DNA from: an uncultured Clostridia bacterium
Lineage (GTDB): Bacteria; Bacillota; Clostridia; Oscillospirales; Ruminococcaceae
Length of the DNA: 64,000 nucleotides
Reading direction: 5' to 3'
Assembly (NCBI GenBank): GCA_944387915.1
Contig: CALXGT010000013.1
Span: forward strand, 1-64,000
Of this stretch, positions 1 to 64,000 are shown in pieces. Numbering within the stretch: the first letter of the stretch is position 1; each line of letters starts with the position of its first letter. Both the position numbers and the translations under genes were made by a program. A model generated the notes under the pieces. That model made no database searches. It had not been told where the DNA came from and saw nothing but the letters and a program-made list of their open reading frames with translations.

Positions 1-522
1 GAATCCAAAGGTATTGACCATGCTCCGTACATTGACCAGGGTCTTGGTCAGCTGGGTAGGCGCCTCCACCTCTTCCACATAGTCGATCCGTTTCAGCGCG
101 GCGACAATACTGTCCACTTCGTCGGGCTTTAAAATTTTCGCTCGGAAAGACTCGGGGAGAAAACTGTCGTCCATGCCGCTTAAAAGACCCTCGTCTCCGC
201 TTAAATACTTGTCTACAATGCTGTCTAGCGCATCCGATTTGGAGATATATGTAATGTCGCCCAAGCTTCCTAAGCTCTCCATCTCCGCCTGTACGTCCTG
301 ATAAGCCGTTTCGGGAGCGTCCGTCTGTAAAAAGACGACGACTTCGTTTTGCTCTCCTAAATATTCGATAATGCTGTCAATGTTAATGCTAAACAACACC
401 GCTAACCCTACGATCAATAAGCAGGCAACCAACGTACCGATAGATGCCAACGTCATCAGCCGATGGTTCCATAGGCTTTTTAACCCGGTCTTCAGCAGAT
501 ACCGGAAGCTGCTAATTTTCAT
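1..522 (-). CDS. ftsX: Cell division protein FtsX, N-terminal part (3' end beyond window)
   Basis: Permease-like subunit of the FtsEX complex, which activates peptidoglycan hydrolases at the septum. The minus strand is open from the ATG at 522-520 to the window edge, giving 174 residues. It begins MKISSFRYLLKTGLKSLWNHR (short cytoplasmic tail), then one hydrophobic segment at about residues 22-45, then the start of the large extracellular loop with the family-typical phrases VVVFLQTDA and YISKSDAL. The start overlaps the ftsE stop by 11 bases, the usual coupled ftsE-ftsX order. The remaining transmembrane segments lie to the left of the window, so intactness cannot be judged. Confidence 0.93.
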   Translation of the reverse strand, partial: MKISSFRYLLKTGLKSLWNHRLMTLASIGTLVACLLIVGLAVLFSINIDSIIEYLGEQNEVVVFLQTDAPETAYQDVQAEMESLGSLGDITYISKSDALDSIVDKYLSGDEGLLSGMDDSFLPESFRAKILKPDEVDSIVAALKRIDYVEEVEAPTQLTKTLVNVRSMVNTFGF

Positions 523-1207
523 GGATGTCCTCCCCCGTTCCCTGAAGTACCTCATCGAAAACGATCTGCCCGTTTTCGATATCAATGGTTCTGCCGCCAA
601 AATATCTTACCATATCGTGTTCATGGGTCACCATAACCACGGTCGTCCCACAGCGGTTAATCGCCCGAAGCATATCCACGATTTCATAGGAAAACTTCGG
701 GTCGATATTTCCGGTAGGCTCATCGGCGATAATCAACGGAGGATCGTTTACCAGCGCCCTCGCCAAAGAAACTCTCTGCTGTTCTCCACCGGAAAGCTCG
801 TCGGGATGCTGCCTGGCCTTATGCTTTAGATTCATCAGCTCCAAAACATAGGGAACCTGCTGGCGAATAAACTTAGCCGACGCGTCCGTAACCCGCAAAC
901 TAAAGGCGACATTGTCATACACCGTCATATCCGGGATCAACCGAAAATCCTGGAAAACCACGCCGATACTTCTCCGAAACTTGGGAATCTGGCGCTGTTT
1001 CAGTTTATTGAGATTATATCCGTTGACAATAACTTGTCCTTCCGTCGCTACCGTCTCCCGCAGCAGCAGTTTAATAATCGAGCTTTTTCCGGCGCCGGAT
1101 GTACCGACGATAAAGGCAAACTCCCCATTATCGATTCGAAGATTCAGATTTTTCAGTGCTTCCGTACCGTTGGGATAGCGATACGAAACGTCCAATAAAT
1201 CAATCAT
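512..1207 (-). CDS. ftsE: Cell division ATP-binding protein FtsE
   Basis: ATPase of FtsEX, 231 residues, cytoplasmic and membrane-associated through FtsX. The ABC motifs are complete: Walker A GTSGAGKSS (about residues 35-43), Q-loop VVFQDFRLI, signature LSGGEQQRV, Walker B LIIADEPTG and the H-loop VTHEHD. The opening IDLLDVSYRYPNGTEAL is typical of FtsE rather than of uptake ATPases. The start has a GGAGG about 10 bases upstream. It is first of the ftsE-ftsX pair and lies downstream of a strong terminator that separates it from the regulator gene at 1293. Confidence 0.97.
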   Translation of the reverse strand: MIDLLDVSYRYPNGTEALKNLNLRIDNGEFAFIVGTSGAGKSSIIKLLLRETVATEGQVIVNGYNLNKLKQRQIPKFRRSIGVVFQDFRLIPDMTVYDNVAFSLRVTDASAKFIRQQVPYVLELMNLKHKARQHPDELSGGEQQRVSLARALVNDPPLIIADEPTGNIDPKFSYEIVDMLRAINRCGTTVVMVTHEHDMVRYFGGRTIDIENGQIVFDEVLQGTGEDIHEN

Positions 1208-1245
1208 TCTTACCTTTCCTCCGTTTGATTTTTCTATCTTTTATC

Positions 1246-1277
1246 CAAAAAGGCAGGCAGGTATTACCTGCCTGCCC
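1246..1277 (-). terminator. Terminator after the CdaR-type regulator gene
   Basis: A perfect 10-bp inverted repeat (GGCAGGCAGG / CCTGCCTGCC) with a 5-base loop, followed on the minus strand by five T. It lies just past the stop of the regulator gene and upstream of ftsE. Confidence 0.9.
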
Positions 1278-1292
1278 TTGCGTGACATGGAT

Positions 1293-2378
1293 TTAAAATT
1301 TCGTGGGGCTGGAAGTTAAATATTTCTTTACCATCAACGCGATCTTAAAGATAATCGCATGATCGAATTCCCGCAAATCAAGCCCCGTCAGTTTCTTAAT
1401 CTTTTCGAGCCGGTACACCAGCGTGTTCCGGTGGACAAAAAGCTTTCTTGACGTTTCGGATACATTTAAGTTGTTTTCAAAGAAACGATGAATGGTAAAC
1501 AACGTCTCCTGATCCAACGAATCAATAGAACCGGTCTTAAAAACTTCCTTTAGGAAGGTCTCGCAAAGGGTGGTAGGAAGCTGGTAAATCAAACGAGCAA
1601 TTCCCAGATTATCATAGCTCACAATTGCTTCGTCGGTATCGAAAACCTTTCCCACTTCCAGCGCAACCTGGGCTTCCTTAAAGGAGCGGGCGAGTTCCTT
1701 GACGCCAACTACCGTAGTTCCGATACCCACAACCGCTTTGGTATAAAATTCGGAGCTCAAAGTGTCCACAATGGAGCGAGCCAGTTTTTCCAGATCCTTC
1801 GGTTCGATCCCCGCTTTAATTTCTTTAATCAGCACAATATCGCTTTCGCTGATGTTGAAAACGAAGTCCTTCTGCTTGTCCGGGAACAAATTCTGGATCA
1901 CTTCGTAAGCGGAAACATCATTGGAAGTAACAATGCGAATCAAAAAGGCGACGCGGCTCACATCCACGTTAAAATGAAGCTCTCTGGCCTTAATGTAGAC
2001 ATCGCCGGGAAGGATATTATCCAGAACTACATTCTTGATAAAATTATTCCGGTCATATTTTTCGTCATAATACTGCTTAATCGTGGAAAGCGAAATCGCC
2101 AGAATCTGCGCATACCGGGATGCCGTTTCGTCCGTTCCTTCCACAAAAACCGCGTAATCCGCTTTGATGTGCGGTCCAAACGGCTTGTACGTATACCCGT
2201 CCCGAACAAATACATCATGGGACTCGCTGAAATCGACCGCATAGTAATCGCTGGTAGTGCCGATCTTGGACAGATCGCTGCAAGCGATAATCGCGGCGGT
2301 CTCATCAACGACACCAATCATACGATCGATGGTGTCACGCATCTGGTGGACTACTCCCTGAAACAGTCGATTAGACAT
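1293..2378 (-). CDS. CdaR/PucR-type transcriptional regulator
   Basis: Probable DNA-binding regulator of 361 residues. The last ~60 residues hold the PucR-type helix-turn-helix, recognisable from NVSETSRKLFVHRNTLVYRL and the following EKIKKLTGLDLR. The first ~120 residues resemble the sugar-diacid recognition domain of CdaR proteins, and the middle resembles the GGDEF-like domain common to this family. In characterised relatives the N-terminal domain senses a small carbon compound; the ligand here is unknown. The ATG has an AGGGG 8 bases upstream. The next gene upstream is an orphan PTS-type permease ending in its own terminator, so co-regulation with it is only a possibility. Confidence 0.85.
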   Translation of the reverse strand: MSNRLFQGVVHQMRDTIDRMIGVVDETAAIIACSDLSKIGTTSDYYAVDFSESHDVFVRDGYTYKPFGPHIKADYAVFVEGTDETASRYAQILAISLSTIKQYYDEKYDRNNFIKNVVLDNILPGDVYIKARELHFNVDVSRVAFLIRIVTSNDVSAYEVIQNLFPDKQKDFVFNISESDIVLIKEIKAGIEPKDLEKLARSIVDTLSSEFYTKAVVGIGTTVVGVKELARSFKEAQVALEVGKVFDTDEAIVSYDNLGIARLIYQLPTTLCETFLKEVFKTGSIDSLDQETLFTIHRFFENNLNVSETSRKLFVHRNTLVYRLEKIKKLTGLDLREFDHAIIFKIALMVKKYLTSSPTKF

Positions 2379-2566
2379 ATGAATTACCCCTTATCCGTTA
2401 ATTTGCAGCAATTCATTTCAAGTTCCCAGTTGGAAAAGAATCTATTGCTGCCAAAAAAGCGTATACTTGTGTTTTACCTATTCATCATACCTCTTTTTTG
2501 GCAAAAAAGCAAGAAAAACAGTACTCTTTTCCAAAATTTTTTTGGAATAATTATTTCAATTGCCAT

Positions 2567-2589
2567 AAAAATTACATTCTGTAATTTTT
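2567..2589. repeat. Perfect 10-bp inverted repeat upstream of the regulator gene
   Basis: AAAAATTACA, 3-base spacer, TGTAATTTTT. It lies about 190 bases upstream of the regulator start and about 55 bases upstream of its putative -35. No run of T follows a GC stem, so an operator is more likely than a terminator. The binding protein is unknown. Confidence 0.55.
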
Positions 2590-2670
2590 ACTTCCTAAAT
2601 TGTAACATATTTGTCATCAATATATGTTAAGAAAAGATGAATTTTTTCCTTTGGCGTCGATCCCTGTTAT

Positions 2671-2706
2671 ACAAATAAAAATGCAGGCGATGAATCACCG
2701 CCTGCA
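2671..2706 (-). terminator. Terminator after the PTS-type permease gene
   Basis: Stem GCAGGCG / CGCCTGC around a short loop, followed on the minus strand by ATTTTTATTTG, starting 7 bases after the permease stop codon. Confidence 0.88.
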
Positions 2707-2712
2707 ACAGCA

Positions 2713-3780
2713 TCAAAAAGAAATATCCAGTTTCATGTCTCCGTCATGGATCCAATTCATCTTCCGCATTCCATAGGCAAACAGCCATGTCAGCACAGCG
2801 GGAGCGATAAAATACATAATCAGAATCTCCACCAAAGCTACCACCGCGCCGTCGGGAGCCATCGTTTGGTAGGTCATAATCGGTCCCACAAGGCCTGCCG
2901 TCCCCATACCGGAACCGGTGGCGTTGCTGGTCATCCCCAAAAGCTTGGTGGAGATAGGACCCAGCACAGCGCTGGTTAAAATAGGCGGAATCCATATCAA
3001 CGGCTTCTTTACAATGTTGGGAATCTGAAGCATGGACGTCCCGAGCCCCTGAGCCACTAAGCCGCCAAAACCGTTGTCCCCAAAGCTCATTACCGCAAAG
3101 CCAATCATCTGGGCGCAGCAACCTACCGTCGCGGCGCCAGCCGCGATCCCGGAAAGCCCCAAAACCACACCGATAGCCGCGGAAGAAATGGGAAGCGTCA
3201 AACACATTCCCATCAATACGGAGACCACAATTCCCATCAACACCGGCTGCTGCTCACTTCCCCAGTTAATAAGATTTCCAAGGGAGGTCATCAGCGCCGA
3301 AATCGGAGGTCCCACCAAAAGGCCCACCGTAGAACCGGTCATAATCGTTACAATGGGCGTCACTAAAATATCCAGCTTGGTTTTGCCGGAAACCAAGCGG
3401 CCAAAAAGAATGGCTACATAAGCCGCCACGAAAGCGCCCAACGGTTCTCCGGGTCCCGCGAGGGAAAGCGCCGATCCCGTAGAAGCGTTTTCCGCTAAGA
3501 TCTTGGATGCAAAAGCGCCCACCATACCGGCAACACCGGCGGAAATCGTCACCATGGGGGACTCGTTAAATTTTCTCGCAACGCCGACCCCGATTCCCAA
3601 GCCCGTAAGCCCTTTGGCCATACCCGCAATCCAAATGATTCCGGTTCCGACAATGCCGGGAATTACCGCGCCGATTTGTGCGAGAATGGTTCCCACAATC
3701 AGCGTACAGAAAAGCCCTTGCGCCATTCCGGACATACCGTCCAGAAAAATATCGGAGAGAATTTTTTTCAGTTTTTGCAT
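2713..3780 (-). CDS. PTS_EIIC_2-type sugar permease (orphan IIC)
   Basis: Integral membrane protein of 355 residues, almost entirely hydrophobic and rich in Gly and Ala, with about 9-10 predicted membrane segments. Phrases such as AGVAGMVGAFASKI, GPGEPLGAFVAAY and MTSNATGSGMGTAGLVGP match the EIIC_2 family of phosphotransferase permeases. I chose the ATG at 3780 (MQKLKKILSDIF) because AGGAG lies 8 bases upstream; the frame stays open further 5' but without a ribosome binding site. No IIA or IIB gene is adjacent, so either another locus supplies phosphotransfer or the protein works as a PTS-independent transporter. Substrate unknown. Confidence 0.82.
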   Translation of the reverse strand: MQKLKKILSDIFLDGMSGMAQGLFCTLIVGTILAQIGAVIPGIVGTGIIWIAGMAKGLTGLGIGVGVARKFNESPMVTISAGVAGMVGAFASKILAENASTGSALSLAGPGEPLGAFVAAYVAILFGRLVSGKTKLDILVTPIVTIMTGSTVGLLVGPPISALMTSLGNLINWGSEQQPVLMGIVVSVLMGMCLTLPISSAAIGVVLGLSGIAAGAATVGCCAQMIGFAVMSFGDNGFGGLVAQGLGTSMLQIPNIVKKPLIWIPPILTSAVLGPISTKLLGMTSNATGSGMGTAGLVGPIMTYQTMAPDGAVVALVEILIMYFIAPAVLTWLFAYGMRKMNWIHDGDMKLDISF

Positions 3781-3935
3781 GCTGTCTTCTCCTATCCTTT
3801 TCCTTCTATTGTAACATATCTGACCATCCCACCACAAGAGAAGAAAATTAGGAAATAAAGCTTGTTTTCTTTTTATTCTTAGCCAAATTACCAAAAACAA
3901 AAACAGCTTTTTCTCATCCGTTTTCCAAGCTAATA

Positions 3936-3970
3936 CAAAAAGCGTTTCCGCCTAAGCGGAAACGCTTTTC
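3936..3970 (-). terminator. Terminator after the G5/3D gene
   Basis: Near-perfect palindrome AAAAGCGTTTCCGC / GCGGAAACGCTTTT with a 4-base loop immediately after the stop at 3972. T-runs flank it on both strands. Confidence 0.92.
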
Positions 3971-3971
3971 C

Positions 3972-5006
3972 TTACGGAGTTTCGATAACGTAAATTTCCA
4001 TCTTTTTCGCTCCGAACTGACAACATTCCTCATAGGTGTCAAAGAAGAGATCCACTTCCACTCTTCCGTCCATCAGAGCGATACCGGTATCCGCGGCCAC
4101 CGCGTAACCGTACACAAACGAATCGTCCACCGACTTGATATAAAGAAGGCTTCCATAGGGAATTACCGACGGATCTACCGCCACATGCCCCACGATCGCG
4201 TACCGACCGCTGGCTGTTTTCGCGCCCTTTCTGGCGCTGTAGGCCGTTCCCTTTCCAGTCACCAGATATTCGTAGCTCTCCGGATCACCGCTTTCATTCA
4301 GCGAAATAAAGGAAGGCGCCTTGGTTTCCCGATAGGAGAGATTTTTGTCTCCCACCAAATATACCGCGTTTTTCGGCTGCTTGGTCACCGTCGTCACGGT
4401 GGATACCGTTTCTACCGGCACCCCGTCTATAAGCTTTTCGGTTACCGCCGTGGTTTCGATTCCGTCTTCACCACTGGTCAAAAACTGGGTAACGCCATGG
4501 GTCAAACACGGCGTATAAACATACTCATTTTGATGGGAAAGCGGTTTCTCCGTGGTGGTGACTCGGTAGGTGATCCGATTTACGGTTACCGATTCTCCCG
4601 GCTGCAACACATAATCCAAAGGCAGAGAGACAATATCCTCTCCCCCCAAGGCAACGCCGCAACGAGCTAACGCCGTAGCTACCGTCTCTTCCAACACTTT
4701 TACCGTTTTGGTGCCGCCATCCACATAAACGGGAACGTCGTAAGCCCGCTCCAATTCAAAGCGGAAACAGTTATACGCTTCCCGCTCTACCGTATACCGG
4801 TCATAAGGAGACAGTTTTAACTGCTCCACCACATCTTCCTCTACGCCATCCAAGGAATAATATCTGGTCTCAAGCTGGGCCGTCACCTTCCCATTTTCGT
4901 AAACTTCCACTTGGTTTCCTTCCGAAGTAAAGCTTCCGAACAGAAGGACAGCAGCTGCCGCCGCCAACAATGGCCCCACCGTCTTGATCCATCGTATCGG
5001 TTTCAT
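3972..5006 (-). CDS. Exported G5 and 3D domain cell-wall protein (YabE/Rpf-like)
   Basis: 344 residues. An N-terminal membrane or signal segment (WIKTVGPLLAAAAAVLLFG) is followed by DUF348/ubiquitin-like repeats (about 40-150), a G5-type region (about 165-235) and a C-terminal 3D domain of about 90 residues. The 3D domain shows its conserved Asp residues in VAVDPSVIPYGS, AADTG and VDLFFDT; these domains act as murein hydrolases in Rpf/YabE relatives. The ATG at 5006 is preferred over an in-frame upstream start because GGGAG lies 6 bases ahead. Probable role: wall turnover. It is monocistronic, with its own consensus promoter and terminator. Confidence 0.88.
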   Translation of the reverse strand: MKPIRWIKTVGPLLAAAAAVLLFGSFTSEGNQVEVYENGKVTAQLETRYYSLDGVEEDVVEQLKLSPYDRYTVEREAYNCFRFELERAYDVPVYVDGGTKTVKVLEETVATALARCGVALGGEDIVSLPLDYVLQPGESVTVNRITYRVTTTEKPLSHQNEYVYTPCLTHGVTQFLTSGEDGIETTAVTEKLIDGVPVETVSTVTTVTKQPKNAVYLVGDKNLSYRETKAPSFISLNESGDPESYEYLVTGKGTAYSARKGAKTASGRYAIVGHVAVDPSVIPYGSLLYIKSVDDSFVYGYAVAADTGIALMDGRVEVDLFFDTYEECCQFGAKKMEIYVIETP

Positions 5007-5323
5007 GATACACTCCCTTTCTAATTTTCCCAAAGGAAAATTACAAGTTGTAACTATTTTACCAGTTCATTTTTCTATGTCAAATGGACAAGAACGCCTT
5101 AAATTTATGAATTTCTTACAAAAATGAATCAAAAAAAGAAGAGAAAGCCCTTGACTTTCCCTTCCACATCAAATATTTTGTTAAAAAATTTTGGCAAAAT
5201 TAACAAAGTTGTAACCTTTTTGTTTCAGTCATAAAACAAAAAGAAAAAGGAAGATTTTTAAAGGTTTTTAAAGAAAATTCCTTACTTTATAAGATAAATC
5301 CCAAATTTTAAGAAAAAATTTCT
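5007..5323. other. A+T-rich intergenic region
   Basis: 317 bases between glpK and the G5/3D gene. The left part carries the G5/3D promoter. The remainder is poly-A/T rich, with no convincing hairpin after glpK and no small ORF that I can support. Confidence 0.6.
5056..5083 (-). promoter_or_regulatory. Sigma-A promoter of the G5/3D gene
   Basis: Consensus -35 TTGACA (5083-5078), 16-base spacer, -10 TAAAAT (5061-5056), 50 bases upstream of the start codon. Confidence 0.8.
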
Positions 5324-6817
5324 TTAATTCGTCGGATCTTCATCCCAAGCCGCCGCGCGTCCTACCGCCCGCCTCCATCCGGAAAGCAAGCTTTCTTTCC
5401 GATCCTTATCCATAGAAGGAAAGAAAATTTTCTCGATTTTTCCCTCGGAAAGATCCTTCTCTTTAAAAAAGCCACAGGTCAGTCCTGCCAGATATGCCGC
5501 CCCCAGCGCGGTCGTCTCCCGATTTTCCGGCCGCAATACCGGAACACCGCAAATATCCGATTGAAACTGCATCAAAAAATCGTTGGCGCAGGCGCCGCCG
5601 TCCACTCGAAGCGTCTTGACATCCATACCGGTATCGGCAACAATGGCGTCTAAAAGCTCTTTGGACTGATAGGCGATGGACTCTAACGCCGCCCGGATGA
5701 TGTGGGAACGGTTGGTGCCTCGGGTAATTCCCACAATGGTTCCTCTGGCAAACATATCCCAGTAAGGCGCGCCAAGTCCGGTAAACGCCGGTACCAAAAA
5801 TACCCCCGCCGTATCCTCGACCTTTTTCGCGAAGTACTCCGAATCCTCGGACGCCTCGATCAAATGCATCTCGTCCCGGAGCCATTGAACCACTGAACCG
5901 CCGGTAAAGACGCTTCCCTCTACCGCGTAGCAAACCGATCCGTCCGCTGTCGCCGCAAGGGTAGTTACCATACCATTTTTGCTGTAGCAGGGGGTTTTTC
6001 CCGTATTCATCAGCATAAAACAGCCGGTGCCGTAGGTATTTTTCACATCCCCCGGATGGATGCAGCGCTGGCCAAACAACGCCGCCTGCTGATCTCCCGC
6101 TACGCCGGTCACCGGCACAGGCACCCCGTCGATCATAATGTCCCCGAAATAGCTTCCCGAAGGCTTTACCTCCGGGAGCATCTCTTTGGGGATGTCCAAA
6201 AGGGCTAAAATCTCATCGTCCCAGCACAGATCCTCGATATGGTAAAGCATCGTCCGGGATGCGTTGGTGCGGTCAGTAGCGAAAATTTTCCCCCCGGAAA
6301 GCTTCCACATCAAAAAGGTATCCACCGTACCGAAAAGGATCTCTCCCTTCTTTGCCCGCTCTCTGGCGCCTTCGACATGGTCAAGAATCCATTTGATTTT
6401 GGTGGCGCTAAAATAAGCGTCCGGCAAAAGGCCGGTTTTCTTGGCGATCATATCGCCGTAGCCCTCTTTTTTCAGCCATTCGCAGACCTCCGCCGTCCTT
6501 CGGCACTGCCATACAATGGCGTTATAAATGGGCGTTCCCGTTTCTTTTTCCCAAAGGATGGTGGTCTCCCGCTGGTTGGTGATCCCAATCGCCGCTACTG
6601 TTTTCAAATCAATGTTGTGCTGAAAGATCAAATCGATCAAAACGCCGTACTGAGACGAAACGATCTCGTTGGGATCATGCTCCACCCAACCCTCTTTCGG
6701 ATAGTACTGGGTATACTCCCGGGAAACGGAAGCGAGACTTTCCCCGTCCTGATTATATAAAATTGCCCTGGAACTGGTAGTGCCTTGGTCCAAGGCGATG
6801 ATATACTCTTTTTCCAT
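5324..6817 (-). CDS. glpK: Glycerol kinase
   Basis: Phosphorylates glycerol to sn-glycerol 3-phosphate with ATP in the cytoplasm. The 497 residues match the usual ~500 of the FGGY family. The N-terminal phosphate motif is DQGTTSSRA; the substrate-binding region has NQRET and [10 protein letters not shown], and the second domain has [10 protein letters not shown] and [16 protein letters not shown]. No glpF or glpD lies beside it; the neighbours are an unrelated wall protein and a divergent amino-acid exporter. GGAGG precedes the ATG. It has its own promoter, so it is probably monocistronic here. Confidence 0.97.
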
Positions 6818-6847
6818 ATGGGTTCCTCCTGCTTCGGTTTTTTCTTT

Positions 6848-6876
6848 ATCTTATCATAGGGAAAAAAAGAATTCAA
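6848..6876 (-). promoter_or_regulatory. Sigma-A promoter of glpK
   Basis: -35 TTGAAT (6876-6871), 17-base spacer, -10 TAAGAT (6853-6848), 31 bases before the glpK start. Confidence 0.7.
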
Positions 6877-6998
6877 CAAAATTCCTCTTTACTTTGGAAG
6901 AAAAATTGTCAAAGGAAAGGAATTATGTCCTTCTCTCTTTTCTTTTGCCGCAAAAATGGTATGATGAATTTACCAAAAAAGGAAAGAGAAGGCATATT

Positions 6999-7703
6999 AT
7001 GAACCAAAAATTTTCTGTAATCATCCGAGGTATGAAAGACGGATTTCCCATCTGCCTCGGGTATTTTTCCGTTTCCTTCGCCTTTGGAATGGAAGCGGTA
7101 GGAGCGGGGCTTCCCGTCTGGACCGCCTTGCTTATTTCTATGACCAATCTCACCTCCGCCGGTCAATTCGCGGGTTTGACGCTCATCGCTTCGGGGGGCG
7201 GATTTTTAGAGCTCGCGGTGACGACGCTGATAATCAATATCCGCTATACGTTAATGAGCTTTTCCCTATCCCAAAAATTTTCCTCCGCGGTTTCCCGGCC
7301 GATACGCGTCCTTTTGGCTTTTTGCAACACGGATGAAATTTTCGCCGTCGCTATGGGACAGGAAGGGAAGGTCACCGCCCCTTATTTTCTCGGCCTTTCC
7401 ATTACCCCTTATCTCGGGTGGGCGCTTGGGACCTTTTTCGGCGCCGCCGCTTCCGGTCTTCTTCCATCGTCGATGCAAAGCGCTTTGGGAATCGCGATTT
7501 ACGGTATGTTTCTTGCTATTTTTATTCCTCCCGCGCGACAATCCCGCCCCATCCTTTTGGTGGTGCTATTTGCCGGTATTTTGGGCTTTTTCCTTTCCCT
7601 GATTCCCTTTTTATCTTCCGGATGGAGAATTATTCTTTGCGCCGTAGCCGCTTCCCTGTTCGGTGCGCTGCGTTTTCCGATTCGAGAGGAGGAAACCGCA
7701 TGA
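6999..7703 (+). CDS. azlC: Branched-chain amino acid exporter subunit AzlC
   Basis: 234-residue membrane protein of the AzlC family, the large subunit of a two-component exporter of branched-chain amino acids. Typical phrases are IRGMKDGFPICLGYFSVSFAFG at the N-terminus, LTSAGQFAG and NIRYTLMSFSLS. I chose the ATG at 6999 rather than upstream in-frame codons because the family normally starts with this short polar segment and a GGAAAGAGAAGG purine stretch precedes it. The stop overlaps the azlD start (ATGA), indicating translational coupling. Confidence 0.93.
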   Translation: MNQKFSVIIRGMKDGFPICLGYFSVSFAFGMEAVGAGLPVWTALLISMTNLTSAGQFAGLTLIASGGGFLELAVTTLIINIRYTLMSFSLSQKFSSAVSRPIRVLLAFCNTDEIFAVAMGQEGKVTAPYFLGLSITPYLGWALGTFFGAAASGLLPSSMQSALGIAIYGMFLAIFIPPARQSRPILLVVLFAGILGFFLSLIPFLSSGWRIILCAVAASLFGALRFPIREEETA

Positions 7704-8017
7704 AGCTTCCATACGTACTCGCCTGTATCGCGCTGATGGCCGTTATTACCTACCTTTTGCGCATGCTTCCTCTGGTTTTGGTCAAAGGACAAATTAAAAA
7801 TTCCCTGATTCGTTCCTTCCTTTATTACGTTCCCTACGCCGTGTTATCCGCTATGACCTTTCCGGCTATCTTTTCCTCCACCGGATCCCCCGTTTCCGCT
7901 ACAGCCGGATTTATAACGGCGCTGCTCCTTTCCTTTTTCAAAAAAGGACTGTTGACTGTCGCATTGTCCGCGGCTGTTGTTGTCTATTTGGTAGAATGGA
8001 TTCTTCGTTTCTTCTAA
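7700..8017 (+). CDS. azlD: Branched-chain amino acid exporter subunit AzlD
   Basis: Small hydrophobic partner of AzlC, 105 residues with about four membrane segments. The family core is visible in TYLLRMLPLVLVKG and YVPYAVLSAMTFPAIF. The start codon overlaps the azlC stop by four bases and has GAGGAGG 7-8 bases upstream inside azlC. A factor-independent terminator follows directly, so the operon has two genes. Confidence 0.93.
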   Translation: MKLPYVLACIALMAVITYLLRMLPLVLVKGQIKNSLIRSFLYYVPYAVLSAMTFPAIFSSTGSPVSATAGFITALLLSFFKKGLLTVALSAAVVVYLVEWILRFF

Positions 8018-8023
8018 TGTTTT

Positions 8024-8056
8024 AAAGACCGGTTTCCGAAAGGAGCCGGTCTTTTG
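8024..8056 (+). terminator. Terminator after azlCD
   Basis: Stem AAAGACCGG / CCGGTCTTT around a loop, followed by TTTTG, seven bases after the azlD stop. The zur promoter begins at its edge. Confidence 0.85.
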
Positions 8057-8084
8057 TTGACAAAAGGGAAAAATGGGGTATAAT
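8057..8084 (+). promoter_or_regulatory. Consensus sigma-A promoter of the zur-znuACB operon
   Basis: Perfect hexamers TTGACA (8057-8062) and TATAAT (8079-8084) with a 16-base spacer. The strength of this promoter suits a gene set held off by a repressor. Confidence 0.9.
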
Positions 8085-8107
8085 AAAATGAGAGTAATTC
8101 TCATTTT
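8085..8107 (+). promoter_or_regulatory. Fur/Zur-type operator
   Basis: Perfect 9-bp arms AAAATGAGA / TCTCATTTT around a 5-base centre. The palindrome abuts the -10 and covers the transcription start and the ribosome binding site approach, where a bound repressor would block the promoter. Size and A+T-rich symmetry fit Fur-family boxes. Assignment to Zur is inferred from the regulator and zinc transporter it precedes. Confidence 0.82.
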
Positions 8108-8120
8108 AGGAGGGAACGTT

Positions 8121-8531
8121 ATGGCAACCTACAACACCTCCGCCCGAAAACGCATTCTTTCCTTTCTAAAGGAACACATCCAAAATCAATACACCATTGA
8201 GGAAATTATCAAAGAAATCAGCGTCGACGGTTCCCCGGGAAAAAGTACCATTTACCGGCAAGTGGACCGATTGGTCCGAGATGGGCTGGTCCGCCGGTTT
8301 GTCCAAGGGGAAAGCCGTCATTTTCTTTACCAGTTTTCCGGCGGGGAAGACTGTGAAACCCATCTTCATCTGCGCTGTACCGACTGTGGAAAGCTGTTCC
8401 ATATGGGAGAGAAAGAGAGCCAAAAGATTTTGGAAGAGATTCGATCTCTGCGCAATTTTTCCGTAGATCGGGAAAAAACGGTCCTTTTAGGGCGGTGCGG
8501 CCGCTGTATGAAAGAAAAATCAAAAAAATAA
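8121..8531 (+). CDS. zur: Fur-family metalloregulator, probably Zur
   Basis: 136-residue Fur-family repressor. The winged helix occupies about residues 5-75 (recognition phrase GKSTIYRQVDRL). The dimerisation half has HLHLRCTDCGKLFHM (regulatory His plus a CxxC) and a C-terminal GRCGRC, the paired CxxC of the structural zinc site. The ATG at 8121 has AGGAGGG 5 bases upstream; the frame is open further 5' but would run through the operator and promoter. As first gene of an operon with znuA, znuC and znuB, it most likely represses zinc uptake and itself when zinc is plentiful. Confidence 0.88.
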   Translation: MATYNTSARKRILSFLKEHIQNQYTIEEIIKEISVDGSPGKSTIYRQVDRLVRDGLVRRFVQGESRHFLYQFSGGEDCETHLHLRCTDCGKLFHMGEKESQKILEEIRSLRNFSVDREKTVLLGRCGRCMKEKSKK

Positions 8532-8559
8532 CCGGCACAGCCGGGAAAGAAGGAAGCTT

Positions 8560-9507
8560 ATGAAAAAAATAACTGGTTGGATTGTATCCGTGGCCCTTTG
8601 TCTGTCTTTTTTTGGTTGCAGCCCATCTTCGAAAACGGACGGATCTTTGAATATAGTCTGCACCATCTTCCCCCAATACGACTTTGTCCGCACTCTGACG
8701 GAGGGACAAGAAAACGTAGACGTCACCTTGCTTTTGAAAGCGGGGCAAGAAAGTCACGACTACGATCCTTCTTCCGGCGACATTGCATCTATTCATGACT
8801 GCGACATGTTTATCTATGTAGGCGGAGAATCGGATCACTGGCTGGACGAAATTCTTTCCACCACCGAGGAGGAAAACAAGAAAATCCTCGCCTTGATGGA
8901 TATGGTGGATCCTTTAGAAGAGGAAACGGTAGAGGGCATGGAGGAAAGCGAAGAAGGCCATAACGATCTCTCTTTGGAAGAATACGACGAGCATGTCTGG
9001 ACTTCCCCCAAAAACGCCATGGAAATTGTCCGCCAGCTCGCCGGCGCCCTTGTCTCCTTCCCTGAAATTGACGAAACTATGCTTCGGCAAAAGGAAAGTG
9101 CCTATTTAGACGCCCTCTCGGAGTTGGACAAAGAAATCGAAAAAACGGTAAGTGAAGGCAATAAGGATACCATTGTTGTCGCCGATCGGTTCCCCTTCCG
9201 CTACCTCTGCGAGGATTACGGCATCGAATATTTTGCCGCTTTCCCCGGCTGTGCCGCAAGCACTGAACCTTCCAGCGCCACCTTACTTTTTTTAACTGAC
9301 AAAGTCAAAGAGCTTTCCCTTTCGGTGGTATTTAAAATTGAAATGTCTGCCGCCAATATCGCAAACCACATTGCCGAAGAAACAGGCGCAAAGGTTTTGA
9401 CGCTCCATTCCTGCCACAATCGTACCGTTGAAGAGGAAGAACGAAACGAAACCTATCTCTCTTTGATGGAACAAAATGTAGAAAACCTAAAGGAGGCCTT
9501 GAAATAA
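8560..9507 (+). CDS. znuA: Zinc-binding lipoprotein of the Znu ABC transporter
   Basis: Extracellular solute-binding lipoprotein of 315 residues, cluster A-1 (ZnuA/AdcA). The signal peptide ends in the lipobox FFGC (Cys about residue 20). Expected metal-ligand positions are visible: HDYDPS (about 66), DEHVWTSP (about 145-152) and, near the C-terminus, the region around LHSCHNRT. The variable loop that is His-rich in many ZnuA proteins is here mainly Glu/Asp (about 108-143), with one His. The stop codon overlaps the znuC start by one base, so the genes are translationally coupled. Confidence 0.92.
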   Translation: MKKITGWIVSVALCLSFFGCSPSSKTDGSLNIVCTIFPQYDFVRTLTEGQENVDVTLLLKAGQESHDYDPSSGDIASIHDCDMFIYVGGESDHWLDEILSTTEEENKKILALMDMVDPLEEETVEGMEESEEGHNDLSLEEYDEHVWTSPKNAMEIVRQLAGALVSFPEIDETMLRQKESAYLDALSELDKEIEKTVSEGNKDTIVVADRFPFRYLCEDYGIEYFAAFPGCAASTEPSSATLLFLTDKVKELSLSVVFKIEMSAANIANHIAEETGAKVLTLHSCHNRTVEEEERNETYLSLMEQNVENLKEALK

Positions 9508-10220
9508 TGGCGCTCATCACCTGTGCATCTCTGTCTTTGGGCTATGAAGGAAAAACGGTGGTTTCCGACCTGACCTTTCAGGTTGAAAAAGGGAACTATC
9601 TTTGTATTATTGGAGAAAATGGTTCCGGAAAAAGTACGCTGATCCGGGCGCTTTTGGGGCTGAAAGAAGTGAGTCGGGGAGAAATCCGCTACGGCGACGG
9701 CTTTTCCAGGCAGGGAATCGGTTATCTTCCCCAGCAAACGTTGGTTCAAAGGGATTTTCCGGCAACCGTCACCGAAATTGTCCGCACCGGCTTTTTGAAT
9801 CGGAAACGCTTTTCTTTCTTCTATTCCGAAGAGGAAAAGGAAAAAGCGAATGGGATTATGGATAAGCTTTCCGTCTCTCCTTATAAAAGCAGCAGTTATA
9901 AAGCCCTTTCCGGTGGCCAGCAGCAACGGGTTTTATTAGCCAGAGCCCTTTGCGCCGCCAAGGATCTTCTCCTTTTGGATGAGCCGACCGCCGGACTGGA
10001 TCCGCTGATGTCCTCGACGCTGTACCGTATGATTGAACAGCTCAACCACGAAGGGCTTACCATCATTATGGTAACCCACGACATGGACGCCGCTTTGCGC
10101 TACGCCAGCCACATTCTTCATCTCCACAAGGACACTTCCTTCTTTGGGACCCGGGAAGAATATGACCACTGCCAGGTTTGCGCCCAATTCTTAGACGGGG
10201 AGGAACAAACAAATGACTGA
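9507..10220 (+). CDS. znuC: Zinc ABC transporter ATPase
   Basis: 237-residue ATPase energising zinc import. Motifs in order: Walker A GENGSGKST (about 35-43), signature LSGGQQQRV, Walker B LLLLDEPTAGLD and H-loop VTHDMD. The final segment CQVCAQFLDG carries two Cys and may be variable. It overlaps znuA by one base and znuB by eight, so the three proteins are made from one transcript in fixed ratio. Confidence 0.94.
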   Translation: MALITCASLSLGYEGKTVVSDLTFQVEKGNYLCIIGENGSGKSTLIRALLGLKEVSRGEIRYGDGFSRQGIGYLPQQTLVQRDFPATVTEIVRTGFLNRKRFSFFYSEEEKEKANGIMDKLSVSPYKSSSYKALSGGQQQRVLLARALCAAKDLLLLDEPTAGLDPLMSSTLYRMIEQLNHEGLTIIMVTHDMDAALRYASHILHLHKDTSFFGTREEYDHCQVCAQFLDGEEQTND

Positions 10221-11046
10221 TTTTTTTGCCGTCCTTGCTTCCTTTTTCTCTTATCCCTTTGTGCAAAAAGCCCTTTTAGTAGGTTCTTTGATCTCCCTTT
10301 CCGCCGCCCTTTTGGGAACAACTTTGGTGCTGAAGCGCTATTCGATGATTGGAGACGGCCTTTCCCATGTGGGGTTTGGCGCCTTGGCGATCGCCACCTC
10401 GTTTCATATCGCCGACGTCGCTATGGGTTTTGCCCTACCGGTGGTGGTGATCGCCGCCTTCTTTCTTTTGCGGCTCAGCGAAAACAGCAAGATCCACGGA
10501 GACGCCGCCATCGCCTTGATCTCCACCACTTCTTTAGCAGTGGGGTATATGGTGATGCATAAAAACGGAACCAACGTAGATGTGGGAAACTATATGTTCG
10601 GAAACGTTTTTACCATTACCGACGGAGACGCTGTTTTGAGCGTTGTACTGGCAATCGCGGTGATGCTGCTGTTTGTTTTCTTTTACCACAAAATTTTTTG
10701 CGTCACCTTTGATGAAAGCTTTTCCAAAGCGATCGGCGTCAGTCCCGGGATATACAACGGGGTGATCGCTGTTTTGACCGCCGTTGTAGTGGTTTTGGGA
10801 ATGCGGATGATGGGAACCCTTTTGATTTCCGCCCTTATGATCTTTCCATCTTTAACATCTATGCGATTTTGTAAAAGCTTTCGCGGCGTTGTCGCCGCTT
10901 CCGCTCTCGTCTCTTTACTGGCCTTCCTTTTGGGAATTGTTTTGGCGCACCTTTTGGATTTCCCCGCGGGAAGCACCATTGTCGTCGTAAACGCGCTCAT
11001 CTACCTGATGGCGATGCTTTTTTCGAAAATACGCGGGCGTTTATAG
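10213..11046 (+). CDS. znuB: Zinc ABC transporter permease
   Basis: 277-residue ABC-3 family permease with about 8 hydrophobic segments. Family phrases include SLSAALLGTTLVLKRYSMIGDGLSHVGFG near the N-terminus and GMRMMGTLLISALMIFP in the C-terminal half. It is the last gene of the zur-znuACB operon. No strong hairpin follows before the next gene at 11215, so weak read-through into the downstream lipoprotein gene is possible. Confidence 0.93.
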   Translation: MTDFFAVLASFFSYPFVQKALLVGSLISLSAALLGTTLVLKRYSMIGDGLSHVGFGALAIATSFHIADVAMGFALPVVVIAAFFLLRLSENSKIHGDAAIALISTTSLAVGYMVMHKNGTNVDVGNYMFGNVFTITDGDAVLSVVLAIAVMLLFVFFYHKIFCVTFDESFSKAIGVSPGIYNGVIAVLTAVVVVLGMRMMGTLLISALMIFPSLTSMRFCKSFRGVVAASALVSLLAFLLGIVLAHLLDFPAGSTIVVVNALIYLMAMLFSKIRGRL

Positions 11047-11147
11047 TTTCTTTTCCGTTTCTTTACAGCTTATTTTCTTTTTTCATAAAATCTTTTTCCC
11101 CTGTTCACCAAATCCCGCTTTGCATCGTGTATGCTTTGGATATCCGA

Positions 11148-11214
11148 AGGAGGTGAGAGACAGAAATTTGATAACAATCATTTTTAGAAAAAAGACCTTT
11201 CAGGAGGAATTTGT
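11148..11214 (+). other. Possible short leader ORF before the lipoprotein gene (weak)
   Basis: AAGGAGGTGAG lies about 60 bases upstream of the lipoprotein start. A short frame opening at a GTG or TTG codon downstream of it ends in a TGA that overlaps the lipoprotein ATG. It could be a translated leader or simply a second ribosome-binding motif. Support is weak: no ATG and suboptimal spacing. Confidence 0.2.
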
Positions 11215-11724
11215 ATGATGAATAAAAAACGAGTCATTGCTTTAATTTTGGCGCTCGCGTCCGCTATGACGATGATTTTGGCTTCCTGTAACAATGACGA
11301 TAACCAGTCGAGCAGCGAATCTTCCGTCATCAACAGCTCTGAAGAAGGAAGCTCCGATCCTTCTTCTTCGGAAGAAAGTGAAGATCCTTCCTCTGAAGAT
11401 CCCTCTTCCGAGGAGGAGACCAGCGGCGAAGAGGATAGCGAGCCTGCCGCCAACACCATGGCCAAGATCACTTCCATCACCGAAAACGAGTATTCCGCGG
11501 TTTTGTATAGCGGCGACGAAATCAGCGATTTCGCCTCGGTAGATACCACCGCTTTTACCGAAACCACCGACACCGTTTCTCTGACCATTCCGTCGGAAAC
11601 TTCCGTACTGTTAATGGTTGACGGCGAATTAACGGAAGGCAGCCTTTCCGATATCGAAGTCAACGATATGGTGGTATTTTCTGAAGACGCGGAAGGAAAC
11701 ATTCTCCAGATCGTCGTGTACTAA
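11215..11724 (+). CDS. Ser/Glu-rich lipoprotein of unknown function
   Basis: 169 residues, not recognised. A lipoprotein signal peptide with lipobox ILASC (Cys about 24) is followed by a low-complexity linker of Ser, Glu, Asp and Pro (about 28-80) and a small, probably beta-rich domain (about 85-169: AKITSITENEYSAVLYSG ... VLLMVDGELTEGSL). The acidic linker resembles wall-spanning spacers. AGGAGG is positioned 7 bases before the first of two ATG codons. It stands alone between the zinc operon and a convergent GH25 gene, with a shared terminator after it. Confidence 0.75.
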   Translation: MMNKKRVIALILALASAMTMILASCNNDDNQSSSESSVINSSEEGSSDPSSSEESEDPSSEDPSSEEETSGEEDSEPAANTMAKITSITENEYSAVLYSGDEISDFASVDTTAFTETTDTVSLTIPSETSVLLMVDGELTEGSLSDIEVNDMVVFSEDAEGNILQIVVY

Positions 11725-11777
11725 AACTTTTTTTGTGTAACATTCTCTTCTATTCTTTTTCTCTTTTTCTTTCATTC

Positions 11778-11816
11778 AAAAAGCCGGCTATGAAAATTCA
11801 TAGCCGGTCTTTTTTA
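11778..11816. terminator. Bidirectional terminator between the lipoprotein and GH25 genes
   Basis: Perfect stem CCGGCTATGA / TCATAGCCGG with a 4-base loop, flanked by AAAAA on the left and TTTTTT on the right, so it can stop both convergent genes. The GH25 stop codon lies at its edge. Confidence 0.92.
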
Positions 11817-12875
11817 CGGTGTTTCCGATGTGAGCGGAAGGGATTCCTCCACATATTGCTGGAAACAGAGATTCAAATCCACGTCCCCCTCGATCCCGTC
11901 GACACTGCCTGAAGCGGTGTACTGCCACATAGAAATTCGATACGGGTAATACGGATTGTTTCGATAGCTCGCAAGCCAAATATCGTAAGGCTCCAGCCGC
12001 TCCGGCTCCATTTCCTCAAGATACCACCGCACCGAAAGGTATACCATGGGCGTATATCCCGCGCTTTTGATCCGTTCGCAAAACGCTGTGATAATGTCCG
12101 TGCGCAGAGAAGGAGAAAGGGTATCCGCCCTTCCGGTTTTGGAAGCGGTCTCCTCGGTGTCAAAAACAATAGGGTAATCGACGGTATACCCGTCAATATG
12201 CTCTAAGACAAACTCCGCTTCCTCGATCGCCTCTTCCACAGTGATTGCCTGGGAGTAAAAATAGACGCCCACCGGGAGAGACACTTCGTTCGCGCCGCTG
12301 ATATTGGCGTCAAACCATTCGTCCAGGCAAACCTTGCCCGTTTCGTACCCCCGGTAGCCCAATCGGATCATACCATAATCCACACCGCTGTCTTTCACTT
12401 TCTGCCAGTCGATTTCTCCCTGATATTTGGAGACGTCGATTCCGTGCAACGCCTGAACCGTTCCGTCATCGTAAGAAATCACACCGTTTTCATCCAGCGA
12501 CAGCTGATCCCAGTCCAACTGATTTTTCTCTAACGTTTCCAACGGCTGATGGTATACATACCCGTTTTCTCCCCGATAGATGAAGACATCGGGAAAGAGT
12601 TGCTGTAAAAAGTCGGTGCCGGGAGTATAACGGTCGGCGTTTTCCTTTACTTTCCCGATAAACGCCTCTAATTCCGCGTTTTTTTCCTCTTCCAAAAATA
12701 CCGCCATAGAAGACTCCTCTTCCAGCTTCTCCCGTTGCCGCAAAAGATTGACGACGATGCCGCTCAATACCAACACGGCGACCATAAGTACGGCGCTGAT
12801 GCAAAACCAGACCTTTCCCTGATTGACTTTTCGATGTTCCAAAATTTCATACTCCTCCCTAAAACAATTCGACAA
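11814..12875 (-). CDS. Membrane-anchored GH25 lysozyme-like muramidase
   Basis: 353 residues. A short cytoplasmic start, one membrane anchor (about 22-45), a Glu-rich extracytoplasmic stalk (about 46-130) and a C-terminal GH25 domain (about 143-345). Catalytic-site phrases are HGIDVSKYQG at the start of the domain and VFDTEE (DxE) in the centre; the closing strand has ISMWQYTASGSVDGIEGDVDLN, typical of GH25. Predicted to cleave the MurNAc-GlcNAc bond of peptidoglycan outside the cell. No holin or phage gene is nearby, so this is a housekeeping wall enzyme rather than an endolysin. Confidence 0.92.
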   Translation of the reverse strand: MSNCFREEYEILEHRKVNQGKVWFCISAVLMVAVLVLSGIVVNLLRQREKLEEESSMAVFLEEEKNAELEAFIGKVKENADRYTPGTDFLQQLFPDVFIYRGENGYVYHQPLETLEKNQLDWDQLSLDENGVISYDDGTVQALHGIDVSKYQGEIDWQKVKDSGVDYGMIRLGYRGYETGKVCLDEWFDANISGANEVSLPVGVYFYSQAITVEEAIEEAEFVLEHIDGYTVDYPIVFDTEETASKTGRADTLSPSLRTDIITAFCERIKSAGYTPMVYLSVRWYLEEMEPERLEPYDIWLASYRNNPYYPYRISMWQYTASGSVDGIEGDVDLNLCFQQYVEESLPLTSETP

Positions 12876-13080
12876 AAAGCGCCCTTCTTTTTGTCCCTTT
12901 CATCTTATCATATTCAGAAAAGAAAAGCAAAATCCTTTTTGTGGTTTACAAAAAAAGAAAAAGCGTTTATAATAAGAAAAAGTTGCGGTTTTCTGATGTT
13001 CAACGCGACAAAAAGGATTTGTATAAAAAGAAAGGAAGGAGGGGTTTTCCAAAGTTTGGTTTGGAAGGCCTTGTATTTTT

Positions 13081-13995
13081 ATGCTTAGACATCTGATTGA
13101 TCCTTTGGATCTCTCCAAAGAAGAAGTGATCTCCTTGCTGGACTTAGCGGATGACATAAAACAGCATCCGGAAAACTATCGGGAAAAGGCCCGGTACAAA
13201 AAGCTGGCTACCCTCTTTTACGAGCCCAGTACCCGGACCCGATTAAGCTTTGAAGCGGCAATGCTCAACCTTGGCGGCAGCGTTTTAGGCTTTTCCGATT
13301 CCAGTCAAAGTTCGGCTACCAAAGGGGAGAGCATCGCCGATACCATCCGGGTGATTAGCGCTTACGCCGATATCTGCGCTATGCGCCACCCTAAAGAAGG
13401 CGCTCCTTTAAGGGCGTCCCATTATTCCCGGATTCCGGTAATCAACGCCGGCGACGGAGGACACCAGCATCCTACCCAAACGCTCACCGACTTAATGACC
13501 ATTCGGGAACGTGAGGGAAGATTAAGCGATCTGACCATCGGCGTTTGCGGGGATTTAAAATTCGGCCGCACTGTCCATTCCCTGATTAAATCCATCATTC
13601 GCTTCCCCAACATCCGTCTGGTGCTCATCTCCCCCGAGGAGCTTCGGGTTCCCGATTACATTACCGAGGATGAGCTGAAAGCCAAAAATATTCCCTTTAC
13701 CGAAGTGCGCTCTCTGGATGACGCGATGGCGAAGCTGGATATTTTGTATATGACAAGGGTACAGCGGGAACGCTTCTTTAATGAAGAGGATTATGTCCGT
13801 TTGAAAAACTCCTACATTTTGACTACCGATAAGCTCCGGCCGGCCAAAGAGACGTTGGCGGTTCTTCATCCCCTTCCCCGCGTCAATGAGATTACCCTCG
13901 CCGTTGACAATGACCCGAGAGCAGCCTATTTCGAACAGGCGGAAAACGGCGTCTATGTACGTATGGCCCTCATCATCTTTTTGCTGGGACTGTAA
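13081..13995 (+). CDS. pyrB: Aspartate carbamoyltransferase catalytic chain
   Basis: Joins carbamoyl phosphate and L-aspartate to N-carbamoyl-aspartate, an early step of UMP synthesis. 304 residues. The carbamoyl-phosphate motif [11 protein letters not shown], the loop SSATKGES, the motif [13 protein letters not shown] and the C-terminal HPLPRVNEI are all present; ATKGES and the partner gene distinguish it from ornithine carbamoyltransferase. Fourteen bases separate it from the regulatory chain pyrI. The ribosome binding site is distant (GGAAGG 12 bases upstream), within a leader containing a small TTCCAAA/TTTGGAA hairpin. I see no PyrR-type element. Confidence 0.96.
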
Positions 13996-14008
13996 AGGAG
14001 GAAGACCC

Positions 14009-14434
14009 ATGCTCTATATTGACAGCATTCAAAACGGACTGGTGATTGACCACATCCAAGCGGGAACATCCATGCGGATCTACCATCTGCTGAAATTAGA
14101 CCGGCTGGACTGCGGCGTCGCCATCATCAAAAATGTCCGAAGCGAAAAATACGGCCGCAAGGACATTATTAAAATTGAAGGAGAAATTGATCTGAATTTG
14201 GATATCTTAGGATATCTGGATCCCAATATTACCATTGTCGTTATCAAAGACGGAAACGTCGCGGAAAAGAAAAGTCTGACCCTCCCGAAAACGTTAACCA
14301 ACGTGATCCGGTGCAATAATCCCCGCTGTATCACCAGCGCGGAAGAAGGCATCGACCATATTTTCTCTCTGTCGGAAAAGGGATGCTACCGTTGCATTTA
14401 CTGTGACGAGGAATTCCATCCCTCCCGCTCTTAA
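14009..14434 (+). CDS. pyrI: Aspartate carbamoyltransferase regulatory chain
   Basis: 141-residue regulatory subunit. The N-terminal nucleotide-binding domain (about 1-95) is followed by the zinc domain with the four ligands in CNNPRC and CYRCIYC, which binds the catalytic chain. Its presence predicts an allosteric holoenzyme feedback-controlled by CTP/UTP rather than a lone catalytic trimer. The ATG at 14009 has AAAGGAGG about 7-8 bases upstream; an upstream in-frame start would lie inside pyrB. The position directly after pyrB is the standard pyrBI order. Confidence 0.96.
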   Translation: MLYIDSIQNGLVIDHIQAGTSMRIYHLLKLDRLDCGVAIIKNVRSEKYGRKDIIKIEGEIDLNLDILGYLDPNITIVVIKDGNVAEKKSLTLPKTLTNVIRCNNPRCITSAEEGIDHIFSLSEKGCYRCIYCDEEFHPSRS

Positions 14435-14463
14435 CCCTTTCATTTACAAAAAGGAGGAATGTT

Positions 14464-15807
14464 ATGGGCAAATATTTTGGAACCGATGGCTTTCGCGGAG
14501 AAGCCAACAAAGGATTGACGGTGGAGCACGCCTATAAGGTAGGCCGTTTTTTAGGGTATCATTACAGCAAGGACCACAAATGCACCGTCGTCATCGGAAA
14601 AGATACCCGTCGGAGCAGCTATATGTTTGAGTATGCCCTGGCAGCGGGGCTCACCGCATCCGGCGCTGACGCTTACCTTTTGCATGTTACCACCACACCC
14701 AGCGTTTCTTATGTAGCGCGCACCGAGGATTTTGACTGCGGTATTATGATCTCCGCCAGTCACAACCCCTATTACGACAACGGCATCAAGCTCATTAACC
14801 AAAACGGGGAAAAAATGGAAGAATCCGTCATTTCCTTAGTGGAGGATTATTTGGACGGGCGGATTCCCGAAGTCCCCTTCGCGAAGCGGGAAAATATCGG
14901 ACGGACGGTGGACTATTTCGCCGGAAGGAACCGATATATGGGCTATTTGATTTCTTTGGCGAGCCATTCCTACAAAAACTTCAAAATCGGCTTAGACTGC
15001 GCCAATGGAAGCGCTTACACCATCGCCAAGAGCGTTTTCGACGCCTTAGGCGCCGACACCTACCTCATCAATAACCGTCCCGACGGACTGAACATCAACG
15101 AAAACTGCGGTTCCACCCATATTGAGGGGTTGCAGAAATTTGTTCTTGACAACCATCTGGACGTGGGATTTGCTTACGACGGCGACGCCGACCGGTGCTT
15201 AGCGGTGGATGAAAAAGGAAATGTGGTGGACGGAGACCAAATCCTTTATCTCTACGGCCGCTATATGAAGGAACGGGATCATTTAACCAACAACACCGTG
15301 GTCACCACCGTGATGTCCAATTTAGGGTTATACAAAGCCTTTGACGCTTTGGGGATCCAGTACGAAAAAACGGCGGTGGGCGATAAATACGTCTACGAGA
15401 ATATGCAGCGCCACGGTCATAAAATCGGCGGCGAAAAATCGGGGCACATCATCTTCTCCAAATATGCCACCACCGGAGACGGTATTTTGACTTCCATCAA
15501 AATTATGGAAGCGATGTGCGGAAAAAAATCCACCTTAAGCGAACTTGCCGCACCGGTCATCTTTTACCCTCAGGTTTTGCAAAATGTTCCGGTAGAAGAC
15601 AAGGAAGCCGCCCAAAATGATCCGGACGTCGCGGCAGTGATCAAAGCCATTTCCGAGGAGTTAGGAAGCGACGGACGAATTCTCCTCCGCGCCAGCGGCA
15701 CGGAACCTATGATTCGGGTGATGGTAGAAGCCAAAACCGAGGACATCTGTTTGGAAAAAGTGGAATTAGTTTTGCAAAAGCTCAAAGAAAAGGGATATTT
15801 GGCGTAA
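14464..15807 (+). CDS. glmM: Phosphoglucosamine mutase
   Basis: Interconverts glucosamine 6-phosphate and glucosamine 1-phosphate for UDP-GlcNAc and wall synthesis. 447 residues, normal length. Motifs: start KYFGTDGFRGEAN, phosphoserine loop SASHNP (Ser about 99), metal-binding DGDADR, sugar-binding GGEKSGHI and the phosphate-binding RASGTEPMIRVM. AGGAGG precedes the ATG. It lies 29 bases after pyrI and is followed by a strong terminator, so it may be co-transcribed with pyrBI. Confidence 0.96.
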   Translation: MGKYFGTDGFRGEANKGLTVEHAYKVGRFLGYHYSKDHKCTVVIGKDTRRSSYMFEYALAAGLTASGADAYLLHVTTTPSVSYVARTEDFDCGIMISASHNPYYDNGIKLINQNGEKMEESVISLVEDYLDGRIPEVPFAKRENIGRTVDYFAGRNRYMGYLISLASHSYKNFKIGLDCANGSAYTIAKSVFDALGADTYLINNRPDGLNINENCGSTHIEGLQKFVLDNHLDVGFAYDGDADRCLAVDEKGNVVDGDQILYLYGRYMKERDHLTNNTVVTTVMSNLGLYKAFDALGIQYEKTAVGDKYVYENMQRHGHKIGGEKSGHIIFSKYATTGDGILTSIKIMEAMCGKKSTLSELAAPVIFYPQVLQNVPVEDKEAAQNDPDVAAVIKAISEELGSDGRILLRASGTEPMIRVMVEAKTEDICLEKVELVLQKLKEKGYLA

Positions 15808-15817
15808 CGCGCCAATT

Positions 15818-15850
15818 AAAAAAGCCTTCGGAAAATCCGAAGGCTTTTTT
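15818..15850. terminator. Bidirectional terminator between glmM and trpB2
   Basis: Perfect stem AAAAAAGCCTTCGG / CCGAAGGCTTTTTT with a 5-base loop (GAAAA side) between two convergent genes. Confidence 0.94.
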
Positions 15851-15863
15851 GTATGGGAATCAT

Positions 15864-17243
15864 TTATTCTTCCGGTTGGGCAGGAATCCCATCAAATCCC
15901 GCTTTCAAATCCTCATCTGTGGGGATGTAGTCGCTCATCTTTCCGTCGTGGAATTTTTCGTAGGCAACCATATCAAAATATCCGGTTCCGGTGAGGCCGA
16001 ATACGATAGTTTTCTCTTCGCCGGTTTCCTTGCATTTTAACGCCTCGTCCATGGCGACCCGAATGGCGTGGCTGCTTTCCGGCGCGGGAAGGATCCCCTC
16101 GATTCGGGCAAAAGTCTCCGCCGCTTGGAACACTTCAAGCTGGCCTACCGAGACCGCTTCCATCAATCCCTCGTCGTACAGTTCGGAAAGTACCGAGCTC
16201 ATACCATGGTAGCGAAGGCCGCCCGCATGGTTGGGGGATGGAATGAAGCCGCTTCCCAAAGTATACATTTTCGCCAACGGACAAACCATACCGGTATCGC
16301 AAAAATCGTAAACGTATTTTCCTCTGGTAAGGCTGGGGCAGGATGCCGGCTCTACCGCGATAAACCGGTAATCCTTCTCTCCTCTGAGCTTTTCACCCAT
16401 AAAGGGAGCGATCAAGCCGCCCAAATTGGAACCGCCGCCGGCACAGCCGATGATGATGTCGGGGGTGATGCCGTATTTATCCAAAGCCGTTTTGGTCTCC
16501 AGGCCGATCACCGACTGATGGAGCAATACCTGGGACAACACGCTTCCCAAAACATAACGGTACCCATCGCTCTTTACGGCGACCTCTACCGCTTCCGAAA
16601 TAGCGCAGCCCAAAGAACCGGTCGTTCCGGGATGTTCCGCTAAAATTTTCCGTCCCACCTCGGTCTCCATAGAGGGAGAGGGAGTGACCGAAGCGCCGTA
16701 AACCCGCATTACTTCCCGACGGAAGGGCTTTTGCTCATAGGATACCTTGACCATAAACACTTTGCAATCCAAATCAAAGTAGGAACAGGCCATAGCAAGC
16801 GCCGTGCCCCATTGTCCCGCGCCCGTCTCGGTAGTGACGCCCTTTAAGCCCTGTTTCTTGGCGTAATAAGCCTGAGCAATGGCGGAATTAAGTTTGTGAC
16901 TTCCGCTGGTGTTGTTACCTTCAAACTTATAGTAGATCTTTGCCGGGGTACCCAGCTCTTTCTCCAACCGGTATGCCCGCATCAGCGGAGACGGCCGGTA
17001 CATTTTGTAAAACTCCCGAATTTCCGCGGGAATTTCGATGTAGGGCGTGTCGTTGTCCAATTCCTGCATAGCAAGCTCGGTGCAGAAAACCCCTTCCAGT
17101 TCACTTAAGGTCATCGGCTTCCCGGTAGCAGGATTCAAAAGGGGAGCCGGTTTCTTTTTCATATCCGCCCGCAGGTTGTACCAGCTTTTAGGCAGCTCCG
17201 ATTCTTCCAGGTAGATTTTGTAGGGAATATTTTTGTTTTCCAT
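15864..17243 (-). CDS. trpB2: TrpB2-type tryptophan synthase beta chain
   Basis: PLP enzyme forming tryptophan from indole and serine. At 459 residues it is longer than the ~400 of classical TrpB and carries the extended N-terminus (PYKIYLEESELPKSWYN) of the TrpB2 subgroup. The PLP lysine sits in GSHKLNSA (Lys about 117). Further motifs are TETGAGQWG, GCAGGGSN and EPASCPSLTRGKY. No trpA or other trp gene is adjacent. TrpB2 proteins generally act without TrpA and may salvage free indole. A T-box leader with a UGG specifier precedes it, so expression should rise when tRNA-Trp is uncharged. Confidence 0.92.
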   Translation of the reverse strand: MENKNIPYKIYLEESELPKSWYNLRADMKKKPAPLLNPATGKPMTLSELEGVFCTELAMQELDNDTPYIEIPAEIREFYKMYRPSPLMRAYRLEKELGTPAKIYYKFEGNNTSGSHKLNSAIAQAYYAKKQGLKGVTTETGAGQWGTALAMACSYFDLDCKVFMVKVSYEQKPFRREVMRVYGASVTPSPSMETEVGRKILAEHPGTTGSLGCAISEAVEVAVKSDGYRYVLGSVLSQVLLHQSVIGLETKTALDKYGITPDIIIGCAGGGSNLGGLIAPFMGEKLRGEKDYRFIAVEPASCPSLTRGKYVYDFCDTGMVCPLAKMYTLGSGFIPSPNHAGGLRYHGMSSVLSELYDEGLMEAVSVGQLEVFQAAETFARIEGILPAPESSHAIRVAMDEALKCKETGEEKTIVFGLTGTGYFDMVAYEKFHDGKMSDYIPTDEDLKAGFDGIPAQPEE

Positions 17244-17276
17244 ATGTGTTCTCCTTTCTGTATCGGGACAGGAATC

Positions 17277-17541
17277 AAAAAAGCCCTTGTCCCAAGCGAT
17301 CCTTTTCGCCGGGACAAGAGCCTATACTCCTGCGGTACCACCCTGCTTGGCGCTATCGCGCCCACTCTGCGCATACTACCATATGCCGGCCTTTGGTAAC
17401 GGAAAGCCACACCCGTCTCGCCTACTTTACTTCAACTCGCCCTCGAAAGCCCATTCGCCCGTTTCCGTCTTACCGTCTCACACCAACCGACGGCTCTCTG
17501 AAAAACATCCCCGGGTTACTTGCTCTTTCTCTCAGGTTTGC
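17277..17541 (-). promoter_or_regulatory. T-box riboswitch, Trp (UGG) specifier, upstream of trpB2
   Basis: Read on the minus strand. The leader has the basal stem GAAAG/CTTTC with the TGA/GAG kink-turn, the specifier-loop S-turn AGTA (17520-17517) opposite GAA, and directly after GAA the codon TGG (17453-17451). Apical features are AGAGAG followed by GGTTGGTG. The antiterminator is the T-box AGGGTGGTACCGCAGG (17344-17329). The competing terminator pairs CTCTTGTCCC with GGGACAAGGG and ends in TTTTTT (17322-17277). The specifier agrees with the downstream Trp gene. Confidence 0.93.
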
Positions 17542-17545
17542 GTCA

Positions 17546-17574
17546 AGGATAACACACTTTTTTGCTTTTGTCAA
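17546..17574 (-). promoter_or_regulatory. Sigma-A promoter of the trpB2 T-box transcript
   Basis: -35 TTGACA (17574-17569), 17-base spacer, -10 TATCCT (17551-17546), a few bases upstream of the predicted leader start. Confidence 0.8.
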
Positions 17575-17584
17575 TAGCTTTTCC

Positions 17585-17613
17585 TTGTGTTTTTTTCCAT
17601 TTCTTGATATAAT
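17585..17613 (+). promoter_or_regulatory. Sigma-A promoter of the MATE gene
   Basis: -35 TTGTGT (17585-17590), 17-base spacer, consensus -10 TATAAT (17608-17613), about 29 bases before the ATG. It diverges from the T-box promoter only about 10 bases away. Confidence 0.75.
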
Positions 17614-17641
17614 TACTATCGGACGGAAAAGGAGGAAAAAG

Positions 17642-19018
17642 ATGAAAGAAAAAATGAAAGATATGACGAGTGGGAGCCCTTTTCGCCTTCTGATTTACTT
17701 TGCCTTACCGTTGATGATCGGGAATTTGTTCCAGCAGCTTTACATCATTGTCGACGCCGCGGTAGTAGGACAGGGCGTTGGATTAAACGCTTTGGCTTCC
17801 TTGGGAGCGGCGGAATGGCTAAATTATCTAATTTTGGGGACGATTATGGGCTTTACCCAAGGATTTTCCATCCGATTGGCGCAAAATTTCGGCGCCAAAG
17901 ACCAAAAGGCCCTCCAAAAAACCATGGCCGCTTCCATTACCCTTTCCATTATTCTCGCCCTTGTGATTTTATTTTTAAGTCAGCTTTTACTGCGCCCCTT
18001 ACTTTTGCTTTTAAATACGCCGAGTCATATTATCCTGGGCGCCGAGCAATATCTCCGGATTCTGTTTGGCGGGATCCCCTTTACTACCCTATATAATCTG
18101 TGCGCCGCGGTTCTTCGGGCGCTTGGGAACAGCAAAACGCCCCTGTACGCTATGATTACCGCTTCCGCGATCAACATCATCCTGGACTGCCTTTTCGTAT
18201 TCGGGTTTTCATGGGGGATCGCCGGCGCGGCGGCGGCTACCGTTTTGGCTCAGGCCGCGGCAGGAGTATTCTGTCTTTTAAAAGTTATTCGCCTTTCTTT
18301 TTTGCGGCCAAACAAAGAAGATTTTCGGGGAAACCGGTCGTTAAAGTTTGCATTGCTTAAGTTGGGACTTCCCATGGCCTTCCAAAATGTAATTATCTCG
18401 GTGGGAGGGATGGTAGTCCAAGCGGTAGTCAACGGCTTTGGCATGCTTTTTATCGCCGGATTTACCGCCACCAATAAGCTCTACGGCCTTTTGGAGGTAG
18501 CGGCCACTTCCTTCGGCTACGCCGTCGTGACTTACGTAGGGCAAAATTACGGCGCCAGTCAATTTCCCCGCATACGAAAAGGAATCAAGGTAGGTATTCT
18601 TTTTTCCTTTGCCGCTTCCGGAATCATTATGCTTTTGATGCTTTTCCTCGGAAAAATTTTCCTTTATCTTTTTATTTCCCGGGAAAATCCATCCGAAGCT
18701 TCCGCTACCGTCGAAATCGCTTTTCGCTACTTAATGGTAATGAGCGTATGTTTACCGACGCTATATCTTCTTTATACTTATCGTTCCGCGCTCCAGGGGC
18801 TTGGAAATACCATAATCCCCATGCTCTCCGGCGGAACGGAATTTGTGATGCGGGTAGGGGTCGCGTTGCTTTTACCCCTCGCAATCGGGGAAGATGGGAT
18901 TTTTTACGCCGAAGTGGCAGCGTGGATCGGCGCGGATCTGATCCTGATTCCCGCCTATTACCGAAGCCTTCAAAAACTTGACAAAAGCTCTTTTCCCCTG
19001 ACAAAGACTTCCAAATAA
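17642..19018 (+). CDS. MATE family multidrug/metabolite exporter
   Basis: 458-residue cation-coupled antiporter with about 12 membrane segments in two homologous halves. The family start MTSGSPFRLLIYFALPLMIG and the pattern NLFQQLYIIVDAAVVGQ are diagnostic; the second half repeats the logic in LKLGLPMAFQNVIISVGGM. The ATG at 17642 follows GGAGG by 6 bases; earlier in-frame codons would extend across the promoter and the opposite T-box leader. Substrate unknown. It is divergent from trpB2, and a link to indole or amino-acid export is possible but unsupported. Confidence 0.93.
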   Translation: MKEKMKDMTSGSPFRLLIYFALPLMIGNLFQQLYIIVDAAVVGQGVGLNALASLGAAEWLNYLILGTIMGFTQGFSIRLAQNFGAKDQKALQKTMAASITLSIILALVILFLSQLLLRPLLLLLNTPSHIILGAEQYLRILFGGIPFTTLYNLCAAVLRALGNSKTPLYAMITASAINIILDCLFVFGFSWGIAGAAAATVLAQAAAGVFCLLKVIRLSFLRPNKEDFRGNRSLKFALLKLGLPMAFQNVIISVGGMVVQAVVNGFGMLFIAGFTATNKLYGLLEVAATSFGYAVVTYVGQNYGASQFPRIRKGIKVGILFSFAASGIIMLLMLFLGKIFLYLFISRENPSEASATVEIAFRYLMVMSVCLPTLYLLYTYRSALQGLGNTIIPMLSGGTEFVMRVGVALLLPLAIGEDGIFYAEVAAWIGADLILIPAYYRSLQKLDKSSFPLTKTSK

Positions 19019-19032
19019 AGCGTACGGACAAT

Positions 19033-19063
19033 AAAAAAGGCAGACGATACGTCTGCCTTTTTG
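19033..19063. terminator. Bidirectional terminator between the MATE and acyl-CoA synthetase genes
   Basis: Perfect stem AAAAAGGCAGACG / CGTCTGCCTTTTT with a 3-base loop between convergent genes. Confidence 0.93.
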
Positions 19064-19078
19064 CATTTTCGAAACACC

Positions 19079-21361
19079 TTATTTCGCGTCCCGCGCCCGG
19101 ATCTCAACCCGGCGGATTTTTCCGCTGATGGTTTTGGGAAGGTCATCCACAAACTCCACCAAACGAGGATATTTATAAGGAGCGGTGTGGGTCTTAACGT
19201 AATTTTGCACTTCTTTTTTCAGCTCTTCACTGCCCACCGTACCGTTGGTCAAAACGATGGTCGCTTTGACGATCTGACCTCTTACGGGGTCCGGCGCCGC
19301 CGTTACCGCGCATTCCAGTACATAGGGAAGCTCCATGATAACGTTTTCTACCTCGAACGGCCCAATGCGGTAACCGGAGGATTTGATGACGTCGTCGATT
19401 CTTCCCACATACCAAAGGTAACCGTCCTCGTCTCTGGTGGCCTGGTCGCCAGTATGGTAATAATCGTCATGCCATACCTCTTTGGTCTTCTCTTCGTCCC
19501 GGTAATACCCTACAAACAATCCGCAGGGCGCTTTTCCGCCAGGAGTATGGATACAGATCTCACCGGGCTCGCCAGGCTTACATTCCTTGCCCTCTGCGTC
19601 TAACAGTGTTACCTCGTATAAAGGAGTGGGCTTGCCCATAGAGCCCAACTTTTGCTTGCTTCCCACTAAGTTCGCGATAGAAAGAGTGGTTTCCGTCTGT
19701 CCAAAGCCTTCCATGATCTGTAATCCGGTGGCTTCATAGAATCGAGTAAAGACTTCCGGGTTTAGTGCCTCGCCCGCCGTAGTGGCATACTGGATGGAAG
19801 AAAGGTCGTACTTCGTCAAGTCCTCCTTGATAAAGAAACGATACATGGTCGGAGGCGCGCAGAAGGTGGTGATGTTGTACTTCTTAAACATCGGAAGAAT
19901 GTCATCGGGAACAAAGCGGTCAAAGTCGTAGGTGAAGATACCCGCCTCGCAAAGCCACTGACCATAGAGCTTACCCCAAAGCGCCTTGCCCCATCCGGTA
20001 TCGGAGATGGTGAAATGAAGGCCGTCGGGATTGACGTTGTGCCAGTATTTTGCCGTAATATAATGTCCCAAAGGATATTTGTAGGAATGGGCGGCGATCC
20101 GGGGATAACCGGTGGTACCCGAAGTAAAGAGCATCAGCATCAGATCATCGCCGCAGGGCGTATCGGGACGACGATCGTAAACATCGCTTTGGAGCACCAC
20201 TTCCGCGTTGTAATCGTGCCAGCCTTCCCGTTTTCCGCCTACCAGAACCTTAATCATATCCGGAAAATCTTTGGCGCCAAGCTCCGCCTGATGGGCCACG
20301 TCGCCGTCTCCGGTGCAGACGATGGCGGAAACGCCCGCCGCTTGATAGCGGTAGGAGAAGTCATGCTCTACCAACTGGTTGGTGGCGGGGATGACAATAG
20401 CGCCGATTTTATGAAGAGCGAGAATGGAAAACCAGAACTGATAATGCCGTTTCAGTACCAGCATAACCCGCTGGCCCTTCTTGATTCCCAGGGATTCAAA
20501 GTAGTTGGCGGTCATATTGGAGTATTTTTTCATATCCGCAAAGGTAAAGGCGTGATCTCTGTGATCGCCGCCGACCCACATCATCGCCACTTTGTCCGGG
20601 CATTTTTTGGCCAGCTCATCCACGCAGTCAAATGCGAAATTGAAACGATCCTCGTTTTGGAAGGAGATCTTTTGCAAAATGCCGTTCTCATCCACTTCAC
20701 ACTTGACAAAATCATCAGCCACGGTGCGACGTTCTTCTTTTTGCGCGGGTTTTTCCACCGGAGCGGGGAGCATATGGAAGGAGTCATCACCCTCGGTGGG
20801 CTTTAACACGATAGCGTAGATTTCACAATCTCTCCCGTCCAAAGCAAGCAAGGCATGAGGCGCCGCGCTGTTGTAATAGATGGTGTCGCCGGGGGAGAGG
20901 ATCTCCGTTTGCTCATTGATCTGTACCAGCAACCGGCCTTTGATAACAATATCAATTTCCTGTCCCTCGTGGGAGGAGAAAATCTTCTCCCGGCTTTCGG
21001 TATAAGGGATCCGAACCCAAAACGGCTCCGCCGTCTTGCTCTTAAACGAAGGGGCCAGGTTGTTGTAGATAAAGCCGGTACGACGAACGATAGGAAGGCC
21101 CTCGCCTTTTTTCGTGACAGTGTAAAGGGAAAGATTCGGGCTGCTTCCCTCTAATAGATCTTTGATCTCCACTCCAAAAACATGCGCGCATTTGTAAATA
21201 AAAGTGAACCCAAAATCCTTTTCCCCGTTTTCCACAGCCAGGTATTCCTCGGGAGACACTTCCGCCTGTCTCGCGACCTCTTCCACCGTAAATCCGGAAA
21301 TCTCTCTCAGCGCCTTTAACCGCTGAGCAACTTCCTTCAACGCTTCCTCTGACTTTGCCAT
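19079..21361 (-). CDS. XRE-cupin-acyl-CoA synthetase fusion
   Basis: 760-residue multidomain protein. Residues about 8-65 form an XRE-type helix-turn-helix (AQRLKALREISGFTVEEVA). Residues about 110-190 form a cupin (SSHEGQEIDIVIKG, PGDTIYYNSAAPHALLAL). Residues about 235-755 form an AMP-forming acyl-CoA synthetase of the medium-chain/benzoate-ligase type (LFTSGTTGYPR, GFGQTET, YHTGDQATRDEDGYLWYVGR, catalytic Lys in KTISGKIRR). The Lys usual after TSGTTGYP is Arg. XRE-cupin proteins alone are ligand-sensing repressors; here one is fused to an acid-activating enzyme. It is monocistronic, with AGGAGG before the ATG and a T-box leader. Substrate not shown; branched-chain acid is inferred from the T-box. 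Confidence 0.9.
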   Translation of the reverse strand: MAKSEEALKEVAQRLKALREISGFTVEEVARQAEVSPEEYLAVENGEKDFGFTFIYKCAHVFGVEIKDLLEGSSPNLSLYTVTKKGEGLPIVRRTGFIYNNLAPSFKSKTAEPFWVRIPYTESREKIFSSHEGQEIDIVIKGRLLVQINEQTEILSPGDTIYYNSAAPHALLALDGRDCEIYAIVLKPTEGDDSFHMLPAPVEKPAQKEERRTVADDFVKCEVDENGILQKISFQNEDRFNFAFDCVDELAKKCPDKVAMMWVGGDHRDHAFTFADMKKYSNMTANYFESLGIKKGQRVMLVLKRHYQFWFSILALHKIGAIVIPATNQLVEHDFSYRYQAAGVSAIVCTGDGDVAHQAELGAKDFPDMIKVLVGGKREGWHDYNAEVVLQSDVYDRRPDTPCGDDLMLMLFTSGTTGYPRIAAHSYKYPLGHYITAKYWHNVNPDGLHFTISDTGWGKALWGKLYGQWLCEAGIFTYDFDRFVPDDILPMFKKYNITTFCAPPTMYRFFIKEDLTKYDLSSIQYATTAGEALNPEVFTRFYEATGLQIMEGFGQTETTLSIANLVGSKQKLGSMGKPTPLYEVTLLDAEGKECKPGEPGEICIHTPGGKAPCGLFVGYYRDEEKTKEVWHDDYYHTGDQATRDEDGYLWYVGRIDDVIKSSGYRIGPFEVENVIMELPYVLECAVTAAPDPVRGQIVKATIVLTNGTVGSEELKKEVQNYVKTHTAPYKYPRLVEFVDDLPKTISGKIRRVEIRARDAK

Positions 21362-21416
21362 AATCGTTATTTCCTCCTTTGATTGATGCTATGGATAATG
21401 GCGAAATATTTTAGGA

Positions 21417-21700
21417 CAAAATAAAAACGCCCCAAGTCAAACTTGAGACGAATCATTTCAATCCGCGGTACCACTCAAATTGCGTATCTCTACGCCACTC
21501 TACAGACTCCAACAAGTCCTATGCCGTTACGTCGCATTTACGGAAAGCGTCTACTAATGCGTTGCCGCACGTTGGGGCTTTCAGCTCAGAAGGGATAGGT
21601 CCTTGGATTCCCTTTTTACCGGTTCACACCATCCACCGGCTCTCTGAAAAAAAGAAGTCCGACCCTCTTCGTCACAGCCATTAACCACACATATTTGATT
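21417..21700 (-). promoter_or_regulatory. T-box riboswitch upstream of the acyl-CoA synthetase fusion, probable Ile (AUC) specifier
   Basis: Read on the minus strand: basal stem GAAG/CTTC with TGA/GAG kink-turn bases, apical AGAGAG followed by GGATGGTG, antiterminator GAGTGGTACCGCGGAT (21476-21461), and a terminator pairing CGTCTCAAGT with ACTTGGGGCG before TTTTTATTTT (21450-21417). The codon in the specifier position (NNN-N-CUUC) is ATC at 21596-21594. The S-turn GAA usually preceding the specifier is not present, so the T-box call is strong but the Ile assignment moderate. Confidence 0.88.
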
Positions 21701-21707
21701 TGTTTAT

Positions 21708-21736
21708 ACTCTATCACTCTCGGCGAAATCTGTCAA
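21708..21736 (-). promoter_or_regulatory. Promoter of the second T-box transcript
   Basis: -35 TTGACA (21736-21731), 17-base spacer, weaker -10 TAGAGT (21713-21708). Confidence 0.62.
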
Positions 21737-21774
21737 GGGGAAAAAGAAAAATCGTCAAAAATCCGGATTTTAGC

Positions 21775-22299
21775 TCAACCGAAAAAGGGATTTTGTTTAA
21801 AATTTAAGCCTTTTTCTTCCATCTCCCTTTGGCTTAACAACGTACCGTTTAACGCGGCCTCGCGAAGGAATCCGCCCTCTCCATAGACAAGCTTTAACGA
21901 AAAGAAGGGCGCTTTTTCCTCTAAAAGCCGAAAAAACAGCTTGTCCCCTTCCCAAATGGGAAGCTTTTGTACCGCCTCTTTTTCTATCCAGGCGAGTTCC
22001 CCCTCATCACAATCGGAGAGAGTCCCTTCGTATCTATCCGCGGTAAAAAGACACATATATTCCTGCCAGCCGGTATCATCCACAAAAGTTACCATGCCGC
22101 GAAACCGGTAAGACAGAAGGGTAAGCCCCGTCTCTTCCAAAACCTCGCGCCGCACGCAATCCTCGGGACTCTCCCCCGGCTCCACCTTACCGCCGACGCC
22201 GATCCATTTATCCCGATTGACGTCATTTTCTTTTTTAATTCGATGAAGCATTAAATATTTTCCTTGGCTTTCGATATAACAGACCGTCGTTAACTTCAT
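21775..22299 (-). CDS. Nudix hydrolase, MutT/8-oxo-dGTP diphosphatase-like
   Basis: 174 residues. The Nudix box is complete: GGKVEPGESPEDCVRREVLEETGL (GX5EX7REUXEEXGU, about residues 37-60). The opening KLTTVCYIESQGKYLMLHR and the later WIEKEAVQKLPIWEGD resemble the YtkD/MutT group acting on oxidised or unwanted nucleotides; the true substrate cannot be read from sequence. The Asn/Gln-free C-terminal third (about 130-174) is more variable. It lies 55 bases downstream of yebC, separated by a GC hairpin without a T-tail, so it is probably co-transcribed. Confidence 0.9.
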   Translation of the reverse strand: MKLTTVCYIESQGKYLMLHRIKKENDVNRDKWIGVGGKVEPGESPEDCVRREVLEETGLTLLSYRFRGMVTFVDDTGWQEYMCLFTADRYEGTLSDCDEGELAWIEKEAVQKLPIWEGDKLFFRLLEEKAPFFSLKLVYGEGGFLREAALNGTLLSQREMEEKGLNFKQNPFFG

Positions 22300-22318
22300 A
22301 CTTTCTCCTTATATAACG

Positions 22319-22346
22319 GACGGCGCCGGTCTTTTCCCGGCGCCGC
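22319..22346 (-). other. GC hairpin between yebC and the Nudix gene
   Basis: Stem CGGCGCCGG / CCGGCGCCG with a 5-7-base loop. No T-run follows on the minus strand, so it is more likely an mRNA stability or partial attenuation element than a full terminator. Confidence 0.5.
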
Positions 22347-22354
22347 TATACTGC

Positions 22355-23101
22355 TTATCCCTCGTAAGCGTCCTCGTTTTCCCAGTTATGCCAGACGCTC
22401 TGAACATCGTCGTTATCCTCGAGGCGTTCTAATAAAAGTCCCATCTTTTTGATTTGATCCTCGTCGGTCAAAGACACATAGGTATCGGGGACCATTTCCA
22501 CCTCGGCGGAAACGAAAGTGTACCCCTTCTGCTCCAACGCTTCCCGCACAGCGGAAAACTCGTTGGGATCGGTAGTGACCTCGATCATCTCCTCTTCCAT
22601 GGAGAAATCGTCGGCGCCGGCGTCCATGATGTCCTCCATAATCTGATCCTCGCTGATGGCGCCCTCGCTGTTATCAATCACGATGACGCCCTTCTCCTTA
22701 AATCCGAAGGAAACGCAGCCGGTAGTACCCATATTGCCGCCGAACTTATCGAAGGTATGGCGAACCTCGCCCGCCGTCCGATTCCGGTTGTCGGTAAGGC
22801 TCTCTACAATGACCGCGACGCCGCCGGGACCGTATCCTTCATAAGTGATGTTTTCATAATTATTTTTATCACCCTCGCCCATGGCTTTTTTGATGATCCG
22901 GTCAATGTTGTCGTTGGGAACATTGTTCGCCTTGGCTTTGGCGATTAAATCCCGGAGCTTGCCGTTAACGGAAGGGTCCCCGCCTCCCATCTTTACCACA
23001 ACCGCGATTTCCCGGCCAATCTTGGTAAAGATTTTCGCCTTCTGTCCATCGGTCTTCTCTTTTTTCCGTTTGATGTTGTTCCATTTGGAATGTCCCGACA
23101 T
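22355..23101 (-). CDS. yebC: YebC/PmpR family protein
   Basis: 248 residues, the standard length. The invariant start MSGHSKWNNIKRKKEKTD and the downstream phrases ANNVPNDNIDRIIKKA and YEGYGPGGVA are family signatures. Members were described as transcriptional regulators, and recent work links this family (TACO1-like) to translation of proline-rich stretches; which applies here cannot be read from the sequence. It heads a short minus-strand unit with the Nudix gene and diverges from the small plus-strand gene at 23204. Confidence 0.95.
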   Translation of the reverse strand: MSGHSKWNNIKRKKEKTDGQKAKIFTKIGREIAVVVKMGGGDPSVNGKLRDLIAKAKANNVPNDNIDRIIKKAMGEGDKNNYENITYEGYGPGGVAVIVESLTDNRNRTAGEVRHTFDKFGGNMGTTGCVSFGFKEKGVIVIDNSEGAISEDQIMEDIMDAGADDFSMEEEMIEVTTDPNEFSAVREALEQKGYTFVSAEVEMVPDTYVSLTDEDQIKKMGLLLERLEDNDDVQSVWHNWENEDAYEG

Positions 23102-23203
23102 TCATATCTTCCTTTCCACTGTTTAAATTTTCAAGAAAATCAAAAAATAAGTATAAAACAAATAAAAAATACCATACTAACCATGTAAAGTGAGGTGAAA
23201 AAA

Positions 23204-23308
23204 ATGGACCAGAACAAAAACAACAGCCAAAACAACAGCCAGAATAATAAAAACCAGAACCACGATCAGAACAAAGACGCACAGAGCAAGAACAGCAACG
23301 ATCGATAA
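23204..23308 (+). CDS. Small Asn/Gln-rich protein (34 aa), unknown function
   Basis: A 34-residue frame not recognised as any characterised protein. It begins MDQNKNNSQNNSQ and ends SKNSNDR; about two thirds is Asn, Gln, Lys and Ser, with no hydrophobic segment and no Cys. A good ribosome binding site (GAGGTG, 7 bases before the ATG) and a factor-independent terminator 10 bases after the stop frame it as a free-standing gene. It is probably disordered. Spore-associated small proteins can have such composition, but no SASP motif is visible, so that is only a guess. Confidence 0.65.
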   Translation: MDQNKNNSQNNSQNNKNQNHDQNKDAQSKNSNDR

Positions 23309-23318
23309 GCTCCGGAAA

Positions 23319-23345
23319 AAGGGCGCCGAAAGGCGCTCTTTTTTT
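23319..23345 (+). terminator. Terminator after the small Asn/Gln-rich gene
   Basis: Stem AAGGGCGCC / GGCGCTCTT (one G-T pair) with GAAA loop, then seven T. Confidence 0.92.
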
Positions 23346-23360
23346 GTTTGTTCTAAGCTT

Positions 23361-24224
23361 TTATTCGCTGTCTGAGGATTTAAAGCCCTTCCCCGTCACT
23401 TCAGAAGAATCCGCGGCCACCATAAACGCCTTTGGATCCACGGAAAAAACCAATCGTTTCAGTCGATGGTACTCATTTTTCCGCACCGCGCAAAAAAGCA
23501 TTTCCCGTTCCTTGCCACTATATCCTCCCTCAATGCGAATAATGCTGACGCCCCTTCCGATCCGTTTTATCACTAAGTCCGCAATATCCCTATAGGATTC
23601 GGAAAAAATATAGATGATCTTTCCTCTATCCCCGCCGTAAACCACCACATCGATCAGCTGGGAAGAAGCAAAAATTACAACAATCGCGTACAGAGCCGAT
23701 TCAATAGAGCCGTAAACCAGCACGGAAATCCCGATGATGATAAAATCGCTGAATAAGACCAGCCGTCCCAACGGAAACTGGGGATACTTTCGGTTCAAGA
23801 TCTTGTTAATAATATCGGTGCCGCCCGTAGAACCGGCGCGGGAAAATACCGTTCCGATTCCAATCCCGTTTAAAACGCCTCCGAACAGGCATGAAATCAG
23901 TCGTTCCCCCTCATAAGGAGTTAAAAACAAAGGAAGCACAAAGTCAAAAATCAAGGTAAAAGAAAAAAGGGAAATTGCCGTTTTTAAAATAAAGTATTTT
24001 CCGATCTTCTGGTAACCTATCGCGATAAGCGGCAAATTAAAAGCCACCGTCAAAACGCCTACCGGCAGGTGGAAAAGGTGATTTAACATCAAGGAAATAC
24101 CTGTGATTCCGCCGGGAGCCACCTTGGACGGTTCAATAAAGTAATATAAACTGAAAGCGTAAATTCCCGTTCCGAGAATAACCATGAAAATGTCCAGGAA
24201 AAAAGTCCACTTACGCTTCTCCAT
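23361..24224 (-). CDS. YitT family membrane protein
   Basis: 287 residues. An N-terminal membrane domain with about 5-6 hydrophobic segments (GTGIYAFSLYYFIEPSKVAPGG is the family start; GGVLNGIGIGTVFSRAGSTGGTDI is the second conserved block) is followed by a soluble DUF2179 domain from about residue 205 (SIIRIEGGYSGKEREMLFCAV). The molecular function of the family is not established. The start overlaps the mrnC stop by 14 bases, so translation is coupled. It is the last gene of the rplU-prp-rpmA-obgE-mrnC run. Confidence 0.9.
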   Translation of the reverse strand: MEKRKWTFFLDIFMVILGTGIYAFSLYYFIEPSKVAPGGITGISLMLNHLFHLPVGVLTVAFNLPLIAIGYQKIGKYFILKTAISLFSFTLIFDFVLPLFLTPYEGERLISCLFGGVLNGIGIGTVFSRAGSTGGTDIINKILNRKYPQFPLGRLVLFSDFIIIGISVLVYGSIESALYAIVVIFASSQLIDVVVYGGDRGKIIYIFSESYRDIADLVIKRIGRGVSIIRIEGGYSGKEREMLFCAVRKNEYHRLKRLVFSVDPKAFMVAADSSEVTGKGFKSSDSE

Positions 24225-24624
24225 ATCCTTCCTCCGAATTTTGGTTTTTCTGTTTCCAAATCACCGAAAACAGCAGTCGGTATCGATCTTCCTGCCCGGA
24301 GGCATAGAGATAGCCAAATAACGCTTCCAGCCCGGTAGCCGTTCGATAAGAGGCCGGATCCGCGTTTTTGGGGACACCGCTTTTTGTGTTTCTTCCTCGC
24401 TTAAAAACCGCTTTTTCCTCTTCTGTCAACATTCCTTCAATTGCCGAATATCCTTCTGACTGAGCGCCGGCACAAACGTAGTGAACCGCCTTGCGGTGCA
24501 AAACATTTACCGGAAGGTTTCCGCCTTCCACTAATTTTTCCCGCACCAGCAGTTCAAACACAGCGTCACCCAAAAACGCCAGCACCAGAGGGCTTAAAAG
24601 CTTTGGATTTTCCTTCATTTCCAT
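24211..24624 (-). CDS. mrnC: Mini-ribonuclease III
   Basis: 137-residue RNase III-like endonuclease without a double-stranded-RNA-binding domain, which in Bacillus matures 23S rRNA. The core shows LSPLVLAFLGDAVFELLVRE (catalytic Asp in GDAVFE) and the second acidic block ATGLEALFGYLY (Glu). RGRNTKSGVPKNAD in between is diagnostic. It sits 5 bases after obgE and overlaps yitT; in other Firmicutes it usually lies next to cysS, so the obgE neighbourhood is less common. Confidence 0.93.
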   Translation of the reverse strand: MEMKENPKLLSPLVLAFLGDAVFELLVREKLVEGGNLPVNVLHRKAVHYVCAGAQSEGYSAIEGMLTEEEKAVFKRGRNTKSGVPKNADPASYRTATGLEALFGYLYASGQEDRYRLLFSVIWKQKNQNSEEGYGEA

Positions 24625-24629
24625 ACCGT

Positions 24630-25998
<1,369 letters not shown>

Positions 25999-26006
25999 GC
26001 CGCGAA

Positions 26007-26288
26007 TTACTGAACGTTATAAACGCTGACCTTTTTCCGGTCCCGTCCGAGACGCTCGAATTTTACCTTGCCGTCCACGAGAGCGAACAGGGTATCGTCG
26101 CTGCCCTTGCCTACGTTCTCGCCGGGATGAATGTGGGTTCCCCGCTGACGGACCAAAATGTTTCCCGCCAGCACGAACTGGCCATCAGCTCGTTTCACGC
26201 CAAGGCGTTTGGACTCGGAATCCCGACCGTTTTTGGTAGAACCGACTCCTTTTTTATGTGCAAAAAATTGCATCGATAACTTTAACAT
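26007..26288 (-). CDS. rpmA: 50S ribosomal protein L27 with cleavable N-terminal extension
   Basis: 93 residues. The start [24 protein letters not shown] carries the Firmicutes-type extension ending in MQFFA; the Prp protease removes it before ribosome assembly, exposing the AHKKG end that reaches the peptidyl-transferase centre. The ATG at 26288 has GGAGG 8 bases upstream; a GTG three bases earlier is in frame but less likely. It follows prp directly and ends the three-gene rplU-prp-rpmA core. Confidence 0.97.
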
Positions 26289-26291
26289 CAC

Positions 26292-26606
26292 TTACACCTC
26301 CGAAACAGTAATTGAAATTGCTTTTGGATAATCCTCTAAAAGAAGAGTCAAATGAAGGTAGAAAGCGTTGATGAACATGCTTCCTTCCCGACTTTCTTCT
26401 TTTAAAGTCAAGCTGACCATGTTTTCCTCCACCGAAACCGAAGCGTTGGCTTTGACGATCTCAGTGATTCCATTCACCGTCAGCTGCAGCGCGGAAGACA
26501 CGGCGGCGCAGACGATATCCTCGCCATACTCCCCCATCCCGGCGTGGCCGGAGAGGGAAAAGCCGCTGTAACAACCTTCACTGCCAAAAAAAATCGCTCG
26601 AATCAT
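26292..26606 (-). CDS. prp: Ribosomal-processing cysteine protease Prp
   Basis: 104 residues of the YsxB/Prp family. The catalytic pair is visible as His in [20 protein letters not shown] and Cys in the same stretch (His about 21, Cys about 33). Prp cleaves the N-terminal extension of L27, which is present in the adjacent rpmA. The start overlaps the rplU stop, and rpmA begins three bases after the prp stop, so substrate and protease are co-expressed. Confidence 0.95.
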
Positions 26607-26917
26607 CAGCCGTTGATTGCTTCAATACGAACCTGGGTGTAAGGCTGTCTATGACCCATTTTCCGTTTCTCGCTCTTTTTGGGCTTGTAGGTAAAGACGG
26701 TAATCTTCTTGCCTTTGCCGTTTTTCAAGAGCGTCGCGTCCACCGAAGCGCCATCCACATAGGGAGCGCCGATCTTCGCGCCGTTTTCGTCGCCGATCAA
26801 AACGACTTTGTCAAATTTGATGCTGTCTTGCGCTTCGCCCTCGAGCTTTTCCACAAAGACAACGTCGCCGGCTTTTACGCGGTACTGCTTGCCACCGGTC
26901 TCGATAATTGCGTACAT
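26606..26917 (-). CDS. rplU: 50S ribosomal protein L21
   Basis: 103 residues, normal length: [20 protein letters not shown] at the start and [19 protein letters not shown] near the end are L21 signatures. First gene of rplU-prp-rpmA. The stop overlaps the prp start. An ~80-base structured leader with a consensus promoter precedes it. Confidence 0.97.
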
Positions 26918-26995
26918 AAAGGCACCTGCCTCTTTCTTAATCTCGCTGTCGCCAGGCGCGGAAGCTCCGTCTTGATACTGCCCGGGACATGCGGC
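26918..26995 (-). promoter_or_regulatory. Leader of rplU, L21-leader-like
   Basis: About 80 bases between the predicted start of transcription and the L21 ATG, with several GC-rich complementary blocks (for example GCCGCATG, CCCGGGCAG, GGAGCTTCCGCGCC, GGCAGGTGCC). Position and length match the autogenous L21 leader known in Firmicutes. I did not fold it, so the family call is inference. Confidence 0.55.
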
Positions 26996-27001
26996 TTAAC
27001 G

Positions 27002-27030
27002 ATTATACCATAAAGGAAGCGGCTTGTCAA
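27002..27030 (-). promoter_or_regulatory. Consensus promoter of the rplU operon
   Basis: Perfect TTGACA (27030-27025) and TATAAT (27007-27002), 17-base spacer. The TGA inside TTGACA is the stop codon of the upstream degV-family gene. Confidence 0.9.
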
Positions 27031-27878
27031 TCCTTTTCTTTCTTTCGAATATACAAAATTCCAAGAGTATGAGGGCCGCAGTGACTGGAAACGGTGCATC
27101 CCGCCGTCGTCTCCAGCATTTCCTCAAAATCCATACAGGAGGCTACTTCCTTTTTTACCGGATCCACGATTTTTCTGTCACAGCCGCAATGGGTCACAAA
27201 GATCCGGTCGGCGCAAATATCCTCTTTTCCGTAAAGACGGTCTTTTACATATTCCAAAAGCACCTTTTCCAAAGAGCCCCGGTACTTTTTCCCTACGCCC
27301 ATTTTTCCGTCTTTTACCTCGATACAGGGCTTGAGCTTTAAAAGGTTGGCGCCCAAAGACGCCACCGCCGAGCAACGCCCGCCCTTATAAAGGTAGTTTA
27401 GCTTCTCTAAAACAAAGCTCGCGTCCACATAGGGCGTCAGCGCGTCCATCTCCCGTTTGATTTCCTCCCCTGAGGCGTCTTTCTCCGCGAGGATCGCGGC
27501 TTCGATCACGATATGCCCCATACCGGTGGAAAGATTTCTGGAATCCACGACATAAACGTTTCCCACCTCTTGCGCCGCAATACACGCGTTTTGGTAGCAG
27601 GAGGACATTTCGGCGCTGATGGTGATGTGGACCAGCTCGCTTCCATCCGCCGTCAGCGACTCAAACAGCGTGGTATAATCGGAAACGCTGGCGGCCGAGG
27701 TGGTGCAAAGCTTCCCCGTCTGCTCAAAATAAACGAAAATATCCGCGGGGGTAATATCGACTCCGTCCCGGTAAGAGCCCTGCTCATTATTGATGTACAA
27801 AGGATTGATCACTACATGATACCGTTTCACAAGCTCCGGCGACAGATCGCAGGTGCTGTCTGCACTGATTTTGACCAT
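27027..27878 (-). CDS. DegV family fatty-acid-binding protein
   Basis: 283 residues. The start VKISADSTCDLSPELVKRY and TSAASVSDYTTLFE (the TS motif of the lipid-head pocket) are typical of DegV/FakB-like proteins; LNYLYKGGRCSA and the C-terminal HCGPHTLGILYI close the fold. Family members bind a fatty acid and in FakB work with the kinase FakA. No fakA-like gene is in this window, so a FakB role is possible but unproven. Confidence 0.88.
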   Translation of the reverse strand: MVKISADSTCDLSPELVKRYHVVINPLYINNEQGSYRDGVDITPADIFVYFEQTGKLCTTSAASVSDYTTLFESLTADGSELVHITISAEMSSCYQNACIAAQEVGNVYVVDSRNLSTGMGHIVIEAAILAEKDASGEEIKREMDALTPYVDASFVLEKLNYLYKGGRCSAVASLGANLLKLKPCIEVKDGKMGVGKKYRGSLEKVLLEYVKDRLYGKEDICADRIFVTHCGCDRKIVDPVKKEVASCMDFEEMLETTAGCTVSSHCGPHTLGILYIRKKEKD

Positions 27879-27954
27879 AAAAACATCTCCCCTTCTATCT
27901 TATTGACAAATAGTGTACCACAAAGGAACTTTTTTTGTCAATTTATTCTTTTGT

Positions 27955-28470
27955 TCAACCGAAAATTCGATCCGGCGTCTGATACTCCCGCAGCGGCAGC
28001 AAATATTCCGTAATATCTCGCCAGGCGCCCATTTTATATCCGATCTTGGGATATTCCCCCGCTTTTTGAAATCCGAATTTCAAAAACAGCTTTTCGCTGG
28101 GCGGGTTGGGAGTACAAATGACGCTGATGGCCGTATAATACCCTTCGTTTTTCATCTCCTGTAACAAAGCCGTAAGCAAAGTGCTTCCATATCCTTTTTT
28201 CAGAAAGCGGTGATCCACATAAATAGAGATCTCCACCGTAGGAAAAAAGGCATAACGGCTCCGATAAGCGGATGCGTAGGCATAACCCAGGATCTCCCCG
28301 TCTTCCTCCAAAGTAAGCCACGGGTATTTGGAAAGAACACTTTGGATTCTCGCCGCCATCTCTTTCTCGTCCGGGGCGGTCTTCTCAAAGGAAATCGCGG
28401 TGTTTTCCACATAATACCGGTAAATTTCCGAAAACCTCGCGGCATCCTCCAACGCAGCGGTGCGAATCAT
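27955..28470 (-). CDS. GNAT N-acetyltransferase, phosphinothricin-acetyltransferase-like
   Basis: 171 residues. IRTAALEDAARFSEIYRYYVENTAISFE matches the Pat/Bar and YncA subgroup; the acetyl-CoA loop is LKKGYGSTLL (about 100-110). These enzymes acetylate small amines such as phosphinothricin or methionine derivatives; the natural substrate is unknown. The ATG overlaps the stop of the ABC-F gene (ATGA), so it is expressed with it. Confidence 0.88.
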   Translation of the reverse strand: MIRTAALEDAARFSEIYRYYVENTAISFEKTAPDEKEMAARIQSVLSKYPWLTLEEDGEILGYAYASAYRSRYAFFPTVEISIYVDHRFLKKGYGSTLLTALLQEMKNEGYYTAISVICTPNPPSEKLFLKFGFQKAGEYPKIGYKMGAWRDITEYLLPLREYQTPDRIFG

Positions 28471-30386
28471 TCCTCTTCCTCCTCGAGCATCATAAACCAC
28501 GCTTCCTCTAACTGGGAAAGCTTCGTTTTTTCCTCCTCCAGACGGATACAGTGGTCGTCCATCGCCTGGTAATCCCCTTCGAACCGCTCGGGGTGTAAAA
28601 GGTCGTCTTCCATGGACGCGATCTTTTCCTCCAAAGCGGCGATCTCGTCCTCCAAAGCCTTTTTCTTTGCCCTCGCCTCGGCTTCTCTCGCCTTTTGCTC
28701 CTTGCTTTTTCTTCCCCCGCCGTTTTTCGGTTCCTTTTTCGGCTCTTTTTTCTCTAAAAGAGGTTTTTCTTTTTCCTTTTCCTTAAGGTAGAATTCGTAG
28801 TTTCCCGGATACACATGGACATGATCCGGATACAGTTCTATGATCTTTTGAGGGACTCGGCTTAAAAGATACCGGTCGTGGGAAACGAAAAGAAGGGTGC
28901 CGGAAAACTCCATCAGCGCTTCTTCTAACGTTTCCTTGCTTGGCAGATCCAGATGGTTTGTGGGTTCGTCCAAAACCAAAACGTTTCCCCGCTCCATCAT
29001 CAGGATGGCAAAACTGAGCTTTGCTTTCTCTCCGCCGCTTAAAATGGAAACCGGCTTATAGACATCCTCCCCGCTGAGAAGGACTTTTCCAAGCATCGAA
29101 CGAATCTCTAACTCGGTGCGGCTTTTATTTTTGTTCCAAAGGGCGTCGAGCGCGGAGGAGTACGGGGGAAGCCGCTTATTTTCCTGGTCGAAATAGGCGA
29201 TCTTGACCTCTTTCCCCCAGCGATATTTCCCGCCGGAAAAAGGAATCTCCCCCAAAAGCGCTTTTAACAGAGAGGATTTTCCCACTCCATTTTCTCCAAT
29301 GATGGCGATTTTGTCCCCTTTTCGCACCGAAAGGGAGAGATGATCGAAAAGGTGCTTTTTTTGCGCCCCTTCCCCAACGGTAAGGGAAAGATCCTCGGCA
29401 TTCAATACCTCTTTCACCGGATCCCGGTCAAAATCGAACCGAAGGGCCATTTTTTTGGCATACTCCCTGGGGCGCTCGATGACTTCCATGCGCTGGAGCT
29501 TTTTGACCCGGCTTTGGGCGCTTTTGGCGGTGGTGGCGCGCACCAAATTTCTCGCGATATAGTCTTTTAAGTCGGCGATCTCCTCTTGCTGGGCGTCATA
29601 TTCCTTTTCCCATCTCGCCATCAATTCCTGCTTGAGCTGTTTATATTTGGAATAATTGCCCCGAAAGGTCCGCATCCGGTTAAACTCGATCTCCCAGATT
29701 TCCGTCGCCACCTGGTCGAGAAAATACCGGTCATGGGATACGGTGATGACCGCGCCCTTATAGGACAAAAGATATTCCTCAAGCCATGTGAGGGTCTTAA
29801 AGTCCAGATGGTTTGTCGGCTCGTCCAAAATCAAAAGCTCCGGCTCGGAAAGCAAGAGCTTCGCCAAAGCCAGCCGCGTTTTTTCCCCGCCGCTCAACGT
29901 ATCGATCACCGTGCTGTGGTCCTTGTCCTGAAATCCCATGCCGTTGAGCACCGTTTTGATTTTGACGTCGATCATATACCCGTCTCCCGCTTCAAAAGCA
30001 ATCTGAAGACGGCTTAGCTCCTCAGTGAGCGCTTTGGTTTCTTCTTTTCCCAAAGAAGGGGACGCCAGCTGCAAAGACAAAGCGTCCATGCGCTCTTTCG
30101 TCCGAAGAAGCGGGGAAAAGGGCAAAAGCATTTCATCGTAAATGGTATTTTTTCCCGATAACCCGCTGTTTTGCCGCAGATACCCGGTTTTCAGGTGGGG
30201 TTTCGCGGCGACGGTCCCCTTTTCCGGCTCGATAAGCCCCAGCATGGTATTGAGCAGCGTCGTTTTCCCGGCGCCGTTAGGCCCCACCAAACCGATCCGC
30301 GCTTTATCCTGGATCTCGCCGTTGATATCGAGCAAAATCGGGATCTTGCCGAAATACACATCTACATGCTGTAACGATAGCAGCAT
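28467..30386 (-). CDS. ABC-F family ribosome-associated ATPase
   Basis: 639 residues, cytoplasmic, no membrane domain. Two ABC domains: first Walker A GPNGAGKTT (about 35) with signature LSGGEKTRLA; second Walker A GENGVGKSS (about 360) with LSGGEKAKLS. The inter-domain linker (about 245-320, KQELMARWEKEYDAQQEEI) and a highly charged Lys/Glu coiled-coil C-terminus (about 535-635) fit the YdiF/Uup subgroup. ABC-F proteins act at the ribosomal E site; whether this one gives antibiotic protection cannot be inferred. One base separates it from mnmM. Confidence 0.92.
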   Translation of the reverse strand: MLLSLQHVDVYFGKIPILLDINGEIQDKARIGLVGPNGAGKTTLLNTMLGLIEPEKGTVAAKPHLKTGYLRQNSGLSGKNTIYDEMLLPFSPLLRTKERMDALSLQLASPSLGKEETKALTEELSRLQIAFEAGDGYMIDVKIKTVLNGMGFQDKDHSTVIDTLSGGEKTRLALAKLLLSEPELLILDEPTNHLDFKTLTWLEEYLLSYKGAVITVSHDRYFLDQVATEIWEIEFNRMRTFRGNYSKYKQLKQELMARWEKEYDAQQEEIADLKDYIARNLVRATTAKSAQSRVKKLQRMEVIERPREYAKKMALRFDFDRDPVKEVLNAEDLSLTVGEGAQKKHLFDHLSLSVRKGDKIAIIGENGVGKSSLLKALLGEIPFSGGKYRWGKEVKIAYFDQENKRLPPYSSALDALWNKNKSRTELEIRSMLGKVLLSGEDVYKPVSILSGGEKAKLSFAILMMERGNVLVLDEPTNHLDLPSKETLEEALMEFSGTLLFVSHDRYLLSRVPQKIIELYPDHVHVYPGNYEFYLKEKEKEKPLLEKKEPKKEPKNGGGRKSKEQKAREAEARAKKKALEDEIAALEEKIASMEDDLLHPERFEGDYQAMDDHCIRLEEEKTKLSQLEEAWFMMLEEEEE

Positions 30387-30387
30387 A

Positions 30388-30954
30388 TCAAGTCTCCTTT
30401 AATATCATGACTGCCAATGGGGGGTCGTTTGGGCGGTTGTAAAAATCCGCCACCAAAACGGTAAAGACCTTGGGATCCACCGTTTTCAAATACTCCATCA
30501 GCGCGTTTTTCTCCTCATACCCGCTGTCCCCGCCATAGTAAATGCAAAGGGAGATGACGCCATGGGGCTTCAATAAGCGCATCGCCGCATCCAGTGCCTT
30601 AGCGGTGGTGTCGAAGGTCGTACAGATGCTGTGATCCCCGCCGGGAAGATACCCCAAATTGAAGGTAAAGGCGTCGACGGTCTCCTCTTTGGCGTAGGAC
30701 AATAGATTCTCGTGACTGTCCAGAAAAACGGTGACGATCCCTTCCTTTTGGTTTTCCGCGATCCGTTTTCTGGTGCTTTCCACCGCTTCCTCTTGGATAT
30801 CAAAGGCGAAAACCTTTCCCGTCTCTCCCACAAGCTCCGCTAAAAACAGGGTATCCCGTCCTCTGCCCGCGGTAGCGTCGATACAAAAATCCCCCGCTTT
30901 GACCCGTCTGCGCAAAAAATCTCTGGCAATGCCAAGGGTATTTAACTTTTCCAT
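30388..30954 (-). CDS. mnmM: Class I SAM methyltransferase, MnmM (YtqB) family
   Basis: 188 residues. The SAM site is DATAGRGRDTLFLAEL (about 26-41) and the family-specific block is NLGYLPGGDHSI (about 99-110). This matches the YtqB family, shown in Bacillus and Staphylococcus to be MnmM, methylating the wobble uridine side chain of tRNA. It sits 10 bases after mutS and 1 base before the ABC-F gene in a DNA repair/translation run. Confidence 0.82.
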   Translation of the reverse strand: MEKLNTLGIARDFLRRRVKAGDFCIDATAGRGRDTLFLAELVGETGKVFAFDIQEEAVESTRKRIAENQKEGIVTVFLDSHENLLSYAKEETVDAFTFNLGYLPGGDHSICTTFDTTAKALDAAMRLLKPHGVISLCIYYGGDSGYEEKNALMEYLKTVDPKVFTVLVADFYNRPNDPPLAVMILKET

Positions 30955-30963
30955 ATGATCTCC

Positions 30964-33567
30964 TTACGGCAAAAGCGCCTTTAATTCGTAAAGCAGGCTC
31001 AGCGCCTCTTTGGGACTCAAATCGTCCACATCCAGCGTCCGCAGCCGGTTTTCCACCTTGTAAAGCCCGTCGGACAAAAAGGATGTTTGCTGGGTTTGCG
31101 CGGGTATGGCTGCCGGTTTCGGCTGTTTGAGGCCCTTGGTTTCCAGCTCCTTTAGCACCTCTTTCGCCCGTTTGATGACCTTATCGGGAACGCCCGCCAA
31201 TTTCGCCACCTCGACGCCGTAGCTGTCGTCGGCGCCGCCGCGGACGATTTTCCGCAAAAAGAGGATGTCATCCCCTTTTTTCCGAACGGCGATGTTATAG
31301 TTGACCACGCCGGGACATTCCTCTTCTAACCGGGTCAGTTCATGGTAATGGGTGGCAAACAGCGTCTTCGCCCCTAAACTTTTTCCCTTTAATATGTACT
31401 CCACCACCGCTTTGGCGATGCTCATGCCGTCGAAGGTAGAGGTTCCCCGCCCGATTTCGTCCAAAATAATGAAGCTTTCCCGGGTAGCGCTCTTTAAGAT
31501 ATGCGCCACTTCGCTCATCTCTACCATAAAAGTAGACTGGCCCGCCGTCAAATCATCGGATGCGCCCACTCTGGTAAAAATCTGATCCACCGGACAGAGA
31601 TTCGCCTCTCTCGCGGGAATAAAGGACCCCATCTGCGCCAAAATCATAATCAGCGCCACCTGGCGCATATAGGTAGATTTTCCCGCCATATTGGGGCCGG
31701 TAATAATGGCGAGCCGGTCGGTTTTATTGTCCAGATACGCGTCGTTGGGAATAAAGGGGCCGTCGGTGCCTACCGCTTCCACCACCGGATGCCGACCGTC
31801 TTTGATGTCGATGATCCCGTTGACATTTAAAGAAGGGCAAACGTAATGATTTTCCACGGCGACCTGCGCCAAAGAGCAGTATACGTCCAGCTCCGCCACC
31901 GCCGCCGCCGTTTTTTCAATGGCGGAGAATCGTTTCGCTACATTCTCCCGAAGGGCGTCGTAAAGCTCCGCTTCCAAAGCGACGATCTTTTCGCTGGCGT
32001 AGAGCACCTTACTTTCCAGCTCTTTGAGTTCCTCGGTGATATACCGCTCCCCGTTGACTAAAGTCTGTTTCCGAATATAGGTATCAGGGACCATGGAAAG
32101 GTTGGATTTGCTCACCTCGATATAGTAACCAAACACCTTGTTGTAGCCGATCTTCATATTCTTGATGCCGGTAGCTTCCCGCTCCCGCTCGAGGATCTGG
32201 CTTAAAAAGCCGGTGGCGTTTTCCTTGATCTCCCTTAACTCATCCAGCTCCTTATGGTAGCCTTTTTTGATGACGCCCCCGTCTTTCATAGTCGGCGGCG
32301 CGTCTTCATCGACGGCGCTTTCGATCATTTCCCGAAGATCCGTCAACGGATCCAGCTCCCCGTTGAGCTTTTGAAGCAAAGCGGAGGACAGCTTTTCGGA
32401 AAGCGCCTTTACCTTCGGAAGGTTCGCCGCCGTGTACGCAAGAGAAAGCATCTCCCTGGGGGTGATACTGCGGTAAATGACCTTAGTCAAAAGCCGCTTC
32501 AGATCGTATACCCCGCTTAACGCATCCTGAAGCTCTCCCCGAAGGATGTTGTTTTCAAAAAGCTCTCCCACTGCCGCCTGACGGCGGGTAATGGCGGGGA
32601 TATGGTACAAAGGCTGTTCCAAAAAACGGCGGAGCATCCGTTTTCCCATGGCCGTTTTGGTTTTATCCAAAACCCAAAGCAAAGTCCCCCGCTTTTCTCC
32701 TGTCCGCAGCGTCTTTAAAAGCTCCAGATTCCGCTGGGCGGTATAATCTAACGTCAGGTAGGTCTCCTCGCCGTAATCCCGAAGGACGCGGATCCGGTTG
32801 ACCCCTTCCTTTTGGGTCCCGTACAGATAGTAAAAAAGCTTTCCCGCCGCCAAAAGGGCGTAGCGCTTTTCTTCGGAAAACAAATCGGGGACATTTTCCT
32901 TAAAATGATTCCGAAGGATGTTTTGAAGTTCGCTTTCCTCATATTCCCCGTCAGCATAGCGTCCGATCTCGATGCCAAGACGGCTTTGGAGCTCCTTCCA
33001 TTCCTTCAGGTGCTCAAAAAAGCCCTCGTTGGCGAACAATTCGGCGGGAGAGACCTTATACAGCTCATTTTCCAGCTTGCGGGCGACATCTTTTCCCCGC
33101 TTGGTCATGACATACGCTTCCCCGGTGGAAATATCGGCGTAACAAAAGCCAAAGCCGTCCTTTTGGAGAAAGACCGAGGCGATATAGTTGTTTTCCCCTT
33201 CGTTGAGCATATTGCTGTCGGAAACGGTACCCGGCGTCACCACCCGGATCACTTCCCGTTTCACGATCCCCTTGGCGAGATACGGAGACTCCATCTGTTC
33301 ACAGATGGCCACCTTATACCCCTTGCTCACCAGCTTTCGGATGTATCCGTCGCAGGCATGGTACGGCACGCCGCACATCGGCGCCCGCTCGGGAAGGCCG
33401 CAGTCCCTTCCGGTGAGCGTCAGCTCCAGCTCTCTGGATGCAATCAGCGCATCCTCGAAAAACATCTCGTAAAAATCTCCGAGGCGATAGAATAAAAGGT
33501 AGTCTTTGTTTTTTTCCTTGATTTCCCGATACTGCTGCATCATCGGGGAGAGTTTTCCCTCCGCCAC
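30964..33567 (-). CDS. mutS: DNA mismatch repair protein MutS
   Basis: 867 residues. The N-terminal mismatch-recognition phrase is YRLGDFYEMFFEDA with the Phe-x-Glu wedge; the ATPase has Walker A GPNMAGKST and the later DEIGRGTSTFDGMSI. MutL is not in the window. The start is a GTG at 33567: GGAGGG lies 6 bases upstream, and the family start KLSPMMQQYREIK follows at once. A terminator-like hairpin separates it from the upstream ylbF gene. Confidence 0.97.
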   Translation of the reverse strand: MAEGKLSPMMQQYREIKEKNKDYLLFYRLGDFYEMFFEDALIASRELELTLTGRDCGLPERAPMCGVPYHACDGYIRKLVSKGYKVAICEQMESPYLAKGIVKREVIRVVTPGTVSDSNMLNEGENNYIASVFLQKDGFGFCYADISTGEAYVMTKRGKDVARKLENELYKVSPAELFANEGFFEHLKEWKELQSRLGIEIGRYADGEYEESELQNILRNHFKENVPDLFSEEKRYALLAAGKLFYYLYGTQKEGVNRIRVLRDYGEETYLTLDYTAQRNLELLKTLRTGEKRGTLLWVLDKTKTAMGKRMLRRFLEQPLYHIPAITRRQAAVGELFENNILRGELQDALSGVYDLKRLLTKVIYRSITPREMLSLAYTAANLPKVKALSEKLSSALLQKLNGELDPLTDLREMIESAVDEDAPPTMKDGGVIKKGYHKELDELREIKENATGFLSQILEREREATGIKNMKIGYNKVFGYYIEVSKSNLSMVPDTYIRKQTLVNGERYITEELKELESKVLYASEKIVALEAELYDALRENVAKRFSAIEKTAAAVAELDVYCSLAQVAVENHYVCPSLNVNGIIDIKDGRHPVVEAVGTDGPFIPNDAYLDNKTDRLAIITGPNMAGKSTYMRQVALIMILAQMGSFIPAREANLCPVDQIFTRVGASDDLTAGQSTFMVEMSEVAHILKSATRESFIILDEIGRGTSTFDGMSIAKAVVEYILKGKSLGAKTLFATHYHELTRLEEECPGVVNYNIAVRKKGDDILFLRKIVRGGADDSYGVEVAKLAGVPDKVIKRAKEVLKELETKGLKQPKPAAIPAQTQQTSFLSDGLYKVENRLRTLDVDDLSPKEALSLLYELKALLP

Positions 33568-33589
33568 CGTTGTCCCTCCAATCCGTCGT

Positions 33590-33638
33590 AAAAAAGAAAA
33601 GCCTCCGGCTTTTAGGAAACCATCCCTTGCCGAAGGCT
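33590..33638 (-). terminator. Terminator after the ylbF-family gene
   Basis: Stem GCCTTCGGC / GCCGGAGGC with a ~19-base loop followed by TTTTCTTTTTT on the minus strand. The long loop makes it weaker than the others in this window. Confidence 0.65.
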
Positions 33639-33646
33639 ATTCGCTC

Positions 33647-34054
33647 TTAGTGGCAGCCGGCGCAGCTGTCGCAGCTTCCGCCGCAGGCGACGGGAACCTC
33701 ACAGGTATCCGGGTCCTCGCCGTTGACGCAAAGGGACAAAATGCCGGTGATCTGCTGCATCATCTCGTCGATCTCCTGCTTGGCGATCTGATAAGCCATC
33801 ATGCTGGGCGTTCCCATCACGTCGGTGTAAATTTGCTGAAGCTCCCGATTCAAAGACTGGATCTTCGCTTCATCCCGCTCGGATTTTTGCATCTCCTCGT
33901 TTAAAGCCATCCGCTTTAAGTTGAACTGGCCGATGCCATCCTGGAGGGTCTTGTCCTTGTCGTTAGCTTCCGAAGCCGCCCGGAGATTTTTATAGGCGTC
34001 GCTTTGCTGAATCGCTTTTCCCATTTCTCTGGCCAATAAAATAATGTTTTCCAT
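33647..34054 (-). CDS. YlbF/YmcA family protein with Cys-rich C-terminus
   Basis: 135 residues. Residues 1-110 are the all-helical YlbF fold (MENIILLAREMGKAIQQSDAY). The last ~18 residues are CGGSCDSCAGCH-rich, adding four closely spaced Cys and a terminal His that look like a metal or Fe-S site. In Bacillus, YlbF, YmcA and YaaT form a complex that carries Fe-S clusters and influences RNase Y. It lies 22 bases after miaB, itself an Fe-S enzyme. The function here is not established. Confidence 0.85.
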   Translation of the reverse strand: MENIILLAREMGKAIQQSDAYKNLRAASEANDKDKTLQDGIGQFNLKRMALNEEMQKSERDEAKIQSLNRELQQIYTDVMGTPSMMAYQIAKQEIDEMMQQITGILSLCVNGEDPDTCEVPVACGGSCDSCAGCH

Positions 34055-34076
34055 ATTAGATCCTTCCTTTCATTCC

Positions 34077-35516
34077 TCAATCAATAATATGTCCCAAAAG
34101 GGCACGGTTTTCCATAGAATCGATCCGAACCGACACAAAATTCCCGATTTGCTTCTCGTCCCCGGGAAAATCAACGGTGAGATTCTCCTCGCTGTGTCCG
34201 TAAAGCCTGGTGTGATCCCGGTTGAATCCGTCCACCAAAACCCTTACCGTTTTCCCGACCATCTCCCGGTGCAGTTGTTCTTCGATCTTTTTTTGGACCG
34301 AAAGCAGCTGTTGAAACCGGCGGTTCTTTTCCTCGTAGGAAACCGGGTCATCCATCAAAGCAGCTTTAGTTCCCTCTCTGGGGGAAAAGATAAAGGTGAA
34401 CAGCGCCAGATACCGAACCTCTTCTATAAGAGAAAGGGTGTCGAGAAATTCCTCTTCGGTCTCGCCGGGAAATCCGACGATGATGTCGCTGGTAAAGGTG
34501 ACGTTCTTGATCCGCTCTTTGGCGTAACGAATCAAGGAAAGATAGGTCTTTCGATCGTAATGCCGGTTCATTTCCTTTAAAATGCGGTCGTTTCCGCTCT
34601 GCACCGGAAGATGGATATGGTTACAAACCTTATCGCACTTCGCTATGGCGTCGATGAGTTCTTTGGTGCAGTCCCTCGGATGGGAAGTCATAAAACGGAT
34701 CCGAAAATCCCCTTCGATCTCGTTTAACGCCAAAAGCAGCTCGGGAAAGGAAAGGTCGTCCTTTAAATCCTTGCCGTAAGCGTTGACATTCTGCCCCAAA
34801 AGGGTGATCTCCCGATAACCCTGCGCCGCGAGGGTCTTCGCTTCCGTCAAAACATCCTCGCTCCTTCGGGAACGCTCCCGCCCTCTCACCAACGGAACCA
34901 CGCAGTAGGTGCAAAAATTGTTGCAGCCGTACATAATGGGCAAATTGGCTTTTGCCCGGTCCAGCCGGTACACCGGCGCGTACTCGGCGATCCTTCCATC
35001 GGAATCGAAAATTTCAAACATCCGTTTTCGTTTTCCGGAAAGCGCCGACTCCAAAACCCCGGAAAACAAGGTAGGAAACGACGTAAGCGCATGGGTCCCG
35101 AATACAAAATCCACCTGGGGATAGCTGAATTTCAGCTTTTCTGCCACATGGGACTGCTGCACCATGCAACCGCATAAACCAATGAGCACAGACGGATTTT
35201 TCTTTTTCAGATGGGAAAGCTCTCCCACCAAACCGTAGACCTTCTTTTCCGCGTTTTCCCGGATGGCGCAGGTGTTGTAGATCACCACATCCGCTTTTTC
35301 CATCTCAAAGGTTACGCCATAGCCAAAAGAAGTGAGCATACCAAGGATCTTTTCCCCGTCGTTTACGTTTTGCTGACAACCGAAGCTGTGCACAAACGCC
35401 AAGGGAATATGCTCCTCCCCATAAAAAGATCGAACCAGTTTTTTACAACGCGCCGTGGAGGAAAGCTCTTTTTCCACCTCGCGTAAAGTGAGTAAAACCG
35501 AATTTGCCTGAATCAA
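34077..35516 (-). CDS. miaB: tRNA-2-methylthio-N6-dimethylallyladenosine synthase MiaB
   Basis: Radical-SAM enzyme adding a methylthio group to i6A37 of tRNA. 479 residues. The N-terminal cluster has HSFGCQQNVND, NTCAIRENAEKK and GLCGCMVQ (three Cys); the radical-SAM loop is GCNNFCTYCVVPLVRGRERSR; a C-terminal TRAM domain lies at about 410-475. The REN and RGRERSR features identify MiaB rather than MtaB or RimO. The first ~40 residues are longer than in most homologues, but no better start is evident. Confidence 0.95.
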   Translation of the reverse strand: MIQANSVLLTLREVEKELSSTARCKKLVRSFYGEEHIPLAFVHSFGCQQNVNDGEKILGMLTSFGYGVTFEMEKADVVIYNTCAIRENAEKKVYGLVGELSHLKKKNPSVLIGLCGCMVQQSHVAEKLKFSYPQVDFVFGTHALTSFPTLFSGVLESALSGKRKRMFEIFDSDGRIAEYAPVYRLDRAKANLPIMYGCNNFCTYCVVPLVRGRERSRRSEDVLTEAKTLAAQGYREITLLGQNVNAYGKDLKDDLSFPELLLALNEIEGDFRIRFMTSHPRDCTKELIDAIAKCDKVCNHIHLPVQSGNDRILKEMNRHYDRKTYLSLIRYAKERIKNVTFTSDIIVGFPGETEEEFLDTLSLIEEVRYLALFTFIFSPREGTKAALMDDPVSYEEKNRRFQQLLSVQKKIEEQLHREMVGKTVRVLVDGFNRDHTRLYGHSEENLTVDFPGDEKQIGNFVSVRIDSMENRALLGHIID

Positions 35517-35613
35517 AACGGCGCTCCTTCCGAAAATGTCTGTACTGGAGGTATCTTATCATACTTCTTCAAAAAAAACAAGCCCCGCGCAAAAAGGATC
35601 CCGTTTTCGGACT

Positions 35614-35650
35614 TAAAAACCGGCACGGAAACCCGCGCCGGTTTTTGTTT
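35614..35650. terminator. Terminator after the LRR/cell-wall-repeat gene
   Basis: Stem AAAAACCGGC / GCCGGTTTTT with a GC-containing loop, T-runs on both sides, 16 bases after the stop codon at 35667. Confidence 0.9.
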
Positions 35651-35666
35651 TTTCGCCAAGCCAGTT

Positions 35667-37940
35667 TTAATTTCCGGTCCATACGCCGTCCGCGCCGATG
35701 GTGTAACCATCGATGGTAGTGCTGACCGCCATGGAACAATCGGAATAGAAGTAATACGTCTTGTCGTCGATCTTGCACCATCCGGTGGCGCAGGTTCCGT
35801 CACTCTTCTTCATATAGTAAGTCTTGCCGCCGATGGTGTTCCAGCCGGTCACCATCGCGCCGCTGCCTCCGAAGTAGCGCCATGTCCCGTTTTGTCCCAG
35901 CCAGGAGGAAGCGTACATGATCCCGTCGGTTCCTAAGTAATAGGTCTGTCCGTTTACCGTCTGAAGGCCGGTGGCCATCTTTCCGTCGGCTAACATATAG
36001 TACCATTTATCCTTCCACAGCACCCAGGAGTTGGTCCGCATGGCGCCATCCGAGCCGAAATAGTACCAGGTGTTGTCGATGAGTTCCCACTGAACCGCCA
36101 TGGAACCCCAGCTGCGCATATAGTAGTAGCTTCCGTTTACCTGGATCCATCCGGTCTGCATCAAGCCGGTAGAAGGATCCATATAGTACCAATAATTATT
36201 GACAAATTTCCATCCCGTCAGCCGTTCACCGGTAGAAGGATCCATATAATAATAATCCTTGCCGCCGATCAAAAGCCACCCTTTGTGATTACTGCCGTTG
36301 GCGTCCTTATAGTAGTATTTGCCGTCGGAAAGGGTCCAAGTCACGTCCACCGAAGGCTTTTTGATGGACGCTGCCGGCATAGAGGTAGATGGGGTGGTAG
36401 GCGTTGTGGGTGTCGATGAAGAACCAGAGGACTGTAAAACGCCGGAAGAACTGAACGTATAGGAAACGCCGTCAATGGTCACCGTTCCCGTCGCCATCTT
36501 TCCGTCGGAAAGGACATAGTACTTTTCGTTCTTCCAATCCACCCAGCTGGACGAGCGCATAGCACCATCCGCGCCGAAGTAGTACCAGGCATTATCGATC
36601 AGCTCCCACTGCACCGCCATAGAGCCCCAGCTTCGCAGGTAATAGCGTTTTCCATCCAACTGGATCCATCCCGTTTGCATCAAACCGGTAGAAGGATCCA
36701 TATAGTACCAGTAATTATTGACAAACTTCCATCCCGTCAGCCGTTCGCCGGTAGCGGGGTCCAGATAGTAATAATCTTTTCCGCCCATTAAAAGCCAGCC
36801 TTTGTGGTAGCTGCCGTTGGCGTCCTTATAATAGTACTTTCCGTTTTCGATGGTCCAGTTCACCGGTACGGTAGGCCGGAGAAGATCGGAATCCGGTTCG
36901 CCGTTGCCGCTCTTTCCATCCTCGTCAAAGGTGTACTCTACCCCATCAATCGTCTGGGTTCCGGTAAGACAGGTTCCCTTGGTATCGGTAAAATAGTAGG
37001 AGTAACCGTCGGCGTACTGCCATCCCTTTAGCGCCTGAGGAATGGAATTTAAGGTACAGCCGCCGTTTTTCAGCATATTCGCAAAGCTCTTTTCGGCATC
37101 GGACGCCGTAGGAATTTCGTTAAAACGGACATCGATGGCGCAGTTTACGTATTTGGAAAGAGAAGCCAAAGAGGTCATTTCGTTTTCCGAAAGGTCAAGG
37201 GTTTTTAACGTGCCGCTTCCAATGTAAGGCGCCGAAGTAAGCTGATTCCCGCTTAAATTCAATTCCGTCAAACGAGTTAGCGTATTGAGATTTGTTACGT
37301 TCGTCAACCGGTTTCCGCTGACAGAAAGGTACGTCAGCGACGCAGGCAACGTCGGCAGGGTGGAAATCGCGTTGTCATCCAGAGAGAGAGAAGTGAGCGA
37401 CTGACAGGAAGAGAGCGAGTCAATCATATTGAGCGCGTTGTCGCTTAAATCTAAACTCACAAGCCTGGTGTTGGAACGAAGCTCGGTAATGGAAGACAGT
37501 GCGTTATGAGCAAGATTCAGCTCCGTCAACGACGTTAACTGCGAAAGTCCGGTAAGAGAACTAATCTTGTTATCGCTCAGATTCAAATATTTCAGATTGG
37601 TGCATTCCTTCACATAGTTGACACTGGTGAGGCGGTTATTGGAAGCGTCCAGTTTAGTTAAACCCGTCAGATACTCCACACCGCGAAGAGAGCTTAAGCG
37701 CATCCCGCTCAAATCCAGAGACGTTACCGCCGAAAGCTCGCTTTGGGACAATTTATTATCCCCGTTCTCATCCCAGTTTTCCAATAGCTCGTCATAAATC
37801 GCCGAAGTAAAAGAAGAAGCGGACACCTCGCTATTGCTGGCCGCCAAAGCATTGTGAATCAACATTCCTCCGCCCAAAAGCACCGTCGCCGAAAGCGCGA
37901 GGGCAAACATCTTTCTCCCGTATTTTTTGATGCCGGTCAT
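35667..37940 (-). CDS. Secreted EF-hand, leucine-rich-repeat, cell-wall-binding-repeat protein
   Basis: 757 residues, exported: signal peptide at 1-33 (ALALSATVLLGGGMLIHNALAA). An EF-hand/dockerin-like loop WDENGDNKLSQSE (about 54-66) is followed by about nine leucine-rich repeats (70-290: TSLDLSGMRLSSLRGV, TKLDASNNRLTSV, LKYLNLSDNKISSL) and then 20-residue aromatic cell-wall-binding repeats (about 305-757: GWKFVNNYWYYMDPSTG, GWLLMGGKDYYY). Two blocks of these repeats, about 173 residues apart, are nearly identical and separated by a Thr/Pro/Ser linker. Likely a surface protein bound non-covalently to wall polymers, with the LRR part for adhesion; partner unknown. Monocistronic. Confidence 0.9.
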   Translation of the reverse strand: MTGIKKYGRKMFALALSATVLLGGGMLIHNALAASNSEVSASSFTSAIYDELLENWDENGDNKLSQSELSAVTSLDLSGMRLSSLRGVEYLTGLTKLDASNNRLTSVNYVKECTNLKYLNLSDNKISSLTGLSQLTSLTELNLAHNALSSITELRSNTRLVSLDLSDNALNMIDSLSSCQSLTSLSLDDNAISTLPTLPASLTYLSVSGNRLTNVTNLNTLTRLTELNLSGNQLTSAPYIGSGTLKTLDLSENEMTSLASLSKYVNCAIDVRFNEIPTASDAEKSFANMLKNGGCTLNSIPQALKGWQYADGYSYYFTDTKGTCLTGTQTIDGVEYTFDEDGKSGNGEPDSDLLRPTVPVNWTIENGKYYYKDANGSYHKGWLLMGGKDYYYLDPATGERLTGWKFVNNYWYYMDPSTGLMQTGWIQLDGKRYYLRSWGSMAVQWELIDNAWYYFGADGAMRSSSWVDWKNEKYYVLSDGKMATGTVTIDGVSYTFSSSGVLQSSGSSSTPTTPTTPSTSMPAASIKKPSVDVTWTLSDGKYYYKDANGSNHKGWLLIGGKDYYYMDPSTGERLTGWKFVNNYWYYMDPSTGLMQTGWIQVNGSYYYMRSWGSMAVQWELIDNTWYYFGSDGAMRTNSWVLWKDKWYYMLADGKMATGLQTVNGQTYYLGTDGIMYASSWLGQNGTWRYFGGSGAMVTGWNTIGGKTYYMKKSDGTCATGWCKIDDKTYYFYSDCSMAVSTTIDGYTIGADGVWTGN
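35960..36870 (-). repeat. Intragenic direct duplication, period about 519 bp
   Basis: Two copies of a ~400-bp coding unit (about 35960-36345 and 36450-36870) are offset by about 519 bases and encode nearly the same order of wall-binding repeats (GWKFVNNYWYYMDPSTGLMQ, RSWGSMAVQWELID). The linker between them encodes a Ser/Thr/Pro stretch. Confidence 0.85.
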
Positions 37941-38027
37941 AATATCCTCCGTCCTTTGCTCGATAAACGGGAAAGCAGGTATTGAAAAAGTACACTCTTC
38001 CCCAAAACGACCTTCTTATTCTTTTTC

Positions 38028-38056
38028 ATTTTACCACAATTCGACAAAACCGTAAA
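38028..38056 (-). promoter_or_regulatory. Promoter of the LRR gene
   Basis: -35 TTTACG (38056-38051), 17-base spacer, -10 TAAAAT (38033-38028), about 88 bases before the start codon. Confidence 0.65.
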
Positions 38057-38170
38057 GAGACTTTGTAGAAAAAAAGATGGAAAAATTTGTCGATTCAAAC
38101 GAAATTTAAAAAGAAAAACTTTTCTTTTCCGTCTTTCTTTTTTGGTTTTTCGAAAGATTTTCGGAAACGC

Positions 38171-38199
38171 TTGACGAAACTTCTTTTTTTCTCTACAAT
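38171..38199 (+). promoter_or_regulatory. Promoter of glyS
   Basis: -35 TTGACG (38171-38176), 17-base spacer, -10 TACAAT (38194-38199); leader of about 100 bases before the glyS ATG. Confidence 0.78.
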
Positions 38200-38303
38200 A
38201 ATGGGTAGTCGCCGATTTCTTCCGCTTACGTGTTAAGGACGGCGGATTTTTCGCATAACGGCGTTTCAAAACCCAACGCCGCAACAAAGGAGCTGGAAAA
38301 AGC

Positions 38304-39722
38304 ATGAAAAATACCGAAAAAACCATGGACCAGATCGTCGCCCTCTGCAAGGGCAGAGGCTTTGTATATCCTGGAAGCCAGATTTACGGTGGCCTTGCCA
38401 ACGCCTGGGACTATGGTCCTCTGGGTGTGGAATTGAAAAACAACATCAAAAAAGCATGGTGGAAGAAATTTGTCCAGGAATCCCCCTACAACGTGGGTCT
38501 GGATTCGGCCATTTTGATGAACCCCCAAGTGTGGGTGGCCTCGGGACATGTCTCCACCTTCAACGATCCTTTGATCGACTGCAAATCCTGTAAAACGAGA
38601 CATCGGGCGGATAAGCTGATCGAGGAATGGAACCAGCAAAACGGCATTACCGACGTCGTGGTGGAAGCCATGGACAACGACGCGCTGGTCGCCTACATCC
38701 GGGAAAAAGGCATTTGCTGCCCCGACTGTGGAAAATCCGACTTTACCGACATCCGGAAATTTAACTTGATGTTCAAGACTCACCAGGGTGTCACCGAGGA
38801 CTCTACCACCGAAATCTATCTTCGTCCCGAGACTGCCCAGGGCATCTTCGTCAACTTCAAAAACATTCAGCGCACCACCAGAAAGAAGGTTCCTTTCGGC
38901 GTAGGCCAAATCGGAAAGTCCTTCCGCAACGAGATCACCCCCGGTAACTTTATCTTCCGGATCCGTGAATTCGAACAGATGGAGCTGGAGTTTTTCTGCA
39001 AGCCGGGCACCGATTTAGAGTGGTTCTCTTATTGGAGAGAATTCTGTAAGCAATGGCTTTTGAATCTGGGCCTGAAAGAAGAAAACATCCGCCTTCGGGA
39101 CCATGAAAAGGAAGAGCTTTCCCATTACTCCAACGCTACCACCGACTTCGAGTTCCTCTTCCCCTTTGGCTGGGGCGAACTCTGGGGTGTGGCCGACCGG
39201 ACCGATTACGACCTGACTGCCCACCAGACAGTGAGCGGCGAATCTATGGAGTACTTTGACCAGGAAAACAATGAACGCTATATTCCCTACGTGATCGAGC
39301 CGTCCCTCGGCGCCGACCGGGTGACGTTGGCGTTTTTGGTAGACGCCTACGACGAGGAAGTGGTAGACGCGGAGAAAAACGACGTTCGTACCGTTTTGCG
39401 GCTCCATCCCGCCCTTGCGCCCTTTAAATGCGCTGTACTTCCCCTGTCGAAGAAACTGTCTCCCAAAGCCGAGGAAATCTTCCACGAACTGCAAAAAGAC
39501 TTTATGGTGGACTTTGACGAGTCCGGTTCTATTGGAAAACGGTACCGCCGCCAAGATGAGATCGGCACGCCCTTCTGCGTTACGGTAGACTTTGCTACTG
39601 TGGGCGACGACAAAACGGAAGCTGATCACTGCGTCACCGTCAGAGAGCGGGATTCCATGGAACAGATTCGCATTCCCATCGAACAGCTCAAAGAATATAT
39701 TGAAAAACGGATCGCGTTCTGA
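38304..39722 (+). CDS. glyS: Glycyl-tRNA synthetase, homodimeric class II type
   Basis: 472 residues, single-chain enzyme charging tRNA-Gly. [23 protein letters not shown] is the conserved start. Motif 2 covers [31 protein letters not shown], motif 3 [10 protein letters not shown], and the anticodon-binding domain is at about 375-470. This is the eukaryote/archaea-like dimer, not the alpha2-beta2 GlyQ/GlyS found in many bacteria. AGGAGCTGG lies before the ATG. It stands alone with its own promoter and terminator. Confidence 0.96.
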
Positions 39723-39728
39723 TCCGGC

Positions 39729-39768
39729 TGCCGGCGGAACCAAGTCGTTTCGCCGGCTTTTGTTTTGT
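39729..39768 (+). terminator. Terminator after glyS
   Basis: Stem GCCGGCGGAA / TTTCGCCGGC (end wobble) around an 8-9-base loop, then TTTTGTTTTG. Confidence 0.88.
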
Positions 39769-39798
39769 AAAATTTTTAATTTAATAGGAGGAATTCAT

Positions 39799-41556
39799 AT
39801 GGATGGAACTTGGTCTTTAGACGCCCTTTACAAAGGATACGACGATCCTGCCTTAAAAGAGGACCTCGCCCGTTTTGAAACATTGATTGGGAAAATCAAC
39901 GAGTTTTCCGAAACGTTAGACCGAAACGAGCCGTTACAAACGCTGCAAAAGGCGATCGCTTATCTGGAGCAATATCAGCTTTTGAACCGGAGACTCAGCG
40001 CTTTTGGTTCGCTCAACCAATCCGCCAACACCACCGATCCCGAAAGCACCGCCTATCTTGGAAAGCTGCGGCAGAAAATGAGCGAAAGCGCCAAAGCCCG
40101 CTCGGTCATCGAAAGCTTTATCGCGTCTATCCAGGATCTTCCCGCTCTTTTGGAACAGGATGAGACCTTAAAAGACTACTCTTTTTATCTTTCCCAGATC
40201 CAGGATGAGGGAAAGTACCGGTTAAGCGATGAAGTGGAAGAGGTGATCGCAAAATTAAACCTCTCCGCCGGCGCCGCATGGTCGAGCATGCAGCAATACC
40301 TCACTTCCACTGTGGTCGTAGACTATAAGGGGGAGAAAACCAATCTTTCGGCGATCCGAAACCTCGCTTACGACGCAAACCCGGATGTCCGAAGGGAAGC
40401 GTATTTTGCGGAGCTTGCCTCTTACGATAAAATCAAGGACGGCGTCGCGTTTTCCCTCAATAACTTGAAAAGCCAGATCAACACCCTGGTGGACATGCGG
40501 GGATATTCGTCGCCTTTGGAGATGACCCTTCGCCAGTCGAGGATGAAACGGGAAACGCTGGAAGCCATGTTTACCGCCATGCGGGAGAGCTTCCCCAAAT
40601 TCCGGGCGTATTTAAAACGAAAGGGCGAGCTTTTAGGGCATCATAACGGGCTTCCCTTCTACGACCTGTTCGCGCCTATGGGAAACGACAGCCGCACTTA
40701 TACCATTGAGGAAGCCAAAGAATATTTGATCTCCCACTTTGAAGGCTTCGCGCCGGATCTGGCGGAAATGGTCAAACGGGCTTTCGAAGAACGATGGATC
40801 GACTTTTATCCGAGAGCCGGAAAGGTAGGCGGCGCATTTTGCTCCAACCTTCCCTTTATCGGCCAAAGCCGGGTACTGACTAACTTTGACGGTTCCTTTA
40901 GCGATATTGTGACATTAGCCCATGAGCTGGGTCATGCCTACCACGGCCAGCAGATCCAGGATCACCGTCCCCTAAATACCAGCTACAGCATGCCGGTGGC
41001 GGAAACGGCCTCCAATTTTAACGAGACCATCATCATGTCCGCCGCCATTGAGGAAGCGAGCGGCGAGCAAAAGCTCGCCCTGATAGAAAGCCAGATCTCT
41101 GACGTGACCCAGATCATCGTCGACATCTATTCCCGGTTCCTTTTTGAAAGCGCCGTATTCGAGCAGAGAAAGGACCGGTTCCTCTTCCCCGACGAGCTGT
41201 GCGAGATTATGCTGGACGCTCAAAAACAGTCTTACGGCGACGGCTTGGATCCCGATTACCTGCATCCCTATATGTGGGTTTGCAAGAGTCACTATTATCG
41301 GGATAACTTAAGCTTCTATAACTTCCCCTACGCGTTCGGCGGACTCTTTACCCGAGGACTATACGCCATCTATCAAAAAGAGGGAGAGGCGTTCCTTCCC
41401 AAATACCGGAAGCTGTTAAAGGAGACCACCGTCAATACGGTGGAAGGCGTCGCCGCCTCGGTGGGTATTGATCTTTCCCATCCGGATTTCTTTAGGAATA
41501 GTCTCAAAACTGTCACGGATTCCATTGATCTATTCTTAAAACTTACCGAAAAGTAG
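39799..41556 (+). CDS. pepF: Oligoendopeptidase F
   Basis: Zinc metallopeptidase of family M3B, 585 residues, cytoplasmic, cleaving short peptides. The zinc site is LAHELGHAYHGQQ (HExxH) with a downstream Glu in ETASNFNETI; the helical N-terminal half contains LSAGAAWSSMQQYLTS. Start at 39799: AGGAGG lies 8 bases upstream; the frame is open upstream into the glyS terminator but without a signal. It is flanked by terminators or promoters, so probably monocistronic. Confidence 0.95.
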   Translation: MDGTWSLDALYKGYDDPALKEDLARFETLIGKINEFSETLDRNEPLQTLQKAIAYLEQYQLLNRRLSAFGSLNQSANTTDPESTAYLGKLRQKMSESAKARSVIESFIASIQDLPALLEQDETLKDYSFYLSQIQDEGKYRLSDEVEEVIAKLNLSAGAAWSSMQQYLTSTVVVDYKGEKTNLSAIRNLAYDANPDVRREAYFAELASYDKIKDGVAFSLNNLKSQINTLVDMRGYSSPLEMTLRQSRMKRETLEAMFTAMRESFPKFRAYLKRKGELLGHHNGLPFYDLFAPMGNDSRTYTIEEAKEYLISHFEGFAPDLAEMVKRAFEERWIDFYPRAGKVGGAFCSNLPFIGQSRVLTNFDGSFSDIVTLAHELGHAYHGQQIQDHRPLNTSYSMPVAETASNFNETIIMSAAIEEASGEQKLALIESQISDVTQIIVDIYSRFLFESAVFEQRKDRFLFPDELCEIMLDAQKQSYGDGLDPDYLHPYMWVCKSHYYRDNLSFYNFPYAFGGLFTRGLYAIYQKEGEAFLPKYRKLLKETTVNTVEGVAASVGIDLSHPDFFRNSLKTVTDSIDLFLKLTEK

Positions 41557-41611
41557 CCCTCTTTTCCTCATATCCACAAAAATATCGGAAAATTTTATGA
41601 AAAACCTCCTC

Positions 41612-41640
41612 TTTACAAACTGGAGAAATTAGCCTACAAT
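41612..41640 (+). promoter_or_regulatory. Promoter of the SDR gene
   Basis: -35 TTTACA (41612-41617), 17-base spacer, -10 TACAAT (41635-41640), about 35 bases before the ATG. Confidence 0.75.
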
Positions 41641-41674
41641 AAAAGCACAGAAATTGGCAAAAGGAGAAATTAAG

Positions 41675-42454
41675 ATGATTCAATACGAAAAAGTAACCGG
41701 CGATTTCCGTCTGGATGGAAAAGTCGCGATTGTTGTCGGCGGCGCCGGCGGGATCGGCGAAGCGACCGCGAGAATGTACGCGGATAAGGGCGCGAAGGTG
41801 GTTATTGCCGATTGTAAGGATACGGTAGGCGAGGTCGCCGCTTCCATTGCCGCGGATTACGGCACCGAGACTTTGGGTATCGTCTGTGATGTCACCAGCG
41901 CCGAGAGCGTCAAAAACTGCGTGGAAAAGACGGTAGAGCGTTTTGGCGAAATCAACGTATTGGCCAATATGCCCGGCTTTGTGGAGCTGGAAAACGCCGA
42001 AGATATCTCTATCGATATCGTGGAAAAGCATATTAATATCAACGCGATCGGCGTTTTCCGGGTTTGCCAAGCGGTCGCCAACCAGATGATTAAACAAGGC
42101 AAGGGCGGAAAAATCGTCTGCGTCACCTCTCAGGCGGACTTTATCGCCATCGATAAGCATGTAGGTTACACCATGAGTAAGGCTGCTGTCGTGGGTATGA
42201 TCAAGGTGCTGGCGCTGGAATGGGCGGAATTTGGCATCAACGTCAACGGCGTTGCTCCTACGGTTGTTAACACCTATATGGGCGAAAAAGCGTGGCAGGG
42301 CAAAGTCAAAGACGACATGATCCAGAAGATCCCCGCTCATCGGTTCGCGGAGACCGACGAGATCGCGGCGGCGGTTTTATTCCTTTCCTGCAAGGAATCC
42401 AATATGATTACCGGTGAAGATCTGGTAGTTGACGGCGGCTTTACCATCTATTGA
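41675..42454 (+). CDS. Short-chain dehydrogenase/reductase
   Basis: 259-residue NAD(P)-dependent oxidoreductase. The cofactor motif GGAGGIGEA follows KVAIVV (about 18-31); an acidic residue after the second strand (VVIADCKD) suggests NAD(H). The catalytic YTMSK is at about 168-172 with a Ser in CVTSQADF, and the usual NNAG is changed to NMPG. The C-terminus ends VVDGGFTIY, typical of polyol or gluconate-type SDRs. I chose the ATG with AAAGGAG 8 bases upstream. Substrate unknown. Confidence 0.88.
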   Translation: MIQYEKVTGDFRLDGKVAIVVGGAGGIGEATARMYADKGAKVVIADCKDTVGEVAASIAADYGTETLGIVCDVTSAESVKNCVEKTVERFGEINVLANMPGFVELENAEDISIDIVEKHININAIGVFRVCQAVANQMIKQGKGGKIVCVTSQADFIAIDKHVGYTMSKAAVVGMIKVLALEWAEFGINVNGVAPTVVNTYMGEKAWQGKVKDDMIQKIPAHRFAETDEIAAAVLFLSCKESNMITGEDLVVDGGFTIY

Positions 42455-42480
42455 TTCCCATTCAAATCAAAATATCTTCA

Positions 42481-42513
42481 GGGCGCGAAACAATTTCGCG
42501 CCCTAATTTTTAT
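42481..42513 (+). terminator. Terminator after the SDR gene
   Basis: Stem GGGCGCGAAA / TTTCGCGCCC with a 3-base loop, then TAATTTTTAT. Confidence 0.88.
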
Positions 42514-42541
42514 AAAAAGGCGGGGATATTCCCCGCCTTTC
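42514..42541 (-). terminator. Terminator of the adhE-to-hydrogenase operon
   Basis: Stem AAAGGCGGGGA / TCCCCGCCTTT with a minimal loop, followed on the minus strand by TTTATAAAAATT. It sits 6 bases after the group B hydrogenase stop, back to back with the SDR terminator. Confidence 0.88.
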
Positions 42542-42546
42542 AGGTA

Positions 42547-43983
42547 TTATCGAAGCTGACTAATGGCGTCGGTAATGGTCTTCTCGTAGGCCTCCCTACC
42601 GTACTTATCCACTTCCGCCTTATTTTTCTCTCCATGAGTCAGGCATCCGGCGCCGCCAATGCAGCCGCCGACACAAGCCATACCCTCGATAAAGTTTCCG
42701 TCCAAAATCCGCTTTCTCGCCTTAAGCAAAGCGATTTTACATGCCTCGATCCCGTCGCAGGGTACCGCCTTCAGATCAAAGTTGTCCAGTCCCTGTTCCT
42801 TGAGCGCCTGGGCTACCGCGTCGGAAAGGCCGCCGCTTCGGGCAAAGATCCGTCCGTAATAGGAAGCGTTATCCAAAACTCCCTCCTCGAGGGTGGTAAT
42901 ATCAATATCCTTACTGTCGAAAAGGGCTTGCAGCTCCTCGAAGGTAATGACACTGTCGATATAAGGTTTCACTGTATCCAGCTTAAATTCCATCTTTTTC
43001 GCCGTGCAAGGCCCAATAAACACCACCTTCGCATCGGGGGTGGTCTCTTTGATATACTTCGAGATGGTGGCTACCGGAGACAGGTTATGAGAGATATGTT
43101 CCGCCAAATCGGGGAATTGCTTTTTGATATAATCCACAAAGGCGGGACAGCAGGAACTGGTCAAAAATCCCTTATCCGCTAACTCCGCCGCTTCGGAATA
43201 CGCCACCATATCGGCACCCAACGCGGCCTCCACCACGGTATGGAATCCAAGCTCCTTGATACCGGTGATGACCTGGCCTAATTTCGCGTAGGTAAACTGG
43301 CTGGAAATAGAGGGCGCTACCACGGCAAATATCTTAAATTTCTGGCTTTCCTCGCTTTTTTTGATAAGGTCAATCACGTTAAGGATGTAAGATTTATCCA
43401 TAATCGCGCCAAAGGGGCACTGATAAACGCAAGCGCCGCATGCGATGCATTTGCTGTTATCGATGGACGCGGCGCAGGTATCGTCGGTGGCCATGGAAAT
43501 GGCTCCCACCTTACAAGACCGTTCACAGGGGCGCTTATGGTTGGTAATGGCGCCGTAAGGGCAAACCTTGGCGCATGCGCCGCATTCCACGCATTTGGTC
43601 TTGTCGATCACCGCCCGCTGCTTATGGTCAAAGGTAATCGCTCCTTTTTTGCATACATCCTCGCAACGGTGTGCCAGGCATCCTCTACAGGATTCGGTGA
43701 CCTCATATCCGCTCACCGGACATTCGTCACAGGCAATGTCAATGACTTCAATGACATTGGGATTATGTTTATCGCCGCCCATAGCAATTTTGATCCGTTC
43801 CGCCAAAATCGCCCGCTCTTTATACACGCAGCAGCGCATGGTTGCCTCTTTTCCGGGAACAATTCGCTTCGGAATATCATAAAGCTTCTCCAAAAGGGTA
43901 TCGTTCCAGGCTTCCCTGGCAACCTCCCGCAGCACCTTGTATTTCAAATACTGTACTTTGGTATCAAATTTCCGTAAGGCCAC
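42547..43983 (-). CDS. Group B-type monomeric [FeFe] hydrogenase
   Basis: 478 residues. An N-terminal Cys-rich part (CDECPV, CRGCLAHRCEDVC) and two classical 4Fe-4S motifs (CVECGACAKVCP from about 131, CIACGACVYQCP from about 179) precede the H-cluster domain. Its three motifs retain all four cysteines that hold the H cluster: L1 TSSCCPAF (Cys about 278-279), L2 IGPCTAKK (about 326), L3 GMACVGGCIGG (about 437 and 441). The L1 Phe in place of Trp and the N-terminal layout fit group B, whose physiological partner is probably ferredoxin. It is last in the operon, 14 bases after the phosphatase gene. Export is unlikely (no signal). Confidence 0.88.
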   Translation of the reverse strand: MALRKFDTKVQYLKYKVLREVAREAWNDTLLEKLYDIPKRIVPGKEATMRCCVYKERAILAERIKIAMGGDKHNPNVIEVIDIACDECPVSGYEVTESCRGCLAHRCEDVCKKGAITFDHKQRAVIDKTKCVECGACAKVCPYGAITNHKRPCERSCKVGAISMATDDTCAASIDNSKCIACGACVYQCPFGAIMDKSYILNVIDLIKKSEESQKFKIFAVVAPSISSQFTYAKLGQVITGIKELGFHTVVEAALGADMVAYSEAAELADKGFLTSSCCPAFVDYIKKQFPDLAEHISHNLSPVATISKYIKETTPDAKVVFIGPCTAKKMEFKLDTVKPYIDSVITFEELQALFDSKDIDITTLEEGVLDNASYYGRIFARSGGLSDAVAQALKEQGLDNFDLKAVPCDGIEACKIALLKARKRILDGNFIEGMACVGGCIGGAGCLTHGEKNKAEVDKYGREAYEKTITDAISQLR

Positions 43984-43996
43984 TTTCCTTCCCTCC

Positions 43997-45169
43997 TTAG
44001 AAGTAACTGACTTTAATTCGTTTTCCCATCTTCTTTAAGCATTCTGAAAGCTCGGTGACCAGTTGCATTTTGATGCTGAAGGTAATGGGGAGATCGGGGT
44101 TTTGATGGGCGGGATTGATGGCTCTTCCCACAAAGAAGTTGATGTCCGTCGCTTCTTCAAAGAGAAGACGGCTGATAAGGGACGCGCCATCCCGTTTGAT
44201 GCTCCAGTGATTGTAACAGCGGTTTTCGCCAAGATAGTCTTTGGCATAGGTCAGCACCCTGTTGACGGTGATTACCCCTTCGGTCACCAAATCCACCCCT
44301 TCCAGTTCGGCAATGGGCGGAATCTCCGGATCATCAAACTCCAGTTTCGGCTTTAACGTCTTCCCTAAATATTTTGCCGCGATGGAAGAGGTAGTACCGC
44401 CGCAAATAATGTGTTTTCCTTCCTTAGAGAAAAAGAGGCTCATCATTTTGTCGCAGTCGTCCGGATTGGAAGGCGGCCCAAACAAAAGATTCATCGGCTC
44501 TCGTTTTCGGATACGAATGGTGCAAACGGTGGCGTCATCTCCCGGTTTGTGATCGTAAAGCCGGTCGCACTCATCGAGCAAAATCGTGGAGAGAGTCTTG
44601 GCGGTAAATCCCACATCGTAAAAGGTTTCCAAAAAGGAAATAATGTCCTTTCGCTGCCAGCCGAAATTATAGGCCATACCCACTCCCGCATGGGGACATC
44701 CGTCGCTCATCAGCACAAACACATCGTTCTCTTTTAAGTGAATATGGGAGCGGTAAATTTTTTTGTCCCCGATGGTCATTTCGGTTTTGGGATAGTCCCA
44801 GTTTGCTCCGTCCCGCAGCACAATAGCAAGGGGGTTATCATATTGGATAATCTCCGCGTACTCATTCTCAATGATGCGAAGAATGGTAAAGGTAGAGTAA
44901 GCAACGCCCCGCACCGAACAAACCGGGAGAGTAGCGGCAATGGTCTCTACGCAATCTTCTACGGAAAGACCCGCCACCATCATGGTGGAAATGATCTTGG
45001 AGGTCAGCGTAGAAAGAATACTTGCTTTTACGCCGCTTCCGAGGCCGTCGGCCAAAACAATGACGTTGGAGCCGTTTTCCTGCTCCACCACATCCACATG
45101 GTCTCCGCAAAGCTCCTCGCCAAAATGATTGATGCTTCGGTATCCGATATCTACGCAAAGATTATTCAT
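43997..45169 (-). CDS. SpoIIE/PP2C-family serine phosphatase
   Basis: 390 residues, soluble. The PP2C fold occupies about 1-225, with metal-binding acidic residues in ELCGDHVDVV, VLADGLGSG, LMSDGCPHAG and PGDDATV. Residues about 230-390 are an extension not recognised as a known domain. It overlaps the sensory hydrogenase gene by 8 bases, the association described for group C [FeFe] hydrogenases, which are thought to signal through phosphatases or kinases. No sporulation membrane domain is present, so it is not SpoIIE itself. Target unknown. Confidence 0.87.
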   Translation of the reverse strand: MNNLCVDIGYRSINHFGEELCGDHVDVVEQENGSNVIVLADGLGSGVKASILSTLTSKIISTMMVAGLSVEDCVETIAATLPVCSVRGVAYSTFTILRIIENEYAEIIQYDNPLAIVLRDGANWDYPKTEMTIGDKKIYRSHIHLKENDVFVLMSDGCPHAGVGMAYNFGWQRKDIISFLETFYDVGFTAKTLSTILLDECDRLYDHKPGDDATVCTIRIRKREPMNLLFGPPSNPDDCDKMMSLFFSKEGKHIICGGTTSSIAAKYLGKTLKPKLEFDDPEIPPIAELEGVDLVTEGVITVNRVLTYAKDYLGENRCYNHWSIKRDGASLISRLLFEEATDINFFVGRAINPAHQNPDLPITFSIKMQLVTELSECLKKMGKRIKVSYF

Positions 45170-46829
45170 CGGAAATCGACTCCTTTAGCTTGGTCAGCGC
45201 AATTTTGGTCTCCGCGGCCGTCTCTCCCAATAAGGAAGCGATTTCCTGGACAATGCGCATCTGTTTTTCCACTACGTTGTCGGCAACTTCAATAGTCTGA
45301 CGGCTGAATTCCTCTTTCTTTTCCCGCTCGGTCTCTTCTTCCGTAATATCCCGCATAATGCCAATGAGAACCTTATACTCTTTGTCGAAAATCACCGTCT
45401 GTTCCACATACCGGTTATACTCGGCAAGGTAGGTCTTTTGGTCGTAAACATTCTTACCGTTTTTGGCTTCCATAAACGCCTTCGGTTCCAAGATACGCAC
45501 TACCGGTTCTCCCATGACGTCGCTTTCTCTCGGGATGTTCATGATCTTGAGCGCCGCCTTATTCACCTGCTGCACTTCCAAATCCTCGTTGAGGACAATA
45601 ATCCCGTTAGGCGTATTGTTAATGATGTTGCCGGAGAAGTTTTCCGCCTTTTCCTTTAAGAAAGGAAGACACATGGACACATCGGCTTTGCCCTGGTAGA
45701 TGGCTACCGCCTTGGCGCGGCAGGTGTCATATCCGCAGGAACCGCAATTTAACTCGTCTTCCTTCTTGGTCTTGCCCATGCGGCGAAGGATCTCCTCAAT
45801 CTCGCCCTGGGAAGGAAAGCGCTGGTTCATCTCTAACATCATCCGATCCTCCCGAAGCGCTTCCGGAGAAGGCATAGAGACCGCAAAGTCCTGCTCTCTC
45901 GCATAAGAGGAGATGGATATGTAGTTGCTGACGGGAGATTTTTCCCGTTCCATAACTGGACCGCCGACACAGCTTCCCACACAGGCGGACATCTCGATAA
46001 AGCAATGGTGAATATTGCCGTTTCGAAGGTCCTTTAATACCGAGATACAGTTTTCTGTTCCATCAATGGTGAGATAGGTATAATTGTCGGGCTTGATTGT
46101 CATACTCTTCAAAATACCGCCCGCCGTTGGGAAAAAGCGAGCGCGGCCCTTATCATCTTCCTGTGTGCGGGAGGCAATCTCGATTTTCTCTTCCTTGAGC
46201 CACTCGCTTAACTCCTCAAAGGTCATAACCGCATCTACCAGATCTCCTAAATCCGCCTCGTCCTTTTTCGCGACGCAAGGACCGATAAACACCGTCTTGG
46301 CGTTGGGAATCCGCTTTTTGATCTCCTGACAATGCGCTTCCATGGGAGTTAGAATGTTAATCAGATATGGAAGCATATCGGGAAAATGCTTTTGAATCAG
46401 AAGGTTTACGGAATGGCAGCAGGAAGTAATCATCACATCCCGCGTCCCTTCTTGCAAAAGGCGTTCATATTCCTTTTTTACAATAGTAGCGCCAATCGCC
46501 GTCTCCTCCGCGTCGGCAAATCCCAATTTCTTCAGCGCATCCCGCATCTCCTCGATACCGGCGCCTTTATAGTTGGCGGCAAAAGAAGGGGCGAGACTAA
46601 CCACAACGGGATCATTGGACGCGAGCAGGACCTTAACCTTCTCCCGCTCGTCGGCAATTTCCTTCGCTCCCTGAGGACATACCACAAAACACTGTCCGCA
46701 AAGGATACATTCGTCTCCTACAATATGCGCCTGGTTACCGGAAAAACGAATGGCTTTTACCGGACAGTGGCGAATACATTTATAGCAATTTTTACAGTTG
46801 GATTTTTTTAATCTTAAATATTCAGCCAT
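45162..46829 (-). CDS. Sensory group C [FeFe] hydrogenase with PAS domain (HydS-like)
   Basis: 555 residues. Two 4Fe-4S motifs (Cys 12/15/18/22 and 41/44/47/51), an H-cluster domain (about 70-300) with all four ligand positions kept (TSCCHS 135-140, GPCVAKKDE with Cys 185, SACVGSC with Cys 283 and 287), another Fe-S motif CGSCGYDTC...C (362-387), a PAS domain (about 398-505) and a charged helical tail. L1 lacks the usual Pro-x-Trp, as in presumed sensory enzymes. The start at 46829 is chosen because the upstream ATG has no ribosome binding site. Predicted to sense H2 or redox state and to signal through the overlapping phosphatase gene. Confidence 0.88.
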   Translation of the reverse strand: MAEYLRLKKSNCKNCYKCIRHCPVKAIRFSGNQAHIVGDECILCGQCFVVCPQGAKEIADEREKVKVLLASNDPVVVSLAPSFAANYKGAGIEEMRDALKKLGFADAEETAIGATIVKKEYERLLQEGTRDVMITSCCHSVNLLIQKHFPDMLPYLINILTPMEAHCQEIKKRIPNAKTVFIGPCVAKKDEADLGDLVDAVMTFEELSEWLKEEKIEIASRTQEDDKGRARFFPTAGGILKSMTIKPDNYTYLTIDGTENCISVLKDLRNGNIHHCFIEMSACVGSCVGGPVMEREKSPVSNYISISSYAREQDFAVSMPSPEALREDRMMLEMNQRFPSQGEIEEILRRMGKTKKEDELNCGSCGYDTCRAKAVAIYQGKADVSMCLPFLKEKAENFSGNIINNTPNGIIVLNEDLEVQQVNKAALKIMNIPRESDVMGEPVVRILEPKAFMEAKNGKNVYDQKTYLAEYNRYVEQTVIFDKEYKVLIGIMRDITEEETEREKKEEFSRQTIEVADNVVEKQMRIVQEIASLLGETAAETKIALTKLKESISDE

Positions 46830-46918
46830 AAAATCGATTCCTTTCGGGATTCCGGCTGCCATAGCAATCGGAAAAATCGGCCGAAAGAAGCGCTCTCCCG
46901 GCCGAAACAGTCATTTCC

Positions 46919-47164
46919 TCACAATTTACTTGCAATTTCCTTTTCGAAAAATTCCGGAAAGCTCTCTTTGGTAACGCCGGTGAAAATCTCGTCATCCACC
47001 TGGATAGTCACACCCACCCGATTGCATTTTCCGGTACAGAAACTTCCGGCCAAAGTAATTTCATCTTCCAGTTTCCGATCCGAAATGGTTTTTTGCATCA
47101 TTTCCACAATATCTCTGGAACCTTTTAAGTGGCAGGAACTTCCGATACAAATCTGAACGATCAT
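46919..47164 (-). CDS. Thioredoxin-like [2Fe-2S] ferredoxin (copy 2 of a tandem pair)
   Basis: 81-residue single-domain protein resembling the NuoE/HydC-type thioredoxin-like ferredoxin. Four Cys: ICIGSSCHLKGS at the start and GSFCTGKCN in the middle, the usual CxxxxC and CxxxC spacing of a 2Fe-2S cluster. The start overlaps the stop of the first copy by four bases (ATGA). The proteins share the N-terminal block but differ after residue 20. A probable electron carrier or adaptor for the adjacent hydrogenases. Confidence 0.88.
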   Translation of the reverse strand: MIVQICIGSSCHLKGSRDIVEMMQKTISDRKLEDEITLAGSFCTGKCNRVGVTIQVDDEIFTGVTKESFPEFFEKEIASKL

Positions 47165-47406
47165 GCTTTCGCCTTGGGAAGCACTTCCGTCGCAAAGAAA
47201 TCCTTGGTGGTTTCCGGCGTCAGCGAGTAGAATTTGTCATCCAGCGTGACGCAAACCCCGTTTTTGCAATTTCCCATGCAGAAGGTTCCGGCCAGCTCCA
47301 CCTCGTCTTTCAGATGATTTTCCGAAATGAGATACTGTAAGCTCTCTACGATTTGTCTGGATCCTTTCAAATGGCAGGAGCTTCCGATACATACGGTAAT
47401 TTTCAT
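47161..47406 (-). CDS. Thioredoxin-like [2Fe-2S] ferredoxin (copy 1 of a tandem pair)
   Basis: 81 residues, paralogous to the next gene: KITVCIGSSCHLKGSRQIVE at the start and GTFCMGNCKNGVCV in the middle (one extra Cys). Such small proteins often accompany HydS-like hydrogenases. It starts 12 bases after the kinase gene and is fused in translation with the following copy. A duplication followed by divergence is the simplest explanation for the pair. Confidence 0.88.
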   Translation of the reverse strand: MKITVCIGSSCHLKGSRQIVESLQYLISENHLKDEVELAGTFCMGNCKNGVCVTLDDKFYSLTPETTKDFFATEVLPKAKA

Positions 47407-47418
47407 ACGGCCCTCCTA

Positions 47419-48168
47419 TTATTCGTAATCCACAACATTGACCCAGGAGAGAAGGAACTCCCGCTCCTTGGGATTGCCCTTTACCGACTGGGAAGCGGCG
47501 ACGATAGGAAGCCATTTTTGTACGTACTGTTTGGCGGTATCGCTCTTCTTGCAGAAAAGGTTCAGATACTTTTCCGCTCCTTCCATATTGCCGTCCAACC
47601 AGAAGAGAAGATAGGTCCTTGCCACATCCGCCGAAGCGTTGCCCTGAGTGGCGTGGCTCCAGTCTAAGATGTAGGGAACTCCCTCATCCGTAATGATGAT
47701 GTTGGAGAAGTTAAAGTCGCCGTGGCAAACCTTATTATGTTTGGGCATACCCTCGAGGCGAGTGTGCAGCTCATAGCGGGTAGTGGCATCCAAATCGGCG
47801 CTGCTGATCTTCCGGTTCATTTTGTCTTTCAGTTTGGTCAGAAGAGGAGAGGTCTTGCTGTGCACTTCAAGCTGGAGGTCCACAAAAAGGTTCAAATACT
47901 CATCGAAGCGATCGGGATTTTCCTCCACGAGCTGCGCCAACGTCTTTCCCTTGATATACTCGGAGATAATAGCCCATTTCCCGTCGATCATAGATACGCC
48001 AAGAATCTTGGGAATGTTTAAACCGGTCTCTTCGATACGAGCCTGGTTCAAGGCTTCATTTAAAATATCCGCTTTGGAGTAATCGTTGTCAAACAGTTTA
48101 ATTACTTTGTCGCCGTCCCGATAGACGGTTTTTCCGGTTCTGACTGCAATAATGCGTTCCAGATTCAT
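47419..48168 (-). CDS. APH/choline-kinase-fold phosphotransferase
   Basis: 249-residue protein-kinase-like phosphotransferase. The catalytic loop is VCHGDFNFSNIII (Asp about 148, Asn about 153) and the metal-binding motif is ILDWSHAT. The N-lobe has DGDKVIKLFD with the ATP-binding Lys and an SEYIKGKTL hinge. This fold includes aminoglycoside kinases but also small-molecule and protein kinases. Genomic setting (between adhE and hydrogenase genes) argues for a metabolic or signalling role, perhaps opposite to the phosphatase downstream. 11 bases after adhE. Confidence 0.82.
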   Translation of the reverse strand: MNLERIIAVRTGKTVYRDGDKVIKLFDNDYSKADILNEALNQARIEETGLNIPKILGVSMIDGKWAIISEYIKGKTLAQLVEENPDRFDEYLNLFVDLQLEVHSKTSPLLTKLKDKMNRKISSADLDATTRYELHTRLEGMPKHNKVCHGDFNFSNIIITDEGVPYILDWSHATQGNASADVARTYLLFWLDGNMEGAEKYLNLFCKKSDTAKQYVQKWLPIVAASQSVKGNPKEREFLLSWVNVVDYE

Positions 48169-48179
48169 AATGCTCCTCC

Positions 48180-50792
48180 TTATGCGTTCTCGCCGTAGTA
48201 GGCTCTCAGGTACATGTCCTTAATCTCGCTCATCAAAGGATAACGGGGGTTGGCGCCGGTGCACTGGTCATCGAAAGCCTGCTCCACCATATCGTCCAAC
48301 CGGTCTAAGAAGTCTTTCTCATCAATACCGTATTCCTTGATGGTCTTCTTAATGCCGATCTTCTCTTTCAACTCATCGATGCCCTTAATCAAAGCTTCCA
48401 GCTTCTCTTCATCGGTCTTGCCCTTGAAGCCAAGGTAATCAGCAACTTCCGCATAACGAGCTAAGGTATGAGGATGATCGTACTGGGAGAAGGTACCCAT
48501 CTTTAAGGGCGCCTCAGCAGCGTTAAAGCGAAGAACCTCGTCGATCATCAACGCGTTGGCAATACCGTGAGGCAGATGATGGAACGCGCCCAGCTTATGC
48601 GCCATAGAGTGGCAGACGCCTAAGAACGCGTTGGCAAAAGCCATACCGGCCATGGTCGCCGCGTTGGCCATCTTCTCTCTGGCAACCGGATCGTTGGGAC
48701 CGTTGTCGTAAGCTCTGGGGAGGTATTCGAAGATCATCTTCAAAGCCCGCATCGCCAGACCGTCGGTGTAATCGGTCGCCATCACCGAAGCGATCGCTTC
48801 CAGCGCATGGGTGACCGCATCAATACCAGATGCAGAGGTCAGGCTCTTGGGAGCGGTCATATGAAGATCCGCGTCTACGATCGCCATATTGGGCATCAGC
48901 TCGTAGTCCGCTAATGGATATTTTACGCCGGTCTTCTCGTCAGTGATAACCGCAAAGGGGGTAACCTCAGAACCGGTACCAGCGGAGGTGGGGATGGCGA
49001 TGAAGTACGCCTTTTCGCCCATCTTCGGGAAGGTATAAACTCTCTTGCGGATATCGATAAAGCGCATCGCCATATCCATAAAGTCCGCCTCGGGATGCTC
49101 GTACATCACCCACATGATCTTCGCAGCGTCCATAGGAGAACCACCGCCCAAGGCGATGATGACATCCGGCTCAAAAGCGCGCATCAATTCGGTACCCTCT
49201 TTGGCGCAAGCTAAAGTGGGATCGGGAGCGACGTTGGAGAAGGTGGTATGGATAATGCCCATCTCGTCTAACTTATCGGTGACCGCTTTGGTAAAGCCGC
49301 TCTTATATAAGAAGCTATCGGTAACGATAAAGGCTCTCTTCTTGCCCATGACCGTCTTAAGCTCATCCAAGGCGACAGGCAGGCATCCTTTCTTAATGTA
49401 TACTTTCTCCGGTGCTCTGAACCAAAGCATATTTTCCCTTCTTTCCGCAACGGTCTTGATGTTCAATAAGTGTTTCACGCCGACGTTCTCGCTCACCGAG
49501 TTGCCACCCCAGGAGCCGCATCCAAGGGTCAGAGAAGGAGCCAGCTTGAAGTTATACAGATCACCGATACCGCCATGAGAAGAGGGAGTATTGACCAAAA
49601 TACGGCAGGTTTTCATCCGATTGGCAAAGGCGTCGATCTTCGCTTTTTCCGTTACCGCATTCAGATAAATGGAAGAAGTATGACCGTAACCGCCGTCCGC
49701 GATTAAATGCTCCGCTTTATCGAACGCGTCGTCCAAATCCTTCGCCCGGTACATCGCCAAAACGGGAGACAGTTTTTCGTGGGCGAATTCCTCGCTGATA
49801 TCTACCGACTCCACTTCACCGATGAGGACCTTGGTGTTCTCGGGAACCTCAACGTTGGCAAGAGAGGCAATGGTGTGCGCGGTCTGACCTACGATCTTGG
49901 CGTTCAAAGCGCCGTTAATCAAAATGGTCTTTCTGACCTTCTCGGTCTCTTCGGGATTGAGGAAATAGCATCCTCTGTAGGCGAATTCCTTTTTGACCTT
50001 GTCGTAGATCTTATCCAAAACGATAACCGACTGCTCGGAAGCGCAGATCATACCGTTATCAAAAGTCTTGGAGTGAATGATGGAGTTGACCGCCAAAAGG
50101 ATGTCCGCGGTATCGTCGATAATAGCGGGCGTATTGCCGGCGCCAACGCCCAAAGCCGGCTTACCGCTGGAATAAGCGGATTTGACCATGCCGGGGCCGC
50201 CGGTAGCGAGAATAACATCCAGCTCTTTCATAATGGTAGTGGTCATCTCTAAGCTGGGAACGTCGATCCAGGAAATGATGTCCTCGGGAGCGCCCGCAGC
50301 AACCGCCGCTTCCAAAACCACTTTCGCCGCCGCAATGGTGGATTTTTTCGCTCTGGGGTGGGGGCTGATGATAATGCCGTTGCGGGTCTTTAAAGCGATC
50401 AAAGTTTTAAAAATAGCCGTGGACGTGGGGTTGGTGGTAGGAATGATCGCCGCAATCACGCCAAGGGGTTCCGCGACCTTCATAATGCCGAAGGTTTCGT
50501 CCCGCTCAATAATTCCCACCGTCTTGGTGTTCTTATATGCGTTATAAATGTACTCCGCCGCGTAGTTGTTTTTAATTACCTTATCCTCTACGACGCCCAT
50601 ACCGGTCTCTTCCACCGCCATTTTCGCGAGAGGGAGTCTGGCTTTATTCGCCGCGATAGCAGCCGCTTTGAAAATCTTGTCCACCTGCTCTTGAGAATAG
50701 GTGGAAAATTTCTTTTGCGCCGCTCTGACGCGCTCGATGGAGGCTAACAACGCGTCCATGCTGTCAATCACCGGGTAAACTTTCTGTTTCAT
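48180..50792 (-). CDS. adhE: Bifunctional acetaldehyde-CoA/alcohol dehydrogenase
   Basis: Reduces acetyl-CoA to ethanol in two NADH-dependent steps, recycling NAD+ during fermentation. 870 residues. The N-terminal CoA-acylating aldehyde dehydrogenase (about 1-440) has the catalytic Cys in NGMICASEQS. The C-terminal iron alcohol dehydrogenase (about 455-870) has GGGSPMDAAK and the iron-site His in HSMAHKLGAFHHLPHG. First gene of the operon that continues into the kinase, ferredoxins and hydrogenases; a Rex-type operator overlaps its promoter. Confidence 0.97.
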   Translation of the reverse strand: MKQKVYPVIDSMDALLASIERVRAAQKKFSTYSQEQVDKIFKAAAIAANKARLPLAKMAVEETGMGVVEDKVIKNNYAAEYIYNAYKNTKTVGIIERDETFGIMKVAEPLGVIAAIIPTTNPTSTAIFKTLIALKTRNGIIISPHPRAKKSTIAAAKVVLEAAVAAGAPEDIISWIDVPSLEMTTTIMKELDVILATGGPGMVKSAYSSGKPALGVGAGNTPAIIDDTADILLAVNSIIHSKTFDNGMICASEQSVIVLDKIYDKVKKEFAYRGCYFLNPEETEKVRKTILINGALNAKIVGQTAHTIASLANVEVPENTKVLIGEVESVDISEEFAHEKLSPVLAMYRAKDLDDAFDKAEHLIADGGYGHTSSIYLNAVTEKAKIDAFANRMKTCRILVNTPSSHGGIGDLYNFKLAPSLTLGCGSWGGNSVSENVGVKHLLNIKTVAERRENMLWFRAPEKVYIKKGCLPVALDELKTVMGKKRAFIVTDSFLYKSGFTKAVTDKLDEMGIIHTTFSNVAPDPTLACAKEGTELMRAFEPDVIIALGGGSPMDAAKIMWVMYEHPEADFMDMAMRFIDIRKRVYTFPKMGEKAYFIAIPTSAGTGSEVTPFAVITDEKTGVKYPLADYELMPNMAIVDADLHMTAPKSLTSASGIDAVTHALEAIASVMATDYTDGLAMRALKMIFEYLPRAYDNGPNDPVAREKMANAATMAGMAFANAFLGVCHSMAHKLGAFHHLPHGIANALMIDEVLRFNAAEAPLKMGTFSQYDHPHTLARYAEVADYLGFKGKTDEEKLEALIKGIDELKEKIGIKKTIKEYGIDEKDFLDRLDDMVEQAFDDQCTGANPRYPLMSEIKDMYLRAYYGENA

Positions 50793-50842
50793 CTTCTAAC
50801 CCCTTTTCTTTCTCGAACGCTTTCGCGCCCGTACACTCGATT

Positions 50843-51538
50843 TTACGTAGGATGTTGCTCTCTTAAGCTTGTTAATATTTTAACAGTTATCCTATGCTTT
50901 GTAAAATGTAAAATTGATATAGGCATTATGCTAATTATGATATAACAAACTTTAGTAAAAAAGACGAAAAAGGATCGTCTCTTTGGGCGGCAAATCATTG
51001 CCAGAGCTTCCTCTACATCGGGCATATCTACCAAATCGGCAGCATAGTGGGCGTGCGCCACCGTCAAATCCTTCTCCAGTATGAAGAAAGCGGGCAGCTG
51101 CTGTTCGTTGCCTTCGTATTCGCCATGGGTAATGCCCATTTCTCGAATCGCGTTAAATTTCTTCGCCATTCGTTCCTTCCCCGCCTCGCTTTCCGGGCGA
51201 AGCTGTTCCATCGACTGGGCAGGATCAATGGAAAGGCTGCGGTAAATTTCCTGATCCGGATCGCAAAGGATCTCGAAAGGAAGTCCCCCGGGGTAAGTCT
51301 TTCGAATATTTTCGACGCTGCTTTGCATCAATACCAGCAAAGAAACGCCTTTTTTGGCAAACGCTTCGGCATGGGAAGAGAGCTCATCCACGTCATACCG
51401 GCAACTGGGGCAGCCGATATACCGAAGCACCCAGATAAGGGTCTTTTTTTGAACTATCTCCGAAAGTCGGCAAGAGCCGCGAAACGCGGTTTGAACCAAA
51501 AAATCCGGCATTTTTTCTCCTGGCTTGATTCTCGCCAT
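50843..51538 (-). CDS. Peroxiredoxin-like (AhpC/TSA) protein with anomalous C-terminal tail
   Basis: 231 residues. Residues 1-180 form an AhpC/TSA-type thioredoxin fold with the redox site YIGCPSCRYD (two Cys about 43 and 46) and the later PAFFILEKD. Such proteins reduce peroxides or thiols. From about residue 182 the frame continues for about 50 residues (RRSFFVFFTKVCYIIISIMPISILHF) through a hairpin resembling its own terminator and through the adhE promoter and Rex box. Homologues of this fold normally end near here, so the tail looks like a lost stop codon or a small frameshift. Monocistronic. Confidence 0.75.
   Translation of the reverse strand: MARIKPGEKMPDFLVQTAFRGSCRLSEIVQKKTLIWVLRYIGCPSCRYDVDELSSHAEAFAKKGVSLLVLMQSSVENIRKTYPGGLPFEILCDPDQEIYRSLSIDPAQSMEQLRPESEAGKERMAKKFNAIREMGITHGEYEGNEQQLPAFFILEKDLTVAHAHYAADLVDMPDVEEALAMICRPKRRSFFVFFTKVCYIIISIMPISILHFTKHRITVKILTSLREQHPT
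50869..50886. promoter_or_regulatory. Rex operator upstream of adhE
   Basis: On the minus strand CTGTTAAAATATTAACAA: TGTTAA-N4-TTAACA, the core of the Rex consensus TTGTTAANNNNTTAACAA with one mismatch at the edge. It covers the -10 hexamer, so a bound repressor blocks the operon when NADH/NAD+ is low. rex itself is not in this window. Confidence 0.85.
50877..50905 (-). promoter_or_regulatory. Promoter of the adhE-hydrogenase operon
   Basis: -35 TTTACA (50905-50900), 17-base spacer, -10 TAAAAT (50882-50877), 84 bases before the adhE ATG, overlapped by the Rex operator. Confidence 0.78.
50955..50980 (-). terminator. Terminator-like hairpin inside the 3' end of the peroxiredoxin frame
   Basis: Stem AGACGA / TCGTCT with a loop of about 7 bases followed by TTTTTTA on the minus strand, close to where a normal peroxiredoxin would end and just upstream of the adhE promoter. 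Confidence 0.6.
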
Positions 51539-51676
51539 CCTATCCTTCCTTTCCTTTTTTTCTCATTGTACCATATTTTTTCGCGGCTGCATAGCTTTTC
51601 CGCCTTTCTCTGTTCAAAATTTCAAAAATATGGTACAATAAAGGCATCTCAGCAACGAACGGAGAGATGGATAACT

Positions 51677-53830
51677 GTGAACGAAACAATTTTGCAAACC
51701 CTGATTGACGAATTTTCCCTAAAGCCCACCCATGCCGAAAATCTGTACCGGCTCTTAGAGGAGGGAAATACCGTCCCGTTTATCTCCCGCTACCGGAAAG
51801 AGCAAACGGGATCGGCCGATGACCAGCTGGTCCGCCAATTTTCCGAGCGAAAGGACTATCTTCAAAATCTTTGGAAACGGAAAGAAGAGATCCTTCGCTC
51901 CATCGAGGAGCAAGGAAAGCTTACCGATGAGTTAAAAGAGCAGATTCTCTCTGCCGCTACCATGACTGAAGCGGAGGACCTTTATCGTCCCTATAAGCCC
52001 AAGCGCAAAACCAGAGCGTCCGTAGCGAGAGAAAAAGGGCTTTCCCCTCTCGCCGAAGCCATCCTCGCCCAGGAGGATCAAAACGGCTTACCGGAGCTTT
52101 TAAATCAGTATATTGATCCGGAAAAGGGCGTAGAAACAGCGCAAGACGCCTTAAACGGCGCCAAAGATATCATTGCCGAAGACATTTCCGATTCCGCCGA
52201 GATCCGAAAACTGATGCGGGAGTATTTTCTGAAGCTGGGTGTGCTGTCCACCGAGGGAAAGGAAGGGATCGAAGCCTCCCCCTACAGCATGTACCAACAA
52301 TTCAGCGAAAACGTCAGTAAACTGAAAGGATATAACATTTTAGCCATCAACCGGGCGGAACGGGAGGGCTTTTTAAAGGTCACCCTTTCGGGAAACGAGG
52401 ACATCACCAAAGGCTACATTTACCGGCGGGTTTTAAAGGGAGAAGGGCCCTTAACCGACGCGGTTTTGGAGGCGGCGGATGACGCCTATGACCGGCTTCT
52501 GTTCCCATCCATCGAGCGGGAAATCCGTAACGCCTTAACGGAAAGCGCCAACGAGCAATCTATCGCCACCTTTAAGCTGAATCTCCACCAGCTTTTGATG
52601 CAGCCTCCCGTCAAGGGGAAAACAGTTTTAGCGTTGGATCCGGCTTACCGCACCGGATGTAAAACCGCCGTAATCGACCCAACGGGAAAGGTTTTAGCTA
52701 CCGCCGTCGTTTATCCGACGCCTCCCCAAAATAAGGTGGAAGAGGCTAAAAAGATTTTGAAAAATTTGATTTTAAAGCACCATGTAGAAGTCCTCTCTAT
52801 CGGAAACGGCACCGCTTCCAAGGAGACCGAGATCTTCGCCGCCGAACTCATCAAAGAAATGAACTGCGGACTGTCTTATATGATGGTAAGCGAAGCGGGA
52901 GCGTCTGTCTACTCCGCGAGCAAACTTGCCGCGGCGGAATTTCCCGAATACGACGTTTCTCTGCGAAGCGCCGTCTCTATCGGGCGAAGGCTCCAAGATC
53001 CTCTGGCGGAGTTAGTCAAGATCGATCCCAAGGCCATCGGAGTAGGTCAATACCAGCACGATATGCCCCAAAACCAGCTTTCCGCCTCATTGGACGGCGT
53101 GGTGGAGGACTGCGTCAACTCGGTGGGCGTGGATTTAAATACCGCTTCCCCATCCCTCCTTTCCCACATAGCCGGACTTTCCTCTACCGTCGCGGGAAAT
53201 ATTGTGGAATACCGGGAAAATAACGGCGCTTTCTCCTCTCGAAAGGAGCTTTTAAAGGTGCCGAAACTGGGAAAGAAAACCTTTGAACAGTGCGCCGGCT
53301 TTTTACGCATTCCGGAAAGCAAGAACTATCTTGATCGGACCGCTGTCCACCCCGAATCCTACGACGCCGCCGAAAAGCTTCTCTCCCTTTGCGGCTACTC
53401 TCTAAAAACGGATACCGATTTCTCCGAACTGGAAAGCAAAGTCAAAGCCTACGGCGCCGGGAAAGCGGCGGAAGAGATCGGCGTGGGAAGAGAGACCCTT
53501 TCGGATATGATGAAAGAGCTGACCAAGCCGGGACGAGACCCGAGAGACAGTCTCCCCGCCCCTTTGCTTCGCACCGACGTTATGGACTTAAACGATCTGA
53601 AACCGGGGATGAAGATGAAAGGGACCGTTCGAAATATTGTGGATTTCGGCGCTTTTATCGATATCGGCGTCCATCAGGACGGCTTAGTCCATATCTCCAA
53701 AATCACCAACCGATTTATCCGTCATCCCTCCGAAATGTTAAAGGTGGGAGATATCGTGGATGTCACCGTGTTGGATGTAGACCCCAAAAAGAAGCGGATC
53801 TCCCTTACTATGCGAAACGAAAAATCGTAA
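51677..53830 (+). CDS. tex: Tex family RNA-binding protein
   Basis: 717 residues. Order of domains: helical Tex N-terminus (about 1-190, SRYRKEQTGSADDQ), YqgF-like nuclease fold (about 315-440, VLALDPAYRTGCKTAV), helix-hairpin-helix region (about 480-560, GVDLNTASPSLLSHIAGL) and a C-terminal S1 domain (about 645-717, GMKMKGTVRNIVDFGAFIDIGVHQDGLVHIS). The start is a GTG at 51677; longer frames would extend across the opposite gene and lack a ribosome binding site. Tex proteins bind RNA/transcription complexes; precise role unsettled. Confidence 0.93.
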   Translation: MNETILQTLIDEFSLKPTHAENLYRLLEEGNTVPFISRYRKEQTGSADDQLVRQFSERKDYLQNLWKRKEEILRSIEEQGKLTDELKEQILSAATMTEAEDLYRPYKPKRKTRASVAREKGLSPLAEAILAQEDQNGLPELLNQYIDPEKGVETAQDALNGAKDIIAEDISDSAEIRKLMREYFLKLGVLSTEGKEGIEASPYSMYQQFSENVSKLKGYNILAINRAEREGFLKVTLSGNEDITKGYIYRRVLKGEGPLTDAVLEAADDAYDRLLFPSIEREIRNALTESANEQSIATFKLNLHQLLMQPPVKGKTVLALDPAYRTGCKTAVIDPTGKVLATAVVYPTPPQNKVEEAKKILKNLILKHHVEVLSIGNGTASKETEIFAAELIKEMNCGLSYMMVSEAGASVYSASKLAAAEFPEYDVSLRSAVSIGRRLQDPLAELVKIDPKAIGVGQYQHDMPQNQLSASLDGVVEDCVNSVGVDLNTASPSLLSHIAGLSSTVAGNIVEYRENNGAFSSRKELLKVPKLGKKTFEQCAGFLRIPESKNYLDRTAVHPESYDAAEKLLSLCGYSLKTDTDFSELESKVKAYGAGKAAEEIGVGRETLSDMMKELTKPGRDPRDSLPAPLLRTDVMDLNDLKPGMKMKGTVRNIVDFGAFIDIGVHQDGLVHISKITNRFIRHPSEMLKVGDIVDVTVLDVDPKKKRISLTMRNEKS

Positions 53831-53864
53831 AAAAAGAGCCGGTTTTTACCGGCTCTTTTTTTAA
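53829..53864. terminator. Bidirectional terminator between tex and dacF
   Basis: Stem AAAGAGCCGG / CCGGCTCTTT with loop TTTTTA and long A/T flanks, between convergent genes; the dacF stop lies at its edge. Confidence 0.92.
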
Positions 53865-55198
53865 AACCGTCTTCTTCTCCGACGGCGGCGCTTTTTATTA
53901 TACATGACCATATATGCCACATACAAAGCGACTATCAGCAGCAAAAGCACCACGGCCAATTTCACCCACAGGGATCCGAAAAAGCCTTTCAACTTACTCA
54001 AAAAGTAAAGCCATCCGTCCCGTTCCAATGTCTCGCCTGCCACCAGATCTACCGTAGCGATCAGCTTGTCCGCCAGACGGATCTCCATGGTCCCTAAAAC
54101 GTCTCCCTCATTAACGGGTGCGTCTACCGATTCCTGTAACACCAAAACCTTTTGGATAGAAGACTCGATATCAATATCCTTGCGCAAAAGATAATCCACA
54201 TCTTCAGCGGGAAATACCGAAACCACATCCTTGTCCTTGACCAAATTGACCTTGACCTGTCCTTCCACAGAAGAGGTCTTCACCACCGAACGCACCGACC
54301 AGTTGTCAAACGCCCAGTCGTACAGCTTCTTAGCGTCCACATAGGACATATTGTCGCTGATTTCGTCTCCATTATCATAGTAGATGGGAGCGCCCAAAGT
54401 CACCAGGGTATAGCTATAGGCGTCTTTCACCGCCATAGAAACCAGGTTTCGTCCGCTCTCATCCGTCGTGCCGGTTTTGATTCCCCGGATGTACGGGTAG
54501 TACCATGAACCGCCCCGGTTCGGGTCCATCATAGTGTTCGTGTGGTAGATGGTGCGAGGCTCGGAATGCTTGTTGGTAGCGGGCATTTCGTAGCTGTTGC
54601 TACAGGCAATCTGGGCAAAAATGGGATTTTCCATCGCGTAAGCGGTAATTTTATACATATCCTCCGCCGTGGTATACTGGTTATCATCGTGGAGGCCATG
54701 GGGGTTGACAAAATAGGTGTCGTTAGCGCCGATCTCCTTCGCTTTATCATTCATCATGGCGATAAACTGATCCGGTTGCCCGCCGGAGATATAGTCGGCG
54801 ATAATCCCCGCCGCTTCACAGGCGGAACGCAGCATCAGCGCGTACAAAAGGTCGATCATCCGCACCTCTTCCCCATGGCGGATATCGGCGTTGGAAGCAT
54901 TCAGCCCCCATAACTGATCGAAAACATAAGTAGGCGCCGTCGCCACCGATCCTTCCAAATCGTCGCAATTTTCAATGGCAACAATTGCCGTCATAATCTT
55001 CGTCAGAGAAGCGGGATACATCTTTTCATTGGCGTTTTTCTCGTAAATTACAAGCCCGGTCTCATTATTCACCAGGTAGACAGCCTCACTGGAAACCTCA
55101 AATCCCAATTCCGGGTCCACTTCGGCATAAGCAAAGCAAGGCAACAACGTGCTCAGTAAAACAGAAATTCCCACAACCAGAGCGGCTATTTTTCTCAT
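53861..55198 (-). CDS. dacF: D-alanyl-D-alanine carboxypeptidase (S11, DacF-like)
   Basis: Penicillin-binding protein trimming the terminal D-Ala of wall peptides. 445 residues. Signal peptide at 1-25. Active-site motifs: SxxK in PASLTKIMTA, and KTG in IRGIKTGTTDESG; the second motif, normally SxN, reads RSACEAA (Cys in the Asn position). A PBP5-type C-terminal beta domain (about 290-390) is followed by a membrane helix and a tail of nine consecutive Arg. Start at 55198 has GGGGAGG 7 bases upstream. Monocistronic. Confidence 0.93.
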   Translation of the reverse strand: MRKIAALVVGISVLLSTLLPCFAYAEVDPELGFEVSSEAVYLVNNETGLVIYEKNANEKMYPASLTKIMTAIVAIENCDDLEGSVATAPTYVFDQLWGLNASNADIRHGEEVRMIDLLYALMLRSACEAAGIIADYISGGQPDQFIAMMNDKAKEIGANDTYFVNPHGLHDDNQYTTAEDMYKITAYAMENPIFAQIACSNSYEMPATNKHSEPRTIYHTNTMMDPNRGGSWYYPYIRGIKTGTTDESGRNLVSMAVKDAYSYTLVTLGAPIYYDNGDEISDNMSYVDAKKLYDWAFDNWSVRSVVKTSSVEGQVKVNLVKDKDVVSVFPAEDVDYLLRKDIDIESSIQKVLVLQESVDAPVNEGDVLGTMEIRLADKLIATVDLVAGETLERDGWLYFLSKLKGFFGSLWVKLAVVLLLLIVALYVAYMVMYNKKRRRRRRRRF

Positions 55199-55433
55199 GG
55201 CAATCCTCCCCTTATTTTTATTGTCATTTTCCTGCTGATACAAACAGTATACCATAAAAAGAGAGGGCTGAAAAGGGGGGAATCCCGTTCTTTTCCCCAA
55301 AAAGCGACAAAAAGAAAGAGAATTTTTGTTCCTGCTTAAAAAATTTGGCAATACCTTTTCGAAAACAAAACGGCGCGAACCTTTCGGTTCGCGCCGTCTC
55401 ACCGGTTACACTCCCATATCCTCAGGGGCGTTT

Positions 55434-55856
55434 TTACTGGACTTCAATCTTCCTTGAAACAGGAGCTTCCGGCTGTTTCTTCGGAAGCGTCAGTTCCAAA
55501 ATACCGTTTTGGTAATTGGCGGTAATATCCTCGGTGCGGATGCTCGAAACATCGAACCGACGCACGAAGGAACCGTACCGACGTTCCTTGCGGATGTACT
55601 GCTCTTCCTTCTCTTCTTTCTGCGCGCTGTGCTCCGCGCGGACCACCAAATTGTCTCCGTCCAGGTCAATGTGGATTTCCTCTTTGGTAAATCCCGGAAG
55701 CTCCGCTTCCAGCAGATAATGGTCGCCTTTATCCAGGATGTCGGTTCTGAATTCAGCAAAGGCGTCAGAGAGTCCTCCAAAGAAGCTCTTCTCCATATCG
55801 TCAAAATAACGCGCTAAACTTTTTTGTCTGCGGTCAAAAGGTAACAGATCAAACAT
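55434..55856 (-). CDS. Small heat shock protein Hsp20
   Basis: ATP-independent holdase of 140 residues. The alpha-crystallin domain occupies about 35-135, with the conserved block YLLEAELPGFTKEEI and the C-terminal NGILELTLPK; the partner-strand I-x-I/V type motif (KIEV) is at the end. The ATG at 55856 has AGGAGG 8 bases upstream; a TTG two codons earlier is less likely. A perfect CIRCE element lies about 140 bases upstream of the start, indicating HrcA control. Confidence 0.95.
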   Translation of the reverse strand: MFDLLPFDRRQKSLARYFDDMEKSFFGGLSDAFAEFRTDILDKGDHYLLEAELPGFTKEEIHIDLDGDNLVVRAEHSAQKEEKEEQYIRKERRYGSFVRRFDVSSIRTEDITANYQNGILELTLPKKQPEAPVSRKIEVQ

Positions 55857-55941
55857 ACTCAAAACCTCCTAAAATTCATCTCATAAAAGAAGGAACCGGT
55901 GGGGGATCTCTCCGATCCGCTCCCTTTCTTTTATTGTCTTT

Positions 55942-55972
55942 AGTATACCGCCAATATATGAATAAATATCAA
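55942..55972 (-). promoter_or_regulatory. Possible promoter of hsp20
   Basis: -10 TATACT (55947-55942) and -35-like TTGATA (55972-55967); the spacer of 19 is longer than optimal, so the promoter may be weak or need another element. Confidence 0.5.
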
Positions 55973-55997
55973 TAATTTTATGAACAAATCGTAAAAA

Positions 55998-56024
55998 TTA
56001 GCACTCTAAATTTAAGAGTGCTAA
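55998..56024. promoter_or_regulatory. CIRCE operator (HrcA binding site)
   Basis: Perfect TTAGCACTC-N9-GAGTGCTAA, the invariant CIRCE element. It lies between the argF terminator and the hsp20 promoter. hrcA is not in this window. Confidence 0.95.
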
Positions 56025-56034
56025 TTCATTTTCA

Positions 56035-56064
56035 AGAAAAAACCCGGCTGTCAGCCGGGCTTTC
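56035..56064 (-). terminator. Terminator after argF
   Basis: Stem AAGCCCGGCTG / CAGCCGGGTT with a 2-3-base loop and TTTTTT on the minus strand, directly after the argF stop. Confidence 0.92.
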
Positions 56065-56068
56065 TTTT

Positions 56069-56977
56069 TTACCGTTCCATTAACCGAACCATAACCGCCT
56101 TTTGGGCATGAAGCCGATTTTCCGCTTCCTCAAAAATTTCTTTGGCGTGCGCCTCAAACGCTTCTCTGGTAATTTCTTCGCCTTTGTGCGCGGGAAGACA
56201 ATGCTGGAGCATAACCTTCTCATTGGCCGCTGCGAGAACCTTGTCGTTGATCTGGAAGCCTTTAAAAGCGATCTTGCGCTTCTCCGCTTCCCCTTCCTGA
56301 CCCATGGAAGCCCAAACGTCCGTCGCCAGTACGTCGGCGCCAGCCGCCATCTCCAAAATGTTGTCGCTGATATGGAATTTGTCCCCGTACGCCTTGGCGA
56401 AATCCAAGACAAAGGGATCGGGACGATAATCGTTAGGGCAGGCAATAGACACTTCCATTCCCATGGTGAGGCAACCCACAATGTAGGAATTCGCCATATT
56501 ATTTCCGTCGCCGATATAGCAGAATTTTAACCCCGAAAGATCCCCTTTCATCTCCCGGATGGTCTGGAGATCCGCCAAAATCTGGCAGGGATGGCAGTAA
56601 TCGGTCAAGCCGTTGATAATGGGAATGGAACCGTATTCCGCTAAATCTTCCACCTCTTTTTGGGCAAAAGTACGGATCATAATGCCGTTTAAATACCGGG
56701 AAAGCACTCTGGCGGTATCTTCGACCGGCTCTCCCCGTCCAATCTGTAGATCCCTCGAGGATAAAAAGAGCGCCTGTCCCCCGAGTTGATACATGCCTAC
56801 CTCAAAGGATACTCTCGTCCGAGTAGAGGATTTCTGGAAAATCATTCCCAGCGTCTGACCGGCAAGTCTTGGATGGGCGATCCCTTTTTTATTTTCGTAT
56901 TTTAACCGATCCGCCAAATCTAAGATATCGGTAATTTCTTCTTTGCTCAGGTCACTTAATTTCAACAGGTGTTTCAT
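56069..56977 (-). CDS. argF: Ornithine carbamoyltransferase
   Basis: Makes citrulline from ornithine and carbamoyl phosphate. 302 residues. Carbamoyl-phosphate motif KSSTRTRVSFE (about 50-60), DYCHPCQILADLQTI in the ornithine pocket region, DVWASMGQE and HCLPAHKGEEIT near the C-terminus distinguish it from the pyrB product at 13081. The start overlaps the argJ-like gene by 26 bases. Last gene of argG-argH-argJ-like-argF. Confidence 0.95.
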   Translation of the reverse strand: MKHLLKLSDLSKEEITDILDLADRLKYENKKGIAHPRLAGQTLGMIFQKSSTRTRVSFEVGMYQLGGQALFLSSRDLQIGRGEPVEDTARVLSRYLNGIMIRTFAQKEVEDLAEYGSIPIINGLTDYCHPCQILADLQTIREMKGDLSGLKFCYIGDGNNMANSYIVGCLTMGMEVSIACPNDYRPDPFVLDFAKAYGDKFHISDNILEMAAGADVLATDVWASMGQEGEAEKRKIAFKGFQINDKVLAAANEKVMLQHCLPAHKGEEITREAFEAHAKEIFEEAENRLHAQKAVMVRLMER

Positions 56978-57971
56978 CTTGTTCCTCCATTTTCTTTTTT
57001 CGGCTTACCGCCATCAATGCTTTTTCCACACCGCCTTTTACCGTTAAGAACACTTTCCATTCTTTCGCGTCCCACACCTTTTGGACAGTGTCCTCTTCCG
57101 GTGTGACAAAGGCGTTATTTTTCGTTAACAATATCTTCCCTTTTTCGGAGCAAATCGCCAGCGACAAAACTTTTTGATCGTTTAACAGGCCTTGCCTCGC
57201 CGCCGTTTCTAAGAGCGTTTTGCCGTCTGCCGCCAAAGGAGCCTTTAAAAGGGCGCGACAAAGGGCGATCGCCTCTTCCTTCCGCTCGGCGCCGGTAACA
57301 ATATATTCTACCAGCCCGTCTTCTCCCGCTCCTAAGCGGATCAGATTCAGTAGCAGGATATAGACGCCATTGACAAAAGCAAAAAAACGTTCATCTTGAA
57401 TCGTCATGGGAAGATGCTCCACTCTCCCCGAGGAAAGGAGCAGCACCTTTTTGGTTTCGTCGGGAAGGAGACGACGAACCGTCTCATCCACGGCAATTTG
57501 CAGCAAGGAAGGGGGAATTTCCGCGTCGGTGGTAAGCAAAAATCCCTTTTCCCCGGAACAGCCGCCGATCCGGCATTTATGATCGCCAAACCGAAACTCC
57601 AACGCCGCCTCAACAGCGGGTACATCTCCGGAAACCACCGTCAAAAATTTTCCCGCCCGCTCTTTCCAAAGAGATTCCTCTACCTCTTTCTCGCTCACCA
57701 AATCCCCGACGGAAAGAGAAACCACCTGCAAAGCGTCCTCGGAAAGGGAAAGGGTTTTCGCCGCCGAAGCCGCTACTTTTTTTTCATCGGAGAAATTCCC
57801 CGCCAACAGCGCTTGCAAAGGAGAAATCTCCCGATACGGATAACAGGCGGCAGTCAAAGGACGGTCGGATAAAATTAAGCCGAATCGGTCGGCGCCACTG
57901 ACTTTAAAGCCCTTTGCGGCGGAAACGCCTCCCTCCACAAAGGAAAACCCGGAAAAGGTTACCGGCTCCAT
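56952..57971 (-). CDS. Divergent ArgJ-like protein lacking the active-site segment
   Basis: 339 residues; not annotated confidently as an enzyme. It aligns by eye with ornithine acetyltransferase ArgJ (normally ~400 residues): EGGVSAAKGFKVSG with GLILSDRPLTAACYPY matches the ArgJ start; RIGGCSGEKGF and LTTDAEIPPSLL match the block around the autocleavage site; GAGEDGLVEYIVTGAERKEEA matches the C-terminal part. Missing are the Gly-Met-Ile...Ala-Thr-Met-Leu stretch with the nucleophilic Thr, the STGVIG motif and VDGDTSTND. It can hardly self-process or transfer acetyl groups. It overlaps argF by 26 bases and abuts argH. A regulatory or structural role, or decay, are both possible. Confidence 0.72.
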   Translation of the reverse strand: MEPVTFSGFSFVEGGVSAAKGFKVSGADRFGLILSDRPLTAACYPYREISPLQALLAGNFSDEKKVAASAAKTLSLSEDALQVVSLSVGDLVSEKEVEESLWKERAGKFLTVVSGDVPAVEAALEFRFGDHKCRIGGCSGEKGFLLTTDAEIPPSLLQIAVDETVRRLLPDETKKVLLLSSGRVEHLPMTIQDERFFAFVNGVYILLLNLIRLGAGEDGLVEYIVTGAERKEEAIALCRALLKAPLAADGKTLLETAARQGLLNDQKVLSLAICSEKGKILLTKNNAFVTPEEDTVQKVWDAKEWKVFLTVKGGVEKALMAVSRKKKMEEQDETPVEIK

Positions 57972-59338
57972 TAAAGAGCCTCCCGGATCGCCTTTAACTG
58001 CATCTCGGTTTGCTCCTTCGCCGGTCCGCCGAGGGAATTTCTTGTAAAGGCGCAGGTCTTCAAATCAATGGCGTTATAGATATCCTCGGAAAATACATCG
58101 CTTTTTTCGCGATATTCTTCGAGGCTCAATGTTTCTAAAGTTTTGCCGTGCTCGATACAGTACGCCACCAGTTCGCCGGTAATCTTATAAGCATCCCGGA
58201 AAGGCACGCCTTTTTTGGTGAGGTAGTCGGCGCAGTCGGTGGCGTTGATAAAGCCTTTCGCCGCCGCCGCGTACATATTGTCTTTGAGCACTTTGGCGGT
58301 CCCTAACATAGGCGCGAAGGTCTTGAGACAAAGCTTTACCGTATCCACCGCGTCGAAAATCGCTTCCTTGTCCTCCTGCATATCCTTGTTGTACGCTAAC
58401 GGCAGAGATTTCATCATGGAAAGAAGGGTCATCAGATCCCCATACACTCTCCCCGTTTTCCCCCGGACCAACTCCGCAACATCGGGATTTTTCTTTTGGG
58501 GCATAATGCTGGAACCGGTGGCGAAAGCGTCGTCCAGTTCCAAAAACTTAAACTCCCAGCTGCACCAAAGGATGATCTCTTCGGAAAAGCGGGAGAGATG
58601 CATCATCTCGATAGCGATCGCCGAACAAAGCTCTACGCAAAAATCTCGGTCGGACACCCCGTCAAGGCTGTTTAATACCGGTCCGTCGAACAAAAGAAGG
58701 GATGCGGTACGCTTCCGGTTGATGGGATAGGTGGTACCGGCTAACGCCCCACAGCCCAGCGGGCAGAAATTGAGCCGCTTATAGGCGTCATTTAACCGTT
58801 CTACATCCCGCAAAAGCATAAATCCATACGCTAAAAGATGCTGGGCAAAGGTGATGGGCTGCGCCCGCTGGAGATGAGTGTAACCGGGCATAATGGTCTC
58901 GGTATGCGCCTGCGCCATATCACAAATCACCCGGATGAGCTCTTTGGTCAGAGAAAGAATCTCCTTGACCTCATCGCGAAGATACAGCCGGATATCCAAC
59001 GCGACCTGATCGTTGCGGCTTCTGGCGGTATGAAGGCGCTTTCCTGCGTCGCCGATCCGGCGGGTGAGCTCCGCTTCCACAAACATATGGATGTCCTCCG
59101 CTGTAGGATCAAAAAGGAGGTGTCCCTCTTCGATATCGCTTAAAATACCGTTGAGCCCATCCACAATAGCGTCCCGGTCGGCGGGAGAAATGATGTTTTG
59201 CTCCTCAAGCATAGTGGCATGGGCAATACTGCCCAAAATATCGTGCCGGTACATCCGGCTGTCAAATGAGATGGATGAATTAAAATCGTTGACCTTTTCG
59301 TCCACTTCTTTCTGGAAGCGTCCGGCCCACATAGCCAT
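57971..59338 (-). CDS. argH: Argininosuccinate lyase
   Basis: Splits argininosuccinate to arginine and fumarate. 455 residues, normal length. Starts MAMWAGRFQKEVDEKVNDFN. Fumarase-family signature GSSIMPQKKNPD (about 280-291) and the ligand-binding TARSRNDQVALD are present. The start at 59338 has AGGAG 8 bases upstream; the longer frame runs across a terminator-like hairpin. The stop overlaps the ArgJ-like start by one base. Confidence 0.96.
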   Translation of the reverse strand: MAMWAGRFQKEVDEKVNDFNSSISFDSRMYRHDILGSIAHATMLEEQNIISPADRDAIVDGLNGILSDIEEGHLLFDPTAEDIHMFVEAELTRRIGDAGKRLHTARSRNDQVALDIRLYLRDEVKEILSLTKELIRVICDMAQAHTETIMPGYTHLQRAQPITFAQHLLAYGFMLLRDVERLNDAYKRLNFCPLGCGALAGTTYPINRKRTASLLLFDGPVLNSLDGVSDRDFCVELCSAIAIEMMHLSRFSEEIILWCSWEFKFLELDDAFATGSSIMPQKKNPDVAELVRGKTGRVYGDLMTLLSMMKSLPLAYNKDMQEDKEAIFDAVDTVKLCLKTFAPMLGTAKVLKDNMYAAAAKGFINATDCADYLTKKGVPFRDAYKITGELVAYCIEHGKTLETLSLEEYREKSDVFSEDIYNAIDLKTCAFTRNSLGGPAKEQTEMQLKAIREAL

Positions 59339-59355
59339 AGCGTTCTCTCCTTTCC

Positions 59356-59391
59356 AAAAACAAAACAGGGCGGAGGTTGCCCCCACCCTGT
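59356..59391 (-). terminator. Intercistronic terminator-like hairpin between argG and argH
   Basis: Stem CAGGGTGGGGG / CCTCCGCCCTG (with one or two mismatches) and TTTTGTTTTT on the minus strand, located between argG and the argH ribosome binding site. It could reduce expression of the distal genes. Confidence 0.7.
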
Positions 59392-59402
59392 AAATTCCCA
59401 TA

Positions 59403-60629
59403 TTAGCTGTTTTTCCGCTTTTCGTCCAAGAGGGCTTTTACCTTGATGGGAAGGCCAAAGAGGTTGATAAAGCCCTGGGAATCCATCTGGTCGTAAACCT
59501 CGTCCTCGCCGAAGGTCGCGATCTCCTCATCGTAGAGGGAGTAGGGCGAAGTGACGCCGGCGTTAATGAGATTGCCTTTATACAGCTTCAGCTTCACGGT
59601 ACCGGTGACGGTTTTCTGGGTCTCGTCCACAAAAGCGGAAAGAGCCTCTCTCAACGGCGTGTACCACTGGCCGTTGTAAACGAGATCGGCAAATTTCAAC
59701 GCGACCTGCTGTTTGTAATGCTGGGTCTCCTTATCCAGGCAGAGGGTCTCCAACACCTCGTGGGCATGGTACAAAATGGTACCGCCGGGAGTCTCGTAAA
59801 CGCCTCTGGACTTCATACCTACCAGACGGTTCTCCACAATATCCGCAAGACCGATGCCGTTTGCGCCGCCGATCTTATTTAAGGTCTTAATGAGGGTAAC
59901 CCCGTCCATCTTCTCGCCGTTTAACGCCACAGGAATTCCCTTTTCGAAATCCAAAGTGATATAGGTAGGAGCGTCCGGCGCCTGCTCGGGGGAAACGCTA
60001 AGCTCCAAAAAGCCGGGCTTTTGGTAGTTGGGCTCGTTAGCGGGATCCTCGAGGTCCAGTCCCTCGTGGGAAAGATGCCACAGGTTCATATCTTTCGAGT
60101 AATTGGTCTCTCTGTTGATCTTTAAAGGGACATGGTGCGCCTCGGCGTAGTCGATCTCTTCGTCTCTGGACTTAATGTTCCAGATCCGCCAGGGGGCGAT
60201 GATCTTCATGTTGGGAGCAAACGCCTTGATGGCGAGCTCAAACCGAACCTGGTCGTTGCCCTTGCCGGTGCAACCGTGGCAGATGGCGTCGGCGCCTTCC
60301 TTCAAAGCGATTTCTACGATCCGTTTCGCGATTACCGGACGGGCAAAAGAGGTACCGAGAAGGTATTTGTTCTCGTAAACCGCTCCCGCTTTGAGGGTGG
60401 GGAATACATATTCGTTGACAAATTCGTCTTGCAAATCTTCAATATACAGCTTGGACGCGCCGGTCTTTTTCGCCCGCTCTTCCAAACCTTCTAACTCCGC
60501 ATCCTGACCCACGTTACCGGAAACGCAGATCACTTCACAGTTGTTGTAATTTTCTTTCAGCCAGGGAATGATGATGGATGTATCCAAGCCGCCGGAATAC
60601 GCCAACACCACTTTTTTAATTTCGCTCAT
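59403..60629 (-). CDS. argG: Argininosuccinate synthase
   Basis: Condenses citrulline and aspartate with ATP. 408 residues. The N-type ATP pyrophosphatase loop is [11 protein letters not shown] (about 8-18); [10 protein letters not shown] and the C-terminal YTPLREAL are family features. First gene of the arginine operon. Its promoter and ARG-box-like sites lie in the 186-base upstream gap. Confidence 0.97.
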
Positions 60630-60665
60630 GATTATAATCCTTTCTGTCTATTTGGTTATGAAGCC

Positions 60666-60693
60666 ATTGTACCATTTTTTTGAAAAAAAACAA
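60666..60693 (-). promoter_or_regulatory. Promoter of argG
   Basis: -35 TTGTTT (60693-60688), 16-base spacer, -10 TACAAT (60671-60666), 37 bases before the ATG. Confidence 0.7.
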
Positions 60694-60701
60694 CCCCGTT
60701 T

Positions 60702-60818
60702 TGATAAAAATTCATTTACAAATCTCAATTTTGTATTATTATACAAACAGTTTCCGGCAAATTCCCAAATATCAGTAATTTTTTCGGGATAAATATTCAT
60801 TTTTAATGTATATATTCA
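60702..60818 (-). promoter_or_regulatory. Putative ArgR (ARG-box-like) sites upstream of argG
   Basis: Three TGAAT-W4/5-AT-type sites at 60714-60702 (TGAATTTTTATCA), 60799-60787 (TGAATATTTATCC) and 60818-60805 (TGAATATATACATT), resembling half- to three-quarter ARG boxes (consensus TGAATwwwwATTCA). An additional palindrome TTTGTAT-N4-ATACAAA lies between them. Function is inferred from the downstream arginine genes. Confidence 0.45.
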
Positions 60819-61094
60819 TTCTGATTCCGACAACAGGGTCTGCTGATACTTCTTGGCTTCCCCCATAACCGTTTCAAAAAAAGCCCTCGTATACGGAGAA
60901 AGAGCGGGGTCGCCCGTTTTCTCTGCCCAATCCAAAATTGCCTGCTCTCTCCTGGCGTCGAAAATGGGAAGGCCGTTTTCTTTTTTGTATTCCGCCACCA
61001 GCCGCACTAACTTCTGCCGCTCCTCAAACAGAGCGAGGAGCTTTTGGTTGATCTCGTCGATGCGCTGCCGGGTCTGACTTAAATCCGCCGCCAT
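60816..61094 (-). CDS. Chorismate mutase, AroQ type
   Basis: Isomerises chorismate to prephenate for Phe and Tyr. 92 residues, a single AroQ helical unit: LSQTRQRIDEINQKLLALFEERQKLVRLVAEYKKENG contains the catalytic Arg/Lys pattern (RxxIDxI, LxxRxxLVxxVAxYK with ELLRRMKLV-like spacing changed), followed by ARREQAIL. The ATG at 61094 has GGAAGGA 4 bases upstream. Not fused to prephenate dehydratase or DAHP synthase. Upstream of argG but probably separate because argG has its own promoter. Confidence 0.88.
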   Translation of the reverse strand: MAADLSQTRQRIDEINQKLLALFEERQKLVRLVAEYKKENGLPIFDARREQAILDWAEKTGDPALSPYTRAFFETVMGEAKKYQQTLLSESE

Positions 61095-61124
61095 AAAATC
61101 CTTCCTTTCGGTTTCTTCCCTTCT

Positions 61125-61153
61125 ATTGTAACGGAAAACAAGGAAAAAAACAA
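61125..61153 (-). promoter_or_regulatory. Promoter of the chorismate mutase gene
   Basis: -35 TTGTTT (61153-61148), 17-base spacer, -10 TACAAT (61130-61125), 31 bases before the ATG. Confidence 0.7.
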
Positions 61154-61263
61154 CTGTTTGCAAAAAGGTTTCTCCTAACTTCGCGTCCCCAAACCGGCGG
61201 CAAAGTAAAAATGCCTTTTTTCGAAATTATGTTTCAAAGTCTATGGGGAAGATCGTCCAAAGG

Positions 61264-61292
61264 TTGTCTTTTTTTCAAAAAAGGAGTATAAT
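61264..61292 (+). promoter_or_regulatory. Promoter of the methionine-gamma-lyase-family gene
   Basis: -35 TTGTCT (61264-61269), 17-base spacer, consensus -10 TATAAT (61287-61292), 39 bases before the ATG. Confidence 0.75.
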
Positions 61293-61330
61293 CGATACCG
61301 TTTGAGATGAAAAGAAAGGAATCGATATGT

Positions 61331-62584
61331 ATGGAACAAGCTTTTGAATTTACGCCGTCTCTTTTGGAAGCCGCGAAAAAAGCGGAGGAAAAGGCGAAGG
61401 ATGCTTTTGCAAGAGTAGATGAGATCGCCTTTGAAAACGAAAAGAAAGTCCTCTCCGCCTTCCATCGCCATAACGTCTCCGCTGCCCATCTTTTAGGCAC
61501 TACCGGCTACGGTTACGACGATTTGGGACGGGATACCTTAGACAAGATCTGCGCCGATATCCTTGGAACCGAAGACGCCTTAGTCCGGCAAAATTTTGTC
61601 TCCGGTACCCATACCATCGCCACCGCCCTGTTTGGGGTCCTTCGCCCCGGAGACCGGCTGGTTGCGGTAACCGGTGCTCCTTACGATACTTTGGAAGAGG
61701 TGATCGGCATTCGTGGAGAGGGAAACGGGTCGCTAAAGGATTTCGGCGTGCTGTACGAAGAAATTCCGCTAAACGCCGACGGATTTCCCGATATCCCCGC
61801 CATCCGGGAGAAGGTAAAAGGCGCGAAAGTCACCCATCTCCAGCGCTCCAGAGGGTACGCCCTTCGCCCTTCCTTTCCGGTCAAGGTGTTAAATGAAGTG
61901 ATCGACGCCATCCGGGAAGTCAGCCCCGAAACCATCATCTTTGTGGACAACTGCTACGGCGAGCTGGTAGAAAAAGAGGAGCCGAAAGCCGATCTTCTCG
62001 CCGGCTCTCTCATCAAAAACTTAGGCGGCGGCATCGCGCCCACCGGCGGGTACATCGCCGGGAAAAAAGAGCTTGTGGAGCTTTGTGGCTACCGGCTTAC
62101 CACTCCCGGTATCGGAAGAGAAGCGGGCTGTACGCTGGACATCAACCGTTCCCTTTATATGGGCTTTTTCTTCGCTCCCAGCGTCGTCGCTTCGGCGGTA
62201 AAAACCGGTATCTTCGCCTCGGCGCTGTTAGAGGATCTGGGCTTCGCCGTCACCCCTTCCTATAATGAACCCCGCACCGACCTCATCACGGCGGTAGAGC
62301 TGAAAACCAAAGAAAATATGATCGCCTTTTGCCAGGGGATCCAGCAAGGCTCCCCCATCGACTCCAACGCCCTTCCTACTCCGTGGGCGATGCCGGGCTA
62401 TCAAGACGAGGTAATCATGGCGGCGGGGGCTTTCACCATGGGCGCTTCCATCGAGCTTTCCGCCGACGGTCCCGTGCGTCCTCCCTACGCCATATGGCTT
62501 CAGGGCGGACTAACCTACAACATCGGAAAACTGGGTGTTTTAAAAGCGGTCCAATGTATGATGGAAAAAGAACAGAAAAAATAA
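61331..62584 (+). CDS. Methionine gamma-lyase-family PLP protein (YnbB/'aluminium resistance' family)
   Basis: 417 residues, fold-type I PLP enzyme. GTTGYGYDDLGRDTLD, QNFVSGTHTIATALFG and the PLP-lysine context LAGSLIKNLGGGIAPTGGYIAG (Lys about 230) are diagnostic of the YnbB group. Its reaction is not settled; annotations as gamma-lyase or aluminium-resistance protein are by similarity. In Firmicutes it often lies near glutamine synthetase or miaA genes, not seen here. Start selected at 61331, giving the family-typical acidic N-terminus; AGGA lies 10 bases upstream. Confidence 0.88.
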   Translation: MEQAFEFTPSLLEAAKKAEEKAKDAFARVDEIAFENEKKVLSAFHRHNVSAAHLLGTTGYGYDDLGRDTLDKICADILGTEDALVRQNFVSGTHTIATALFGVLRPGDRLVAVTGAPYDTLEEVIGIRGEGNGSLKDFGVLYEEIPLNADGFPDIPAIREKVKGAKVTHLQRSRGYALRPSFPVKVLNEVIDAIREVSPETIIFVDNCYGELVEKEEPKADLLAGSLIKNLGGGIAPTGGYIAGKKELVELCGYRLTTPGIGREAGCTLDINRSLYMGFFFAPSVVASAVKTGIFASALLEDLGFAVTPSYNEPRTDLITAVELKTKENMIAFCQGIQQGSPIDSNALPTPWAMPGYQDEVIMAAGAFTMGASIELSADGPVRPPYAIWLQGGLTYNIGKLGVLKAVQCMMEKEQKK

Positions 62585-62593
62585 AACGATATC

Positions 62594-62631
62594 AAAAACC
62601 CGAACCGGGATTCCGGTTCGGGTTTTTTATT
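62594..62631. terminator. Bidirectional terminator after the YnbB-family gene
   Basis: Stem AACCCGAACCGG / CCGGTTCGGGTT with a 4-base loop and AAAA / TTTTTT flanks; the convergent methyltransferase gene ends at its right edge. Confidence 0.93.
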
Positions 62632-63742
62632 AAAAATACAGATACAAGACGCATCGGATCATGCCGTTATACAGCTTTCGCTTTTTTGACGCCTTGTGGC
62701 CAAAATATTCCTCGAACGCCTCGTCGGGAGTAATAATGGAAAGGCTTTTTCCGTCTCCGTAAGAAAATCGTTTTCCCATCTCGGCGTAAAGCTTTCTGGC
62801 GGACTGTTGATCCAAAAGCCGTTCACCGTAAGGCGGGTTGCAAACCACAATCCCTGTTTCGGGCATCGAAAACTGTCGGATATCCCGTTTTTCTACGGTA
62901 ATTCGAGAGGAAACGCCCGCTTTTTTGGCGTTTTCCCGAGTAAGCGCCACCGCTTCCTCGCTGATATCGCTTCCATAAGCGCGGAAAGTCCCTTCCCGAT
63001 TGACCTCTTCGATCCCTCGCTCCCGTTCTGTCCGCCATATGCTTTGGGAAAAACAGGAGTAATCCTGGGCGCCGAACCGGCGATTGATCCCCGGCGGGAT
63101 CCGAAGAGCGCGAAGCGCCCCTTCGATCAGAAAGGTTCCGGAACCGCAAAAGGGGTCATATAGTAAGCTGTCCCCCCTGATCCGGGAAAGATCCAAAATG
63201 CCCGCCGCCAATGTTTCCTTAATAGGGGCAATCAGAGAATTTTTCCGATATCCCCGTTTATGGAGCGGCGCGCCGGAGGTATCCATCGAAAGGATCGCCC
63301 GATCCTTCAAAATAAGGAATTGAAGGGGATGTACGGGACCCGTTTCCTCAAACCAGTTCACACCGTACACCGACGAAAGACGATCTACTGCCGCTTTTTT
63401 TACGATCTTTTGGCAGTCCGGAATACTGTGGAGCGCCGATTTTACCGTATGCCCCTTTACCGGAAACGCGTCCTTTTTTCCGATAAACCGCTCCAAAGGA
63501 AGGCTCTTGACCCCATCGAACAGCTCCGTAAAGGTAGCGGCAGGAAATTCTCCCAATTTAATGAGCACCCGCTCCGCTGTCCGAAGATGAAGGTTGGCTC
63601 TCGCCAACATCTCCTCCCCGCCGGAAAATTCTACCCGCCCGTCAAAGACGCGCACATCCTCGGCGCCAATCCGCCGAAGCTCTCCCGCCGTTACGCTCTC
63701 CAGCCCGAAAATACAGCTGGCAATAAAGGTAAACCGTTCCAT
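62630..63742 (-). CDS. THUMP-domain class I SAM RNA methyltransferase (RlmL-N/YpsC-like)
   Basis: 370 residues. An N-terminal ferredoxin-like/THUMP module (about 1-155: RFTFIASCIFGLESVTAGELRRIG, HTVKSALHSIPDCQKIVKKA) is followed by a Rossmann methyltransferase (about 160-370) with SAM motif YDPFCGSGTFLIEGAL and catalytic NPPYGERL, the signature of N-methylation of guanine in RNA. Homologue of the RlmL N-terminal methyltransferase (m2G2445 of 23S rRNA). The ATG at 63742 is preferred (GGGG 6 bases before it). Confidence 0.88.
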   Translation of the reverse strand: MERFTFIASCIFGLESVTAGELRRIGAEDVRVFDGRVEFSGGEEMLARANLHLRTAERVLIKLGEFPAATFTELFDGVKSLPLERFIGKKDAFPVKGHTVKSALHSIPDCQKIVKKAAVDRLSSVYGVNWFEETGPVHPLQFLILKDRAILSMDTSGAPLHKRGYRKNSLIAPIKETLAAGILDLSRIRGDSLLYDPFCGSGTFLIEGALRALRIPPGINRRFGAQDYSCFSQSIWRTERERGIEEVNREGTFRAYGSDISEEAVALTRENAKKAGVSSRITVEKRDIRQFSMPETGIVVCNPPYGERLLDQQSARKLYAEMGKRFSYGDGKSLSIITPDEAFEEYFGHKASKKRKLYNGMIRCVLYLYF

Positions 63743-63841
63743 ATATTCCCCTTTCCGTTTTTCCCCGCAAAAAAGAGGCGGAGAAACTCCGCCTCTCATT
63801 GTACCATAGTTTTGTCCCGGTGAAAAGGACTCGGCATAAAT

Positions 63842-64000
63842 TTACCGTTTCGGCGCGATCAATCCGTAGCCATCGTCGTTGCGGCGATACACCACGTTGA
63901 CGTTTCCGTTCTCCGCGTTCTCGAAGAGGAAAAAGCTATGCTCCAAAAGGTTCATCTGCAAAATCGCTTCCTCTACCGTCATCGCCTTGAGATCCGGCTC
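63842..64000 (-). CDS. hpf: Ribosome hibernation promoting factor HPF, C-terminal part (5' end beyond window)
   Basis: The last 52 residues are visible: LKAMTVEEAILQMNLLEHSF, then VNVVYRRNDDGYGLIAPKR and the stop TAA at 63844-63842. This is the C-terminal dimerisation domain of long-form HPF, which pairs ribosomes into 100S particles. The N-terminal RNA-binding domain lies to the right of the window. Confidence 0.9.
   Translation of the reverse strand, partial: EPDLKAMTVEEAILQMNLLEHSFFLFENAENGNVNVVYRRNDDGYGLIAPKR

Follow-up and report, generated by a model that had tools for sequence, protein, structure and literature searches.

An APH-fold kinase in a HydS-hydrogenase operon of Clostridia is primarily a partner of adhE

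The APH-fold kinase encoded in the window, a stretch of 64,000 nucleotides from an uncultured Clostridia bacterium of the Ruminococcaceae, is primarily a partner of adhE, which it follows more closely than it follows the sensory hydrogenase HydS and the PP2C phosphatase of the same operon; this linkage is new here. The earlier note on this DNA had proposed a dedicated kinase/phosphatase pair around an H2 sensor that would act as a signalling switch. The switch interpretation as a whole is partly supported, and the dedicated pairing of kinase against PP2C does not hold as a general rule. The kinase is most likely a phosphotransferase of the AdhE/ethanol branch that is sometimes coupled to H2 sensing. 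The whole explanation, in which an APH/choline-kinase-fold phosphotransferase is first of all a component of the AdhE (ethanol) module, probably has an ethanol-branch protein as its substrate and is linked to H2 in some cases, is given a probability of about 0.45.

The kinase gene (47419-48168, minus strand) encodes 249 residues and starts with an ATG that is preceded by a good Shine-Dalgarno sequence, AGGAGG, and separated by 11 bp from the adhE stop codon. The 2.03 Mb genome has three APH-domain genes, this one included. The protein belongs to the APH superfamily, with a score of 49.4 bits against Pfam PF01636 (gathering cut-off 23.2), and the catalytic motifs HGDFNFSN (residues 149-156) and DW (residues 169-170), which the earlier note had described as intact, are indeed so. 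The β3 Lys (K24), the αC Glu (E38), H149-D151, N156 and the metal-binding D169 are all in place, and these motifs suggest an active kinase. Among 154 kinase homologues, all but 11 retain K24, E38, H149, G150, D151, N156, D169 and W170; none of these 11 sits in an adhE-kinase-HydS arrangement, and the losses are confined to distant copies. Seven sister kinases (L093, L095, L096, L097, L099, L102 and L103) have HGN for HGD, the catalytic Asp being replaced by Asn. Sisters of this type are mostly found in unrelated contexts, beside P-type ATPase or DUF368-like genes, while in L093 and L095 the kinase is located 310-369 bp upstream of adhE, not downstream. Among the HydS-only kinases from genomes without a close AdhE, the one in L098 has its DFG-type Asp changed to Gly, from which a pseudogene state appears possible, and the one in L100 has HCD for HGD.

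The AlphaFold2 model of the kinase, made with 29 relatives, has a mean pLDDT of 92.7 and a pTM of 0.89. In Foldseek its best matches are APH(3′)-Ia (E 1.4e-9), APH(4)-Ia (TM 0.70) and the choline kinase LicA, which share the fold and the catalytic motifs; however, the kinase is only about 15% identical to them and stays under the cut-offs of their specific family models. LicA is also the top sequence-profile match among solved structures. The top-scoring NCBIfam model is TIGR02172, yet its score of 69.3 bits is well below the cut-off of 228.2. CcrZ (25.6 against 400), thiamine kinase (31.5 against 299) and Bud32 (31.9 against 125) also remain below their cut-offs, and a weak RIO1 match lies above its own (28.9 bits against 22). 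Neither the model scores nor the profile search of solved structures singles out a family model or structure that fixes a small-molecule substrate.

The operon runs in one direction with short gaps, from a Rex-type operator through adhE, the kinase, two [2Fe-2S] proteins, HydS and a SpoIIE-type PP2C to an [FeFe] hydrogenase, which is the layout of the hydS-adhE operons of R. albus and C. thermocellum. The single operon with HydS, the phosphatase and the hydrogenase is thus as the earlier note had it, and so is the position of adhE directly upstream of the kinase, but two ferredoxin-like genes separate the kinase from HydS. The adhE gene (48180-50792, minus strand) encodes a bifunctional acetaldehyde-CoA/alcohol dehydrogenase (NF010378 equivalog, 1404 bits, cut-off 951). 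Downstream of the kinase lie two short thioredoxin-like [2Fe-2S] ferredoxins of 81 residues each, A (47161-47406, minus strand; PF01257, 36.6 bits) and B (46919-47164, minus strand; PF01257, 33.5 bits). HydS (45162-46862, minus strand; PF02906, PF04060 and PF00989) has the features of a sensory (group C) [FeFe] hydrogenase, with an H-cluster domain (PF02906, 172.9 bits), an FeS domain and a PAS domain (28 bits), and is a putative H2 sensor. The phosphatase (43997-45169, minus strand) is of the SpoIIE/RsbU type (PF07228, 54.8 bits against 25), with D41, D156, D211 and D212 as invariant metal-binding residues and the SpoIIE phosphatase domain as its best Foldseek match. Its C-terminal domain (residues about 227-390), which has no Pfam match, contains invariant GGT, TEGV, DGA and N-AH motifs, is modelled fairly confidently and is a candidate HydS-contact domain. 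The output enzyme is an [FeFe] hydrogenase (42547-43983, minus strand) of the TIGR04105 (‘monomeric’) type, with 564 bits against a cut-off of 450, and a terminator-like hairpin (42478-42506, minus strand) marks the end of the operon. Another hairpin followed by a T-run, in the gap between ferredoxin B and HydS (46877-46905, minus strand; 13-pair stem, TTTTT, z = -3.3 against shuffles), could attenuate HydS, PP2C and hydrogenase relative to adhE and the kinase. In most related loci the gap before HydS is too short for such a hairpin.

The Rex-type operator, TTGTTAATATTTTAACAG (50869-50886), has one mismatch to TTGTTAA-N4-TTAACAA and overlaps with the -10 box of the promoter-like site (50905-50877, minus strand) that precedes adhE. 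Within the window it is the sole match to the pattern at two mismatches or fewer. Since the genome-wide reversed control also gives one match, the match count alone is no proof, and the argument comes from position and recurrence: ahead of adhE-kinase, such sites occur at one mismatch or fewer in 26 of 96 related loci and in none of the 96 shuffled ones. Control of the operon by Rex is inferred on these grounds. In a clustering of the flanking genes, 42 loci have Rex-like proteins and 58 a LysR-type regulator, which rules out that rex is invariably beside adhE.

The operon architecture is already known from C. thermocellum, and the idea of a kinase linked to the sensor is already in print for R. 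albus. The C. thermocellum cluster Cthe_0422-0430, whose genes are strongly co-regulated, contains Rex (0422), AdhE (0423), an ‘aminoglycoside phosphotransferase’ (0424), 0425, the sensory hydrogenase HydS (0426), SpoIIE (0427) and a bifurcating hydrogenase. From adhE to the phosphatase, the genes stand in the identical order in the window. However, rex is part of the cluster in C. thermocellum, and the last place is taken by a trimeric bifurcating hydrogenase, while in the genome studied here rex is elsewhere (G000:C7) and the TIGR04105-type hydrogenase comes last. Acetivibrio mesophilus (L188) has a 75% identical kinase and the gene order of C. thermocellum. A deletion of the hfs operon has been published for C. 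thermocellum (Clo1313_1796-1793); it spans neither the expected position of the kinase nor adhE. For R. albus, a hydS-hydA2-adhE transcriptional unit was reportedly described by Zheng et al. in 2014. As in the window, adhE, HydS, a Ser/Thr phosphatase and a hydrogenase are in a single cluster there; the cluster with adhE, HydS and the phosphatase is 111-fold lower in co-culture, for which direct H2 sensing was proposed (PMC6776011). According to a passage in Eminoglu et al. (PMC5707799), Zheng et al. proposed that HydS signals through PAS to an adjacent Ser/Thr kinase, which may belong to the same family as the kinase of the window. The Thermoanaerobacterium hfsABCD operon, in which HfsB corresponds to HydS and HfsC to the phosphatase, has the same module of HydS, phosphatase and hydrogenase and regulates ethanol yield; unlike the operon in the window, which has both genes, this four-gene operon is described without a kinase and with adhE elsewhere. 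Deletion of hfsB in T. saccharolyticum raises adhE transcripts 2-3 fold and increases the NADH-ADH but not the NADH-ALDH activity, which its authors read as possible post-transcriptional control.

The primary linkage to adhE is seen in two sets of genomes, an order sample of 197, searched with the kinase, HydS, PP2C and AdhE and cross-tabulated from hand-entered match lists, and a class-wide sample of 291, few of them common to both. The sampled genomes are related and Fisher probabilities are therefore too small, so that the counts carry the argument. In the order, 51 genomes have an operon-type kinase together with a close AdhE, 7 have the kinase without AdhE and 13 have AdhE without the kinase. 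The kinase occurs with a close HydS in 32 genomes and without one in 26, of which 24 (of 58 kinase genomes) lack both a HydS homologue and this PP2C, and 11-13 of the 45 genomes with a close HydS lack the kinase. Across the class, kinase and AdhE occur together in 63 genomes, the kinase alone in 3, AdhE alone in 28 and neither in 197; the corresponding numbers for HydS are 28 with both, 38 with the kinase alone and 16 with HydS alone. Of 68 kinase copies, 58 come directly after adhE and 22 precede HydS. In 33 of the 66 kinase genomes of the class, adhE-kinase is kept without any HydS homologue, and no kinase genome in this sample is without both AdhE and HydS. The pairing of HydS with PP2C, by comparison, is near-obligate (together in 56 of the 60 order genomes with either, separate in 4), and their operons often have no kinase. 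Co-occurrence of kinase and HydS, which the earlier note had offered as a check, is nevertheless above chance. All 7 kinase genomes of the order that lack a close AdhE carry HydS; of the genomes without a close AdhE, the kinase is in 7/18 with HydS versus 0/115 others, and among the AdhE genomes of the class it is present in 25/26 with HydS versus 38/65 others.

Neighbourhoods of 73 kinases from the order and of the 80 best GTDB matches fall into three states: adhE-kinase alone, the full adhE-kinase-ferredoxin-HydS-PP2C-hydrogenase arrangement, and kinase-ferredoxin-HydS-PP2C without adhE. Upstream of the kinase is adhE in 76 of the 80 GTDB loci, which were picked by similarity and over-represent close relatives. 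Since the arrangement is seen again in dozens of genomes, it is not due to chance. Four genomes of the order (G075, G040, G115 and G009) have two kinase copies, one with the adhE cluster and one with the HydS cluster. In L144 and L160, HydS and PP2C have been exchanged jointly for a pair of 40-44% identity (41-43% in L144), and the kinase is still 77-79% identical (77% in L144); the adhE beside the exchanged pair is 85% identical in L144 and is cut off by the contig end in L160. The HydS operons of L217-L219 are preceded by an AdhE of about 50% identity without a kinase (directly ahead of HydS in L218 and L219). Against the AdhE-branch view, AdhE of 78-85% identity is also found without an adjacent kinase. 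In a tree of 74 kinases, whose inner forks are poorly supported, HydS-only copies are mainly within or near adhE clades, and the adhE-less ones are on long branches.

Distances were measured to a panel of 44 complete adhE-kinase-HydS operons. For the kinases of six adhE-less HydS operons (L089, L091, L092, L094, L098 and L100) they amount to 0.69-0.88, 2-3 times the typical 0.27, while HydS (0.35-0.44 versus 0.36) and PP2C (0.27-0.32 versus 0.29) stay close to the panel values. Loss of HydS costs the kinase less than loss of adhE (kinase/AdhE distance ratio 1.77 versus 1.50). In adhE-only groups purifying selection on the kinase is strong (dN/dS about 0.01-0.05), as it is on AdhE. Purifying selection also acts on the kinase of the HydS-only genus g13 (dN/dS 0.05-0.08), as on its HydS and PP2C, which rules out that the HydS-only kinases of that genus are pseudogenes.

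In the preferred explanation, the operon would consist of two modules, one of adhE and the kinase with redox control, the other of HydS and PP2C, an H2 sensor with its phosphatase. Transcription would start at the Rex-type operator, so that AdhE and the kinase are co-produced at high NADH. The kinase would then phosphorylate an ethanol-branch protein, either AdhE or one of its regulators, and thereby set AdhE activity after translation. The ferredoxin-like proteins, HydS, PP2C and hydrogenase would form a second, separable module, which is joined to the first in one operon in part of the lineages; where HydS-PP2C is present, an H2 signal could reach the same ethanol branch. A protein substrate is slightly favoured because of the kinase duplication, the strict operon linkage and the hfsB deletion, which alters the ADH but not the ALDH activity of AdhE. 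That small-molecule kinases are the nearest folds of the model counts against it, and AdhE as the target is a weak suggestion. Since seven genomes of the order have kinase and HydS without a close AdhE, AdhE cannot be the sole substrate everywhere. Comparison of AdhE from genomes with and without the kinase (102 versus 13, related and unequal sets) gave no convincing phosphosite column; T289, at 95% versus 46%, is the sole Ser/Thr among the differing columns. A literature search for phosphorylated AdhE or a spirosome kinase found nothing relevant. A bolder proposal is improbable as it stands: in gut and cellulolytic Clostridia the kinase would be dedicated to regulating AdhE, or AdhE filaments, after translation, having evolved with adhE and later joined H2 sensing via HydS and PP2C.

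The switch itself, in which HydS senses H2 and acts through its PAS domain on the kinase, on PP2C or on both, and in which kinase and PP2C oppose each other on one protein, is doubtful, even though it has already been put forward for R. albus in the proposal cited above. Its best evidence, which also speaks against the AdhE-branch view, is that in complete loci the kinase distances correlate better with those of HydS (0.77) and PP2C (0.79) than with those of AdhE (0.64). The operon shared with HydS in many genomes, the co-occurrence above chance with and without AdhE, the HydS-like constraint on the kinase in genus g13 and the second kinase copy beside HydS in four genomes fit it too. On the other hand, HydS is absent from half of the kinase genomes in the class, a quarter or so of the order genomes with a close HydS (11-13/45) lack the kinase, and it is the kinase alone that diverges fast in the six adhE-less operons. 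The usual substrates of SpoIIE-type phosphatases are STAS proteins that have been phosphorylated by kinases of the RsbW/SpoIIAB type. A STAS gene adjoins an RsbW-like HATPase gene in this genome, so that PP2C has other possible partners and needs no APH-fold counterpart, although this may be just the sporulation pair.

A kinase for a metabolite tied to ethanol/acetaldehyde metabolism (for example an alcohol, amino alcohol, sugar or thiamine-like compound) would agree with the aminoglycoside and choline kinases as best structural neighbours, with LicA as the top profile match and with the weak, sub-threshold thiamine kinase and CcrZ matches. It is rather unlikely: a housekeeping enzyme is not expected to be duplicated separately for the adhE and HydS clusters, nor to be so operon-bound that every class-level kinase genome has AdhE or HydS. 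As for aminoglycoside resistance, which the APH fold and the C. thermocellum annotation might suggest, the scores for APH(3′) (26.5 bits against an NCBIfam equivalog cut-off of 205) and APH(4) (20.2 against 725) reach no resistance model, and the operon with adhE is conserved class-wide. Such an enzyme is dismissed as extremely improbable, in agreement with the earlier note.

With this comparison, the unit to look at becomes AdhE with its kinase, in place of a kinase/phosphatase pair centred on HydS, and the C. thermocellum homologue Cthe_0424 is a genetically tractable test gene. If the kinase does regulate AdhE, the ethanol/acetate branch point would be under phosphorylation control. The split between ethanol, acetate and H2 in rumen and cellulolytic Clostridia bears on methane formation and on biofuel yield.
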